Assembly (NCBI GenBank): GCA_026988035.1
Contig: JALSLY010000053.1
Span: forward strand, 1 to 48,885
DNA length: 48,885 bases
Direction of reading: 5' to 3'
DNA from: Thermotogae bacterium
Lineage (GTDB): Bacteria > Thermotogota > Thermotogae > Mesoaciditogales > Mesoaciditogaceae
The position numbers and the translations under genes were made by a program. The notes beneath the pieces are model-generated. The model saw nothing but the letters and a program-made list of their open reading frames with translations. It made no database searches and had not been told where the DNA came from. Positions 1-48,885 of this stretch are shown piece by piece. The stretch's first letter is position 1, and each line of letters starts with the position of its first letter.

Positions 1-174
1 TGGGAGATTTGAAACCTTGAGTTTGTTCAAATTATTTTACGCAAGCTGTTGTCAATTTTTCAACATTCACGCTGTTTTCAATGAACTTTGTTACATCCCA
101 ACCTTTTTTCGTTACTCTCACGCACAACGTGAGATGATAAATTCACAAATTGCACATATTTAAAAAGTAAAAAA
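1..174. other. Intergenic region upstream of rpsF
   Basis: I see no supportable gene in this stretch. It is AT-rich with runs of T and A and leads into the rpsF promoter. The upstream neighbour lies outside the window. Confidence 0.5.
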
Positions 175-183
175 TGGTATAAT
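175..183 (+). promoter_or_regulatory. Extended -10 promoter of rpsF operon
   Basis: TGG followed by TATAAT (178-183) forms a perfect extended -10 element. No good -35 sits at 17 bp; the only TTGCAC (150-155) is 22 bp away. Transcription would start near 189-190, just before the leader hairpin. Confidence 0.7.
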
Positions 184-189
184 GTGAAT

Positions 190-212
190 GCCCGCTCTGC
201 CTTGAGCAGGGC
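190..212 (+). promoter_or_regulatory. Hairpin at the 5' end of the rpsF mRNA (candidate S6:S18 leader)
   Basis: Two stem segments, 190-193 with 209-212 and 194-197 with 204-207, enclose a 6-base loop (198-203), with a single bulged A at 208. The predicted start site (about 189-190) puts this hairpin at the very 5' end of the transcript, about 25 bases before the rpsF start codon. Established knowledge: many bacteria carry an RNA structure in the rpsF leader that binds the S6:S18 complex for autoregulation. Whether this hairpin belongs to that family is inference; it may instead be an mRNA-stabilising 5' stem. Confidence 0.45.
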
Positions 213-237
213 CAATAAGTCCATGGGAGGTAAAGAA

Positions 238-669
238 ATGAGGATCTACGAAACAATGTTTATCGTTAATCCAGAACTTGATGACGAATCCAGAGAAGAA
301 ATGGCTAACCGTGTCAAGAGCTGGATCGAAGAGAAGGTTAAAGGAACAATCAGGAAATTTGACAGATGGGGAATGCGTCAACTCGCATTCAGAGTGGACA
401 AATTTTATCAAGGAGATTACACAGTTGTGCTTTTTGACGCAGAACCATCCAGTTTGAAAGCACTTGAAGAAATGTACAGAATTACCCCAGAAATACTTAA
501 GTGGATGGTATTTAGAAGAGAAGATATTGAAAAACACCCACCAGCTACTGAAAAAGTAGAAGCGGCATCTGCTGAAAGTGTAAACCCCGAAGTATCTGAG
601 GCTCCCGATGAAGCCTCATCACTTGAATCGAAAGAATCGGGAAAAGATTCAGAAGGTGAAAGTGCGTGA
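238..669 (+). CDS. rpsF: 30S ribosomal protein S6
   Basis: Small-subunit ribosomal protein S6, which binds 16S rRNA together with S18. Residues 1-95 match the S6 fold (start MRIYETMFIV, then a conserved KFDRWGMRQLAF stretch and the KWMVFRR strand). The protein is 143 residues, longer than the usual ~95-100, because of an acidic, Ser/Glu-rich low-complexity tail of about 45 residues. The ATG at 238 was chosen over an in-frame upstream start because GGGAGG lies 7 bases before it and the N-terminus then matches the family. It is first in the classic rpsF-ssb-rpsR-rplI order, and its TGA overlaps the ssb GTG. Confidence 0.96.
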   Translation: MRIYETMFIVNPELDDESREEMANRVKSWIEEKVKGTIRKFDRWGMRQLAFRVDKFYQGDYTVVLFDAEPSSLKALEEMYRITPEILKWMVFRREDIEKHPPATEKVEAASAESVNPEVSEAPDEASSLESKESGKDSEGESA

Positions 670-1094
670 ATTATAACAAAGTAATACTTGTCGGAAGGAT
701 AACACATGATCCGGAATTGAGAGCCACAATAAGTGGTACTGAGGTTGTCAATTTTCGGCTTGCAGTTAACCGCTATGGTAAAGATCAGCAAGCAGATTTT
801 TTCAAAATCGTTTGTTTTGGAAAAACTGCTGAATTCGTAAGCAATTATGTAACCAAAGGGCGACTTTTGCTTGTGGAGGGAAGCCTAAGAAATAATGTTT
901 GGCAAGATAATACTGGACAGAAGCGCTCTTCGGTTGAAATAATAGCAAACCGCGTGGAGTTTATGGAAAAGCGGGGTGCAACGCCAGCAGAAGAGAATAA
1001 TAAGGAATTTGAACCAGAATCCGAAGAACCAATACCGGAGATAAATGACGAAGGAAATGATAATCCTGGAGAAAGCGATGAAATTCCTTTTTGA
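666..1094 (+). CDS. ssb: Single-stranded DNA-binding protein
   Basis: Binds single-stranded DNA in replication, repair and recombination. Residues 1-105 form the OB fold (start [18 protein letters not shown], then [14 protein letters not shown] and LLVEGSLR). An acidic linker follows, ending in DEIPF, the C-terminal tip that recruits partner proteins. At 142 residues it is of normal length for the family. The GTG start at 666 overlaps the rpsF stop (GTGA), so translation is probably coupled. It sits between rpsF and rpsR, its usual place in bacteria. Confidence 0.96.
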
Positions 1095-1111
1095 ATTCAT
1101 GGAGGTGTGAA

Positions 1112-1339
1112 ATGGTAACAAAATTTAGAGCGAGAAAGAAAAAGAAATGTACGTTCTGTTCAAACGACGTTAATTACATAGATTATAAGGATCTGAAGAC
1201 ATTGAAAAGATATGTGAGTGATAAAGGAAAAATATTGCCCAAACGCGTTACAGGTACATGTGCCAAGCATCAAAGAATGCTCTCAAAGGCAATAAAGCGT
1301 GCAAGACAGATGGCATTGATACCTTACACTAAAAACTGA
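1112..1339 (+). CDS. rpsR: 30S ribosomal protein S18
   Basis: Ribosomal protein S18, the partner of S6 on the platform of the small subunit. The 75-residue protein has the family features [21 protein letters not shown] and GTCAKHQR. It carries a CTFC pair plus a further Cys and His downstream, as in the zinc-binding (C+) forms of S18. The ATG at 1112 is preceded by GGAGG at 1101-1105; an in-frame upstream start would add a non-homologous extension. It follows ssb by 17 bases in the same operon. Confidence 0.96.
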
Positions 1340-1341
1340 AA

Positions 1342-1363
1342 AAGAGGCCGTTTTCGGCCTCTT
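1342..1363. terminator. Perfect 9-bp hairpin between rpsR and rplI
   Basis: The arms 1342-1350 and 1355-1363 pair perfectly around a TTTT loop. On the plus strand the hairpin is followed by AAAG rather than a T tract, so it is not a strong intrinsic terminator. It may act as a processing or stability element that sets rplI expression apart from the S6-S18 part of the operon. Confidence 0.5.
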
Positions 1364-1382
1364 AAAGTATGGGGGCGATCTT

Positions 1383-1829
1383 GTGAAAGTTTTGCTTTTG
1401 AAAGACGTGAAAGCACTTGGCAAAGCTGGAGAAATAGTCAAAGTTTCTGACGGGTATGGAAGAAACTATTTGATTCCAAAGAAACTTGCCATAGTAGCCA
1501 CTACAAACGTTATCAAACAGGTGAAAGAAAAAAAACGCATTGAAGAAAAAAAACAGGAAGAGGATAAAAAGAAAGCTAATGAGAAATTAAACGCTTTGTT
1601 GAAAAAAGTCATTACTATATATGGTCGAGCTGGAAAGGGCGAAAAGCTTTATGGAGCTATAACTTCTTCTGATGTAGCTGAAAAAATATCCGAATATCTC
1701 GGAGAAGATTTTGATAGAAAAAACATAGAGATGAATCCTATAAAAGCGCTTGGTCTTTATGAAATTAAAGTCAAGCTTGGAAATGGTGTTTCTGGTAAAA
1801 TAAAGGTGAAAGTAGAGCGCGAGGAGTAG
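1383..1829 (+). CDS. rplI: 50S ribosomal protein L9
   Basis: Large-subunit protein L9. The N-terminal RNA-binding domain is clear (MKVLLLKDVKALGKAGE, then VSDGYGRNYLIPKKLA). A long Lys/Glu-rich helix (about residues 48-75) connects it to the C-terminal domain with GRAGKGEKLYGAITSSD. The 148-residue length is normal. The GTG at 1383 follows a GGGGG Shine-Dalgarno 7 bases earlier. It closes the S6-SSB-S18-L9 group and is followed 9 bases later by the RNase Z gene. Confidence 0.96.
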   Translation: MKVLLLKDVKALGKAGEIVKVSDGYGRNYLIPKKLAIVATTNVIKQVKEKKRIEEKKQEEDKKKANEKLNALLKKVITIYGRAGKGEKLYGAITSSDVAEKISEYLGEDFDRKNIEMNPIKALGLYEIKVKLGNGVSGKIKVKVEREE

Positions 1830-1838
1830 GTCTAAAAC

Positions 1839-2687
1839 TTGAAGCTGATGATATCTTCCAAAGCATTGTATTCGACATGGATGTACTATTCTCCGGACCG
1901 AATGTTAATAGACTGTGGAGAAGGTGCAAGCACCTATCTTGGAAACAAATCTTTCGCAGTCAAACGGGTCTTTATAACTCATGGACATGCAGATCACATA
2001 GCGGGTCTTTGGGGATTGGTTAATACCAGGAACAATGCTATGGGTGACAAGGAAAAGGAGTTAGAAATTTATTACCCTAAGGGTGGAAGATCTGTTGAAG
2101 AATTTATAAACTTCATAATAAAAGTCAACAGCAATCTCAAGTACAACCTGAAAATTAAGGCTTTGGCTGTTGGAGAGGAAGTGATTCTTCATAGAACTGG
2201 TGCAGCGCAACGTGTTATAAGGCCATTTAAAACTCATCACACGATCAGTGAAGAAAGTTTTGGGTATAATATTTACGAAAAGCGAAAGCGTCTTAAACCC
2301 GAATATAGAAACTTAGAACAAGGAGAAATATTGAATTTCATCAAAAAACTTGGAAGAGATGCTGTTACTGTTGAATATGAGCACAAAATACTTACAGTTA
2401 GCGGAGACGCTCTTCCCATATCTGTTGAAGATGCATTTGAAACAGATTTACTCATTCATGAATCTACTTTTCTAAACGAAAATGATCGAAGAGGAAATAA
2501 TCACTCCTCGATCAAAGAGGTCTTAAAACTCGCAAAATTGGCTCATGCCAAAACCGTGATTCTTTATCACATATCTACAAGATACGAAAGGAATATCAGG
2601 CGTCTTGTGAGCAAAGCGATCAAAGAAGTAGAGATCGAAATTCCGGTGATGTATGTTCATCCGTCCAAGATCTTTACTCTGAATTGA
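1839..2687 (+). CDS. rnz: Ribonuclease Z (tRNA 3'-processing endonuclease)
   Basis: Metallo-beta-lactamase-fold endonuclease that removes 3' trailers from tRNA precursors. Visible motifs are HGHADH at residues 48-53 (zinc ligands), the SGDA aspartate near 190, HESTF, NHSS and YHISTRY. The stretch ESFGYNIYEKRKRLKPEYRNL-like around residue 140 is typical of the short, Thermotoga-type RNase Z, which handles CCA-encoding precursors; the tRNA genes in this window do encode CCA. The likely start is TTG at 1839, about 12 bases after GAGGAG; an ATG three codons later is an alternative. Length is 282 residues. Confidence 0.88.
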   Translation: MKLMISSKALYSTWMYYSPDRMLIDCGEGASTYLGNKSFAVKRVFITHGHADHIAGLWGLVNTRNNAMGDKEKELEIYYPKGGRSVEEFINFIIKVNSNLKYNLKIKALAVGEEVILHRTGAAQRVIRPFKTHHTISEESFGYNIYEKRKRLKPEYRNLEQGEILNFIKKLGRDAVTVEYEHKILTVSGDALPISVEDAFETDLLIHESTFLNENDRRGNNHSSIKEVLKLAKLAHAKTVILYHISTRYERNIRRLVSKAIKEVEIEIPVMYVHPSKIFTLN

Positions 2688-2698
2688 GGTGGAAATAA

Positions 2699-3130
2699 GT
2701 GTACTTGATATTCTGGATCGTGCTGGGAATAGCTTTAAGTGTAGCAGAGATCTTCATTCCGACCTTTTTCCTTTTTTGGTTTGGATTGGGAGCATTTGCT
2801 GCTGCTGTTGTATCTATTTTCTATGGATTAATAGTTCAACTCATTGTCTTTATAGTCGTCTCCGCTTTGCTTTTGATCTTCACACGACCAATAGCTGTAA
2901 AAATGCTTCTCAGGAAAGAGCCTCCAGAAAAGATCAACATAGATGCAATAGTAGGAAAGCGTGCGGAAGTTGTAAAACGCATAGATCCAGCAGCGGGAAC
3001 AGGTATGGTAAGAATAAATGGCGAGCTTTGGCGAGCTGTTACTGAAGACAATTCTGTTGTAGAAGTTGATAATCAGGTCTTGATCCGAAAAATCAACGGC
3101 ACAAAATTAGTGGTAAAAAAAATATCATAA
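2699..3130 (+). CDS. NfeD-family membrane protein (short form)
   Basis: A 143-residue protein with two to three hydrophobic segments in residues 2-62 and a soluble C-terminal OB-like domain (about 75-143, with VGKRAEVVKRIDPAAGTGMVRINGELW). This is the short NfeD type without the N-terminal ClpP-like protease domain. In many bacteria NfeD is encoded beside an SPFH (stomatin/flotillin) protein and takes part in membrane microdomain organisation; here the SPFH gene follows directly. The GTG start at 2699 follows GAGGTGGA. Confidence 0.85.
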   Translation: MYLIFWIVLGIALSVAEIFIPTFFLFWFGLGAFAAAVVSIFYGLIVQLIVFIVVSALLLIFTRPIAVKMLLRKEPPEKINIDAIVGKRAEVVKRIDPAAGTGMVRINGELWRAVTEDNSVVEVDNQVLIRKINGTKLVVKKIS

Positions 3131-3191
3131 TAACATGATTGCTATTTTCAGATAAAAGCACATCGTGCTAATTTCAAAGGGAGGGATAATT

Positions 3192-4130
3192 GTGAGTATC
3201 ATAGGTACCGCAGTACTTGTGGTTGTAATATTCATATTCTTGCTCATTTTGGCAATAACTGGAATAAAGATCATAAGACCTTATCAAAAGGGGTTAGTTG
3301 AGCGTCTTGGAAAGTTCAAACACCAGATTGAACCAGGTTTGAACCTGATCATCCCATTCTTCGATCGGTTGATCAAAGTCGACATGCGTGAGCACGTCAT
3401 AGACGTTCCACCTCAGGAAGTTATAACGGAGGATAACGTTGTTGTTTCTGTTGACGCTATCATATACTATGAGGTTTCAGATGCCTTTAAGGTTGTGTAC
3501 AACGTTAAGAATTTCGAAAATGCAGCGATTAAGCTGGCGCAAACTAATTTGAGAAATGTGATAGGTGAACTTGAACTCGATCAAACTTTGACGTCCAGAG
3601 AAAGAGTAAATGCCAAGCTTCGTGAAGTTCTTGATGATGCAACAGACAAGTGGGGAGTAAGAATCACAAGGGTAGAACTCAAAAAAATAGATCCACCAAG
3701 AGATATTACCGATGCCATGAGTCAACAGATGAAAGCCGAACGTACCAAACGCGCGGCCATACTTGAAGCTGAAGGAATAAAACAATCACAGATACTTCAG
3801 GCAGAAGGCCAAAAGCAATCTCAAATACTTAAAGCAGAAGGTCAAGCTGCGGCAATTAAGAGAATAGCCGATGCAGACAAGTACAAACTTCAAATTGAAG
3901 CAGAGGGTCAAGCACTTGCCATAAAAACCGTTTTTGACGCTATACATTCAGGTAATCCAACTCCCGATCTTCTAACGGTAAAATATCTTGAAGCGCTTGG
4001 GACAATAGCAAATGGCAAATCTACGAAAATATTCCTTCCATTTGAAACGTCTGGCATATTATCCAGCTTGGGAGCAATTGGAGAGATGTTCAAAAAAGAC
4101 GCTAACACCAAAGGAGAGGAAAAATCCTAA
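3192..4130 (+). CDS. SPFH/stomatin-like membrane protein
   Basis: The protein has one N-terminal transmembrane helix (residues 3-25), then an SPFH/Band 7 domain (about 28-200; [23 protein letters not shown], then the [13 protein letters not shown] stretch). A long Ala/Glu/Gln-rich coiled coil follows, containing three 11-residue repeats (residues about 191-223). Such proteins oligomerise on the inner face of the membrane as scaffolds, often with NfeD and membrane proteases. GTG at 3192 is chosen because GGGAGGG lies 6 bases before it; an earlier in-frame GTG at 3165 has no ribosome binding site. Length is 312 residues. Confidence 0.88.
3762..3860 (+). repeat. Three tandem 33-bp repeats inside the SPFH gene
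   Basis: Units at 3762-3794, 3795-3827 and 3828-3860 encode an LxAEGxKQSQI pattern (third unit diverged after AEGQ). An 11-residue period is a hendecad coiled-coil repeat. The copies differ at many third-codon positions, so the duplication is old. Confidence 0.8.
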
Positions 4131-4682
4131 TTGAACGTGTGGACATCTTTATGGAAAGAAACTGCCGACTCCGCGCTTGTCAGCGGAGCTGGCTTTGCAC
4201 TTGCTTTGTGGTACGTACGAAGCCGTGTGGTTGATAAAAAAAGTATCAGCAAAAGTTTTCTAAGATATTTTCAGGATCTTTTCCCAACAGGCATGATGTT
4301 GCTTGGTGTCTATTTAGTAGTATCTGTGGATCTGTCAATTGGAAACATTCTCATGGTAGTTGCGGCTTCTATATACATAATTTCATACATAGCTCCAAGT
4401 GTTGATAAATATGATAACACTCATCGCGCCACGATTCTCTCGCTTGGCTATACACGTCAAGAGTACGCCCTTAGGTATCTTTTTCCAAAGTCAAAGAGAA
4501 TGTGGTTCAGTGCACTGGCGAATTTTTTCATTGCACAGTTGCTTGCACTGATGTCTTTCAAATTTTTAGTTTCTTATAAAATCCCACAGTTACAAGAGGT
4601 AATGCTGTTCGTATCGATCACACTCATGATTTTTGGCGTTGTGATATCAGTTCTTAAAAACCTTCTCGGAATGGAGAGATAG
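4131..4682 (+). CDS. Unknown integral membrane protein
   Basis: I do not recognise this 183-residue protein. It has four to five hydrophobic segments (about residues 15-30, 52-70, 73-92, 125-145 and 155-175). A short charged loop (KYDNTHRATILSLGYTRQEYALRYLFPKSKR) lies between the third and fourth. The start is TTG at 4131 directly after the SPFH stop, with AAGGAGAGGA upstream; an in-frame GTG two codons later is an alternative. It appears to be in the same operon as nfeD and the SPFH gene, so a role in the same membrane complex is possible but is inference from position only. Confidence 0.7.
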   Translation: MNVWTSLWKETADSALVSGAGFALALWYVRSRVVDKKSISKSFLRYFQDLFPTGMMLLGVYLVVSVDLSIGNILMVVAASIYIISYIAPSVDKYDNTHRATILSLGYTRQEYALRYLFPKSKRMWFSALANFFIAQLLALMSFKFLVSYKIPQLQEVMLFVSITLMIFGVVISVLKNLLGMER

Positions 4683-4689
4683 TGGAAAA

Positions 4690-5349
4690 ATGAAAAGGCT
4701 ACTTATGATCGTATTTTTGATCTCATCGACTATTGCTATGGGCATTCCGATCAGTTTTTTAATTTCAAATAATGAGGCTTCTTTAGGTTTAACAGCCACT
4801 CCAATAAGAATAGAAATTGGTTGTCCACGATCATCTGTCTTTTTGGGAAACAGGACGTATATTGGAATTATTGTCAGTGAGTCAACACCTCTTGCATTTG
4901 TAGAAGCAGCGGTCAATTTGATCGACTTCAAGATGGGGTCCATGTCAATTGGGGAAACATCGAAATTCGGACAAATCGAAGGTAGAATAGATAACGGAAA
5001 GATACTGGAAGTGGGAAGAAATTTCCTCACCGCGAATGTAAATTTTTCATTCTTTAAAGTCATTCTCAATTTGAAATATTCGAGGTTCTATTCGAGTTTT
5101 AATTACAACTCGTCAAAGAACATGATTTTTCTTGCTCCTCCAAACTACGAAGGGGAATCTCCCAACGTGCTTAGCCTGTACGCTTCCTATTCTTTAAGCT
5201 ATTATGAAAGTTTCAAATTCATCCTTTTTACACGCATGAACGTATATTTTTCGGATGCATTTGTATTTGAAAATCCGTTTATCGAAATAGGTGTTTCACT
5301 TTCAACAACCACAGAAAATCTTCAAAATGCCTTTCAAATGCCGCGTTGA
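4690..5349 (+). CDS. Unknown exported, beta-rich protein
   Basis: This 219-residue protein has a signal peptide-like start (MKRLLMIVFLISSTIAMG). The rest alternates polar and hydrophobic residues with many Ser, Asn, Tyr and Phe (such as FSFFKVILNLKYSRFYSSFNYNSS). This suggests beta strands, perhaps an outer-membrane or toga-associated protein. I cannot name a family. The ATG at 4690 lies 7 bases after the preceding gene, with GGAG at the end of that gene. Its last 16 bases overlap the convergent amidase gene. Confidence 0.65.
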   Translation: MKRLLMIVFLISSTIAMGIPISFLISNNEASLGLTATPIRIEIGCPRSSVFLGNRTYIGIIVSESTPLAFVEAAVNLIDFKMGSMSIGETSKFGQIEGRIDNGKILEVGRNFLTANVNFSFFKVILNLKYSRFYSSFNYNSSKNMIFLAPPNYEGESPNVLSLYASYSLSYYESFKFILFTRMNVYFSDAFVFENPFIEIGVSLSTTTENLQNAFQMPR

Positions 5350-5948
5350 TCGAAATATTTCAGTATCCCATCATCTAATGCCAACGCTTCACGCCAGATG
5401 TTAAAAGGATCTCTTAACCATTTTTCTCTTTTGGGAGATGATATAAATGACATTTCAGCTAATACAGCTGGGACCTTTGCAAGTTTTAAAACTTTAAAAT
5501 CGGTTCTCAATAAGTTACCTTTCATTCCAAAGAAGTTTTCCAAAGAACTTAGAATGTCAATTGCCGCATTTTTAGATGTGTCTGTTGCGCTCCAATAATA
5601 TACCTGTGTTCTGTCGATCTCTGGTGCATTCTCCACAGAATTGTGATGAATACAAACAAACAAATCGGCATGCTTTTCGTTAGCAATGGCAATTCGATCG
5701 GAAAGGTACATGGTCTCATCATTTTTTCTTGTCAAGATCACATTGGCACCTTGAGCCTTGAGAATTTCGTAAAGATCTAAAGCCAGCTCGAGATTTATGG
5801 TTTTTTCTTTCAAGCCAGTAGGCCCAACAGCACCGTTATCCATTCCACCATGGCCAGGATCAAGAACAATTAATTTTCCACTTAACACACCAGCCATCGT
5901 CATCTCGACGATGGCTAACATGAAAATTAAGATGATGAAATTTTTCAT
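5334..5948 (-). CDS. N-acetylmuramoyl-L-alanine amidase (Amidase_3 type)
   Basis: Zinc amidase that cleaves the bond between MurNAc and L-Ala in peptidoglycan. The signal peptide spans residues 1-19. Zinc ligands are visible as His33 (DPGHGG), Glu48 (LKEKTIN) and His101 (IHHNS), and the catalytic Glu165 lies in LAEMSFISS. The protein is 204 residues, a single catalytic domain with no cell-wall-binding repeats. Its ATG overlaps the stop of the S41 protease gene (ATGA), so the two are translationally coupled. Together they probably act in the periplasm on the cell wall during growth or separation. Confidence 0.92.
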   Translation of the reverse strand: MKNFIILIFMLAIVEMTMAGVLSGKLIVLDPGHGGMDNGAVGPTGLKEKTINLELALDLYEILKAQGANVILTRKNDETMYLSDRIAIANEKHADLFVCIHHNSVENAPEIDRTQVYYWSATDTSKNAAIDILSSLENFFGMKGNLLRTDFKVLKLAKVPAVLAEMSFISSPKREKWLRDPFNIWREALALDDGILKYFDQRGI

Positions 5949-7213
5949 TTGGACTTTATCAAATTCCTTGGGAAAAGAATCCCTGATTTGATCTCGTTGA
6001 CAAGGATCTTCACGGCTTTCTGAAGTTGAATGTCTTTTTGTATGTTAACCGTTGCGGTGCTTTGAGTCGAGCTCTTAACACTTTGAATGAGTTGTTTATA
6101 GTTTTCATTTTCAGTGGATGTGGCGCCAGATTCTTTAACAACATAATCAGGTGTTATTCCTTTGAGGTTTATATCCTGGCCATTTGGTGTGAAATAATGA
6201 TCGGTAACAAGCAAAAGCAATCCTCCATTTGAAAGTGGTATCTCTGTTTGAACGGCGGCTTTTCCATATGTTCGTTCTCCAACAAGAACAGCATATCCAT
6301 TGTCTCTAAGTGCAGCAGATACTATTTCTGATGATGAAGCAGAACCATGATTAACCAGGATAACTATTGGCAAGCGTTTGTAAATATTTCCATACGATCG
6401 ATAAGGTCGCTCTACACCGTAACGATTTCTCACGGTGACGATCAACCTACCCTTTGGGAGAAAATCACTTGCGACTTCTAAAGCTTGTGAGAAAAGCCCT
6501 CCCGGATCATCTCTAAGATCGATTATAAGTCCCTTGATCTTTTGAGCGTAAAGAGAATTTAGCGCATTCGAGAGTTCATTTCCGGTAGGTTCGCTGAACT
6601 TTGTGATTCTCACGTAACCTATCTTTGTTTTAGAGGCCTCTATTGTGGTGGACTTTACAGTTTTGAGTTTTATAAGTGCTCTTGTGATAACAAAGGTCAT
6701 GGTAGCCTTTTTCGATGGACGATAAACTTCCACCTTTACTTGTGAGCCGGGTGCCCCTCTTAAAGCATTCACAGCCGGTATGTAACCAAGCGACTTCACC
6801 GATGAGCCATTAATAGAAACTATCAGATCTCCACTTTTCAGTCCTGCTTTTTCCGCAGGAGACTCATACATCGGACTTATTATTTCTACTGCATTTCTTG
6901 TAGAATTATACGTTACCTCGGTCCCAATGCCACCGTATTTGGAAGAAGTCTGTATTTCAAATTCTTTGACTTCGTCCGGCGAAAAATAGTACGTGAATCT
7001 ACTTCCGAGGTTTTTGATTATGGCTTTTATCGCATCGTCCTGGAGTTTTTGGTAATTAACCGACGTCGCATTGTAGTAATACTTTTGAATCAATTGAATA
7101 ACTTGCGATACAGCATTTACGTTTGCGTTGAGCAAAGTCTGTGAAGCCCACGCAATTCCAACGAGACTTGTCAACATGAAAAGTATAACCAATGTTTTTT
7201 GATATTTTCTCAT
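5945..7213 (-). CDS. S41 family C-terminal processing peptidase (CtpA type)
   Basis: Serine protease of the CtpA/Prc family, anchored or exported by an N-terminal hydrophobic segment (about residues 7-25). A PDZ domain lies at about 95-175 (SPAEKAGLKSGDLIVSINGSSV). The S41 core includes the IDLRDDPGG loop near 232-240, the nucleophile region GSASSSE at about 290-296 and the general-base Lys in GERTYGKA near 318. It is 422 residues from the ATG at 7213; a GTG one codon earlier is also possible, as GGAGG stands 8 and 5 bases away respectively. It is paired with the downstream amidase; such pairs can regulate cell-wall hydrolases. Confidence 0.92.
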   Translation of the reverse strand: MRKYQKTLVILFMLTSLVGIAWASQTLLNANVNAVSQVIQLIQKYYYNATSVNYQKLQDDAIKAIIKNLGSRFTYYFSPDEVKEFEIQTSSKYGGIGTEVTYNSTRNAVEIISPMYESPAEKAGLKSGDLIVSINGSSVKSLGYIPAVNALRGAPGSQVKVEVYRPSKKATMTFVITRALIKLKTVKSTTIEASKTKIGYVRITKFSEPTGNELSNALNSLYAQKIKGLIIDLRDDPGGLFSQALEVASDFLPKGRLIVTVRNRYGVERPYRSYGNIYKRLPIVILVNHGSASSSEIVSAALRDNGYAVLVGERTYGKAAVQTEIPLSNGGLLLLVTDHYFTPNGQDINLKGITPDYVVKESGATSTENENYKQLIQSVKSSTQSTATVNIQKDIQLQKAVKILVNEIKSGILFPRNLIKSK

Positions 7214-7229
7214 CACTTATTCCTCCAGT

Positions 7230-7490
7230 TTAGAGGTATTTGAAAAGTAACCTCATCAATTTTTCTATTTTCTCACTACCATTTTCCGATGAAAATTCAT
7301 TAACACACGACATGGCATAATCTTTCACTATCAATTGGGCAATAGCGTCAAGTGCGGCACGCGCCGCCGCTATTTGCGTGAGTATGTCAGTGCAATCTCT
7401 TTCGTCTTCCACCATTGCTCGAACGCCTTTTACTTGTCCTTCCACTTTCTTTAATCTGCTTATTAGTTTGCTTTTTTCGTTTCTCTCCAT
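7230..7490 (-). CDS. CsoR/CstR-family transcriptional repressor
   Basis: An 86-residue all-helical DNA-binding regulator of the CsoR/RcnR family (RLKKVEGQVKGVRAMV). Cys33 and Cys62 are 29 residues apart, as the conserved cysteine pair in CsoR and CstR. The His that copper-type CsoR places four residues before the second Cys is Tyr58 here. Established knowledge: CstR proteins keep only the two cysteines and sense persulfides; a similar role is inferred here. Its GGAGG (7 to 8 bases before ATG) and its first 104 bases lie inside the 3' end of rnr in another frame. The target operon is unknown. Confidence 0.88.
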   Translation of the reverse strand: MERNEKSKLISRLKKVEGQVKGVRAMVEDERDCTDILTQIAAARAALDAIAQLIVKDYAMSCVNEFSSENGSEKIEKLMRLLFKYL

Positions 7491-9600
7491 TTTTGTTTTC
7501 CTCCAACCTAAAATCTATCAATCCTTTAGTTTTGTCAACCGAAACAATTTTTGCACGAACTTTATCGCCAAGTCTGAAAACTTTTCCCTTTCTTTCTCCA
7601 AGGAGCTGGTTCAATTTCTGATTATACACGTAATAATCGTCTAAAGATGATATATGTATCAATCCACTTATGGCTTTTTCGGGAATTTCAACGAAAAGAC
7701 CAAATTCGGTGACACCTGTTATAACTACATCAAAAACTTCATCGACATGTTTTTGAGCATATTCCGCTTTTTTCACCGCAATCAAGTCCCTTTCCGCATT
7801 ATCCGCCACGATTTCGCGTTTCGAGCTTTGTCGAGCTACCTCAGGAAGAAGTTTTATTTGCCTTTTCATTTCTTTCCCTTTGAATCCACTATTTTCTATG
7901 TACGCCTTCAAAAGTCTGTGGACAACCAAATCTGGATATCTTCGTATAGGACTTGTAAAATGAGTGTAGTTTAAAGAAGCAAGTCCAAAATGGCCAACAT
8001 TCGTTTCGGAATAAACGGCTTTTTTCATCGATCTCACAAGAAGCCTTTGAATAATCGCCTCAAGCGGGTGGTTTTTTATCTGCTCAAGGATTCTTTGAAG
8101 AAGTATTGGCTGAACATTCTCCGTTATTTTGAACTTCAGTCCGATAGCTCGCAAATATTCGGAAAGCTTTGTTAGGGCTTCAGGATCGGGTCTGTCATGC
8201 ACTCGATAAATAAAAGGAAGATCCTGAATGTCAAATATTTCAGCTACAGCTTCATTTGCCAATATCATAAATTCTTCTATCATGGACTCAGATGTGCTTT
8301 GTTTTTTTAACACTATGTCTTCAACTTCACCGTTTTTGTCAAGTACAATTTCCACATCATTCGATTCAAATTCAATGGCTCCTCGCCCCAATCGGCTCGT
8401 TTTCAAAACATGAGCAAGTTTAGCCATGTTTTCAAGATCTTCTCTTAAAAAACCAATCTCATTTTCAATCTCCTGATTTGATCCTTTCAGAAGTTTTTCA
8501 ACTTTCCCGTAGGTTAACCTTTTAACAGATCTTATCACACTTTTAGAAAATTCCTTTCTGATCACTCGTCCATACTCGTCTATTTCCATTTCGACAGAAA
8601 CTGTGAGTCTATCTTTTCCCTCAATAAGGCTACAAAGATCGTTGGACAACTCAAATGGAAGCATTGGAATAACCGTGTTTAACAGATAAACACTTGTGCC
8701 ACGTTTGAAGGCTTCTTTGTCTATTGCACTTCCTTCTTTTACGTAATACGATACATCAGCTATGTGAACTCCCAAAAGAAAATTTCCGTTTGGAAGAACG
8801 TCAATTGACACCGCATCATCAAAATCTTTAGAATTTTCTCCGTCGATCGTGAATATTTTCCTTCCTCTCAGATCCTTTCTTGCCTCTATTTCTTTATCAC
8901 TTATTTTTTTAGGGAGTTTTCTAACTTCTTTCAGAACGCTCGAAGGAAATTCTCCAGAAATTGGAAGTTGGTACTTTGCGAGAATGCTTGGTATATCTAC
9001 AGTATGAGAATCAGCCCGTCCAAGTATAGCAATCACTTTTGCCATACCTTCCGAATTTTCATCTGGATAGTGCGTGATCTTACCTACAACCTTTTCTCCA
9101 GTTGAAGCTTTCATAGAGTCATCTGAAGAAACCCTAAATTCGTAGATGATCTTGGAGTCATCAGGAACTATGTAACCAAAATTGGAACCTTGCGATCTAT
9201 AAATACCAACGATCGTTCTTAAGGAGCGCTCCAATATCCTTACCACTCTGCCATGCGGTAACTCCTCTCTTTCAACTTCAAAGATTTTCACAAGAACTTT
9301 ATCCCCATTTAGAGCCCACAGCGTATCAGCTACTTCAACAAGCGCTTCTCTTCCAGAAAAGGATGTAACAAATGACATTCTTCCGGATCGTGTAAATCTT
9401 ATCTCACCTATTAACTCATCTTTAGCTGGCACATGCCATTTCCAATTCTTTGATCGATAAATGAGGTCCTCTTCTTCTAAGTTTTTTAATATTTTCCTAA
9501 TCTCTTTTGGATTTTTTCCAAGAGTTTCAGCTATAATGTTACTCGTAGAAGGTTTATAACTATCCGACTTCATGTACTCAAGCAGTTCTTCTGCACGCAT
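7387..9600 (-). CDS. rnr: Ribonuclease R
   Basis: Processive 3'-5' exoribonuclease of the RNase II/R family (737 residues). Order of domains: N-terminal winged helix (1-58), cold-shock domains (about 62-200), RNB catalytic domain from about 240 with the metal-binding aspartates in DGENSKDFDDA (253-262), and a C-terminal S1 domain (about 615-700). A Lys/Arg-rich tail follows. The tail (roughly the last 34 residues) is encoded in DNA shared with the csoR-type gene. ATG at 9600 has GGGGG 6 bases upstream and overlaps the end of hutH by 31 bases. Confidence 0.95.
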   Translation of the reverse strand: MRAEELLEYMKSDSYKPSTSNIIAETLGKNPKEIRKILKNLEEEDLIYRSKNWKWHVPAKDELIGEIRFTRSGRMSFVTSFSGREALVEVADTLWALNGDKVLVKIFEVEREELPHGRVVRILERSLRTIVGIYRSQGSNFGYIVPDDSKIIYEFRVSSDDSMKASTGEKVVGKITHYPDENSEGMAKVIAILGRADSHTVDIPSILAKYQLPISGEFPSSVLKEVRKLPKKISDKEIEARKDLRGRKIFTIDGENSKDFDDAVSIDVLPNGNFLLGVHIADVSYYVKEGSAIDKEAFKRGTSVYLLNTVIPMLPFELSNDLCSLIEGKDRLTVSVEMEIDEYGRVIRKEFSKSVIRSVKRLTYGKVEKLLKGSNQEIENEIGFLREDLENMAKLAHVLKTSRLGRGAIEFESNDVEIVLDKNGEVEDIVLKKQSTSESMIEEFMILANEAVAEIFDIQDLPFIYRVHDRPDPEALTKLSEYLRAIGLKFKITENVQPILLQRILEQIKNHPLEAIIQRLLVRSMKKAVYSETNVGHFGLASLNYTHFTSPIRRYPDLVVHRLLKAYIENSGFKGKEMKRQIKLLPEVARQSSKREIVADNAERDLIAVKKAEYAQKHVDEVFDVVITGVTEFGLFVEIPEKAISGLIHISSLDDYYVYNQKLNQLLGERKGKVFRLGDKVRAKIVSVDKTKGLIDFRLEENKNGEKRKKQTNKQIKESGRTSKRRSSNGGRRKRLH

Positions 9601-11096
9601 TTATTTCCCCCTTTTATCATACTTCCAGATTTTATCCTCTTGAGGATCTCCTCAAAGTGTTTTCCAAGGTAAGTATCACGTTTAGCTTTTTCCGTATCAT
9701 GATCTCTCAAAAGTTCCACATATTTTTCCAATTTTTTCCCGGTTTTAAGTGGAGCGTGAAATCTTATTGCATGTGATGCTACCATTCCTTCAATTGCAAC
9801 AACCTTTGTGGCATTTTCGAGGATCATTCTTAGTTTGCGCGCGGCAATGGTACCCATAGAAACGTGATCTTCCTGATAAGCGGATGTTGGTATTGAATCA
9901 ATAGATGCCGGATGAGCCAGCACTTTGTTTTCACTCACAAGCGATGCGGCTGTGTATTGCCAAATCATCATTCCGGAATTTAAACCTGCCTTTCCAGTTG
10001 CAAGAAAAGGGGGCAATCCTGAAACCAATGGATTGACTAATCTATCTATGCGCCTTTCCGCAATATTTGCAAGCTCACTTATAGCTATGGCGAGAAAATC
10101 AGAAGCCAACGCCACTGGCTCACCATGAAAATTTCCTCCGCTTAACGCTCCATCTTCAAAGATCAAAGGATTATCCGTTACTGAGTTCATCTCCGTCAAA
10201 GTCACTTTTTCAACATAATCAATGGTATCTTTAACAGCGCCAAGCACTTGGGGAATTGCCCTCAGGCTGTAAGCATCTTGCACCTTTGGGCAATTCAAAT
10301 GAGATTTTCTGATTTCACTATCCTCGAGATATCTCAAAATCTTTTCAGCTACATATTTTTGACCTTTGTAAGGACGAAGCTCATGAATTCTTGGATCAAG
10401 GGGAACTGTAGAACTTTTAAGCGCATCCATTGATATGGATGCGATTATCAAAGACGACTCAAACAAAATTTTTGCGTCGTAAACTGTTAGAGCCAATACG
10501 GCTGTTATCGCTTGCGTACCATTCGTAAGCGCTAATCCTTCCTTTGCTTCATATTTCAAAGGCTTCAATCCTTCTCTCTCGAGAGCAAATTCCGCACTTA
10601 CTCTTTGTCTGTTGTAAAAAACCTCTCCCTCTCCCATCATGGCAAGTGCAATATGCGCAAGAGGAGCTAAATCTCCGCTCGCTCCAACCGATCCTTGAGA
10701 TGGAACGATAGGCGTAATTCGGTGATTAAGCATATCAAGTATGCCTCGAACAACATCAATTCTAACACCCGAAAACCCCTTTGATAAGGAAAAAGCTCTC
10801 AACAACATCATGGCACGAACGGTTTCTTCGTTAAAAATACCACCAACCCCTGCCGAATGACTTCGAACAAGATTGGTCTGAAGATCGTTTATCTCGTTTT
10901 TTGAAATCTTAACATTCGCAAGAGCTCCGAACCCTGTGTTTATGCCATATATTGCCTTCCCTGATTTTAAGAACCTTTCCACGTTCTTTCTCGACTTTTC
11001 GATTCTTTCGACTGCCTTTTTTGATAGCTCAACCTTTTCATAATTTCTCGCTACCTTTATCAAAGATTCAAGGCTTAGTTTATCCTCTATTATCAT
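9570..11096 (-). CDS. hutH: Histidine ammonia-lyase
   Basis: Deaminates L-histidine to urocanate, the first step of histidine breakdown. The 508-residue protein has the Ala-Ser-Gly triad that cyclises to the MIO prosthetic group (residues 139-141, GSVGASGDLAPLAH), the active-site Tyr50 in IYGINTGFG, and QDAYSLRAIPQVLG and NPLI further on. The other hut genes (urocanase, imidazolonepropionase) are not in this window, so its role here may be limited to urocanate and ammonia release. The ATG at 11096 follows GGAGG placed in the end of the ABC-F gene. The last 31 bases overlap rnr. Confidence 0.94.
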   Translation of the reverse strand: MIIEDKLSLESLIKVARNYEKVELSKKAVERIEKSRKNVERFLKSGKAIYGINTGFGALANVKISKNEINDLQTNLVRSHSAGVGGIFNEETVRAMMLLRAFSLSKGFSGVRIDVVRGILDMLNHRITPIVPSQGSVGASGDLAPLAHIALAMMGEGEVFYNRQRVSAEFALEREGLKPLKYEAKEGLALTNGTQAITAVLALTVYDAKILFESSLIIASISMDALKSSTVPLDPRIHELRPYKGQKYVAEKILRYLEDSEIRKSHLNCPKVQDAYSLRAIPQVLGAVKDTIDYVEKVTLTEMNSVTDNPLIFEDGALSGGNFHGEPVALASDFLAIAISELANIAERRIDRLVNPLVSGLPPFLATGKAGLNSGMMIWQYTAASLVSENKVLAHPASIDSIPTSAYQEDHVSMGTIAARKLRMILENATKVVAIEGMVASHAIRFHAPLKTGKKLEKYVELLRDHDTEKAKRDTYLGKHFEEILKRIKSGSMIKGGNKCVQKNCLST

Positions 11097-12992
11097 TTAA
11101 GCTTCCTCCTCCAAAAAACTCTTTTCTGCTTCAAGAGCATCTATTTTTTCAAGAAGCTCCTCCATTTCTCGATCTATTTTATCTCTTTTCCTTGCGAGTT
11201 CCTCGAGTTTTATATGATCAGTTGCCTGCATTTCCATTTGTGTCTCAATTACCCGCACCATTTTTTCTAACTCTTCAAAACGCGATTCGCAATCGTACAG
11301 CTTTTTTTCTATAGATTTAACCCTATTTTTAGCACTCTTTCTCCTCTCAAAATCAGAACTTCTCAAGTGGTCAGCAGTTGTTCTCTTCGAGTTAACAGCT
11401 TTCTTGAGGAAATCAACGGCGAGATCGTAATCATCAAAAATCCATAAATTTCCTTCTTGAAGTATAAAAAAACGATCGGCAATATGCTTCGCGAATTCGA
11501 GATCATGAGTTGTGAAAAGTACTGCACCTGCGTAATTTTTGAGCGTTTCTTCCAACGATTCGATCATGTAAACGTCCAAGTGATTCGTTGGCTCATCCAT
11601 TATCAAAAAATTTGGATTTTTGAGAAGTGCTTTAGATATCTCAAATCTAACGAATTCTCCTCCACTCAGAGAATTCACACTTTTGAAAACATCATCCCCT
11701 ACAAATCCGAATCTTCCCAAATATTTTCTTACCTCATAATCAGGCCACGATTGTACAAGTTTCCAAATACTGGAAAGTATGCTTTCCTTTGCTCTCTCTA
11801 CTCGGTTTTCACCTGTGCCATGACCTACGGTGTCGACATATGCAAATACGGTGTTTGGTCCGAACTCCACGTGACAGTTTTTTTCATGTAAACCGTTTTT
11901 CACGATTTCTTTTAAAACAGTGGTTTTCCCCACGCCGTTTCTCCCAAGAAGTGCTACTTTCTCACCATTGTGTATTTGGAATGTGAAATTGCCTATGTAT
12001 TTTGTCCCTGCATATGTTTCTAACTTATCAACCTTTAAAACTATATCTTCGGTTACTCCAGATGTTTCAAAATGGAGATCTGAAAAAACTTGTTGTCTTT
12101 TTAACTTAAATTTCTCTCTCTCTTTTTCAAGCTTTTCAAGTAGCTTTTCCTTTGATTTTGCTTGACGGATTGCTTTTTCTCTTCCCCACTTTCTATATCT
12201 TTGAACCACGTTGTGAATATGCTTTATTTGTTTGCCGAGATCTCGCTCTTTTGACTGAAAAGACCTAAGAAAATTTTCTTTTTGAATCACAAAATTGGCA
12301 TAATTACCATGGTAAGACTTGATTCCTCCAAAATCTATATCCCAAACTTCATCTGGCACATCTTCCATTATACTTCGATCATGTGTGGCAATCAGTACGG
12401 CTCCTTTTAAGGATAAAAGCGCTTCTTTTAGAAAGAGCATTCCATAGACATCAAGATAATTTCCAGGTTCATCGAGTACCAAAAGATCCGGAGCCGCCAT
12501 GAGAAGTTTTGCTAACTGAAGTCTTGTGATCTCACCCGCACTGAGCGTTGAAAGCTGCCTGTTAAAATCTTTCTGAAGAAATCCCATTCCGTAAAGCATC
12601 TCCCTAACTTTCCTTTCAGCAGAATAAACGCCAAGAGATTCGGCTTTCTCAAAAAAGAGGGCATAAGCTTCCATATCAGCATTTATAGCTCTATCGATGG
12701 CTTTATCATAAGCATCTAGAGCATCTTTAAAAATAGAGAGACCTTCCTCATAAAGTGTTCTGTTTGTAGTTAGCCTAAACTGCTTTATAGATCCCATTTT
12801 TTGACCCAAAAACTCCACATGTCCTTTTGTAGGCTCGATCTCTCCCGTTACAATTTTCAGAAAGGTCGTCTTTCCACACCCGTTTGGACCTAAAAGTACA
12901 ACTTTTTGTCCCTTCTTCAAAAAGAGATTAACGCCTGAAAAAAGCGTCTTATCTCTAAAGCTCATTTCAACATCTGAAATCTTAAGGATCAT
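11097..12992 (-). CDS. ABC-F family ATPase
   Basis: Tandem ABC ATPase without membrane segments (631 residues), of the family that acts on ribosomes. The first domain has Walker A GPNGCGKTT (35-43), signature LSAGEITR and Walker B LLVLDEPGNYLD. The second has GRNGVGKTT (near 350), LSGGEFVR and LIMDEPTNHLD. The interdomain linker (about 240-310) is very basic and helical, and a coiled coil of about 80 residues ends the protein, as in Uup-like members. The first-domain motifs deviate from the canonical LSGG and DEPTNHLD. Which subfamily it belongs to cannot be settled by eye. It is first in the operon, with GGAGG 7 bases before the ATG. Confidence 0.9.
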   Translation of the reverse strand: MILKISDVEMSFRDKTLFSGVNLFLKKGQKVVLLGPNGCGKTTFLKIVTGEIEPTKGHVEFLGQKMGSIKQFRLTTNRTLYEEGLSIFKDALDAYDKAIDRAINADMEAYALFFEKAESLGVYSAERKVREMLYGMGFLQKDFNRQLSTLSAGEITRLQLAKLLMAAPDLLVLDEPGNYLDVYGMLFLKEALLSLKGAVLIATHDRSIMEDVPDEVWDIDFGGIKSYHGNYANFVIQKENFLRSFQSKERDLGKQIKHIHNVVQRYRKWGREKAIRQAKSKEKLLEKLEKEREKFKLKRQQVFSDLHFETSGVTEDIVLKVDKLETYAGTKYIGNFTFQIHNGEKVALLGRNGVGKTTVLKEIVKNGLHEKNCHVEFGPNTVFAYVDTVGHGTGENRVERAKESILSSIWKLVQSWPDYEVRKYLGRFGFVGDDVFKSVNSLSGGEFVRFEISKALLKNPNFLIMDEPTNHLDVYMIESLEETLKNYAGAVLFTTHDLEFAKHIADRFFILQEGNLWIFDDYDLAVDFLKKAVNSKRTTADHLRSSDFERRKSAKNRVKSIEKKLYDCESRFEELEKMVRVIETQMEMQATDHIKLEELARKRDKIDREMEELLEKIDALEAEKSFLEEEA

Positions 12993-13009
12993 GCTATTCC
13001 TCCGTTAAG

Positions 13010-13018
13010 ATTATACCA
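13010..13018 (-). promoter_or_regulatory. Extended -10 promoter of the ABC-F operon
   Basis: Read on the minus strand, TGG followed by TATAAT (13015-13010) lies 17 bases before the ATG. Transcription would start about 11 bases upstream of the start codon, leaving only room for the GGAGG. No good -35 is present. Confidence 0.65.
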
Positions 13019-13217
13019 TCAAAAACTGTTTTATTTGGTTTCCTACACAATGGTGTGGGTAAACCTTTTAAAGTAATAACATTTTTTGATTATTTTAAAC
13101 TCAAGTTGTGCGTCAACTTTACAACCTATGAGTATTTATCGAATAAACATCGCTTTTCAAGCGATAAAAGAAGTTTTTCGAAGTCTTATCAAGGCTCATC
13201 CTGAACCGACCGCAGGT

Positions 13218-13306
13218 CGTCCCGGACCTGATCCGGGATCTCATACTTGATTCATCTGATAGAGTCTTAAACCGACATGTCATCCCGGACTTGCTCCGGA
13301 ATAACA
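13218..13306. repeat. Two copies of a CCCGGA...TCCGGG palindromic repeat
   Basis: The copies at 13218-13244 and 13279-13306 share the pattern GTC(at)CCCGGAC-TG-TCCGGgAT, each a hairpin, in the same orientation with a period of about 60 bases. Short GTCATCCCGGA-type palindromes of this kind occur as dispersed intergenic repeats in several bacteria; membership of a named family is not established here. Confidence 0.6.
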
Positions 13307-13398
13307 TTATGGTTAAAGACTCTGTGTAAAGCACGCTGCATACTTAACACCTTCCACCGCTACGCGGTCCCCCTCGCGGCTACCGCCTTGGTCGTAGA

Positions 13399-13432
13399 AG
13401 CAGGAAAACATTGCGCACCGCGCAATCCTGCT
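13399..13432. repeat. Nested perfect hairpin, 13 bp total stem
   Basis: The outer arms AGCAGGA/TCCTGCT (13399-13405, 13426-13432) and inner arms TTGCGC/GCGCAA (13411-13416, 13420-13425) enclose a 3-base loop, with five unpaired bases on the left arm only. No T tract follows on either strand, so a terminator role is unlikely. Confidence 0.55.
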
Positions 13433-13706
13433 CCTTTTTAGGAAGGATTAAGTCCCCTCTATCAAGAGGGGTGCCTGAAAGGCGGGGTGTGTTTTATACA
13501 AATCACACCACCCTCTATCTTCGATGGACCACTCATATGTCTTAATGAAAACTTCGAGGGGGATGTGAAAAATCTCTTTCTTTATAGGTTTTGGATCATC
13601 TTGTAATGTTTGTGCACAATCTGAGTTTTAAATACCACCCTACAGGCAGTCATGTAATTTTTTCTTTTCTCAAAAGGGATCCTTTTTTCAAAAATGCGCA
13701 CTTTTT

Positions 13707-13715
13707 TGGTAGAAT
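13707..13715 (+). promoter_or_regulatory. Extended -10 promoter of the yitT-like gene
   Basis: TGG followed by TAGAAT (13710-13715), 22 bases before the ATG. The predicted leader is about 15 bases, just enough for GAGGAGGA. No recognisable -35 at 17 bp. Confidence 0.55.
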
Positions 13716-13737
13716 TGTGTGACAGAGGAGGATTGGA

Positions 13738-14604
13738 ATGCGCGCTGAAAAATTTTGGATTCTTTCTAAGGAGTATTCCCTGATCTCTATTGGAGATTTT
13801 GCAACCGCCGTGGGTGTGGTTTCATTTCTTATGCCTTATAATATAGCAGCGGGTGGTGCAAGTGGCTTGGCAATAGTGCTTCATGGCTTAGTCAACTTGC
13901 CTGTCGGTATATGGATGTATATTATAAACGGTGCGTTAATTGCACTTTCACTCTTAATTGTTGGAGTAGACTTCAGTTTCAAAACCATTTATTCTACATT
14001 CTTGTTGTCTTTTTTAGTGGACTTTCTGAACCGGTTTGTACATTTTCCGGTGTACACTGGCGGAGATTTGATGCTTGCTACCATATTTGGAGACATCGTG
14101 ACAGCTTTCGGGATGGCTCTTGCTTTTTCGCAAAATGGCAGTACAGGTGGAACGGATATAATTGCAAAATTTATGAACAGATTTTTCTCGTTTCCTCTAG
14201 GACAAGGGGTATTGGTTGCCGATGTTTCCATAGGTATTCTTGCTGGATTTAGGTTTGGTCTTAACATAGGAATGTATTCCATACTCGCGATCGTGTTAAA
14301 TGGACTGGCGATTGATTTCTTGATGCGTGGTATGGAAATGTCAAAGCAAGTCATGATCATATCTGAGAAGAACAATGAAATCGCCGATTACATAATCAAA
14401 AGACTTGAACGTGGTGTTACGTATATTCCAAGCATAGGAGGATATACAGGTACAAATCAGAGAATGATCATTACTATCGTGAGACGTAGAGAATTGTCAA
14501 GTTTGTTGCATACCATTAGAAAGATAGACCCCAAAGCTTTTATAGTCGTTGGAGAGGTTGAAAAAGCATATGGTGAAGGATTTGGAGATATAAAAAAATT
14601 TTGA
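13738..14604 (+). CDS. YitT family membrane protein
   Basis: This 288-residue protein has five to six transmembrane helices in residues 15-205 (family landmarks NIAAGGASGLAIVLHGLVNLPVG, AFSQNGSTGGTDIIAK). A cytoplasmic DUF2179-type domain follows (about 210-288, with GVTYIPSIGGYTGTNQRMIITIVRRRE). The family is widespread and its transport or signalling role is not known. ATG at 13738 follows GAGGAGGA. It begins a three-gene plus-strand operon with the glycosyltransferase and flippase-like genes; the link between them is only positional. Confidence 0.9.
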   Translation: MRAEKFWILSKEYSLISIGDFATAVGVVSFLMPYNIAAGGASGLAIVLHGLVNLPVGIWMYIINGALIALSLLIVGVDFSFKTIYSTFLLSFLVDFLNRFVHFPVYTGGDLMLATIFGDIVTAFGMALAFSQNGSTGGTDIIAKFMNRFFSFPLGQGVLVADVSIGILAGFRFGLNIGMYSILAIVLNGLAIDFLMRGMEMSKQVMIISEKNNEIADYIIKRLERGVTYIPSIGGYTGTNQRMIITIVRRRELSSLLHTIRKIDPKAFIVVGEVEKAYGEGFGDIKKF

Positions 14605-14617
14605 GGTGAGGATTTTT

Positions 14618-15472
14618 GTGAAAATCACGGTGTTGGTTGTTACTTATAATAGAGTGGATTGGCTGAAAAAAAATGTCTCCTCTATTCTATCGCAAACGAG
14701 AAGACCCGATGAATTTATCATTGTAGACAATGCAAGTACAGATTCTACGGCAGAATTTTTGACAGATGTTTCACTGAAAGCTGGTAACGTGATCGTGAAG
14801 AGATTGAATGATAATCTTGGGGGATCCGGGGGGTTTTCTATAGGACTTAAGATCGCGATCGATCGTGGAGCAGACTGGGTTTGGATGATGGATGATGACG
14901 CGCTTCCTTATCCAAGTGCTTTGAAAGAGATAGAGTGGGCGCTTTCTAAAGTAGGAGATGATGTTGGTGTTGTGCTTAGCAAACTTGTAAAAACTTCAAA
15001 TGCTATTCCTAAAAGGAAAATCGTAAGGGCAAGGGTAGGAACATTTGTGGGATTTGGTGTGAGTGCTAAAGTGGTGAAGAAGATCGGATTGCCAAATGCC
15101 GATTTTTTCATATATGCGGATGATTATGAATATTCTTTACGTGCCAGAAAGAACGGATTTCGAATGGTAAAAGTCTATTCAAGTTTAATAGAGCATAAAG
15201 ATTGGATCAGGCAAAAAAGACTTTTTAGATTTCCTTTCTCCAAACCATCCATTCCACCATGGAAGGTTTATTACATCTTTCGAAACACTATAAATGCTAC
15301 GAGAAATTCAAAAGTGATTGGATTAGCGGTAAGAGGATATTTTTTCATAGACAGATATGTATGGGGATATGTAGATCCTCTCGCGAAGCCTTACGCTTTT
15401 CGAGGCTTTGAAGATGGATTGAGGGGGATCGAAGGGAAAACAGTAGATCCAAAGGATCCAAAATGGAAATGA
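14618..15472 (+). CDS. Glycosyltransferase family 2
   Basis: GT-A fold glycosyltransferase that uses a nucleotide-sugar donor. Residues 1-15 (MKITVLVVTYNR), the IIVDNASTDST stretch and MMDDDALP (the DxD metal/donor site near residue 93) define the family. The later ADDYEYSLRARKNGF segment resembles rhamnosyl- and galactofuranosyl-type GT2 enzymes. The GTG at 14618 is preferred over the in-frame GTG at 14606 because GAGGTGAGG ends 6 bases before it. Length is 284 residues. The acceptor is not evident; the next gene encodes a flippase-like membrane protein, so an envelope glycolipid or polysaccharide is plausible. Confidence 0.88.
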   Translation: MKITVLVVTYNRVDWLKKNVSSILSQTRRPDEFIIVDNASTDSTAEFLTDVSLKAGNVIVKRLNDNLGGSGGFSIGLKIAIDRGADWVWMMDDDALPYPSALKEIEWALSKVGDDVGVVLSKLVKTSNAIPKRKIVRARVGTFVGFGVSAKVVKKIGLPNADFFIYADDYEYSLRARKNGFRMVKVYSSLIEHKDWIRQKRLFRFPFSKPSIPPWKVYYIFRNTINATRNSKVIGLAVRGYFFIDRYVWGYVDPLAKPYAFRGFEDGLRGIEGKTVDPKDPKWK

Positions 15473-16536
15473 ATGACAGGGAAGGCCAAAGAAAGAAATT
15501 CATCAGGAATCTTGCAGTTGCTATCCTGTCGAGTTTTTCTATTGTAGCTGTGATATTGATCTTTTCAAAAGGAGAAAAAACCCTCGTAAAAATATCAGAA
15601 TTTCCAATTTACGAAGTGGTTTTAGATTTTGCCTTCTTCTTCATCATATTCCTGATAGATTCGATTCGAACAATAGTTATATCGCATTTTCTTGGAGAAA
15701 AAATAAGTTGGAATGTGGCACTGAATAATTCTGTTTTAGGGTACTTTTTTACATATATCACACCTTTTTCAGCAGGAGGGCAACCTTACCAAATTTATCA
15801 TTTGTCAAAATGGGGAATGAGTGCAGAAAATTCGTCAGCAATTATTTTGACACGTTGGAGCAACATGTTGATATTTTTGTCAGTTTCATCGCTTTTTTTG
15901 ATGAAAAACTATCTTCCTTTTGTTCAGTTTGGAATTCCTTTGGTAAGTCGTGTTTTGGGCATTGTTATAATCGTAAGTGTGGCCTTTTCTTTAGCTATGG
16001 TTATGTTTTTTCTCATTCCAAATATGGGAATAGGAGCTATTAAGTGGCTTAAGAGCTTAAAACTGGTAAAGCTTGTATTTAGGCTTTTTAAAAAGGATGC
16101 TGTAGAAGTTTTAGACGCTTTCGCCGAAAAAATGAAAAATTTCTACAATTCGATGAGAATCATTTGGGCAAAGAAACCTTGGCTTGTGATCTTCGATGGG
16201 TTGATGGGGACACTCGATCTTTTTGTATTGTACTATATTCTTTACCGTTCTATAGAGATTTCATCGGGAGCATCTGCCCCGTTCAAGCTTTCGTTTTGGA
16301 ATTTGAGTGCGATATATATTCTTATGTCTTTCATCGTTTACTATGTTCCAACTCCGGGATCATCTGGTGGAGTAGAAGGAGGCTTTTACGCTGTCTTATC
16401 AGCATACGGAAACAAGTCTGCCGTAATGACAGGTATTCTCATGTGGAGATTTACCACGTACTACTTACCAATACTTCTCGGATTTGTTTTCATGATCTTT
16501 GAGGTAAGAAGAAAACCTAAATCTGCATCCTCATGA
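15463..16536 (+). CDS. UPF0104/LPG-synthase-TM-like membrane protein
   Basis: A 357-residue protein with about eight transmembrane helices. The signatures are FTYITPFSAGGQPYQIYHL (around residue 100), LTRWSNML and VYYVPTPGSSGGVEGGF (around 300), which define the family related to the membrane part of lysylphosphatidylglycerol synthase (flippase-like). Function is unknown; lipid or glycolipid translocation is the usual suggestion. It overlaps the glycosyltransferase by 10 bases from ATG 15463 (or by ATGA from 15469). Its 3' end overlaps the convergent fliE gene by 20 bases. Confidence 0.87.
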   Translation: MEMNDREGQRKKFIRNLAVAILSSFSIVAVILIFSKGEKTLVKISEFPIYEVVLDFAFFFIIFLIDSIRTIVISHFLGEKISWNVALNNSVLGYFFTYITPFSAGGQPYQIYHLSKWGMSAENSSAIILTRWSNMLIFLSVSSLFLMKNYLPFVQFGIPLVSRVLGIVIIVSVAFSLAMVMFFLIPNMGIGAIKWLKSLKLVKLVFRLFKKDAVEVLDAFAEKMKNFYNSMRIIWAKKPWLVIFDGLMGTLDLFVLYYILYRSIEISSGASAPFKLSFWNLSAIYILMSFIVYYVPTPGSSGGVEGGFYAVLSAYGNKSAVMTGILMWRFTTYYLPILLGFVFMIFEVRRKPKSASS

Positions 16537-16810
16537 TCTCGCGGTAGGATTCCACGATTTTGTTTCTAACTTCAGTGGTTAACTGAAGCATGATATCTGC
16601 TTTTTCAGCTGCTATTATGACAGAGTGGATGTCAGAGGTCTTACCGGTTGCAAAATTTGTAGCAGCCTGTTCTGCGTTTTTTGTTGTGGAATTGACTTTT
16701 TCAATTGCACTTTCCAAGATCTTTTTGAAATCAGGTCCAGTCCTTTTCTGTACATTCGTTTCTGGTAGGATCTGTTTTATGGGTTTTATGGGCTCTATTG
16801 GAGTCGTCAT
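16517..16810 (-). CDS. fliE: Flagellar hook-basal body complex protein FliE
   Basis: FliE joins the MS ring to the proximal rod. The 97-residue protein has the family C-terminus (DIHSVIIAAEKADIMLQLTTEVRNKIVESYREIMRMQI). The ATG at 16810 is chosen because GGGAGG stands 8 bases upstream; an in-frame GTG at 16819 would put the ribosome binding site at the start itself. It follows flgB and flgC, the usual order, but fliF does not follow; the convergent flippase-like gene ends inside its 3' end. Confidence 0.92.
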   Translation of the reverse strand: MTTPIEPIKPIKQILPETNVQKRTGPDFKKILESAIEKVNSTTKNAEQAATNFATGKTSDIHSVIIAAEKADIMLQLTTEVRNKIVESYREIMRMQI

Positions 16811-16815
16811 CCAAC

Positions 16816-17229
16816 TCACCTCCCAATCTGAACTGCCGAACTTGCCATGGCTTTTGCATCACTTATTACAGTAGCATTGGCTTCGTATGTTCTTTGAGCA
16901 GATATGAGATCGACCATTTCGCGTAATATATTGACATTTGGCATCTCAACATAGCCATCCTTTCCTGCATCTGGGTTAGATGGATCATAAATTTTTCGGA
17001 ATGGACTTCGATCCTTGACAATTCCCACAACTTCGACACCTCTTTCTACTGTACCGCGTGCAGTTTCTACTAAACGCTCAGCAAATATTGGAATCTCTCG
17101 TCTGTAAGGACCGCCTTCTTTTGTTTTTGTTGTATCGGCATTTGCAATATTGTTAGATATTATGTCAACCCTTAGCTGTTGGGCTGTCATACCGGATGCA
17201 GAAGTATCTATGATGCTAAACACGGACAC
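16816..17229 (-). CDS. flgC: Flagellar basal-body rod protein FlgC
   Basis: Proximal rod component, 137 residues. The N-terminal rod motif IISNNIANADTTKT (about 24-37) and the C-terminal NVNILREMVDLISAQRTYEANATVI are diagnostic. GTG at 17229 follows GGGAGTGTG. It lies 6 bases after flgB and ends 5 bases before the fliE start. Confidence 0.95.
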   Translation of the reverse strand: MSVFSIIDTSASGMTAQQLRVDIISNNIANADTTKTKEGGPYRREIPIFAERLVETARGTVERGVEVVGIVKDRSPFRKIYDPSNPDAGKDGYVEMPNVNILREMVDLISAQRTYEANATVISDAKAMASSAVQIGR

Positions 17230-17235
17230 TTGCTA

Positions 17236-17565
17236 TCACACTCCCTTTAAAACATCGGCATATCTTTTAAAGCTCATGGAAGCAAGCTGTGTTAGAACTT
17301 CGTATCTTATTGTATTTTCAGCTAAAAGTGCCATTTGAGTGTTCACGTCCACATTGTTACCATCGTTGCTTATTGACGTGGAAAGATCCTTAATCACTTT
17401 TGCAGTTATACGTTTTGGATCGTTTGGTTCTCCTTGTACTTGTGAAATCACGTAACTTGCTTTGAAATTTGGTGTACTGGCATTAGCGATATTATTTGAT
17501 ATCACCTGTGCGTTAAGCATCGCAACGTTCATAGCACTTTCAAGAAGATTTGCCCTTTGAAACAT
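17236..17565 (-). CDS. flgB: Flagellar basal-body rod protein FlgB
   Basis: Proximal rod component, 109 residues. The motif AQVISNNIANASTPNFKA (about 20-37) and the C-terminal NTIRYEVLTQLASMSFKRY are typical, and the length is normal for FlgB. ATG at 17565 follows GGGAGATGG. It starts the flgB-flgC-fliE group and follows the putative RNase gene by only 24 bases, so it may be co-transcribed with the long upstream housekeeping run rather than from its own promoter. Confidence 0.95.
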   Translation of the reverse strand: MFQRANLLESAMNVAMLNAQVISNNIANASTPNFKASYVISQVQGEPNDPKRITAKVIKDLSTSISNDGNNVDVNTQMALLAENTIRYEVLTQLASMSFKRYADVLKGV

Positions 17566-17589
17566 TTTACCATCTCCCGAAGTATAATT

Positions 17590-18588
17590 CTACATTGTTC
17601 TCGGATCTTCCCACACTCGCTGGCCATCGAATCTCAACATAATTGCTTTCACTTTTGGGTAGTCAAGATAGCGATCATTTGTTAAAATACAAGAGTGCTC
17701 TGTACTCGCGATCTCAAGAATTTTTTCATCTGCGGGAGAATGAAACGAAATTTTGGAATTTTTCTGAAAAAGTCTCTTGAACATTATTATTTGAGAGCCT
17801 CTAAGCTTGTAAATGAAATTCGCATCAAATACTATTCTAAATGGCCATGGAACTCGTTTCATTCTTCCAATTGATTCAAAAGCTGAAAAAATATTGCCAA
17901 GATCTGGATAAAAAGATTTCACCATAGCTATATTACTTCCGTCCACCACGAGTTTAACACCCATAGGTCTCAAAAGTACCCCCTTGACGTATGAGTTATG
18001 TATTGAATTAGAAATCTTTTTTCTATCTGAAGGGAGGAGATTGGTGTAAATGTCTCTGAAATCCCTTACCATTTTTTCGTTTAAGGAAAGGAAATCGACT
18101 TTTTTTGTCATTGAAATCAATTCTTGAACTATGGAATTGTCCGACATGGACTCATTTCTTTCGCCAAAAAGCACCAGGTAAAGATCGAGAAAGTCGTCTG
18201 CATACTGTGAGTTATTTTTGAGAAATTTTCTCCATCCCTGTATGAAAGAAAGATAATTATTTGTTTGTATGTTCTCGTCTTTTGAGATTTCAATGGTCCA
18301 TTTATTCATTGGAAAGTACGCCTTCGGACTTAGTACCATGGCGGCAATACTTAGCTTTGATAGCGGAATGCCACTTCTCTTTGAGATGTTTTCAATATTT
18401 TGGAGATCCATTCCAACGAATTCTGACATCTCTCCAAGTCCGGGTTGAATCATATCAAGTGCTCTCTGAAATTTTTTCTTAGTCCATCCTCCTTCTGAAT
18501 ATCTCCTTATGATTCCGGCAGTGTGTAAAAGATTTTCTCCTTTTTCGGACATGATTTGTTTCATGTAAAGTGAGAGCGTTTTTCCCAT
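17590..18588 (-). CDS. Putative PIN/NYN-fold ribonuclease (Regnase/Zc3h12a-like)
   Basis: A 332-residue protein of unknown role. The C-terminal part (about 212-330) resembles the Zc3h12a (Regnase) type of PIN/NYN nuclease: VVDGSNIAM (Asp216, Asn219), IVFDANFIYK (Asp255), SPADEKILEIA (Asp287) and ILTNDRYLDYP (Asp305, Asp309). This gives the acidic cluster expected for metal-dependent RNA cleavage. The first ~200 residues are helical and unfamiliar, with no zinc finger. ATG at 18588 follows GGAGT and lies 3 bases after ftsY. The nuclease call is from motif reading only. Confidence 0.65.
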   Translation of the reverse strand: MGKTLSLYMKQIMSEKGENLLHTAGIIRRYSEGGWTKKKFQRALDMIQPGLGEMSEFVGMDLQNIENISKRSGIPLSKLSIAAMVLSPKAYFPMNKWTIEISKDENIQTNNYLSFIQGWRKFLKNNSQYADDFLDLYLVLFGERNESMSDNSIVQELISMTKKVDFLSLNEKMVRDFRDIYTNLLPSDRKKISNSIHNSYVKGVLLRPMGVKLVVDGSNIAMVKSFYPDLGNIFSAFESIGRMKRVPWPFRIVFDANFIYKLRGSQIIMFKRLFQKNSKISFHSPADEKILEIASTEHSCILTNDRYLDYPKVKAIMLRFDGQRVWEDPRTM

Positions 18589-18591
18589 GAT

Positions 18592-19470
18592 CTACTCCAA
18601 TAAAGCATCAACAAATTTGAAGGTGTCAAAATCTCTAAGATCTTCTACGCTTTCTCCAATGCCGATAAGTTTTACAGGTATTCCAAGTTCTTTCTTTATC
18701 GAGAGGATCATCCCACCTTTTGCAGTTCCATCGAGTTTGGTGAGCACTATACCAGTGAGTCCAACGCTTTTGTCGAAAATGCGAGCTTGTTGTATGGCAT
18801 TTTGACCTATTGTTGCGTCAAGAACCAGCAAAGTTTCCGTAGGCTGGTTGCTTGACAGTTTGCTGATAACCTTGTGAATTTTTTCCAACTCTCTCATGAG
18901 GTTATCTTTTGTATGCAAACGGCCAGCGGTATCAATGATTACAAGATCAATTCCATTTGAGATGGCATGCTTTACCGCATCATAAGCAACAGCACCTACA
19001 TCTGCTCCCATTTGATGAGCTATTACCGGCACACCTGCTCGTTTTCCCCATTCTTTAAGTTGTTCAATTGCAGCAGCTCTAAATGTGTCGGCTGCCGCAA
19101 GAATCACACGTTTTCCATCTCTCTTGAAACGCCATGCGAGCTTTCCCGCTGTTGTAGTCTTTCCCGAACCATTCACACCGACGAGAGTGTAAACGGTAGG
19201 AGGGATCTGTGAGAATTTCAATCGTTCATCTATTCCTAAAAGATCAATTAGGGTGTTTCTTAGAACTTCTACAGGATCTCCCTTTTCTTTTCTCATTTTT
19301 TCAATGATGTATTCGGATGTTTCTGGGCCAACATCCGAAAGCAAAAGTAGCTCTTGAATGTCTTCGAGTTTTTCTGCTGTTATCCCACCTTTGATCATGG
19401 ATATTGCGCGACCAAAAAAGCCATCTTTGGTTTTCTTTAATCCTCTTTTCAAGAAATTAAGCATTGCCAT
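18592..19470 (-). CDS. ftsY: Signal recognition particle receptor FtsY
   Basis: SRP-type GTPase that receives ribosome-SRP complexes at the membrane. The NG domain is complete: G1 GVNGSGKTTT (98-107), DTFRAAA, G3 DTAGRLH, and G4 TKLDGTAKGG. The 292-residue form lacks the long acidic A domain of the E. coli protein and starts with an amphipathic, basic segment (LNFLKRGLKKTK) that may bind the membrane. ATG at 19470 follows GGAGG and overlaps the ktrA-type gene by 14 bases. Confidence 0.96.
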   Translation of the reverse strand: MAMLNFLKRGLKKTKDGFFGRAISMIKGGITAEKLEDIQELLLLSDVGPETSEYIIEKMRKEKGDPVEVLRNTLIDLLGIDERLKFSQIPPTVYTLVGVNGSGKTTTAGKLAWRFKRDGKRVILAAADTFRAAAIEQLKEWGKRAGVPVIAHQMGADVGAVAYDAVKHAISNGIDLVIIDTAGRLHTKDNLMRELEKIHKVISKLSSNQPTETLLVLDATIGQNAIQQARIFDKSVGLTGIVLTKLDGTAKGGMILSIKKELGIPVKLIGIGESVEDLRDFDTFKFVDALLE

Positions 19471-20122
19471 CGTTATCCTCCGCGAAAGCTCTCATTCCTT
19501 CATCTGTGCTCAGAACGATCAGAGTTTCTCCTTCGGAAAGGGTTGTGTCAGCCGATGGAAAATTTATAGTGTTTTCTTTTTTTGTGAGCATAATCGTCAT
19601 TTCATATCGTTTGTTGAGTTGAAGTTCCTTCAATGTTTTGCCACCAAAAGATTTCGGAGCTTTGATCTCGTATATCTTGTAATTACCGGCAACTGGTGCT
19701 CGATCTACAACATTTGGCATTGAAAGTTTGTTTGCCAGATTTAATGCCATCTCTTTTTCAGGATAAACCACTATGTCCACACCTATTTTCTCTAAAACTC
19801 TTCCATGAAGTTCGCTACTCGCTCTGGCAACTATTTTGGGGATTTTCATATCTTTCAATATGAGGCTTATAAGAATTGAAGCTTGAACATCCTTACCTCC
19901 CACACTTACGATGGAAACGTCAAAATTTTTCACTCCAAGAGCTTCTAAAGCTTCTTGAGAAGTGGCGTCAGCCTTGACCACATACGTCAACTCAGAGGAA
20001 AGATTTTGAACAACTTCTTCAGAATTGTCTATGGCCAATACTTCCTTTCCGATGTTCTGAAGTGCTTTGGCAATATTCTTTCCGAACTCGCCCAGTCCTA
20101 TTACAACGTACTGACTTGCCAT
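19457..20122 (-). CDS. ktrA: Potassium uptake regulator KtrA/TrkA (RCK protein)
   Basis: Cytosolic gating ring of a Ktr/Trk potassium channel. RCK-N Rossmann domain at residues 1-130 with the nucleotide-binding GLGEFG and an acidic residue at the second strand (AIDNSEE); RCK-C domain at about 140-221. The ATG at 20122 is preferred because GGAGG lies 5 bases before it; an ATG at 20137 overlapping the ktrB stop lacks one. Length is 221 residues. It directly follows ktrB, its membrane partner. Confidence 0.9.
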   Translation of the reverse strand: MASQYVVIGLGEFGKNIAKALQNIGKEVLAIDNSEEVVQNLSSELTYVVKADATSQEALEALGVKNFDVSIVSVGGKDVQASILISLILKDMKIPKIVARASSELHGRVLEKIGVDIVVYPEKEMALNLANKLSMPNVVDRAPVAGNYKIYEIKAPKSFGGKTLKELQLNKRYEMTIMLTKKENTINFPSADTTLSEGETLIVLSTDEGMRAFAEDNDGNA

Positions 20123-20133
20123 AAGAACCTCCT

Positions 20134-21471
20134 TCATCCAATCATGATGTCTTCATTTGGATAAGAATAAGTTGTTATTCGCCGTTTCAAGAAGATCGCG
20201 AATACCGTAACAATACCCATTCTTCCAACATACATCATGAGTATGATGACTAACTTGCCAGCGGGACTTAGTGAAGATGTAACCCCAAGATCAAGCCCTA
20301 CGGTTCCAAAAGCGCTGAATACTTCAAAAAACAAAGATTTAAACGGAAGATTTGGATCTGTGAGTGTTAACATAAAAAGGCCAAAAAGAATTGTTGAAAG
20401 ACTCAAAAAAAACACCGACACGCTTTTTCTAAAAGACGAATGAGATATTTTCTTTCCTAGAAAATCGAATTCGTCTTTTCTGCGAAAGTAACCGATTGTT
20501 CTTAAAAAAATTGTTGCAAAAGTCGTCGTTTTTATCCCGCCAGCAGTTGAGCCTGGTGATCCGCCAATAAACATCAAAATAACGATTAACAACTGAGAAG
20601 CCGTAGGCAAATGGGATATTGGATATGTGTCGAATCCAGCTGTTCTTGGTGTTATTGCCTGAAAAAGGCTCATCCATACTATAGAACCGATACTCATTTT
20701 AGCATGTAAATAAGAATAGTTTACAGCCATGAGTATTGCAAAGGATGAAACGATCAGAAGAACGGTGGTTGATAAAACGATTTTCGTGGTCAAAGAAAAA
20801 TTTTTCCATCTTGGTTTGTTGTTAAAATCGATCTCCGAAAGCACAACAAATCCCAATCCACCCAATATTATCAAAGCCATGATTGTGATGTTTATCAATG
20901 GATCGCTCACAAAATTTTCAAGACTATTCGAGAAAAGCGAAAAACCAGCGTTACTAAATGCTGAAACAGAATGAAAGACTGATTGCCACAAGGCATACCA
21001 AGGCTGACGTGGAAAGTATTGATAAAATTTAAAGAAAAGCACCATTGTTCCAGCTGATTCAATCAAGAATGTGTATCTTATAACGGCTACCAATAACCTT
21101 ATTATCCCTCCATAGCGATTCACATTCAAAGTGTTAGCAACGATTACTCTGTCACGAAGGGTAATACGCCTTCCGGAGAGTACGGCAAAGAAAGTTGTAA
21201 GCGTCATGACACCAAGACCGCCTATTTGTATAAGTATTAATATTACCAATTGTCCCCAAAAAGTGAATGCGTGTGGTGTATCCACCACTATCAAACCGGT
21301 TACACACGCCGCGGATGTTGATGTAAACAGGGCATTTATTGGCGATATACCATTTGTTGTGAAATCAGGAAGCATAAGAAGCAATGTGCCGGATCCGATC
21401 AAAACCGCAAAAGTGCCCAGCAAGAGATATTCTGGCGCTATACGGTTCAAAAAATCAAGAAATTTACTCAT
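20134..21471 (-). CDS. ktrB: Potassium transporter KtrB/TrkH type
   Basis: Membrane subunit of a potassium uptake system (445 residues, about ten helices). The four pore loops with selectivity-filter glycines are visible: TSTSAACVTGL, HSVSAFSNAGFS, ITPRTAGFD and EVFSAFGTVGLD. The length and lack of an extended N-terminus fit KtrB better than TrkH. ATG at 21471 has only a weak Shine-Dalgarno (GTGAG) and lies 9 bases after proS. Confidence 0.93.
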   Translation of the reverse strand: MSKFLDFLNRIAPEYLLLGTFAVLIGSGTLLLMLPDFTTNGISPINALFTSTSAACVTGLIVVDTPHAFTFWGQLVILILIQIGGLGVMTLTTFFAVLSGRRITLRDRVIVANTLNVNRYGGIIRLLVAVIRYTFLIESAGTMVLFFKFYQYFPRQPWYALWQSVFHSVSAFSNAGFSLFSNSLENFVSDPLINITIMALIILGGLGFVVLSEIDFNNKPRWKNFSLTTKIVLSTTVLLIVSSFAILMAVNYSYLHAKMSIGSIVWMSLFQAITPRTAGFDTYPISHLPTASQLLIVILMFIGGSPGSTAGGIKTTTFATIFLRTIGYFRRKDEFDFLGKKISHSSFRKSVSVFFLSLSTILFGLFMLTLTDPNLPFKSLFFEVFSAFGTVGLDLGVTSSLSPAGKLVIILMMYVGRMGIVTVFAIFLKRRITTYSYPNEDIMIG

Positions 21472-21480
21472 TTTGGAAAC

Positions 21481-23199
21481 TCACGGCCTGTAATTATTCA
21501 GCATCTCTTTTGCTGTTTCAAGTATGTTATCATATTCTTCTTTGAGGTGAATTTTTACCACATCTTTTGAGTTTCTCAGTTTCATTTCAATTTCTCCGTT
21601 TTTAAGGGATCTCCCCACCGTTATTCTGAGAGGAATACCGATCAGATCAGCATCTTTGAACTTAAAGCCACCTGAAACTTCTCTGTCGTCAATGAGTGTT
21701 TCTAAACCATTTGCACTCAATTTTTCATAAATAGCGTTTCCGATTTTTAGTTGTTCTGGATCAGCGATGTTAACTACAGTAATAACCACTTCAAATGGTG
21801 CGATACTTCTTGGCCAAATGATGCCATTTGCATCGTGAAATTGCTCTACCACGGCTGCCATTGTTCGGCTCACTCCCCAACCGTAGCACCCCATTATAAA
21901 GGGTTTTCTCGAACCGTCAACATCGACGTAAAAGGCATTCAGTTTCTCTGAGTATTTTGTTCCAAGTTTGAATATCTGTCCAACCTCTATTCCCTTTTTC
22001 ATCTTTAAAGCATGGCCGCATTTTGGACAAAGATCGCCTTCTGTAACAACCTTCACATCTATCCAGTCATAAACTTTGAAATCCCTGCCATGATTGGCAT
22101 TGATGTAGTGATAACCTTCTTTCATACCTCCCACCACGTAATTACGCATGTTTTTGACAGATAAATCGGCAAACACAGGACACTTCGCATTTACTGGGCC
22201 AAGGTATCCAATTGGAATGTTCATAAAATCGAGAACTTCTTCTGGAGAAGCCTTTCGTATGGTCTGATCACCAAAATAGGCTTTGAGCTTAGATTCCTTT
22301 ATTTCAAGGTCCCCACGTATGAGAACCATTACAATTCCATTTCGACCGGTGTACACCATAGATTTAACAATTTGTTCCTCTGGGACACCAAGAAAATCGG
22401 AGATACTTTCCACTTTTTTCATGTTCGGTGTTTTTACAAGTTCGAGGGTTTTCATCTCCTCCTTGGATTCCGGGTAATCAGGTTTGTACTCAGCTTTTTC
22501 ATCTGTTGCAGCATATCCGCATTGTTCACAAAAAAGAACGTTCGACTCTCCATTTTCAGCAAGGATCGTGAACTCGTGGGAATTGCTTCCTCCTATAGCT
22601 CCAGTATCAGCTTCGACCGCAAAGTATTTCAGATCCATTCGTTCGCATATTTTAGAGTAAGCATTGTACATTTTTTTATAAGTTTGATCGAGCGATTCAT
22701 AACTTGTATGGAAACTGTACGCATCTTTCATGATGAATTCTCGTCCTCTTAGAAGTCCAAATCTTGGTCTAATCTCATCTCTATATTTTGTGTTTATTTG
22801 GTAGAGAGTAACTGGTAGTTGCTTATATGACTTCAATCCATCTTTAATAAGTGTGGTGATCATTTCTTCATGAGTTGGACCAAGTGTGAATTCACGTTTG
22901 TTGCGATCTTTAAACTTCACCATTTCTGGCCCATAATCCTCCCATCTTCCGGTGATCTTCCAGATCTCAGCAGGTTGCATTATGGGCATCAACAGCTCCA
23001 TAGAATCTATGGCATTCATCTCTTCTCGAACAATCTTCGTTATTTTTTCGAGAACTCTAAAACCCAGAGGCAGATAAGAATATATTCCTGCTGCTGCTTT
23101 TCGAATAAACCCCCCACGTATTAACAATTCTTGACTTTTTATATCTGCGTCTGAAGGTGGTTCTTTAAGAGTTGGCGAGTAAAGTTTGGACCAATGCAA
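21481..23199 (-). CDS. proS: Prolyl-tRNA synthetase
   Basis: Class II aminoacyl-tRNA synthetase charging tRNA-Pro. Bacterial type (572 residues) with motif 1 around [16 protein letters not shown], motif 2 [21 protein letters not shown], an inserted YbaK-like editing domain (about 225-395) and motif 3 [18 protein letters not shown], then the anticodon-binding domain. TTG at 23199 is chosen because AAAGGGGG precedes it by 8-9 bases and the product then begins [12 protein letters not shown] as in the family; the longer frame from 23232 would overlap mrp. It follows mrp by 19 bases. Confidence 0.94.
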
Positions 23200-23218
23200 G
23201 ATTATTACCCCCTTTAGT

Positions 23219-24226
23219 TCAAATTTTTTCAATTTTTTCGGCTATTGAATCCATTATGTTAAAGAATTCTGTGTCAATTACTGACATCAAATTGCCATCA
23301 TCAGCTGCTTCTTCCACTTTGGGATCAAATGGGATGACGCCAAGAGACGGAACTCTTAACAATCCTTCTATGTATTTTGGATCAGTCTTTCCAAAAGGAT
23401 AAGATTTACCTCCACACTTATTACAAACAAAGTATCCCATGTTTTCAACAAATCCGGTGATTTTTACACCTACTTGTTCGAAAAAACCCACTGTTCGCAT
23501 TGCATCAGCTATAGCCAGACGATTTGGTGTTGTTACTATCACTGCGCCATCTACATCCATGTTTTGTTTTATTGTTAACGCTGCATCTCCGGTACCGGGT
23601 GGCAAATCGATTATAAAAAAATCCATTTCTGGCCAATCCGTGAATTGAAGTAATTCTACAATTGCTTTTGTTACCATTGCACCTTTCCAAATGACAGGGG
23701 TTTCTGGATCTACCACGTAGCCAAGAGACATTGAAAAGATGCCGTCTTTTTCATTGGGAATTATTTTGTTTTTCTCTTCGTTTGTACCAGCTCGCTCACT
23801 CACTCCTAACATTCTCGGAACGTCTGGACCGTGCATATCTGCATCGAATATTCCAACACTGTGACCGCGCTTCTTGAGAGCGATTGTTAAAGCAACAGAA
23901 AAAGTACTCTTTCCTACTCCACCCTTAGCGCTTAAAATTGCTATTCGCTTTTTAGCACTCTGGACATAGTGTTTTTGTTCTATTGTGCTTCCTTTTTCTT
24001 GAACGGTTGATATCTTTGCTTTTGCGCCTTTTTCCTCAAATTTTGCTTTTATTTCATCAAAAATGATCTGGCGTTTGTTAGAATCAGCTGCTCCCAGATT
24101 TAAAAGTACTTCTATGATATTATCTTTGATTTCAATGGACTTAACGATTTTGAAATCAGTTAAAGTTTTTGAATACCCTGGATATCTTATGGTTGAAAGT
24201 ATCCTCATTGCTTCATTCTTGTTCAC
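23219..24226 (-). CDS. mrp: Mrp/ApbC-type iron-sulfur carrier ATPase
   Basis: P-loop ATPase of the Mrp/NBP35 family that carries and delivers Fe-S clusters. The N-terminal MIP18/DUF59-like domain spans about residues 1-80. The deviant Walker A is [10 protein letters not shown] (99-108), and the Cys pair VCNKCGG near 273-278 binds the bridging cluster. Length is 335 residues. GTG at 24226 follows GGAAGTG. It sits between tgt and proS in the long minus-strand run. Confidence 0.93.
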
Positions 24227-24263
24227 AAAAGATCACTTCCTTTATTGTTTAGTCACGATGTTA

Positions 24264-25388
24264 CTATTGCGTGGCCACTTGTTTCTTTGACAGTATGTTA
24301 ATATTATCGAGGAAATCACGTTTAAAAGCTGAAAAGCTTCCTTCGTATATCGCATTTCTTGCTTTTCTCATGAGATCGTGCAGAAAGTACATATTATGAT
24401 ATGTAGCGAGTATCATACCCGTACTCTCTTTGCGCTTTATCAAATGATGAATGTACCCTCTTGAATAATTCCGACACACTTCGCAGCTACATTCTGGATC
24501 CAATGGGGATTTATCAAATGCGTAAATGGAAGCTCGGATGTTTAGTTTTCCGTGTGATGTGTAAACAGTACCGTGACGAGCCATTCGCGTTGGTAATACA
24601 CAGTCCATCATGTCCACCCCGCGTTCCACAGCTTCGAGCATAAGCATGGGATCTCCAACTCCCATAAGGTAACGCGGTTTGTCTTCAGGCATAAGAGGCA
24701 TAATGATGTCCAACATTTTCAAAGTTGTCTTAAGATCCTCACCAACACTTAAGCCACCTATTGCAAAGCCATCAAACGGCATAGATGTGACTTCCCGGGT
24801 ACTGATCATGCGTGTTTCCCTGAAAAACCCTCCTTGTGTTATACCAAAAAGCGCTTGATCTTTGCGCGTATGAAATTTTAGCGCACGCTTTGCCCAGTCT
24901 GTTGTACGTTTCAACGATATTTCCGTAGTTTTTCTGTCGTTTCCAGGTGCAAGACATTCATCAAGAACCATTGCGATATCAGAGCCAATCGCTTGTTGAA
25001 TTTGCATGACTTTCTCGGGTGTAAACCTATGAGTTGTCCCATCAAGTGGAGCTTTGAAGGTGACGCCGTCATTATCCACCTTCACGTGTTTGGAAAGACT
25101 GAAGATCTGATATCCACCGCTATCTGTTAGTATGGGAATGTCCCACGATGCAAATTTATGCAATCCTCCAAAGGAATTTATAACCTCAAGTCCAGGTCTT
25201 ATGTAAAGATGAAAAGCATTAGCAAGTACGATCTGAGCTCCGGCACGTTTAGTGCAATCACGGGTACACATTTTTACGGCTCCATTTGTCCCAACAGGCA
25301 TAAAGACAGGTGTTTCAACTATGCCATGCGAAAGAACAAGTTTTCCAATCCTAGCAGTGTTATCCTTTTTTAGGAGTTCAAATCGCAC
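24264..25388 (-). CDS. tgt: tRNA-guanine transglycosylase (queuine tRNA-ribosyltransferase)
   Basis: Exchanges guanine-34 for preQ1 in tRNAs with GUN anticodons; the tRNA-His(GTG) in this window is a likely substrate. Asp89 in LTDSGGYQIF is the general acid, MDCVLPTRMARHG near 262-274 holds the nucleophilic Asp and specificity loop, and CSCEVC..HH near 300-318 binds zinc. 374 residues is the normal bacterial length. GTG at 25388 follows GGAGGATC and overlaps the end of ricT by 19 bases. Confidence 0.95.
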   Translation of the reverse strand: MRFELLKKDNTARIGKLVLSHGIVETPVFMPVGTNGAVKMCTRDCTKRAGAQIVLANAFHLYIRPGLEVINSFGGLHKFASWDIPILTDSGGYQIFSLSKHVKVDNDGVTFKAPLDGTTHRFTPEKVMQIQQAIGSDIAMVLDECLAPGNDRKTTEISLKRTTDWAKRALKFHTRKDQALFGITQGGFFRETRMISTREVTSMPFDGFAIGGLSVGEDLKTTLKMLDIIMPLMPEDKPRYLMGVGDPMLMLEAVERGVDMMDCVLPTRMARHGTVYTSHGKLNIRASIYAFDKSPLDPECSCEVCRNYSRGYIHHLIKRKESTGMILATYHNMYFLHDLMRKARNAIYEGSFSAFKRDFLDNINILSKKQVATQ

Positions 25389-26176
25389 TCTTGATCCTCC
25401 TTGTTTTTCAAAATCTCATCAAAGCTCAGAATTATACTTTTCCCGTTTACTGCTTGAAGCTTTACTATTTTGTGAAATATGTTGATTTCAGATACGATGT
25501 AATCCACATTTTTATACCGCATTCTTTGCCCAGCGTCAGGTATGTTTTTAAGGATTTCGAGATATGTGTCATTTTCGTAGGCTAAACAACAGAGCAATCT
25601 GCCACACGCTCCAGATATTTTTGCTGGATTTATCATCAACTGCTGAACTTTGGCGTATTTGAGAGTTATACTTTTGAAATCTCTTTCAAACCTTGAACAG
25701 CAAGTTTGCATACCGCACATACCAATTCCGCCAACCAATTTAGCTGCGTCTCTTATTCCGATTTGTCTAAGTTCTATTCTCGTTTTGAAGGTCATTGCCA
25801 AATCCTTGACCAAAGCCCTAAAATCTACTCGTCCATCTGCGGAGAAAAAGAAGATCAGCTTCGAGCGATCGAGAGTATATCGCGCTCTCAACATTTTCAT
25901 TGGAAGACTGTGTTCAAGAACTTTTTCCTTGGAAATGCCAAGAGCAGTTTGAGCTTCTTTCTTATTTTGTTCGTAACGTTGTATATCCTCATTGGTGGCT
26001 TTTTTAATTATGACTTTTTCTACTTCTTCTGCATTATCGAATACTTTTACAACTTCTCCCATTTCGATTCCAAATTCACTTTCAGCGATTATCTTTTCTC
26101 CTCTCAAAAGCTCCTCTTTGTATGAAAATTTATGTATCCTTCCAACTTTTTCAAATGAAACACCATAAACGCCCAT
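25370..26176 (-). CDS. ricT: PSP1-domain protein RicT (YaaT)
   Basis: A 268-residue protein with the PSP1 C-terminal domain. The conserved cysteines are Cys154, Cys159 and Cys160 (MCGMQTCCSRF) and Cys191, Cys196 and Cys197 (ACGRLLCC). In Bacillus subtilis the homologue forms a complex with RicA and RicF that carries Fe-S clusters and stimulates RNase Y-dependent mRNA processing. Whether RicA and RicF exist here cannot be told from the window. The neighbours yaaR and holB are the same as in Firmicutes. ATG at 26176 follows GGAAGTG. Confidence 0.92.
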   Translation of the reverse strand: MGVYGVSFEKVGRIHKFSYKEELLRGEKIIAESEFGIEMGEVVKVFDNAEEVEKVIIKKATNEDIQRYEQNKKEAQTALGISKEKVLEHSLPMKMLRARYTLDRSKLIFFFSADGRVDFRALVKDLAMTFKTRIELRQIGIRDAAKLVGGIGMCGMQTCCSRFERDFKSITLKYAKVQQLMINPAKISGACGRLLCCLAYENDTYLEILKNIPDAGQRMRYKNVDYIVSEINIFHKIVKLQAVNGKSIILSFDEILKNKEDQECDLNS

Positions 26177-26182
26177 TACATT

Positions 26183-27157
26183 TCACTTCCTTTTAAGAAG
26201 GGTGAATCGAGATATCAATAAAAATATCGAAAGATCTCGATTCGCATTGGCATCGTACATTTTTAGCACCCAATCTGTGAATTCAACTTTCGGAGCATTC
26301 ATTTCAAGATATATAGGAATGTAAGATCTTCGCTTTATGCCTTTCCAATACGCTGTTTTTTTTAGCGTAACAATGTCTCCTATAAGCACAAGTGCTGCGT
26401 CAAGAAGTATTTTAAGAATTCTGGAGGCATTATTTGGATTTATAGCATGTCTTAATTTTTGAAAAACATATGGAATATCTTTTTCCTTTACTGATAACAG
26501 CAATTGTTCAGATATAACTGAAAGTATGAAGTCTGGTGTGCTATCTTCTAATCCACTTAATAATGATTCAAGAGTAGATTTGACATCTTTCAAACCGTTC
26601 AACATTTTTTCTAATCGTTCCAAGTGTTCGTCCACGTAAATCGCCGCTTCTGGAGAGTTTTTTATCAACGATCCAATCAGGGGATTTGTTATTCTCTCTA
26701 ATACGTCAATGGAAACAAAAGACAACGGATCCAATTCTACGGAAAGTGTTGTGAAACGACTCCTAATAGTGGAAATCACTCGTGATGGGAAATCAGTGAA
26801 AAAGACGAAAACTGCATACTTTGGCGGTTCCTCAGTAATTTTTAACAAAGTGGCAACAGCTTCTCGACTTGCATTGGCAATTTCATCTGCTATCACATAC
26901 TTATGCTTCGCAACTGATGGAGAATATGCTAAAAACTTCTCCACGCTTCTTGCTTTACTCACATTTATCGATTCTCCATTTTGGTTCAACCAAATCGTAT
27001 CGTAATAAATTTCCTTTTTTTCTATAACGGCTATGAGCGATTTTAAAAACCTTTCTTTTACTACGTTGCTACCAATTTTTATGATCAATCTTGCCGCAGA
27101 TTGTGAGTCTACGAACTTTGCCACCCTATTTGTGAATTCCGCAAGTGTTTCTTTCAT
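26183..27157 (-). CDS. holB: DNA polymerase III delta-prime-like subunit
   Basis: Clamp-loader subunit of AAA+ type, 324 residues. The best-conserved part is KHKYVIADEIANASREAVATLLKITEEPPKYAVFVFFTD near 85-120 and STIRSRF after it (sensor 1 / SRC-like region). The N-terminus has no intact Walker A (the loop position reads IGSNVVKER), as in delta-prime subunits that do not hydrolyse ATP, and no zinc-binding Cys cluster. Identification rests on these motifs and on the yaaR-holB-ricT neighbourhood. Its ATG overlaps the yaaR stop (ATGA). Confidence 0.8.
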   Translation of the reverse strand: MKETLAEFTNRVAKFVDSQSAARLIIKIGSNVVKERFLKSLIAVIEKKEIYYDTIWLNQNGESINVSKARSVEKFLAYSPSVAKHKYVIADEIANASREAVATLLKITEEPPKYAVFVFFTDFPSRVISTIRSRFTTLSVELDPLSFVSIDVLERITNPLIGSLIKNSPEAAIYVDEHLERLEKMLNGLKDVKSTLESLLSGLEDSTPDFILSVISEQLLLSVKEKDIPYVFQKLRHAINPNNASRILKILLDAALVLIGDIVTLKKTAYWKGIKRRSYIPIYLEMNAPKVEFTDWVLKMYDANANRDLSIFLLISRFTLLKRK

Positions 27158-27606
27158 CTGTACAGATCCATCAAAAGACCGTTTATTTCCCCAACTTTTG
27201 ACGCAAAGTAAATCGTTGCTCTCTCTGAGTCAAAAATTTTTTTTGACATTTCTTCCAGATCTGAGTTAATTTTATCTACTATAAAATACAATTTAGCTTT
27301 TTTATTCTCTATAGATGACAACTCCGTTATTGTATAAAGTCTCTTCTCGACGAGTTTTAGGAATTCTTTTATCTTGTGTTTATAATCGTTTAAGTTCTTT
27401 TCTGAAGGAGAACGCGAAAAAACATTCCCGCTTTCCAAAATCTCATTTATCAAAGCGTTAAGATCCTTCTCCTCTTCTTCGTCTAAAAAATCCGCAAATC
27501 CTTTCCCTTCAATTTTCGAATATCGCCCATGAGAACCAGATACTTTTTTGCTTTTTCCCTTCCTTATTTCCTGTGATGGATTGTTTCCAGCTGGATTGAC
27601 ACGCAA
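27154..27606 (-). CDS. yaaR: YaaR/DUF327 family protein
   Basis: A small helical, charged protein (about 150 residues) of the DUF327 family. The C-terminal core has FLKLVEKRLYTITELSSIENKKAKLYFIVDKINSDLEEMS. Function is unknown; it is conserved next to holB and yaaT/ricT in Firmicutes and Thermotogae. The TTG at 27606 is preferred because GAGGAGG lies 7 bases upstream; a GTG at 27636 would give a longer form without a ribosome binding site. The first ~40 residues are low complexity and basic. Confidence 0.82.
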   Translation of the reverse strand: MRVNPAGNNPSQEIRKGKSKKVSGSHGRYSKIEGKGFADFLDEEEEKDLNALINEILESGNVFSRSPSEKNLNDYKHKIKEFLKLVEKRLYTITELSSIENKKAKLYFIVDKINSDLEEMSKKIFDSERATIYFASKVGEINGLLMDLYR

Positions 27607-27648
27607 AGCCAAAACCTCCTCGTTTCCGGCAACCACAGATGGAAGCCT

Positions 27649-28686
27649 TTACTTTGATCCTACAGTCTTGGCGATTGACTCAACGTAAGGATATCTTAAA
27701 ACACCGCGCTCGGTAATTATTGCATCTATCAGTTCAGCATCTGTTACATCAAAAGCTGGATTATAAACCTTTATCCCTTTAGGTGCTATTTTAACACCTT
27801 GAACTTCAATCACTTCGGTGTGAGGTCGTTCTTCTATCGGAATCTTTAGGCCATCTGAAGTGTCCACATCTATTGTAGAAATGGGTGCCGCAACATAAAA
27901 CTTGACGCCGTGCTTTTTCGCAAGCAGAGCAAGGGAATAAGTACCGATCTTATTTGCCGTATCTCCATTGGCCGCTATTCTGTCTGCTCCGACAATAACC
28001 GCATCGACGTTTCGAGTTTTCATGACCCAACCTGCCATATTGTCACATATGAGAGTTGCGTCAACCCCAAGTTTCATTAGTTCCCACGCAGTTAATCTTG
28101 CACCTTGTAAGTATGGTCTGGTTTCATCAACATACGCATGAATTTTCTTACCATGATCGAGTGCAGTGTGAATAACACCTATTGCTGTCCCGTAATCAAC
28201 CGTTGCAAGTGCTCCAGCATTGCAGTGGGTAATAACTGTTGCGTTGTTTGGTAACAACTCTTGCCCATATATCCCTATACGCTTGTTCACTTCAACATCT
28301 TCATTTGCTATATGTTCTGCTTCGTCATTGAGAATATCCAGAATTTCATCAGGATTGTTTGTCAATTCGGAGAGAAATTTGGAATGCATTCTTTCTAAAG
28401 CCCAAAAAAGATTGACAGCTGTTGGGCGAGTTGCTGCTAACTTTAACTTTACTTCTTCCATCTTTTTAGCGGTAAGGTGTTTTTTGTTTTCCATGGCTCC
28501 AAGAACATATCCAAAAGCAGCAGTCGCGCCTATAGCTGGTGCTCCGCGCACAACCATATTTTTTATAGCTTGAGCTACACAATCCGAATTTGTACATTTT
28601 GTGTATTCTTCAACGTGGGGCAATTTTCTCTGATCTATGAGTTCCAAAACTTTTCCATTCCATTTCATCGTTACGGTTGAAATCAA
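27649..28686 (-). CDS. mtnA: Methylthioribose-1-phosphate isomerase
   Basis: Aldose-ketose isomerase of the methionine salvage pathway, related to eIF2B subunits. The 345-residue protein has VVRGAPAIGATAAFG (about 45-60), catalytic Cys155 in THCNAGALATVDYGTA and Asp235 in VGADRIAANGDTANKIGT. This residue pair separates it from regulatory eIF2B homologues and ribose-1,5-bisphosphate isomerase. The start is TTG at 28686 with AAGGAG 9 bases upstream. No other mtn genes are in the window. Confidence 0.94.
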   Translation of the reverse strand: MISTVTMKWNGKVLELIDQRKLPHVEEYTKCTNSDCVAQAIKNMVVRGAPAIGATAAFGYVLGAMENKKHLTAKKMEEVKLKLAATRPTAVNLFWALERMHSKFLSELTNNPDEILDILNDEAEHIANEDVEVNKRIGIYGQELLPNNATVITHCNAGALATVDYGTAIGVIHTALDHGKKIHAYVDETRPYLQGARLTAWELMKLGVDATLICDNMAGWVMKTRNVDAVIVGADRIAANGDTANKIGTYSLALLAKKHGVKFYVAAPISTIDVDTSDGLKIPIEERPHTEVIEVQGVKIAPKGIKVYNPAFDVTDAELIDAIITERGVLRYPYVESIAKTVGSK

Positions 28687-28817
28687 TTTCTGTTGCTCCT
28701 TTCACAATTTCTTATTTTTGAAAGAACTACATCAAAGTATTTTACCACGAGTAGAGTTGCCAGTGGCAATGTCTTTTCCACTTTCCTGACCGAGACGAAG
28801 TCGAGTGGAAGAGATCG
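28687..28817. repeat. Intergenic hairpin pair between udk and mtnA
   Basis: This 131-base gap holds two inverted repeats: TTGCC/GGCAA at 28757-28761 and 28765-28769, and CTTTTCCAC/GTGGAAGAG (one G-T pair) at 28773-28781 and 28805-28813. The loop of the second is GC-rich for this genome (CCGAGACGAAGTCGAG). They may be a dispersed repeat or an attenuator in the udk-mtnA transcript. No riboswitch consensus was recognised. Confidence 0.5.
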
Positions 28818-29429
28818 TCATTTGGAGTATGTCATTTTTTCCAGAGCATTCATTATAATTGAAAGTCCTATTTCGTTTTTTCCACCACGTGGCAGAATGA
28901 TATCACAATTATATTTCTGTGGTTCTATAAAATTTCTAAAAGCTGGGGCTACAAATTTCCTGTATTGAGATATGATTGATTCAATTGAACGTCCGCGTTC
29001 TTTGGTATCTCTTTCTATTCTTCGTATAAGTCTCTCGTCCCCATCTTCGTCGACGTAGATCGCAAGATCAAAAAGCCTTCGTATGTCTTCTCTGTAAAGA
29101 ACGAGTATACCTTCAACAATGATAAGTTCTTGAGGTTCGATTCGTGTTGTTTTCGATGGATCACGTCTGTAAGTCACAAAACTGTATGACGGAACCTCTA
29201 TAAAATTACCATTTTTTAAGGATTGGAGATGCTTGAAAAACAAATCAAAGTCAAAAGCAGATGGCGCGTCAAAGTTTACTTCTCTTGGATCAATGCCTGC
29301 GTCGAGATCTTTGTAATAGCTATCCATGTTAAGACATACCGTTCTTTCTTTGAAATGCTCTAATATCTTGTTGGCAACCGTGGTTTTTCCTGCTCCACTT
29401 CCACCAACTATTGCCACAAAGGTACTCAT
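28818..29429 (-). CDS. udk: Uridine kinase
   Basis: Phosphorylates uridine and cytidine for pyrimidine salvage. The P-loop GGSGAGKTT spans residues 9-17, followed by LNMDSYYKDLD, NFDAPSAFDFD and EGILVLY, all standard for the uridine kinase/phosphoribulokinase family. Length is 203 residues. The ATG at 29429 is preceded by GAGGTGA. The divergent PLD-like gene starts 112 bases away. Confidence 0.93.
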   Translation of the reverse strand: MSTFVAIVGGSGAGKTTVANKILEHFKERTVCLNMDSYYKDLDAGIDPREVNFDAPSAFDFDLFFKHLQSLKNGNFIEVPSYSFVTYRRDPSKTTRIEPQELIIVEGILVLYREDIRRLFDLAIYVDEDGDERLIRRIERDTKERGRSIESIISQYRKFVAPAFRNFIEPQKYNCDIILPRGGKNEIGLSIIMNALEKMTYSK

Positions 29430-29501
29430 AAGTTCACCTCATCTTTTTAAGATATTCCGCTTCGATCATAATTTTATCACCTCACTGAGAATTCGCATAG
29501 G

Positions 29502-29510
29502 TGCTATAAT
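29502..29510 (+). promoter_or_regulatory. Extended -10 promoter of the PLD-like gene
   Basis: TGC followed by TATAAT (29505-29510), 31 bases before the ATG. No good -35 at 17 bp. Confidence 0.65.
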
Positions 29511-29541
29511 ATTCCCCTATAAAAAAGTGGAGGTGAGATTT

Positions 29542-31611
29542 ATGAAGAAATCGGCAATCGTGTTTGCCATGATAGTGGCGTTGCTTGAAATCATAATTTT
29601 CGCGCAACCCATTGTTCAGAGTAGCACATCGCTTACTAAAATTTTCTTTGAACCTAATGCGGGTGAAGCTCCGTTTTTGAGCGTTATTGACAGCGCGAAA
29701 TCCAGTTTGAAGATCGAAGTTTATGTCATGACTTCAAGTGATGTCTTTGAAGCAATTGAAAATGCCATCAAACGTGGAGTAAATGTTCAAGTTATACTTA
29801 CGCAACATCCTTACAATATGGAAGCTCAATCAAAGTACGCATATGAAAAATTAGATTCCATTGGTGCACATGTCAAATGGGCTCCAGCACGCTTCACTTA
29901 CGATCACGCAAAATTTATGATAGCAGATAACTCAATTGGAATATTCGGAACATCTAATCTTACTTACAGCGGTATTTCTCAAAATTTCGAAGTTGATGTT
30001 TTAACGAAAGATCAAAATCTCGTGAAAGCTCTTGACATGGTTTTTGAAGCTGATTGGAAAAACGTCCCGGCTGGTTCAATTCCAAGGGAATATCTTGTGT
30101 TAAGTCCTCATAGTGAAAGTGATATCGTATGGTTGATCAACAGTGCAAAGAAAAGTCTAAAAATCGTAGAAGAGGAGGTCCCAGAAGGCGGTGTTTTCGA
30201 TGCAATTGAAACAGCTGCAAAACGTGGAGTTGATATTCAAATTGTCGAACCATTTTCAAATGTCAGAGTAGCTTCCGGACAATACGTCTTGGCGTCACTC
30301 GCGAAACTGGGAGTTCACGTTGGTCTTGTAAAAGAACCTTACATTCATGCAAAGATGATCATAGTAGATAACAGAGATCTTTTTATAGGATCTCAAAATG
30401 TTTCATACACTTCTTTATATCAAAACAGGGAAGTTGGAGCAATATTTTCAAATGAGGCACTCATTTCGTCTGCATCATCGCGATTCGATTCTTTGTGGAT
30501 GCGAGCTTCTACCTTGTCATCAAAAGTTCCCACTGCCCAGACTGCTTTTCTAACCCAGATCGTTTCAAGCCCTTACAATTACATGGGTAAACTTGTTAAA
30601 ACAGTTGGAACGGTTGAGGCCGTATTTGGGCCAACTGTTTTCATCTCGTATGCGCGTGGTGTAAAAGTAGGAGGACTTGAGCTGTGGCTTGGACATGTGA
30701 AAAATTCTTCCCCCACTCTTGAGATTGGGCAAACAGTTCGGGTTGTAGGAGCTGTCAACACTTACAAAGGACAACTTGAAATTTCAGCAGTTGTGCCACC
30801 CAAAATTCTTTCGGAGGCACTCCTTCCACGTCCGTTTGAACCGTCTTTTGATGAGCTTTCCAGTTATGACGGACTTACCGTTTTGCTGAAAGGCACTGTG
30901 CAAATTTTAAGTAGTGGTATGTACATTTCAAACGGAAAGACACTTGTTAACATGCTTGCGCTCAAGAAATTACCAAAGATTGCGGGAGGAACAGATGTTT
31001 ATGTTGAGGGCATAGTTGTCAATAGGAACGGTGAATCGGCTGTAGCTCCGATAAGATTTTACAGTGCAAACGCATACGTTTCTGCTTTGGAACATGGGAA
31101 GATAAAGTCAAATCCCAAGCTGTCGGAACTTCGCAAAAATTCCAATCTCTACTATTCTCAGACGATCACATCAACCGGCATTGTTTCTGCGGTGGTAAGT
31201 CCATTAAATGCTTACATAACATCCAATGGTTATGGGATGAGAATATATGGAGAACATGATTCCATTCGTCCAGGGGATATTGTGAAAGTTAAGGGAAGTT
31301 TCACCTCTTACGGAGGATCATTCGAGATCGATGTGAATTCAGTGAAAATAATAGGTCATGTTGCACAACCCAAACCTGTTTCTATTAAAATTTCTGAAAT
31401 ACCTAAATATCCAGAAATGCTCGTGAAAGTCTTTGGAACCGTATCAAAGGCAAAATCCAAGACTTTTGATATTAATGATAAAACGGGTGTCGTGATGGTT
31501 TATGTTCCAAAAGGAGTTAAAAGCATCAACGGCGAAAAAGTCACTGTTGTCGGAATCGCTACTAAGTACAAAGGCACCTATGAAATATACGCTTTGTCGA
31601 TTTCTAAATAA
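29542..31611 (+). CDS. Secreted phospholipase D-fold protein with OB-like repeats
   Basis: A 689-residue exported protein (signal segment 1-21, cleavage probably near FAQP). There are two HKD motifs: His122/Lys124/Asp129 and His269/Lys271/Asp276, each followed by the GTSN or GSQN turn. They form one PLD active site, which cuts phosphodiester bonds in lipids or nucleic acid. From about residue 325 come four beta-rich segments of 80-90 residues with GTV..G patterns (such as TVGTVEAVFG, LLKGTVQIL, TSTGIVSAVVS, KVFGTVSKAK) that look like OB folds. These favour DNA or RNA as substrate. ATG at 29542 follows GGAGGTGAG. It is transcribed alone. Confidence 0.85.
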   Translation: MKKSAIVFAMIVALLEIIIFAQPIVQSSTSLTKIFFEPNAGEAPFLSVIDSAKSSLKIEVYVMTSSDVFEAIENAIKRGVNVQVILTQHPYNMEAQSKYAYEKLDSIGAHVKWAPARFTYDHAKFMIADNSIGIFGTSNLTYSGISQNFEVDVLTKDQNLVKALDMVFEADWKNVPAGSIPREYLVLSPHSESDIVWLINSAKKSLKIVEEEVPEGGVFDAIETAAKRGVDIQIVEPFSNVRVASGQYVLASLAKLGVHVGLVKEPYIHAKMIIVDNRDLFIGSQNVSYTSLYQNREVGAIFSNEALISSASSRFDSLWMRASTLSSKVPTAQTAFLTQIVSSPYNYMGKLVKTVGTVEAVFGPTVFISYARGVKVGGLELWLGHVKNSSPTLEIGQTVRVVGAVNTYKGQLEISAVVPPKILSEALLPRPFEPSFDELSSYDGLTVLLKGTVQILSSGMYISNGKTLVNMLALKKLPKIAGGTDVYVEGIVVNRNGESAVAPIRFYSANAYVSALEHGKIKSNPKLSELRKNSNLYYSQTITSTGIVSAVVSPLNAYITSNGYGMRIYGEHDSIRPGDIVKVKGSFTSYGGSFEIDVNSVKIIGHVAQPKPVSIKISEIPKYPEMLVKVFGTVSKAKSKTFDINDKTGVVMVYVPKGVKSINGEKVTVVGIATKYKGTYEIYALSISK

Positions 31612-31648
31612 TGAACGATCAAAACGAATTTTAAAGTTCCATGCTTAC

Positions 31649-31679
31649 GCTCTTCATCTCTTACAAAGAGATGGAGGGC
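31649..31679. terminator. Hairpin between convergent PLD-like and DHH genes
   Basis: The arms 31649-31662 and 31666-31679 pair over 14 bp (two G-T pairs) around an ACA loop. It includes the stop codon of the minus-strand DHH gene. Neither side has a clear T tract, so it may be a weak bidirectional terminator or a 3'-end stabiliser. Confidence 0.5.
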
Positions 31680-32665
31680 GGAATTGCTTCGTATTGTTTC
31701 AAGACTTCCCTTGATTTCACAATCACTTTTTTTATCATCTCTTCAAGTCCAACATCTTTTTGACTACAACCAGAGGCTCTTACATGTCCACCTCCACCAA
31801 ATGCAATTGCTATTTCACTTACATCTACGTAATTCTTGGATCTAAACGAAATGTTTACTTGCCTTTCTGGCCATTCTACAAAGAGTATTGCAACTTCGAC
31901 TCCGTATATTGATCTTACTTCGCCAATAAATCCTTTTACATCCTCGTCAGTGCAATTATGACGTTTCAACATCTCGGCAGATACGTAAGCCCATGCAAGT
32001 TTGCCGTTTTCTTCCACCTTCAATGTATTGACCATTTCTGAAAAAAGTTTGAATTCATTAATGGTTCGGTGTTCAAGCACAGCAGAAGATATGTGTTGAA
32101 TATTAGCTCCACTTTCAATGAGCTCAGAAGCATATCTAAAAACTTTCGAGTCGGCGTTCGAGTACTTGAAAAATCCTGTGTCCGTTGCAATTCCGAGCAG
32201 ATTGATTTCGGCAAGACTTGGATCATATTTGATGCCAAGTTTCTTAGCTATCTCGTAAACAATTACCGCCGCTGCAGCATAATTGGAATCGTAAAAATCT
32301 ATCTCTCCAAATCCCACATTAGTTTTATGATGATCGAGAGTTATGTCCGGTTTTTTGCCATTAAGCAGCTCAACAGAAGTTCCAATTCTTGAAATCTCTG
32401 AAGCGTCCACAGTTACCGATGTATCATAATCATAATCTCTAAGTTGTTCAACTCTCTTAATTTCTGAAACACCAGGTATGTTCTTATAAAACCAAGGTAT
32501 TTCATCCTCGATGCAACCTTCCGCTGTTTTACCTATCTTTCTTAAAATGAGTACCATTGTCGCAACAGAACTTATGTCATCACCATCTGGTTTAATATGT
32601 CCTATAACAAGGACTCTTTTCGCGCTTTTAAGCTTGTTAATTACGTCATCTAATGTTCTTAGCAT
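31661..32665 (-). CDS. nrnA: DHH/DHHA1 phosphoesterase (NrnA-like nanoRNase)
   Basis: Manganese-dependent phosphoesterase that degrades very short RNAs (and in some species pAp). Motifs in order: HIKPDGDDISS (residues 23-33; metal-binding Asp and His), TVDASEISRIG, the namesake LDHHKTN (around 112-118), ATDTGFF, and the DHHA1 motif GGGGHVRASGC (around 290-300). The usual DGDALGS motif reads DGDDISS here. Length is 334 residues. ATG at 32665 follows GGAGATG. Confidence 0.9.
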   Translation of the reverse strand: MLRTLDDVINKLKSAKRVLVIGHIKPDGDDISSVATMVLILRKIGKTAEGCIEDEIPWFYKNIPGVSEIKRVEQLRDYDYDTSVTVDASEISRIGTSVELLNGKKPDITLDHHKTNVGFGEIDFYDSNYAAAAVIVYEIAKKLGIKYDPSLAEINLLGIATDTGFFKYSNADSKVFRYASELIESGANIQHISSAVLEHRTINEFKLFSEMVNTLKVEENGKLAWAYVSAEMLKRHNCTDEDVKGFIGEVRSIYGVEVAILFVEWPERQVNISFRSKNYVDVSEIAIAFGGGGHVRASGCSQKDVGLEEMIKKVIVKSREVLKQYEAIPPSISL

Positions 32666-32683
32666 GTAAAATCATCTCCATGT

Positions 32684-32962
32684 TTACTTTCTGTACTCAC
32701 CACGCGCGAGTTGAGAAGTCACCATATCTACCAAAGACTTTAATTGATTACTCGTTGCTTCTTGTGAGTAGACATCCATAAGCCATTTCCTATACCATTT
32801 CTCGCTTGCGCTTTGAGGTACGATTGGCGATTTTACCACACTTTCCTCCATTTTGTCAAACATTTGAGATAGCAAAATAGAAACAAATTGAGTGGCAACT
32901 GTGTGTAATTTGTTTTTGCCTAAATCTTTAGAATTTAAGAGGGTGATTGGAGAAAGGTTCAC
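32684..32962 (-). CDS. flgJ: Flagellar rod-binding protein FlgJ (rod-cap domain only)
   Basis: A 92-residue protein matching the N-terminal rod-binding domain of FlgJ (ATQFVSILLSQMFDKMEESV and SEKWYRKWLMDVYSQE). The peptidoglycan-hydrolase domain found in gamma- and beta-proteobacteria is absent, so wall digestion must come from another enzyme; the amidase at 5334-5948 is one candidate by function only. The GTG start overlaps the flgI stop (GTGA). Confidence 0.85.
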   Translation of the reverse strand: MNLSPITLLNSKDLGKNKLHTVATQFVSILLSQMFDKMEESVVKSPIVPQSASEKWYRKWLMDVYSQEATSNQLKSLVDMVTSQLARGEYRK

Positions 32963-33969
32963 ATTATCACCACATTCTGCTGTATTATTCCAGATCTATG
33001 AAGTGATTCTATTATTGCAATGATATCTTGCGGCGTGGCTCCAAGAGCCTTGAGTGCACTTATAAGATTTGCGATGGTGTTAGATGTGGTCTTTGTTCCG
33101 GCAGTTGAAACAGTTCCGTTGGTTATTGAAATGGAAAAATTACCGTAACTCATTGTGAAATCCGGAAGTTGAATATCTCCACCAAAGATTACTGTTCCAG
33201 TGCGCTCATTTATCACTATTTCTTGAGGGATGTTAGGAGTTACCGTGATTTGTTCGATGATCGCAAGAAAATCTATCAATTTGTTTTTAAAAATACTTGG
33301 TAATGTCACGTCCACTGCTGCTGCATCTACAGCTTTGGCAATTTCAGCATCAAATTTTCCATTTATTGCCTGCGCGACTCGAGCCGCTGTGACAAAATCA
33401 GGTTTGTTAAGGAGGAGTGTAACCACATTTGCTTTTACTATATCAGATGGTATGAGTTTCTGTACTATCGCACCATTTGGTATTGTTCCAACGAGTTGAT
33501 ATCTTTTTTGAAGAGAGACCGATTGCTTACTTTCTTCTCCACCAAGTGAAATTTGTCCTTGAGCTACTGCGTACACATTCCCATCTGCGCCGTACAAGGG
33601 GGTTTGTAGGAGTACGCCGTCCCTCAGACTTTTTGCGTCTCCCATAGATGAAACGGTTACGTCCAATTTCATACCTGGATAGTAAAAAGGTGGGATATTT
33701 GCCGTAACCATGACGAGTGCTGAGTTTTTAGATTTAAGCTGTGCAGCAGTTGTAACTACTCCAAAGTTCTTGAGCATATTGGCAAGCAAGGTTGAAGGAA
33801 GCTGCCCGCTATCACCATTTCCATCTAAGCCAACTACTACTCCCACGCCAAAAAGCTGATTATCCATTGCACCTCTGAATCTCGCTATATCTTCAATTCT
33901 GACAACAGAACTTGCAAAGATTATGGATGCTAATGACAAAACAAGACTCAAGTAAATTATTTTTTTCAA
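32959..33969 (-). CDS. flgI: Flagellar P-ring protein FlgI
   Basis: Periplasmic P ring that surrounds the flagellar rod in the peptidoglycan layer. Motifs: VRIEDIARFRGAMDNQLFGVGVVVGLDGNGD near the N-terminus, SSMGDAKSLRDGVLLQTPLYGADGNVYAVAQG, and INERTGTVIFGGDI near residue 260. The signal peptide starts MKKIIYLSLVLSL. TTG at 33969 is favoured since GGGAG lies about 10 bases before it; the frame is open to 33990, overlapping flgH. Length is 336 residues. Confidence 0.94.
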   Translation of the reverse strand: MKKIIYLSLVLSLASIIFASSVVRIEDIARFRGAMDNQLFGVGVVVGLDGNGDSGQLPSTLLANMLKNFGVVTTAAQLKSKNSALVMVTANIPPFYYPGMKLDVTVSSMGDAKSLRDGVLLQTPLYGADGNVYAVAQGQISLGGEESKQSVSLQKRYQLVGTIPNGAIVQKLIPSDIVKANVVTLLLNKPDFVTAARVAQAINGKFDAEIAKAVDAAAVDVTLPSIFKNKLIDFLAIIEQITVTPNIPQEIVINERTGTVIFGGDIQLPDFTMSYGNFSISITNGTVSTAGTKTTSNTIANLISALKALGATPQDIIAIIESLHRSGIIQQNVVIM

Positions 33970-33986
33970 AGATTTCACACTCCCAA

Positions 33987-34610
33987 TCAAAAAAGTATTG
34001 AAGCAAGAGAACTAAATATCCAATTTATCCATCTATTCTGGTTCATCCCTTGCTGAAATACAAGGTTACCATCGTACCAAATTTGCAGATCAGCGATCTT
34101 TGACGAATCAACAGTGTTCGTCGGGCTAATATCGTTAGGATTTACAATTCCTTGAATCTGTACTTGCTTCATTGATTCTCCAACTTTAACTTCCTTGGTT
34201 CCTTTGATCACAAAATTACCATTTGGCATAATCTTGGTTACCACTGCTGCAATCTGAGTTACAAACTGCGACTGATCTTTTGAAGAAGAGGTTTTGTTAG
34301 AAATTTTTGCTGTATTTGTGCTTCCATTTCCAAGCGGTATGAACTTGGTAATATCAAAGTTCGTGACGGATTTTAGAAGCCCTGTAAGAATTGATAAAAG
34401 CCCACCTTTATAGTTCGGATTGCTGTATGAAAACGAAGCAGTTGTATTGTCATAAACCATGACATTGAGCACATCTCCTACAGAGTTCGCAATCTTCATA
34501 ACAAATGGAGATTTGAATTTTTTGTTTGTGGAAGATATCCATAAAGAATTTGCCAAAAAAGATGAGGAAACAATTGTGAGAATTAGGACAATGAATAAAA
34601 TTTTTTTCAA
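33987..34610 (-). CDS. flgH: Flagellar L-ring protein FlgH
   Basis: Outer-membrane L ring, here with a plain signal peptide (MKKILFIVLILTIVSSSFLA) and no lipobox Cys. This differs from the lipoprotein form of proteobacteria. The core has NSVGDVLNVMVYDNTTASF, LPNGNFVIKG-like (IMPNGNFVIKGTKEV) and VQIQGIVNPNDISPTNTVDSSKIADLQI. TTG at 34610 follows GGGAGG by 8 bases and starts just after the flgA stop; longer upstream frames read into flgA. Length is 207 residues. Confidence 0.92.
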   Translation of the reverse strand: MKKILFIVLILTIVSSSFLANSLWISSTNKKFKSPFVMKIANSVGDVLNVMVYDNTTASFSYSNPNYKGGLLSILTGLLKSVTNFDITKFIPLGNGSTNTAKISNKTSSSKDQSQFVTQIAAVVTKIMPNGNFVIKGTKEVKVGESMKQVQIQGIVNPNDISPTNTVDSSKIADLQIWYDGNLVFQQGMNQNRWINWIFSSLASILF

Positions 34611-34611
34611 C

Positions 34612-35745
34612 TCACTCGCCTCCCGAATAAATGCGTATCTTTGGCCCCTTTTCAACTGTTCCGTATAACATATAACCATTATCAACATTTCTAACGGAAA
34701 TAACTTGTCCCACGTTACCGTTCTGCATTGCTCTTACAAATGTTGTAACTGTCATTGTTGGGTATGAAATATAAGCAATCAAAATCTGCCCAACAACCAC
34801 ATCTGGTGGAGATTTCAATCCTTGCATTGATATCACTTGACCATTAAAGAAAGACCATACAGCTATTTTTCCGATGCACTTTTTAAGAGAGGTAGCGTAA
34901 GCTGTAGTTGTGGCGTAAACGTCTATTCGTTCCAATTTTAAAGAGTCTCTTGTGATCTTTTGACCATATTCTATACGTTTTGCAGCAATTACCACTTTTT
35001 TATATTCGTGAATGGCGTATTTCAGAACGACAGATTTTATAACTTTTGAATATGAAACAAAGTTTATAGGCACACCCATGATATTTCTCGACAAGATGAA
35101 TGGTTTCCCAACGTCTATGAATTCAAAATTGATACTCGGAATGCTATTGATTAGAGAAAGCGAAAAATCCTTTTTAAGAAACAAATTCACGATTTCAGGG
35201 ATTTTTTTTATTTTGTTTGTTCTACCAATGAGATCGGTTTCAAAGCTGATATTGGCGTAAGTACTTATGCCGTTTGCCCTTAGTTCAACGAGTGCAAATT
35301 TTTTACCGGCGATTTCTGAAACGCTTTTGATATTGATCGTGTAGTTCTCATCTGCCACTTTAACAACCGGAAAATTTGTGATAAAAACGTTTGTTGCCAG
35401 TTTAGACGCCAAAGCTTGTTGAATTTCTGATAAATTAACTGTAAAAGACTTTGAACTGATTCTTACCTTACTTGAGGTAAGAGAGACATTTAACCATTTG
35501 ATCTCACTTTCTGCACGAATTTTTACACTCTTTGCGTCGATCATATAGTAAGTACCTGGTTGTGGAGAAAATGCAACTTTGAAATCTTTCAAAACTTGAA
35601 CAGATATGCCACTAAATGTAGCAGCAAGATCATAAAGTGTGACATATCTCCCGCTCACGATCGCACTGGATTTCAAAGTGAGAGTTGATGCTAAAGATAC
35701 AACTCCCAAAATAATGACCATGGCAAACGCGAGTCTTCTCAACAT
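34612..35745 (-). CDS. flgA: Flagellar P-ring assembly chaperone FlgA
   Basis: Periplasmic chaperone for P-ring assembly. This 377-residue protein has a signal segment (7-20) and a C-terminal SAF domain (about 245-370; KKVVIAAKRIEYGQKITRDSLKLERID and GQVISMQGLKSPPDVVVGQ). The N-terminal ~240 residues are longer than in many FlgA proteins. ATG at 35745 lies 3 bases after flgG. Identity rests on the SAF domain and position between flgG and flgH. Confidence 0.87.
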   Translation of the reverse strand: MLRRLAFAMVIILGVVSLASTLTLKSSAIVSGRYVTLYDLAATFSGISVQVLKDFKVAFSPQPGTYYMIDAKSVKIRAESEIKWLNVSLTSSKVRISSKSFTVNLSEIQQALASKLATNVFITNFPVVKVADENYTINIKSVSEIAGKKFALVELRANGISTYANISFETDLIGRTNKIKKIPEIVNLFLKKDFSLSLINSIPSINFEFIDVGKPFILSRNIMGVPINFVSYSKVIKSVVLKYAIHEYKKVVIAAKRIEYGQKITRDSLKLERIDVYATTTAYATSLKKCIGKIAVWSFFNGQVISMQGLKSPPDVVVGQILIAYISYPTMTVTTFVRAMQNGNVGQVISVRNVDNGYMLYGTVEKGPKIRIYSGGE

Positions 35746-35748
35746 ACC

Positions 35749-36534
35749 TCATCTCTTGAGTGTTGCTGTGTCTTGCAACATCTGATCAGAGGTTTGGATT
35801 ACACGTGCATCGAACTCATAAGCGCGTTGAGCGTTGATCATTCCTACCATTTGCTGGATGATATCAACATTTGACATTTCAAGATATCCTTGCCTTAACG
35901 CACCGAATCCATCCTGATTAGGTACACCTTGAATCGGCTGACCCGAGGCTGATGTAGCACTGTACAAATTGTCACCGAGAGCATTTAGTCCAGCGGGATT
36001 TAAAAACTTTACGAGTGTGATGCTTCCAACCTGGGTAGGGGTTCCATTTGCACCCATTACTGTAACAGTTCCATTAGGAGCAATATCCACAGAAGTGGCG
36101 TCAGAGGGAATCACGATGTTTGGTACGACAATATAACCATCGGAGGTTACAATTCTACCTTGCCCATCTAATTTAAAACTTCCATCACGTGTGTAAGCTA
36201 CTTGTCCGTTTTGAAGTTGAACTTGAAAGAAACCGTCTCCCCCTATAGCAAGATCGAGAGGATTGCCTGTGTGTTTAATGTTTCCAAGAGTAAATAATCT
36301 GTTTGTGGCAACTGTTCTCACACCATGTCCTCTGTATAGTCCCGTTGGAGACTGCGTGTTCTGGGATGTGGGAGTTCCCGCTGTGAAAATATCTTGATAG
36401 GCTAAAGAAGCAAACTCCGCGCGACTTTGTTTGTATCCAGTTGTATTAACGTTTGCAAGGTTGTTGGATATGATATCCATCATAAACTGTTGAGCACTCA
36501 TTCCCGTAGCAGCTGTTGAAAGTGATCCAAGCAT
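35749..36534 (-). CDS. flgG: Flagellar distal rod protein FlgG
   Basis: A 261-residue distal rod protein. N-terminal AATGMSAQQFMMDIISNNLANVNTTGYKQSRAEF and C-terminal QGYLEMSNVDIIQQMVGMINAQRAYEFDARVIQTSDQML are diagnostic, and the length is the usual FlgG size. ATG at 36534 has GGGAGG 7 bases upstream; the longer frame reaching 36570 overlaps the preceding gene and lacks a ribosome binding site. Confidence 0.95.
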   Translation of the reverse strand: MLGSLSTAATGMSAQQFMMDIISNNLANVNTTGYKQSRAEFASLAYQDIFTAGTPTSQNTQSPTGLYRGHGVRTVATNRLFTLGNIKHTGNPLDLAIGGDGFFQVQLQNGQVAYTRDGSFKLDGQGRIVTSDGYIVVPNIVIPSDATSVDIAPNGTVTVMGANGTPTQVGSITLVKFLNPAGLNALGDNLYSATSASGQPIQGVPNQDGFGALRQGYLEMSNVDIIQQMVGMINAQRAYEFDARVIQTSDQMLQDTATLKR

Positions 36535-36550
36535 CCTATTTCCTCCCTTC

Positions 36551-37252
36551 TCATCTGGCGCGTCCGACATTTATCGCACTGGAAAAAAGCATATCTTCTG
36601 TTGTTACAACTCTTTGAGCTATTTCATAATGCCTATAAGCGTTTATCATGTTTACCATTTCTTTTATGGCATTCACATTTGAAGATTCAAGATAACCCTT
36701 CAAAACTTTGGAATTTGGTTTCAAAACAAATTGGCCACTTTCTTTGGTTGGGATAAAGCAAGTACTTCCGACTTTTTCAAGGTAAATAGGATTTTCCACA
36801 TCAAAGACTGCTGGTCGAACTCCCGTTTTGAAAAGAATTGGTTTGAGGGCCGCATTTAAGACCTCTCTCCCTTCTTTATCGACAAGATATCCTTGAGAAG
36901 AAAGAGTAAAACTTCCATTTCTTGTATAAACAATCCTTTTTCCATCTTTGATCGCAAAAAATCCTCTTCCGTTTATAGCAAAATCTGTTGACCCTCCTGT
37001 TTTTTCCAAAGAACCTTCTGCCATGTTGGGAGCAACCCGATCTACTACAACTGCATTTATAGTGGTTCCCAAGAATGCATCTTTATGTCCTATAGAAGTT
37101 CGGTAAATTTTACGATTCATGATAGCTTCAAAAGACATGGAGTCAGCTTTATAACCAGTGCTGTTGATATTTGCAAGATTGTTTGCGATGTTGTCGATCA
37201 TTGCTTGATCCACGAGCATTCCCATAGTTGCCGTGTAAAATCCTGTATGCAT
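36551..37252 (-). CDS. flgF: Flagellar rod protein, FlgF-like (FlgF/FlgG family)
   Basis: A 233-residue paralogue of FlgG with IDNIANNLANINSTGYKADS, FAINGRGFFAI and C-terminal GYLESSNVNAIKEMVNMINAYRHYEIAQRVV. Position before flgG suggests the proximal rod protein FlgF. ATG at 37252 follows GAGGTGAT. It begins the flgF-flgG-flgA-flgH-flgI-flgJ operon. No clear sigma-28 or sigma-54 promoter was found upstream. Confidence 0.87.
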   Translation of the reverse strand: MHTGFYTATMGMLVDQAMIDNIANNLANINSTGYKADSMSFEAIMNRKIYRTSIGHKDAFLGTTINAVVVDRVAPNMAEGSLEKTGGSTDFAINGRGFFAIKDGKRIVYTRNGSFTLSSQGYLVDKEGREVLNAALKPILFKTGVRPAVFDVENPIYLEKVGSTCFIPTKESGQFVLKPNSKVLKGYLESSNVNAIKEMVNMINAYRHYEIAQRVVTTEDMLFSSAINVGRAR

Positions 37253-37320
37253 CTTATATATCACCTCACAGGATCATTCGACGTTAGTTTTTACAACTCC
37301 TTGAATTTTGTTTTCAATTT

Positions 37321-38442
37321 TTACGTTGTGCCGACATCACTGGAATGCTCGAAAATGCCGTAAAACGTGGCAGTAACAATTGATATGATGCCAAAGAATA
37401 AGTAACCGTTGTTCACACCAAAAGTGTTTGCCACCCATCCTCCCATGATAAATCCGAAGATCATAGAAAATCCGGCTGTTGTCATCCAAAAGATTGCCTG
37501 GGCATTAGACCTAAAGGATGGTTCAATATTAAAATTGACATAATGAAGGATAGCATAATAGATAGCAATCCAATTGAAAAATTCAAGAGTTTGGATAGTG
37601 ATCATAAGAATAAGATTGTTAAAAGCCCAAGTTAAAATCCATCTTGCACCAAAACTAAGAGATGCTATGACGAGGAGGCGTTTAACACCCAAAAATTTTA
37701 TTATTCGATCAGCAAAAAATAAGAATGGGATTTCAGCAAGTGCTTGAACAGCTATTGCTACGCCTGCAAATGAAACAGAATATCCTCTTATTTTCGTAAG
37801 AATAGGCAAAAAATACAATCCGAACGCATTTGAAGATAAAACAAGAATTTCTAAAACAAGCATCCTGTAAAATGGTGCCGGTAAATTTTTGAAAGAGAAG
37901 CGTGCTTCCTTTCCAACGTTGAATCCCCTTGTTTTTGGAATAAGGAGAGAAACAGATCCCACAAGAGCGAAAGAAATAGAACCTATTAGAAAGAACGACA
38001 TGTCATTTTTTACATATCCTATTATCAGCATAGCAACAGAAAAACCTATGGATCCCATTGTTCTGGCTTTTCCAAAAGAAAAGCCATGTTCTTCCGAGTG
38101 TACGGTTGAAATCGATTCAGCTAAAGGAACGATCGATGTCCACAAGAATCCGACCGCAAAGACAGCGGAAAGAACAAACCAGAAAGTCTTAAAAACGTAA
38201 ACACTCCAAATTAAAATTGCACTCGAAAATGCAAGGGAAGTTAAAACGCCATTTTTAACTCTTTTATCGGTAAAATGCATCCAAAATGGATTCGACAGCA
38301 GCAAAATAACTGCAGAGCTGCTACCGAGTAACCCGTTTTGAAAGTCGGAAAAATGAAGCTGATTAAAATAGTTACCCATAAACGTGAAAAACGCGAAGGG
38401 TATGTAGATGGAAAATTCTAAAAGGTAAAATCTCCAGAGCAT
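37321..38442 (-). CDS. Major facilitator superfamily transporter
   Basis: A 373-residue protein with about 12 transmembrane helices in two halves. It shows features of the LacY/nucleoside-H+-symporter-like branch (FLLEF, NPFWMHFTDKRVKNG, a PFLFFADRIIKFLGVKRLL loop after helix 8). The substrate cannot be predicted. ATG at 38442 is chosen because GGGAG lies 6-7 bases upstream and the longer frame to 38499 would run into RNase P RNA. The ribosome binding site therefore sits directly at the rnpB 3' end. Confidence 0.85.
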   Translation of the reverse strand: MLWRFYLLEFSIYIPFAFFTFMGNYFNQLHFSDFQNGLLGSSSAVILLLSNPFWMHFTDKRVKNGVLTSLAFSSAILIWSVYVFKTFWFVLSAVFAVGFLWTSIVPLAESISTVHSEEHGFSFGKARTMGSIGFSVAMLIIGYVKNDMSFFLIGSISFALVGSVSLLIPKTRGFNVGKEARFSFKNLPAPFYRMLVLEILVLSSNAFGLYFLPILTKIRGYSVSFAGVAIAVQALAEIPFLFFADRIIKFLGVKRLLVIASLSFGARWILTWAFNNLILMITIQTLEFFNWIAIYYAILHYVNFNIEPSFRSNAQAIFWMTTAGFSMIFGFIMGGWVANTFGVNNGYLFFGIISIVTATFYGIFEHSSDVGTT

Positions 38443-38454
38443 TATTCTCTCCCA

Positions 38455-38789
38455 AAGAGGGAATGGAGCTGTAAGCCGGATTCTGTCGTGGATGGTCATC
38501 TATCTGGGAAGCATGTTACCATACTCCTCAAGCGACCTACCAGAGGGATTGGCGGGCCACCTAATAGCCCCTCGACTTGGTCTTGCTTCGGGTGGGGGTT
38601 ATCAGACCGAACGGTCTCCCGTTCGTCGGTGAGCTCTTACCTCACCTTTCCATCCTTGCCCCTAAAGGCGGTTTTCGTTTCTATGACCCTTCCAAGGATC
38701 ACTCCTTCCGGGTGTTACCCGGCACCCTGCCCTGTGAAGTCCGGACTTTCCTCGATCCTAAAGATCGCGACCATCCGCTCCATTCCCTT
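38455..38789 (-). ncRNA. rnpB: RNase P RNA (bacterial type A)
   Basis: RNA subunit of ribonuclease P, which matures tRNA 5' ends. Read on the minus strand it has GGGAATGGAGC at the 5' end (38787-38777) pairing with GCTCCATTCCC at the 3' end (38469-38459) as stem P1. Conserved elements are GAGGAAAGTCCGGAC (P4 5' half), GGTAAGAGCTCACC, a GGTGGCCC loop, and ACAGAATCCGGCTTAC near the 3' end. Exact ends are estimated from P1. The 5' end touches the surE stop codon and the 3' end abuts the ribosome binding site of the MFS gene. The promoter must lie inside surE or further upstream. Confidence 0.95.
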
Positions 38790-39555
38790 AATTATCATTA
38801 AAGAGAAAAAGGTTTTTGAGCTTTTCCATAAATTTCAAGTCATTATAAAATATAGTTATGGGAGTAACTGAAACATAATTACTTCTCACAGCGTAATAAT
38901 CAGCATCCTCGCCAGGATCATCTTCAATTATTTCACCTAACATCCAGTAATAAGTGTTTCCAAAAGGATCTTTTCTGGCTTCAAAGAAATCTTGGAATCG
39001 TCTTTTTGACTGACGCGTGAGTTTATAACCTTTCAATTCATCATAGGTAACTGCTGGGACATTAACGTTAAGTGCCGAAAATTTTGGAAATTCGTTAAGA
39101 TCCAGCTTTTCAATGAGTTCAATAACTACTTTTGCCGCTGACGAAAAATTTGGATTGCTATTAGAACAGCTCGAAATGGCAATAGATGGAACTTCCATTA
39201 AAGCACCTTCAAGTGCTCCGGAAACAGTCCCTGAATACATAAGATCTGTACCGAGATTGGCTCCCTTGTTGATCCCACTTAAGACAAGATCAACTTTTTT
39301 GTCTTTTAATATTGCTTGAACGCCCAGTTTTACACAATCTGCCGGTGTTCCATTGACAGCATAACCAAAAAATTCATTTCCAAATTTGACTTCCTTAGCC
39401 CATAATGGATTGCGAATCGTTATAGCATGTCCAGTAGCACTTCTTTCAACGTCAGGAGCAACTACATGCACTTCGGCTATTTTTGAAATTTCCCTCGCAA
39501 GTGTTGCTATTCCTTCGGACATTATACCATCATCGTTTGTTATAAGTATTCTCAA
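38788..39555 (-). CDS. surE: 5'-nucleotidase SurE
   Basis: Metal-dependent nucleoside monophosphate phosphatase. MRILITNDDGIMSEGI places the metal-binding Asp8-Asp9; further motifs are VVAPDVERSATGHAIT, NGTPADCVKLG and SGINKGANLGTDLMYSGTVSGALEG. Length is 255 residues, as in Thermotoga SurE. The start is TTG at 39555 with GAGGGGTGAG upstream. The stop codon overlaps the mature RNase P RNA 5' end. Confidence 0.95.
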   Translation of the reverse strand: MRILITNDDGIMSEGIATLAREISKIAEVHVVAPDVERSATGHAITIRNPLWAKEVKFGNEFFGYAVNGTPADCVKLGVQAILKDKKVDLVLSGINKGANLGTDLMYSGTVSGALEGALMEVPSIAISSCSNSNPNFSSAAKVVIELIEKLDLNEFPKFSALNVNVPAVTYDELKGYKLTRQSKRRFQDFFEARKDPFGNTYYWMLGEIIEDDPGEDADYYAVRSNYVSVTPITIFYNDLKFMEKLKNLFLFNDN

Positions 39556-39586
39556 TATTTCTCACCCCTCAAAATGGCATTCAAGC

Positions 39587-39616
39587 ATTATACAACAATT
39601 CCCCCACTCTTTACAA
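39587..39616 (-). promoter_or_regulatory. Candidate surE promoter inside the tRNA terminator
   Basis: On the minus strand TTGTAA (39616-39611), an 18-base spacer and TATAAT (39592-39587), about 32 bases before the surE start. The -35 lies in the loop and arm of the tRNA operon hairpin. Confidence 0.5.
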
Positions 39617-39626
39617 AGTGGGGGAA
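39598..39626 (-). terminator. Terminator hairpin of the tRNA cluster
   Basis: The arms ATTCCCCCACT and AGTGGGGGAAT pair over 11 bp. On the minus strand the hairpin is followed by a weak T-rich stretch (TGTTGT), so termination may be partial and allow read-through into surE. Confidence 0.6.
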
Positions 39627-39638
39627 TCGATTCCCTTT

Positions 39639-39715
39639 TGGCGCGCCTGGCGGGAGTCGAACCCACAACCCTCGGATCCGAAGTCCGATGCTCTATCCAA
39701 TTGAGCCACAGGCGC
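39639..39715 (-). tRNA. tRNA-Arg(TCG)
   Basis: The 7-bp acceptor stem GCGCCTG/CAGGCGC, D arm, anticodon loop CTTCGGA with anticodon TCG, T arm with GTTCGA, and encoded CCA are all present (77 bases). It reads CGA and related arginine codons. It is last of three tRNAs on this transcript. Confidence 0.95.
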
Positions 39716-39719
39716 TTTC

Positions 39720-39796
39720 TGGGGTGGCTGGCGGGGCTTGAACCCGCAACATTCGGATCCACAGTCCGACGCTCTACCAATTGAGCTACAACCACC
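39720..39796 (-). tRNA. tRNA-His(GTG)
   Basis: Acceptor GTGGTTG/CAGCCAC with the extra G(-1) at 39796 opposite C73, the histidine identity element. The anticodon loop CTGTGGA gives GTG. CCA is encoded. It is a GUN-anticodon tRNA and so a likely substrate for Tgt. Confidence 0.95.
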
Positions 39797-39801
39797 ACGC
39801 T

Positions 39802-39878
<77 letters not shown>

Positions 39879-39892
39879 TTGTTAACAGTGGA

Positions 39893-39921
39893 ATTATATC
39901 AACAAAACTCTTTGTTGTCAA
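39893..39921 (-). promoter_or_regulatory. Consensus sigma-70 promoter of the tRNA cluster
   Basis: On the minus strand TTGACA (39921-39916), a 17-base spacer and TATAAT (39898-39893): a perfect match to the housekeeping consensus. This is unlike the -35-less protein-gene promoters in the window. Confidence 0.9.
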
Positions 39922-40178
39922 CTTGACGAATTGCCTAAATGCATGTATACTAATTTAACTTTATAAGTGTTGATGGCTCTGACAATTGTCTTTTGGATCT
40001 GTCCTCGCTACGCTACGGAGGCTCCTGAAAGGCAATGTCATCGCCGATAATTACTTTCTGGACTTCAATTTTGAAATGTATCGAGTATATTTTTCGAGAG
40101 AGACTATCCTGTTAAAGTATCTCTGAAAGCAAGACACGATCTTTCTCCTTTTATAAGCTGAAGTTATAGCAAAACTGT
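39922..40178. other. Intergenic region with short palindromes
   Basis: No gene seen. It contains the palindrome GACAATTGTC (39981-39990), a CCTC/GAGG pair around tandem GCTAC units (40003-40021), and CCTGAAAGGC (40024-40033), a word also found in the 13 kb intergenic region. This suggests remnants of the same repetitive sequence type. Confidence 0.5.
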
Positions 40179-40775
40179 TTATTTTGTGAGGTGGCGTTGA
40201 ATACCATTGAGAGCTAATTGTGACCATGTTTCCATTTCATCATATCTTTTCTTAAGTCCTTCAATATCGGTCAATTCCCATGAGAATTTCTCGTTCTCTT
40301 TTATTCCGTTTATGTCTGTTGTAATGGTAAATACCACTCCAAGATGAACTCTATTTACCGGTGTGGTGTTTTCTCTAATTAAGCCCACATATTTCGGCCA
40401 ATTGTAATGGCTTATGGAAATTTCTTCATTGATTTCCCTCTCCATTCCAGAGAGAAACTTCATCCATGGAGAGTCTCCTTCATCTTTATCATTCACATGG
40501 CCTCCTATGCCGATACTGTAAAACCCATGCAATCGCGATTCAGTTTGAGCCTTAAGACGTTTGACTAAAAGATACATTCTTTCAGGATTTCGTACCACGA
40601 CGTAAGGAATCAATTGCCGAATTGATTCATCATTTTCGGCTTTTGACCTTCTAATAAAAAAACCCTTTTTCTCCACCATGTTTTTGATCTCATCCATTGG
40701 AACATCCAAAAATCCATAACCTTCAACAACAGCTTGAATGTCTTTGTCTTTGATCACGAGTACCATCTCATCCAT
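40179..40775 (-). CDS. Nudix-family hydrolase (COG4112-like)
   Basis: A 198-residue Nudix-fold protein. The Nudix box region begins GIGGHVNDKDEGDS and ends GMEREINEEISIS (around 95-130), with extra residues between the first Gly and the REINEE core. This expanded box is seen in the phosphoesterase-like Nudix group. Substrate unknown. Its ATG overlaps the nrdR stop (TAATG). Position after whiA-nrdR suggests co-transcription. Confidence 0.8.
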   Translation of the reverse strand: MDEMVLVIKDKDIQAVVEGYGFLDVPMDEIKNMVEKKGFFIRRSKAENDESIRQLIPYVVVRNPERMYLLVKRLKAQTESRLHGFYSIGIGGHVNDKDEGDSPWMKFLSGMEREINEEISISHYNWPKYVGLIRENTTPVNRVHLGVVFTITTDINGIKENEKFSWELTDIEGLKKRYDEMETWSQLALNGIQRHLTK

Positions 40776-41227
40776 TATTTTTCTCCCTTCAATTTTCCAA
40801 TTTCTTCTATAAATTGATCTATATCTCTAAAATCTCTATATACAGATGCAAATCGAACATATGCAACTTGATCTATTTTCCTAAGCTCTTTCATAACCAT
40901 TTCACCAATGCTGTTTGTAGAAATTTCGCTTCCAATTTTTTGGGCTCTAGCCTCCACAGCGTTTACCATTTCCTCGATCTTCTCCATGGAGATAGGACGC
41001 TTTTCGCAAGCTTTTACTATACCATTCATCAACTTTTCCCTTTGGAACTTTTCACGTCTGCCATCTTTTTTGACAACCATAAACTTCCCGCCCTCAAAAC
41101 GCTCATACGTTGTAAACCTGGCACCACAAGATGGACACTCTCTTCGTCGTCTTATTACCAAACCATTTTCTATAGCTCGAGAATCTTGAACTCTGGTGTT
41201 GGGGTATCCACAAAAAGGGCATTTCAT
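40775..41227 (-). CDS. nrdR: Transcriptional repressor NrdR
   Basis: ATP/dATP-sensing repressor of ribonucleotide reductase genes. The N-terminal zinc ribbon has Cys3, Cys6, Cys31 and Cys34 (CPFC, CPSC). The ATP-cone domain is at about 49-139 ([20 protein letters not shown]). 150 residues is normal. ATG overlaps the whiA stop (ATGA). NrdR boxes were not seen in the window. Confidence 0.95.
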
Positions 41228-42141
41228 TTTTTGTCTTCCTTTAACTGTACCATTTTGAGTATTTTCCCAAGCCTTCTATGAACTACAGATTTTGAAACTG
41301 GAGGGGTAAGCATTGCTCCAAGTTCTCTCAACGAGATTGCTGGATTTTCTAATCTTAACTTTGCTACTTTGTATAATTTTGATGGCAAGCTTTTAAGGCC
41401 AATTCTGCGATCAATTTCTATAATTGCATCAATCTGTTTTAAACTTGCAGTTCCACTACGTTTGGAATTGGCTTCTATAAAATTCACGCTTCTCGTTACA
41501 TCTGAACGGATTCTATTTGCCATCATAACAGAGTGGACTAAATTTGCGGCTCTCATTGCGCCTATGAGATTTAAGAATTCTTCTATCATTTCACCATTTT
41601 TGATGTAAAATCTGTACCCGTAGCTTACATCTACTATGTGACCAATTATTCCGAAGAATTCTTCCAACCTTTTAAGTATCCAATTCAACGCTTCCAACTT
41701 GCGATAGTAAATTTCAAGATGGTGGTGATGAACTGGATTGGCTATCGAACCTGATGATAAAAAAGCTCCACGCATAAAGGCAGAAAACAAAATCGGGTCT
41801 GATACAGTTTGCTCATTCACTTCCCCTACGGTGTTAAGTCCAAGATCGTTGAGAAATTCTTTGGCATTCTCGACCGCGATTCTAAGTAAAAACAATCGTC
41901 CAGCATTTAAGCGCTTTTCTTGACGATAAAAGATATCCACATTTCCTTGATGGATTATTTTCAGTAATTTCTTTACCCTTCTGGCTACGCAGGTATTTTT
42001 AACGGTAAGTTCAAAATGACTGCGTTTTCCTATTTCAAGTGTTCCCTTGAATTTTAGAAAACCGGCAAACTCCGCTTTTGCAGTGAAAGAATTTATGGGG
42101 AGAGTACAAAGTTCCTCTTTTACATCTGAAGTAAAAGACAT
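41224..42141 (-). CDS. whiA: WhiA-family DNA-binding protein
   Basis: LAGLIDADG-like N-terminal domain fused to a helix-turn-helix (about 305 residues). Start [12 protein letters not shown], mid region [24 protein letters not shown] and C-terminal [34 protein letters not shown] match the family. It regulates sporulation genes in Actinobacteria and affects cell division and chromosome segregation in Bacillus. The ATG at 42141 fits the family start; a GTG at 42153 would overlap yvcK. It follows yvcK, as in Firmicutes. Confidence 0.93.
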
Positions 42142-42145
42142 TTTG

Positions 42146-43093
42146 TCAATCACCTACCAAATTCATGACAATTTCGCGTACGGAAGCAGCAAGCTTTAAT
42201 GGGTCATGGCGAAGCTTCTTTTCGCCATCTCTTGGATCAATAACAACTTTAACCATGGGAAACGAAACTACTCTCTCATCTTTTTCATTCGAAAAAATTG
42301 GTTCTGATCCTTGAGAGCGATATCTTTCGAGGACCTCATTTGGAATTGCTTCAGAGTTTACGACAATACGATCAAGCGGGCAGCCTAAATATTTTTCCAC
42401 CGTGGTAATATGATCTTTTAGAGAAAAGCCAATCGTTTCTCCAGGTTGGGTCATCATGTTAGCAATCAAAATTTTAGGCTTGTCTTTCATCACTTCATTC
42501 ACACCATCTACAAGCAAATTCGGTATTATACTTGTAAAGAGACTACCAGGACCGAGAATCACTGCATCGCATTTTGTGAGAGAATCCATTACTTTTGGAA
42601 AAGGATGTGCCGGATTGTTGAGTCTGATTTCTAATATTTTTGCCTTTTTTTTGATTATTTCCGTTTCACCTATAATCTCTTCTCCATTTTCCATCTTGGC
42701 GATTAACCTAACAGAGTCCTCCGTTACAGGGAGAACTTTTCCTTCTATAGCAAGTATACTCGACACTTTTTCAATAGCTGTGGCGAAGCTTCCCGTGATC
42801 TTAGTCAAAGCGGCAATTATAAGATTGCCCAAGCTCTGATTTTTAAGTGTTTGCCCTTCAATAAATCTGTAAGCCATGATCTTTGACATAAGTGACTCAT
42901 CTTCGGCCAGAGCTACTATATTGTTTCTTAAGTCTCCTGGTGGAAGCACGCCAAGTTCCTCTCGGATTATTCCGGAGCTTCCACCTTCATCTGTAACTGT
43001 TACCACAGCTGTCACTTCAAGATCTGAAAATAATTTCAATCCTCTCAGCAATGTGGAAAGACCTGTTCCCCCTCCGATCGCCACAATTTTCAA
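42146..43093 (-). CDS. yvcK: YvcK/CofD-like gluconeogenesis factor
   Basis: UDP-sugar-binding protein that links central carbon metabolism with cell-wall growth in Bacillus. Key stretches: VAIGGGTGLSTLLRGLK (4-20), VTVTDEGGSSGIIREELGVLPPGDLRNNI and ILGPGSLFTSIIPNLLV. 315 residues. TTG start at 43093 with GGGGTGATGG upstream. The usual upstream partner rapZ is missing; a zapA-like gene lies there instead. Confidence 0.93.
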   Translation of the reverse strand: MKIVAIGGGTGLSTLLRGLKLFSDLEVTAVVTVTDEGGSSGIIREELGVLPPGDLRNNIVALAEDESLMSKIMAYRFIEGQTLKNQSLGNLIIAALTKITGSFATAIEKVSSILAIEGKVLPVTEDSVRLIAKMENGEEIIGETEIIKKKAKILEIRLNNPAHPFPKVMDSLTKCDAVILGPGSLFTSIIPNLLVDGVNEVMKDKPKILIANMMTQPGETIGFSLKDHITTVEKYLGCPLDRIVVNSEAIPNEVLERYRSQGSEPIFSNEKDERVVSFPMVKVVIDPRDGEKKLRHDPLKLAASVREIVMNLVGD

Positions 43094-43171
43094 AAAACCA
43101 TCACCCCAATTATTGCTATAAAAAGCACTGCTACTATGTTAACACAAAGAACTCCGTTACATCATGAATGT

Positions 43172-43432
43172 TTATTCCACGATTCCCTTTCCTCTTCTTT
43201 CCAATCTTTCAGTCATCTTGGCAATTCGATCTTTTAAGACCAGTTTTTCATGAACGTTGTTCAAAAGCATCATTAGCAAGATACGATCGTAACCATATTT
43301 TTCCACCACGTCGGAATAATTTTCAAATTCTTCTTTTATGCTCTGTAATGTTTCATCCACCTCGTTTTGTGGATCAGTGGTTGTGAATTTGTATTTCCGA
43401 TTCCCCAATTCGAATGTCACGGTTCGTCTCAC
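43172..43432 (-). CDS. zapA: ZapA-like cell division protein
   Basis: A small protein (86 residues) with the ZapA pattern: a short beta region (RRTVTFELGNRKYKFTT) then a long helix (LLMMLLNNVHEKLVLKDRIAKMTERLE). ZapA bundles FtsZ protofilaments at the division site. GTG at 43432 is favoured because AAAGGGGTG lies 6-8 bases upstream; ATGs at 43462 and 43450 give longer forms. It overlaps the preceding coiled-coil gene by 59 bases in another frame. Confidence 0.78.
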   Translation of the reverse strand: MRRTVTFELGNRKYKFTTTDPQNEVDETLQSIKEEFENYSDVVEKYGYDRILLMMLLNNVHEKLVLKDRIAKMTERLERRGKGIVE

Positions 43433-43661
43433 TTTGTACACCCCTTTCATATTTTCGTACACCCTTTAAAGAATTTTCAAGTTTCTTGAGTAATGCATCC
43501 ACCCTCACACTTTGAGACTGAAGCATGGCTCGAAGCTCCGAATTTTCGATTTTCAATCTCTCTACCTCGGTTTTTGACTCCTTGAGTTTTGTTTTTAAAT
43601 TTTCTTGCTGTTCTATTAGGTCATCGATAAATTTTTCGAGTTTATTCAATTCATTATTCAC
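43374..43661 (-). CDS. Small coiled-coil protein, possibly a division factor
   Basis: A 95-residue protein. Residues 5-65 are an almost continuous coiled coil (heptads through EQQENLKTKLKESKTEVERLKIEN), like ZapB or FtsB-type small division proteins, but without a membrane segment. The last ~20-30 residues are polar and share DNA with the zapA start. GTG at 43661 follows AGGAGG by 10 bases. The link to cell division is inferred from its neighbour zapA. Confidence 0.7.
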   Translation of the reverse strand: MNNELNKLEKFIDDLIEQQENLKTKLKESKTEVERLKIENSELRAMLQSQSVRVDALLKKLENSLKGVRKYERGVQSETNRDIRIGESEIQIHNH

Positions 43662-43683
43662 TTGTCAGGATCCTCCTAATTGA

Positions 43684-43692
43684 ATTTTAGCA
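43684..43692 (-). promoter_or_regulatory. Extended -10 promoter of coiled-coil/zapA genes
   Basis: On the minus strand TGC followed by TAAAAT (43689-43684), 23 bases before the GTG start. No good -35. Confidence 0.5.
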
Positions 43693-43716
43693 GAATTCAA
43701 ATGCTGTGATCATGGT

Positions 43717-44037
43717 TCACTCTTTTTCTAATTTCACCGCTGTTCCATAAGCAAGCATTTCCGCAGCTCCGGACATTATCTGACTTGTAGCGAATCTCAT
43801 GTTTACAATCGCATCAGCGTTCAGTTCTTCTGCTTCTGAAATCATTCTTTCCATAGCAAGCTCTCTAGAACGTGTTAGTAATTCTTTGTATCCTTTGATT
43901 TCGCCCCCTACCAATGTTTTTAAACCGGCAGCTATGTCTACTCCCACATTTCTCGATAGTACTGCATTCCCTTTAACCACTCCGAGTGCTTCTTTTGTTT
44001 TATAACCAGGAATTTTCTCGGTTGTCGTTACGATCAT
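43717..44037 (-). CDS. YbjQ/UPF0145 family protein
   Basis: A 106-residue protein of the YbjQ family (often annotated as heavy-metal-binding), which forms pentamers of unknown function. Seen: KIPGYKTKEALGVVKGNAVLSRNVG-like N-terminus, ARELAMERMISEAEELNADAIVNMRF-like helix and SGAAEMLAYGTAVKL. ATG at 44037 with GAGAGGTG upstream is favoured over the GTG at 44046. Transcribed alone or with the following coiled-coil gene. Confidence 0.88.
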   Translation of the reverse strand: MIVTTTEKIPGYKTKEALGVVKGNAVLSRNVGVDIAAGLKTLVGGEIKGYKELLTRSRELAMERMISEAEELNADAIVNMRFATSQIMSGAAEMLAYGTAVKLEKE

Positions 44038-44046
44038 GACTTTCAC

Positions 44047-44293
44047 CTCTCCCCTTAGTTACTTTGATTACTCAACAAAAACATGCCATTATTTGAATTC
44101 ACTCAAATTATACACTTTTAATTTAGCGAAATTCAGCGTTTTAAGTTTAGAGATTTCCCGTGTATATCGTACATTTTTAAATTCGGCAACTCACCGATAA
44201 AGTTTCTACTTTTCTTTTTTATGATAAGAGCAGCAATTTTAGAATAAAATCGCTGCTCTAAAATACACAAAAACAGGCAAAGAGAAAAAACAT
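44047..44293. other. Intergenic region with -10 element and operon-end hairpin
   Basis: A TATAAT on the minus strand (44112-44107) is a candidate -10 for the YbjQ gene. Its -35 region is weak. The rest holds the strong hairpin at 44227-44259 and is otherwise AT-rich without a gene. Confidence 0.5.
44227..44259 (-). terminator. Terminator-like hairpin after the sugar ABC operon
   Basis: The arms 44227-44241 and 44245-44259 pair at 14 of 15 positions around a GAA loop. On the minus strand it lies 35 bases after the ATPase stop. The downstream sequence (TATCATAAAAAAG) is not a clean T tract. Confidence 0.65.
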
Positions 44294-45355
44294 TCAAATT
44301 TCAACGCGTTTTTCGTTGAGAAAGAAGAGCATTTCGGATTCCTTAAGTGAAAGATTCACATCATCTCCCTCTGAAACTCTCATCGTGTTTGGTACAAGCG
44401 ATTTGATCTTTATTCTTTCAGAATTTAGCGAAATTTCAACGGATACCAAAATGTTTGCTCCCATGGGCTCTGTTAATATAACCTTTCCTGAAATAGGTCC
44501 TTTTTCAATAGTGATATTCTCTGGTCTTATTCCAATTTCAACTTTTCCTTTGTGTAAGAGTTTTTCGAGAGCGATGAGCTTTTGAGAAGAGAGCACTTTA
44601 CTCATGGATTTAGCATTTTTAGCTTCAAATATGTTTATCTGGGGGGTACCTACAAAAAGAGCGACGAACTTATTAATAGGGCGCTTGTATATCTCCTCTG
44701 GAGCTCCGATCTGTTGGATTAACCCATAATTCATAACGATCACTCTATCTGACATCGCTATAGCTTCTTCCTGATCGTGAGTTACATAAATTGTTGTGCC
44801 ATGAACATGGTGGAAGAGTGATTTAAGCTCTCCCCTCATTCTATGTCTCAGTATGGCATCTAAATTAGCAAGAGGTTCATCAAGCAAGAAAAGATTTGGT
44901 TCTCTTATAAGTGCGCGTCCAAGTGCTACACGTTGACGTTGGCCACCGCTTAGTTCCCTTGGTTTTCTATCAAGCAAGTTAGGTATTCCAAGCATTTCTG
45001 CAATGCTGGTAACTCTTTGTTTGATCTTAGCCTTTGAGACTTTTCTTATTTCTAACGGAATTGCCATGTTTTTGTAAACACTCATGTGGGGATAAAGTGC
45101 GTAGCTTTGAAAGACCATGGCTATGTCTCTTTCGGAAGGAGAAAGAGCATTCACAATTTTGCCATTTATCGATATTTCACCCTCATCTGCTTTTTCTAAT
45201 CCAGCTATCAAGCGAAGAGTGGTTGTTTTACCGCTTCCCGAAGGTCCTAACAGACTCACAAATTCGCCGTCATCAACGAAAAAATTTGCGTTGTTAACTG
45301 CCATGACTTTTTCTCCAAAGCGCTTTACAACTTTTTTTAATTCTAACTTGTGCAT
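44294..45355 (-). CDS. Sugar ABC transporter ATPase (MalK/UgpC/MsmX type)
   Basis: ATPase of a carbohydrate importer, 353 residues. Walker A GPSGSGKTTT (37-46), Q loop MVFQSYALYPHM, signature LSGGQRQRVALGRAL, Walker B LFLLDEPLANLD and H loop YVTHDQEEA are intact. The C-terminal OB/TOBE domain (about 235-350, IGIRPENI) is typical of MalK-like subunits. It is last in its operon, 21 bases after the second permease. It could also serve other sugar permeases, as MsmX does. Confidence 0.93.
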   Translation of the reverse strand: MHKLELKKVVKRFGEKVMAVNNANFFVDDGEFVSLLGPSGSGKTTTLRLIAGLEKADEGEISINGKIVNALSPSERDIAMVFQSYALYPHMSVYKNMAIPLEIRKVSKAKIKQRVTSIAEMLGIPNLLDRKPRELSGGQRQRVALGRALIREPNLFLLDEPLANLDAILRHRMRGELKSLFHHVHGTTIYVTHDQEEAIAMSDRVIVMNYGLIQQIGAPEEIYKRPINKFVALFVGTPQINIFEAKNAKSMSKVLSSQKLIALEKLLHKGKVEIGIRPENITIEKGPISGKVILTEPMGANILVSVEISLNSERIKIKSLVPNTMRVSEGDDVNLSLKESEMLFFLNEKRVEI

Positions 45356-45376
45356 CTTTCCATCCCTTCCTTTGTT

Positions 45377-46198
45377 TTATCCTTTGACTGCGCCAGCTGT
45401 AAGACCACTGATGATCTTCTCTTGAGCAACGAATATTATTACGACAAGCGGTACGGTTACAATCAAAGCACCTGCTATGATCTCACCCCATGGGTACTGA
45501 TATGAGAATCTACCTGATATCATGGATATTCCCACAGTAATTGTTCTCATGTTCTCTTTTGTCATAAAAGTCAGTGCCAGTATGAATTCATTCCAACATG
45601 CGATAAAATCAAGTATTGCAACTGTTGAAGCAGCGGGAATTCCAAGAGGAAGAATTATTTTATAAAATGCTTGAAACCTTGACATTCCATCTACTCTTGC
45701 GGCTTCATAAAGTTCACCAGGTATTTGCCCAAAATAAGTAGAAAGGACCCAAACGGTTAAAGGTATGCTCATGGTGGTATAAGGAAGAATCAAACTGAGA
45801 TAATTATTTAGAAGGTGAAATTTTGCAAACATTTCATAAAGGGGGAATATCATAGTAGCTGCTGGGAAAAAACCGAGAATGAGCAAGAGATTCAATAAGG
45901 TACTGGATCCTTTGAATTTTATCTTGGCAATGGCAAAGGCGGCCATTGACCCTATGAGTAACGCAATTGCCGTCGCGCTTAAAGAAACTATCAAACTGTT
46001 GACTATATAAGAACCTAACGATATATCTTTAAAAACACCTATGTAGTTCGAAAACGTGAAAGCCACTGGATAAAGTATTGGTGGCGAAGAGTAAGATACA
46101 CTTGTAGGCTCGAAGGAGTTCAAGAGCAAAAAGTATATCGGAAAAAGGCAGAAAAAGATCATCAAAATTACACCAACATAAAGAAAGAATTTTTTCAT
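45377..46198 (-). CDS. Sugar ABC transporter permease (MalG type)
   Basis: Inner-membrane permease with six helices (273 residues). The EAA loop that docks on the ATPase reads EAARVDGMSRFQAFYKIILPLGIPA (near 180). ATG at 46198 overlaps the first permease stop (ATGA); GGAGG stands 11 bases upstream. Belongs to the CUT1 family for di- and oligosaccharides. Confidence 0.92.
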   Translation of the reverse strand: MKKFFLYVGVILMIFFCLFPIYFLLLNSFEPTSVSYSSPPILYPVAFTFSNYIGVFKDISLGSYIVNSLIVSLSATAIALLIGSMAAFAIAKIKFKGSSTLLNLLLILGFFPAATMIFPLYEMFAKFHLLNNYLSLILPYTTMSIPLTVWVLSTYFGQIPGELYEAARVDGMSRFQAFYKIILPLGIPAASTVAILDFIACWNEFILALTFMTKENMRTITVGISMISGRFSYQYPWGEIIAGALIVTVPLVVIIFVAQEKIISGLTAGAVKG

Positions 46199-47091
46199 TG
46201 AGTTGCATACCTCCTTCCAACATAACTTCTGGTTATCCAAATAACCACGACGAGTCCTATTATGTAAATGGACGTTATTACAGCTGTAGCAGCTCCAGCT
46301 CTCACATCAAGCCAGTTGAAAGTTTGTTGATATATAAAAGGAGAAAGTGCCATGGTCGCGTTTCCTGGCCCACCGTTTGTGAGAACCCATATAAGATCAA
46401 AAACGCCAAATGCCTGTAAGAATCTGAATGTAAGGGTTACAGTTATGGCTGGAAGCATTAAAGGGAATGTAAGCTTTCTCAGCTTGAAGAACCAACCGGC
46501 ACCGTCTACTTCCATTGCTTCGTATAAATCTCTTGGTATAGCCTGTAAACCAGCAAGCAGTAAAAGAGCACAAAAAGGTACGGTTTTCCAGATATCTGCC
46601 ATTATTATTGAAGCAAAGGCCATTTTTGGCATCGATAAGAAATAAGGTGGTGATTGAGTGATATGTAGCCAATAAAGTATCCATGGTATTGGACCATAAG
46701 AATGTTGAAGCATGAATTTCCACCCTGTAGCCATAATAGCTGTGGGCAATGCCCAAGGGATCAAGAATATGGTTCTAACGGCTTTCCTTCCATGAAATTC
46801 TTGATTGAGCAATAATGCAAAGATAAAACCGATTACCATTTCGAATGATACAGATATCAACGAAAACTTCACAGTGATCCATGTTGACTGCCAAAATGAT
46901 GAGCCAGTGAGGATCGCGTAAAAATTGTTAAGTGTGAAGTTGTTATGTATATTTGTGAAGGAAAACCATACGTTTTTAATCAAGGGATATATTTGAAAAA
47001 TTGTGAAAAAGACAACTATTGGGGAAACGAATCCTATCAAGGCAAGTAAATAACCCTTCTCATGTTTGGGATTAACACTCTGCATTGCCAA
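46195..47091 (-). CDS. Sugar ABC transporter permease (MalF type)
   Basis: Inner-membrane permease with six helices (298 residues), no large periplasmic insert. The EAA loop is EAMEVDGAGWFFKLRKLTFPLMLPA (around 190-215), and LTNGGPGNATMALSPFIYQQTF is the usual CUT1 motif. TTG at 47091 with GGGAGGTG 8 bases upstream is favoured; an ATG two codons later is possible. Confidence 0.92.
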   Translation of the reverse strand: MAMQSVNPKHEKGYLLALIGFVSPIVVFFTIFQIYPLIKNVWFSFTNIHNNFTLNNFYAILTGSSFWQSTWITVKFSLISVSFEMVIGFIFALLLNQEFHGRKAVRTIFLIPWALPTAIMATGWKFMLQHSYGPIPWILYWLHITQSPPYFLSMPKMAFASIIMADIWKTVPFCALLLLAGLQAIPRDLYEAMEVDGAGWFFKLRKLTFPLMLPAITVTLTFRFLQAFGVFDLIWVLTNGGPGNATMALSPFIYQQTFNWLDVRAGAATAVITSIYIIGLVVVIWITRSYVGRRYATQ

Positions 47092-47164
47092 AATTTACAC
47101 CTCCCAAATTTGCGTAAGCGGCAAGCGAGCTTCCCCACTTGCCGCTGATCTCCCCTTGTTAGTT

Positions 47165-48439
47165 TTAATGAGTTGCCCAATACTCTTTAACAGCTTCTCT
47201 TGCGGCTTTCGCCATTGCTTTGTTAGCTTGTTCTGGTGTCATTTGTTGAGTCATAGCCATTGTCAAATATTTAGACATGATATCAGACAGTTTGGGCCAC
47301 AGAGGGGTAGCTGGTCTCCATCTTGTGTGCTCGAGTATGGTTCTAAGATCCTTGAAAAATGGATTCCATTTGAGCACTTCTGGATCGTAGTATATATCTC
47401 GTCTTGAAACATCCACACCAGTCATTTTTACCATCAATTTCTCAATTTTGTAACTATTCATAAACGTTGCGAATTTAATGGCTGCTGGAATTTTGCTTTT
47501 GTCTATGAACGCCGAAATGGCGACTCCCCATCCTCCTTGTGTGGCATATGGATGTTCTCCAGGAGCACAAACCTCGGTTGTCACTCCAACTTTGCCTTTA
47601 ACCTTTGAGTTTTTGTCGGTTTGAGACAACACCCATACGTATGGCCAGTTTCTCAAGAAAACTGCATGCCCGCTTTCAAACATATGTCTCGATTCTTCTT
47701 CCATAAATGTAAGCACATCAGGTGGTGTTATTTTGTATTTGTGAATCGTGTCCACAAGATACTGAGTTGCTTGAATCGCTTGAGGAGAGTCAATACCGAC
47801 TTTTCTGGTGACTGGATCGTAGTAGTAGCCGCCATTTCCCCAAAGCCACTCGAGATAGAAGCAGTCGAGGCCTTCATATTGCGCTCCTTGATAGATAAAT
47901 CCCCAGAGTCCCTTGGACGGATTCTGCAATTTCTGAGCTTCTTCAAAAAGCTCTTTGAAAGTTTTTGGCGGTTTCATTCCGGCTTTTTCCAGCAGATCTT
48001 TTCGATAATATATGAGACCTGCGTCGCTCATAACAGGAACTCTGTATATGTGTCCCTTCCAGATACTTCCATCAACAGTTGCTCTAAAATTTTGGGCATA
48101 AAGTTTATTGACATCCACATATTTATCAATTGGGAGCAACCATCCATTCGCTGCAAGTGGTGGAATCCATATGATATCTGCCCAAACAAGGTCGTATGGA
48201 GAAGTATGAGCCATGGAAGCAGTCATGAACATCTGTTGACGAGCATTTGTGGAGTGCGGTCCTTGAATAAGGTTTACAATGATGTCTGGATTCTCTTGTT
48301 CGAAGAGTTCAATGGCTTTGGCATAGAAATGCTGTGTGTCGGGGCCTGTTAAGAACGTAATAGAAGTTTTTGCTGCCATGGATATTCCTGAAAAGAGAAT
48401 CATCGCAGCGATCACAAGAAACACCAGTTTCTTCTTCAC
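47165..48439 (-). CDS. Sugar ABC transporter substrate-binding protein
   Basis: Periplasmic solute-binding protein of the CUT1 (family 1) type, 424 residues. It has a signal peptide (MKKKLVFLVIAAMILFSG, cleavage likely at AMA/SMAA) and no lipobox Cys, so it is probably soluble in the periplasm. KAIELFEQENPDIIVNL, DLVWADIIWIPPLAANGWLLPID and GGWGVAIS are family features; the ThuE/trehalose-maltose group is the nearest resemblance but substrate is uncertain. GTG at 48439 follows AAGGAGG. First gene of the transporter operon. Confidence 0.92.
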   Translation of the reverse strand: MKKKLVFLVIAAMILFSGISMAAKTSITFLTGPDTQHFYAKAIELFEQENPDIIVNLIQGPHSTNARQQMFMTASMAHTSPYDLVWADIIWIPPLAANGWLLPIDKYVDVNKLYAQNFRATVDGSIWKGHIYRVPVMSDAGLIYYRKDLLEKAGMKPPKTFKELFEEAQKLQNPSKGLWGFIYQGAQYEGLDCFYLEWLWGNGGYYYDPVTRKVGIDSPQAIQATQYLVDTIHKYKITPPDVLTFMEEESRHMFESGHAVFLRNWPYVWVLSQTDKNSKVKGKVGVTTEVCAPGEHPYATQGGWGVAISAFIDKSKIPAAIKFATFMNSYKIEKLMVKMTGVDVSRRDIYYDPEVLKWNPFFKDLRTILEHTRWRPATPLWPKLSDIMSKYLTMAMTQQMTPEQANKAMAKAAREAVKEYWATH

Positions 48440-48462
48440 TTCAAAACGCCTCCTTACATTTT

Positions 48463-48515
48463 ATTATAGTTTAGCTCCCTCTTTGAGGGAACTAACCATA
48501 GCTTGCCAAGGTTAG
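48463..48515 (-). promoter_or_regulatory. Promoter and operator-like repeats upstream of the sugar ABC operon
   Basis: A minus-strand TATAAT (48468-48463) lies 23 bases before the GTG. Two inverted repeats follow upstream: TCCCTC-TTT-GAGGGA (48476-48490), covering the spacer and -35 region, and CTAACC/GGTTAG (48492-48497, 48510-48515). Both could bind a sugar-responsive regulator; this is inference. Confidence 0.5.
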
Positions 48516-48618
48516 AAAAATCGCAATATTTTAAGAATGTTTATCATGCTATTTACCCTCAAATTATGCAAGTCGAGTTAACGAGATGAATGTTGAGTAA
48601 AATCAAAGGCATCGGTCA

Positions 48619-48648
48619 TTGAAAAAGGGCATGAAACCCTCGTATAAT
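48619..48648 (+). promoter_or_regulatory. Promoter of the insertion sequence gene
   Basis: TTGAAA (48619-48624), an 18-base spacer and TATAAT (48643-48648). Start expected near 48655, about 28 bases before the ATG. Confidence 0.7.
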
Positions 48649-48688
48649 CGTTGTGAACAAGATCAACGAAAGGAGTGATTTCATGCCC
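48627..48688 (+). repeat. Inverted repeat flanking the promoter and start codon
   Basis: GGGCATGAAA (48627-48636) is the exact reverse complement of TTTCATGCCC (48679-48688), which contains the ATG at 48683. The first copy lies upstream of the -10, so only read-through transcripts carry both. Confidence 0.75.
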
Positions 48689-48885
48689 ACAACAAATATA
48701 CCACAAATCTTGTCTCATATGCTAGACCCTTCTAAATTTTCTAGAAAGGACCAATACACTCGTATCACCTCTTACACACTAGCACTTGGTTTGCCTAAAC
48801 ATGTCACTCAAATTCAATTGTCAAAATATCTTCCCTTTTCTCAATCTTCCATTTCTCGTACCCTTTCAACATCCGCCATTTCAAC
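48683..48885 (+). CDS. Start of a probable transposase gene (cut by window end)
   Basis: 67 codons are visible before the window ends, starting MPTTNIPQILSHMLDPSKFSRKDQY and continuing LSKYLPFSQSSISRTLS. The ATG has AAGGAGTG 7-8 bases upstream and a good promoter. The Gln/Ser/Thr-rich N-terminus with a helix-turn-helix-like LSKYLPFSQSSISRTL stretch, plus promoter architecture and an inverted repeat over the start, suggest an IS transposase. Family not determined, and completeness cannot be judged. Confidence 0.5.
   Translation, partial: MPTTNIPQILSHMLDPSKFSRKDQYTRITSYTLALGLPKHVTQIQLSKYLPFSQSSISRTLSTSAIS

Follow-up and report, generated by a model that had tools for sequence, protein, structure and literature searches.

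An inverted repeat spanning the transposase start of an IS701-like insertion sequence: a probable RNA safety catch against read-through expression

The window analyzed here (48,885 nucleotides, from a Thermotogae bacterium) is the whole of contig C53 of its genome and stops within an insertion sequence (IS). The truncated transposase gene at its right-hand edge belongs to a multicopy IS, whose left end was placed at 48558 because contigs C20, C5 and C56 of the same genome share the sequence from this position onward (94% identity) and differ before it. A single right end, GACTTGCATAATTTGAG, was found on contig C84 of the same genome and matches the left end, CTCAAATTATGCAAGTC. The middle part of the transposase gene and any complete copy of the element were absent from this genome's assembly, as expected for a collapsed repeat. 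Next to the IS, on the minus strand at 44294–48439, lies an ABC transporter operon of the sugar type, encoding an ATPase, two permeases and a solute-binding protein. It is transcribed away from the IS, and its first gene begins approximately 120 bp from the left end of the element. At least two copies are inserted co-directionally inside open reading frames (ORFs), one on contig C20 of the same genome (an ORF of at least 104 codons) and one in genome G063 (a GIY-YIG-like ORF).

Full-length relatives were found in genomes G051 (362 aa, 1.21 kb) and G063, and relatives shared 36–69% amino-acid identity with the transposase over its first 67 residues. A contig search for further relatives returned only two loci in Guaymas Thermotogae metagenome-assembled genomes, both without left ends. 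Several other loci carry parts of related elements. In G063, two copies of the related IS (L033 and L083, at about C1:1434700 and 1431300) lie in or beside repeats, GTTTCCATCCCACTATGGTTCTCGCTCAAC, that look like CRISPR repeats. On contig C77 of the window's own genome (L010, about 350–460, reverse), the left end of the same IS survives in degraded form, its arm (GAGCATAAAAC) decayed, and unrelated sequence follows; this is an internal-deletion relic. A site on contig C22 (L011/L006, about 667–691) shares only the terminal CTCAAATTATGCAAGTTGAGTTAA with the IS and may mark where a related or non-autonomous element ends.

The family placement of the transposase was ambiguous. The best NCBIfam matches of the G051 relative were IS701 models, with scores of 70.6 bits (cut-off 170) and 68.8 bits (cut-off 150), and thus below the curated cut-offs. 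Target duplications were 5 bp in both G051 copies (ATCAT and AATTT) and in two of the three G063 copies (ACTAT and ACAGG), and the third G063 copy seemed to have a 4-bp duplication; the 4 bp of the IS701 family is therefore not the rule in this group, and the duplications are also shorter than the 7–13 bp of the IS4 family. The ends (CTCAAATTATGCAAGTC / CTCAACTTATGCACTT / CCCAAACTATGCAC) do not show the IS701 terminal consensus ---YACT-Y (PMC2266710). The IS4 motif Y-(2)-R-(3)-E-(6)-K was present in full, as HYSKRETVEEYFKQAK in G051 and HYSKRTYIETYFKYAK on contig C84, and the full YREK motif is rare in IS701 (PMC2266710). By the criteria of PMC2266710, the element is thus a clean member of neither the IS701 nor the IS4 family. 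What it shares with the IS701 family (ISBsm1 and relatives), apart from these models, is an inverted repeat at the transposase start, with comparable 12-bp arms in ISBsm1 (GAGACATGAACC/GGTTCATGTCTC).

The features of the left end are listed in Table 1. As originally predicted, and as can be read directly in the sequence, the two arms are perfect 10-bp reverse complements, 42 nt apart, one upstream of the -10 box and the other extending from 4 nt 5′ of the ATG (48683–48685) through codon 2. The pair is omitted by the general repeat search, the minimum length of which is 12. When the 135-nt start region was shuffled 200 times with its dinucleotides preserved, no shuffle gave an equally good stem; with bulges allowed, the stem had p = 0.003, the lowest value that 300 shuffles can give. 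A promoter scan identified TTGAAA-18 bp-TATAAT (11 of 12 matches) as the strongest site in 48440–48760. A GTG start at 48653 was ruled out, as it lies 5′ of the Shine–Dalgarno (SD) sequence and its frame is not kept among relatives, whose leader lengths differ by 1–3 nt. The start region matched no Rfam family (best E 0.98, far under the gathering score).

Table 1. Features of the IS left end and the transposase start in the window.
Feature	Position	Strand	Basis
Left terminal inverted repeat CTCAAATTATGCAAGTC; 48558 is the first base of the element	48558..48574	+	Breakpoint common to own-genome copies on C20, C5 and C56 with differing flanks; matching right end on C84
-35 box TTGAAA	48619..48624	+	Promoter scan; nearly invariant among relatives
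Upstream arm GGGCATGAAA, within the -35/-10 spacer	48627..48636	+	Sequence reading; covariation
-10 box TATAAT, in the loop between the arms	48643..48648	+	Promoter scan; position kept in relatives (TATAAT/TATATT/TAAATT)
Putative transcription start, 7 nt past the -10 box	48655	+	Promoter position only
Shine–Dalgarno sequence AAAGGAG, 7 nt 5′ of the ATG	48669..48675	+	Sequence reading; partly paired in predicted read-through fold
Downstream arm TTTCATGCCC, over start codon and codon 2	48679..48688	+	Sequence reading; covariation
Transposase 5′ part (MPTTNIPQIL...), truncated at contig end	48683..48885	+	Start conserved in relatives; nearest NCBIfam models IS701, below cut-off (scored on full-length relative)

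Since the upstream arm lies inside the promoter spacer and its position is conserved, RNA initiated at this promoter would lack it. Folding predictions for the window sequence agreed with the view that the repeat would hide the start codon in read-through RNA only: the probability that the ATG is unpaired was 0.00–0.01 in read-through RNA at 37–75°C, versus 0.51–0.77 in the element's own RNA when this was taken to start at the putative position 48655. The cost of opening the SD sequence and the ATG was 9.4 kcal/mol in read-through RNA versus 2.3 kcal/mol in own RNA at 37°C, and 7.0 versus 1.2 kcal/mol at 65°C. The corresponding values at 37°C were 16.5 versus 2.5 kcal/mol for G063 and 17.7 versus 3.3 kcal/mol for G021. 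Folding thus predicts that the ATG is hidden in read-through RNA even at 65–75°C and is mostly open in RNA that the element's own promoter would give.

Were the normal transcript to begin at a promoter further upstream, the same hairpin would form in it and act as a constitutive brake on translation. IS200 provides a precedent, since the stem at its ribosome-binding site lies in the 5′ untranslated region of its own tnpA mRNA (PMC12594629). Here, the sole strong promoter inside the element would start transcription past the first arm, and the -35 and -10 boxes, with the arm between them, are kept in relatives, which makes a constitutive brake improbable. It is still harder to credit that the stem halts incoming RNA as a transcription terminator. 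Terminators located upstream of transposase genes have been reported for several IS families (PMC2965389), but the scan that gave the promoter found no terminator-like site, and the sequence after the downstream arm (CACAACAAAT) has no U-run. For lack of such a site, the effect of the hairpin would be on translation.

In other Thermotogota, related elements retain the hairpin. The arm pair was found at the same place in left ends from G004, G007, G021, G035, G051 and G063, and in decayed copies in G001 and G008. Loss of the upstream arm from other copies would have contradicted the original prediction; instead, both arms were present in all intact relatives, and three other copies in the window's own genome, on contigs that end at or before the start codon, carry an upstream arm whose sequence (TGGGCATGAAATC) would extend the pairing. 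Stem letters had changed with pairing kept in G021 (GGCATGGAACCATC/GATGGTTCCATGCC), G063 (GGCATGAAATCATC/GATGATTTCATGCC) and G051 (GGCATGGGAA/TTCCCATGCC); a decayed sister of the G021 copy has the arms GGCATGGAATCATC/GATGATTCC, and in the G004 and G007 copies the stem contains an A-C mismatch. Across relatives, the two sides of the outer stem change together. In an alignment of 20 distinct sequences that was fitted to the structure and whose rows are related, so that counts are not numbers of independent events, double changes occurred in 8 of 14 pairs (23 cells, versus a shuffled mean of 6.5; 0 of 500 shuffles). Sliding the partner by 1–3 columns in this alignment, from which two decayed loci that had lost pairing or the upstream arm (L069 and L093) were excluded, lowered pairing from 87% to 24–52%. 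An unfitted MAFFT alignment of eight sequences pointed in the same direction (4 pairs and 7 cells, versus 2.6; 0 of 500). The compensatory changes anticipated in other copies were thus found in both alignments, and they indicate that pairing has been maintained by selection. The inner GGCATG/CATGCC pairs hardly vary among relatives because the downstream arm is coding (ATGCCCAC, nearly invariant), and they therefore say little for RNA pairing. Judged by the covariation of the outer stem, the hairpin is a real, selected RNA structure.

A search with a model of the arrangement also recovered other ISs with unrelated arm sequences. An IS in G007 has the layout TTGAAA-AGCCGGCAACACCTTTTG-TAAAAT...AGGTGTTGCCGGC-ATG, and an element in G011 (about 25% identity) has ATCGGTGCTCC/GGAGCACCGAT-ATG. 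In IS256-like elements, the arms are GTTCCTGTATCC/GGATACAGGAAC in the window's own genome, G004 and G005, versus GCCCTGTATCC/GGATACAGGGC in G038 and G014, with both sides changed. Such comparisons bear on the view that the palindrome is a DNA site, both halves of which are bound by the transposase or a host repressor that shuts the promoter. The upstream arm does sit in the promoter, and the GGCATG...CATGCC core is invariant. However, the core coincides in part with the conserved first codons (MPTT), which gives its invariance another cause; the outer stem varies in a coordinated way between the two arms, which would be unnecessary for a fixed protein site; and the arms of unrelated ISs differ, their sole common property being complementarity to their own start region. 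We regard a DNA site as unlikely, if slightly less so than a constitutive brake. A separate resemblance concerns a distant IS701-like element in G007 (L082 and L076, contigs C59 and C51), which carries GTCATTGAAAAAAGGCAT upstream of its own promoter; this sequence is close to GGTCATTGAAAAAGGCATG of the present group, though the transposases are only about 25% identical, and may possibly represent a shared transposase-binding or promoter motif.

To gauge how widespread the layout is, transposase starts of IS701-like, IS256-like and IS4-like elements were sampled, including those of 12 plasmid-borne IS256, IS701 and IS4-like elements drawn from the spread of matches blind to structure. A duplex between an upstream arm and the start at p≤0.01 was present in 26 of 37 starts, among which several IS256-like elements are closely related to one another, versus 0 of 48 control ORF starts, which came from one genome and some of which may not be genes. 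Three loci without a sensible transposase start (L055, L100 and L114) were excluded from the later counts. The positives included IS256 of Staphylococcus, IS16, ISEf1, ISBsm1 and ISTeha4; some IS256-like starts (G038b, G060 and G094) had no such pairing. The presence of upstream RNA raised the cost of opening the start by a median of 11.6 kcal/mol in this group, 13.0 in IS701-like elements, 5.8 in IS256-like elements and 0.0 in controls. In plasmid-borne IS256, IS16, ISEf1 and relatives (L160–L165), the arm/start complementarity lies around a -10-like hexamer. The IS256 family thus resembles the present element in having an arm, a -10-like hexamer, a leader and an arm over the SD sequence or start, and differs from it in transposase and arm sequences, which are unrelated. 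These data also bear on the view that the palindrome arose by chance or belongs to an ordinary structured leader: a 10-bp arm is short, but the shuffles (0 of 200 and 0 of 300), the compensatory retention of pairing and the absence of the duplex from all 48 controls leave this explanation very little probability, above that of a terminator alone among the alternatives considered. The literature searched, to which most subscription papers are external, contained no description of a start hairpin in IS701 or IS256 elements. With somewhat better than even odds, start-hiding in read-through RNA would be the usual layout of single-ORF DDE elements (IS701-like, IS256-like and IS4-like, in several phyla), with arms that evolved independently, in or next to the promoter, and a native transcript that always escapes.

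The proposed mechanism has known counterparts. In IS10 (Tn10), Davis, Simons and Kleckner reportedly described in 1985 an inverted repeat whose first arm precedes the native start and whose second lies over the transposase start region, such that only incoming RNA folds shut; in IS50 (Tn5), read-through RNA is said to fold over the transposase start, as described by Krebs and Reznikoff in 1986. The present element resembles the former in its inverted repeat, whose first arm lies upstream of a strong, conserved -10 box, and the latter in its predicted read-through fold. The protection of IS10 from external promoters (Davis 1985) and the use of RNA structure by IS200 (Beuzon 1999) are both cited in PMC2965389. 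IS10 also has an antisense RNA and a Dam-regulated promoter (PMC4265352, PMC8450116) and differs from the present element in its transposase group, and IS50 differs in its transposase subgroup and its target duplications of 8–9 bp (PMC2266710), versus 5 bp here. IS200, which had been named beside them as a model, is alike in that a stem occludes the ribosome-binding site. However, its start stem acts in its own transcript too, so that IS10 and IS50 are the right comparison; in addition, a separate stem of IS200 terminates incoming RNA (PMC3196728), and its transposase is of the HuH rather than a DDE-like type.

As a whole, we consider it very probable, at roughly 0.86, that the inverted repeat serves as an RNA safety catch against read-through expression of the transposase, a reading for which we infer where transcription starts, how the RNA folds in the cell and how translation is affected. 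When the IS lies within a transcribed gene, polymerase coming from the left would copy both arms; the upstream arm would then pair with the RNA around the ATG, and little transposase would be made from the hidden start. RNA from the element's own promoter would begin between the arms, without the upstream arm, and be translated. The original prediction is well supported, with the IS200 comparison corrected. The mechanism itself is already known, and the present analysis contributes a new IS701-like group, evidence from covariation and breadth across families.

Within this IS group, the RNA fold is hard to dispute in view of the covariation. The arrangement would show how an IS can insert into an active gene and yet not be turned on by it, which limits harm to both the host and the element. 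The survey across families gives a searchable signature, consisting of an arm, a -10 box, a leader and a complementary arm over the start, which may serve to ask how general start-hiding control is and how often it arose.
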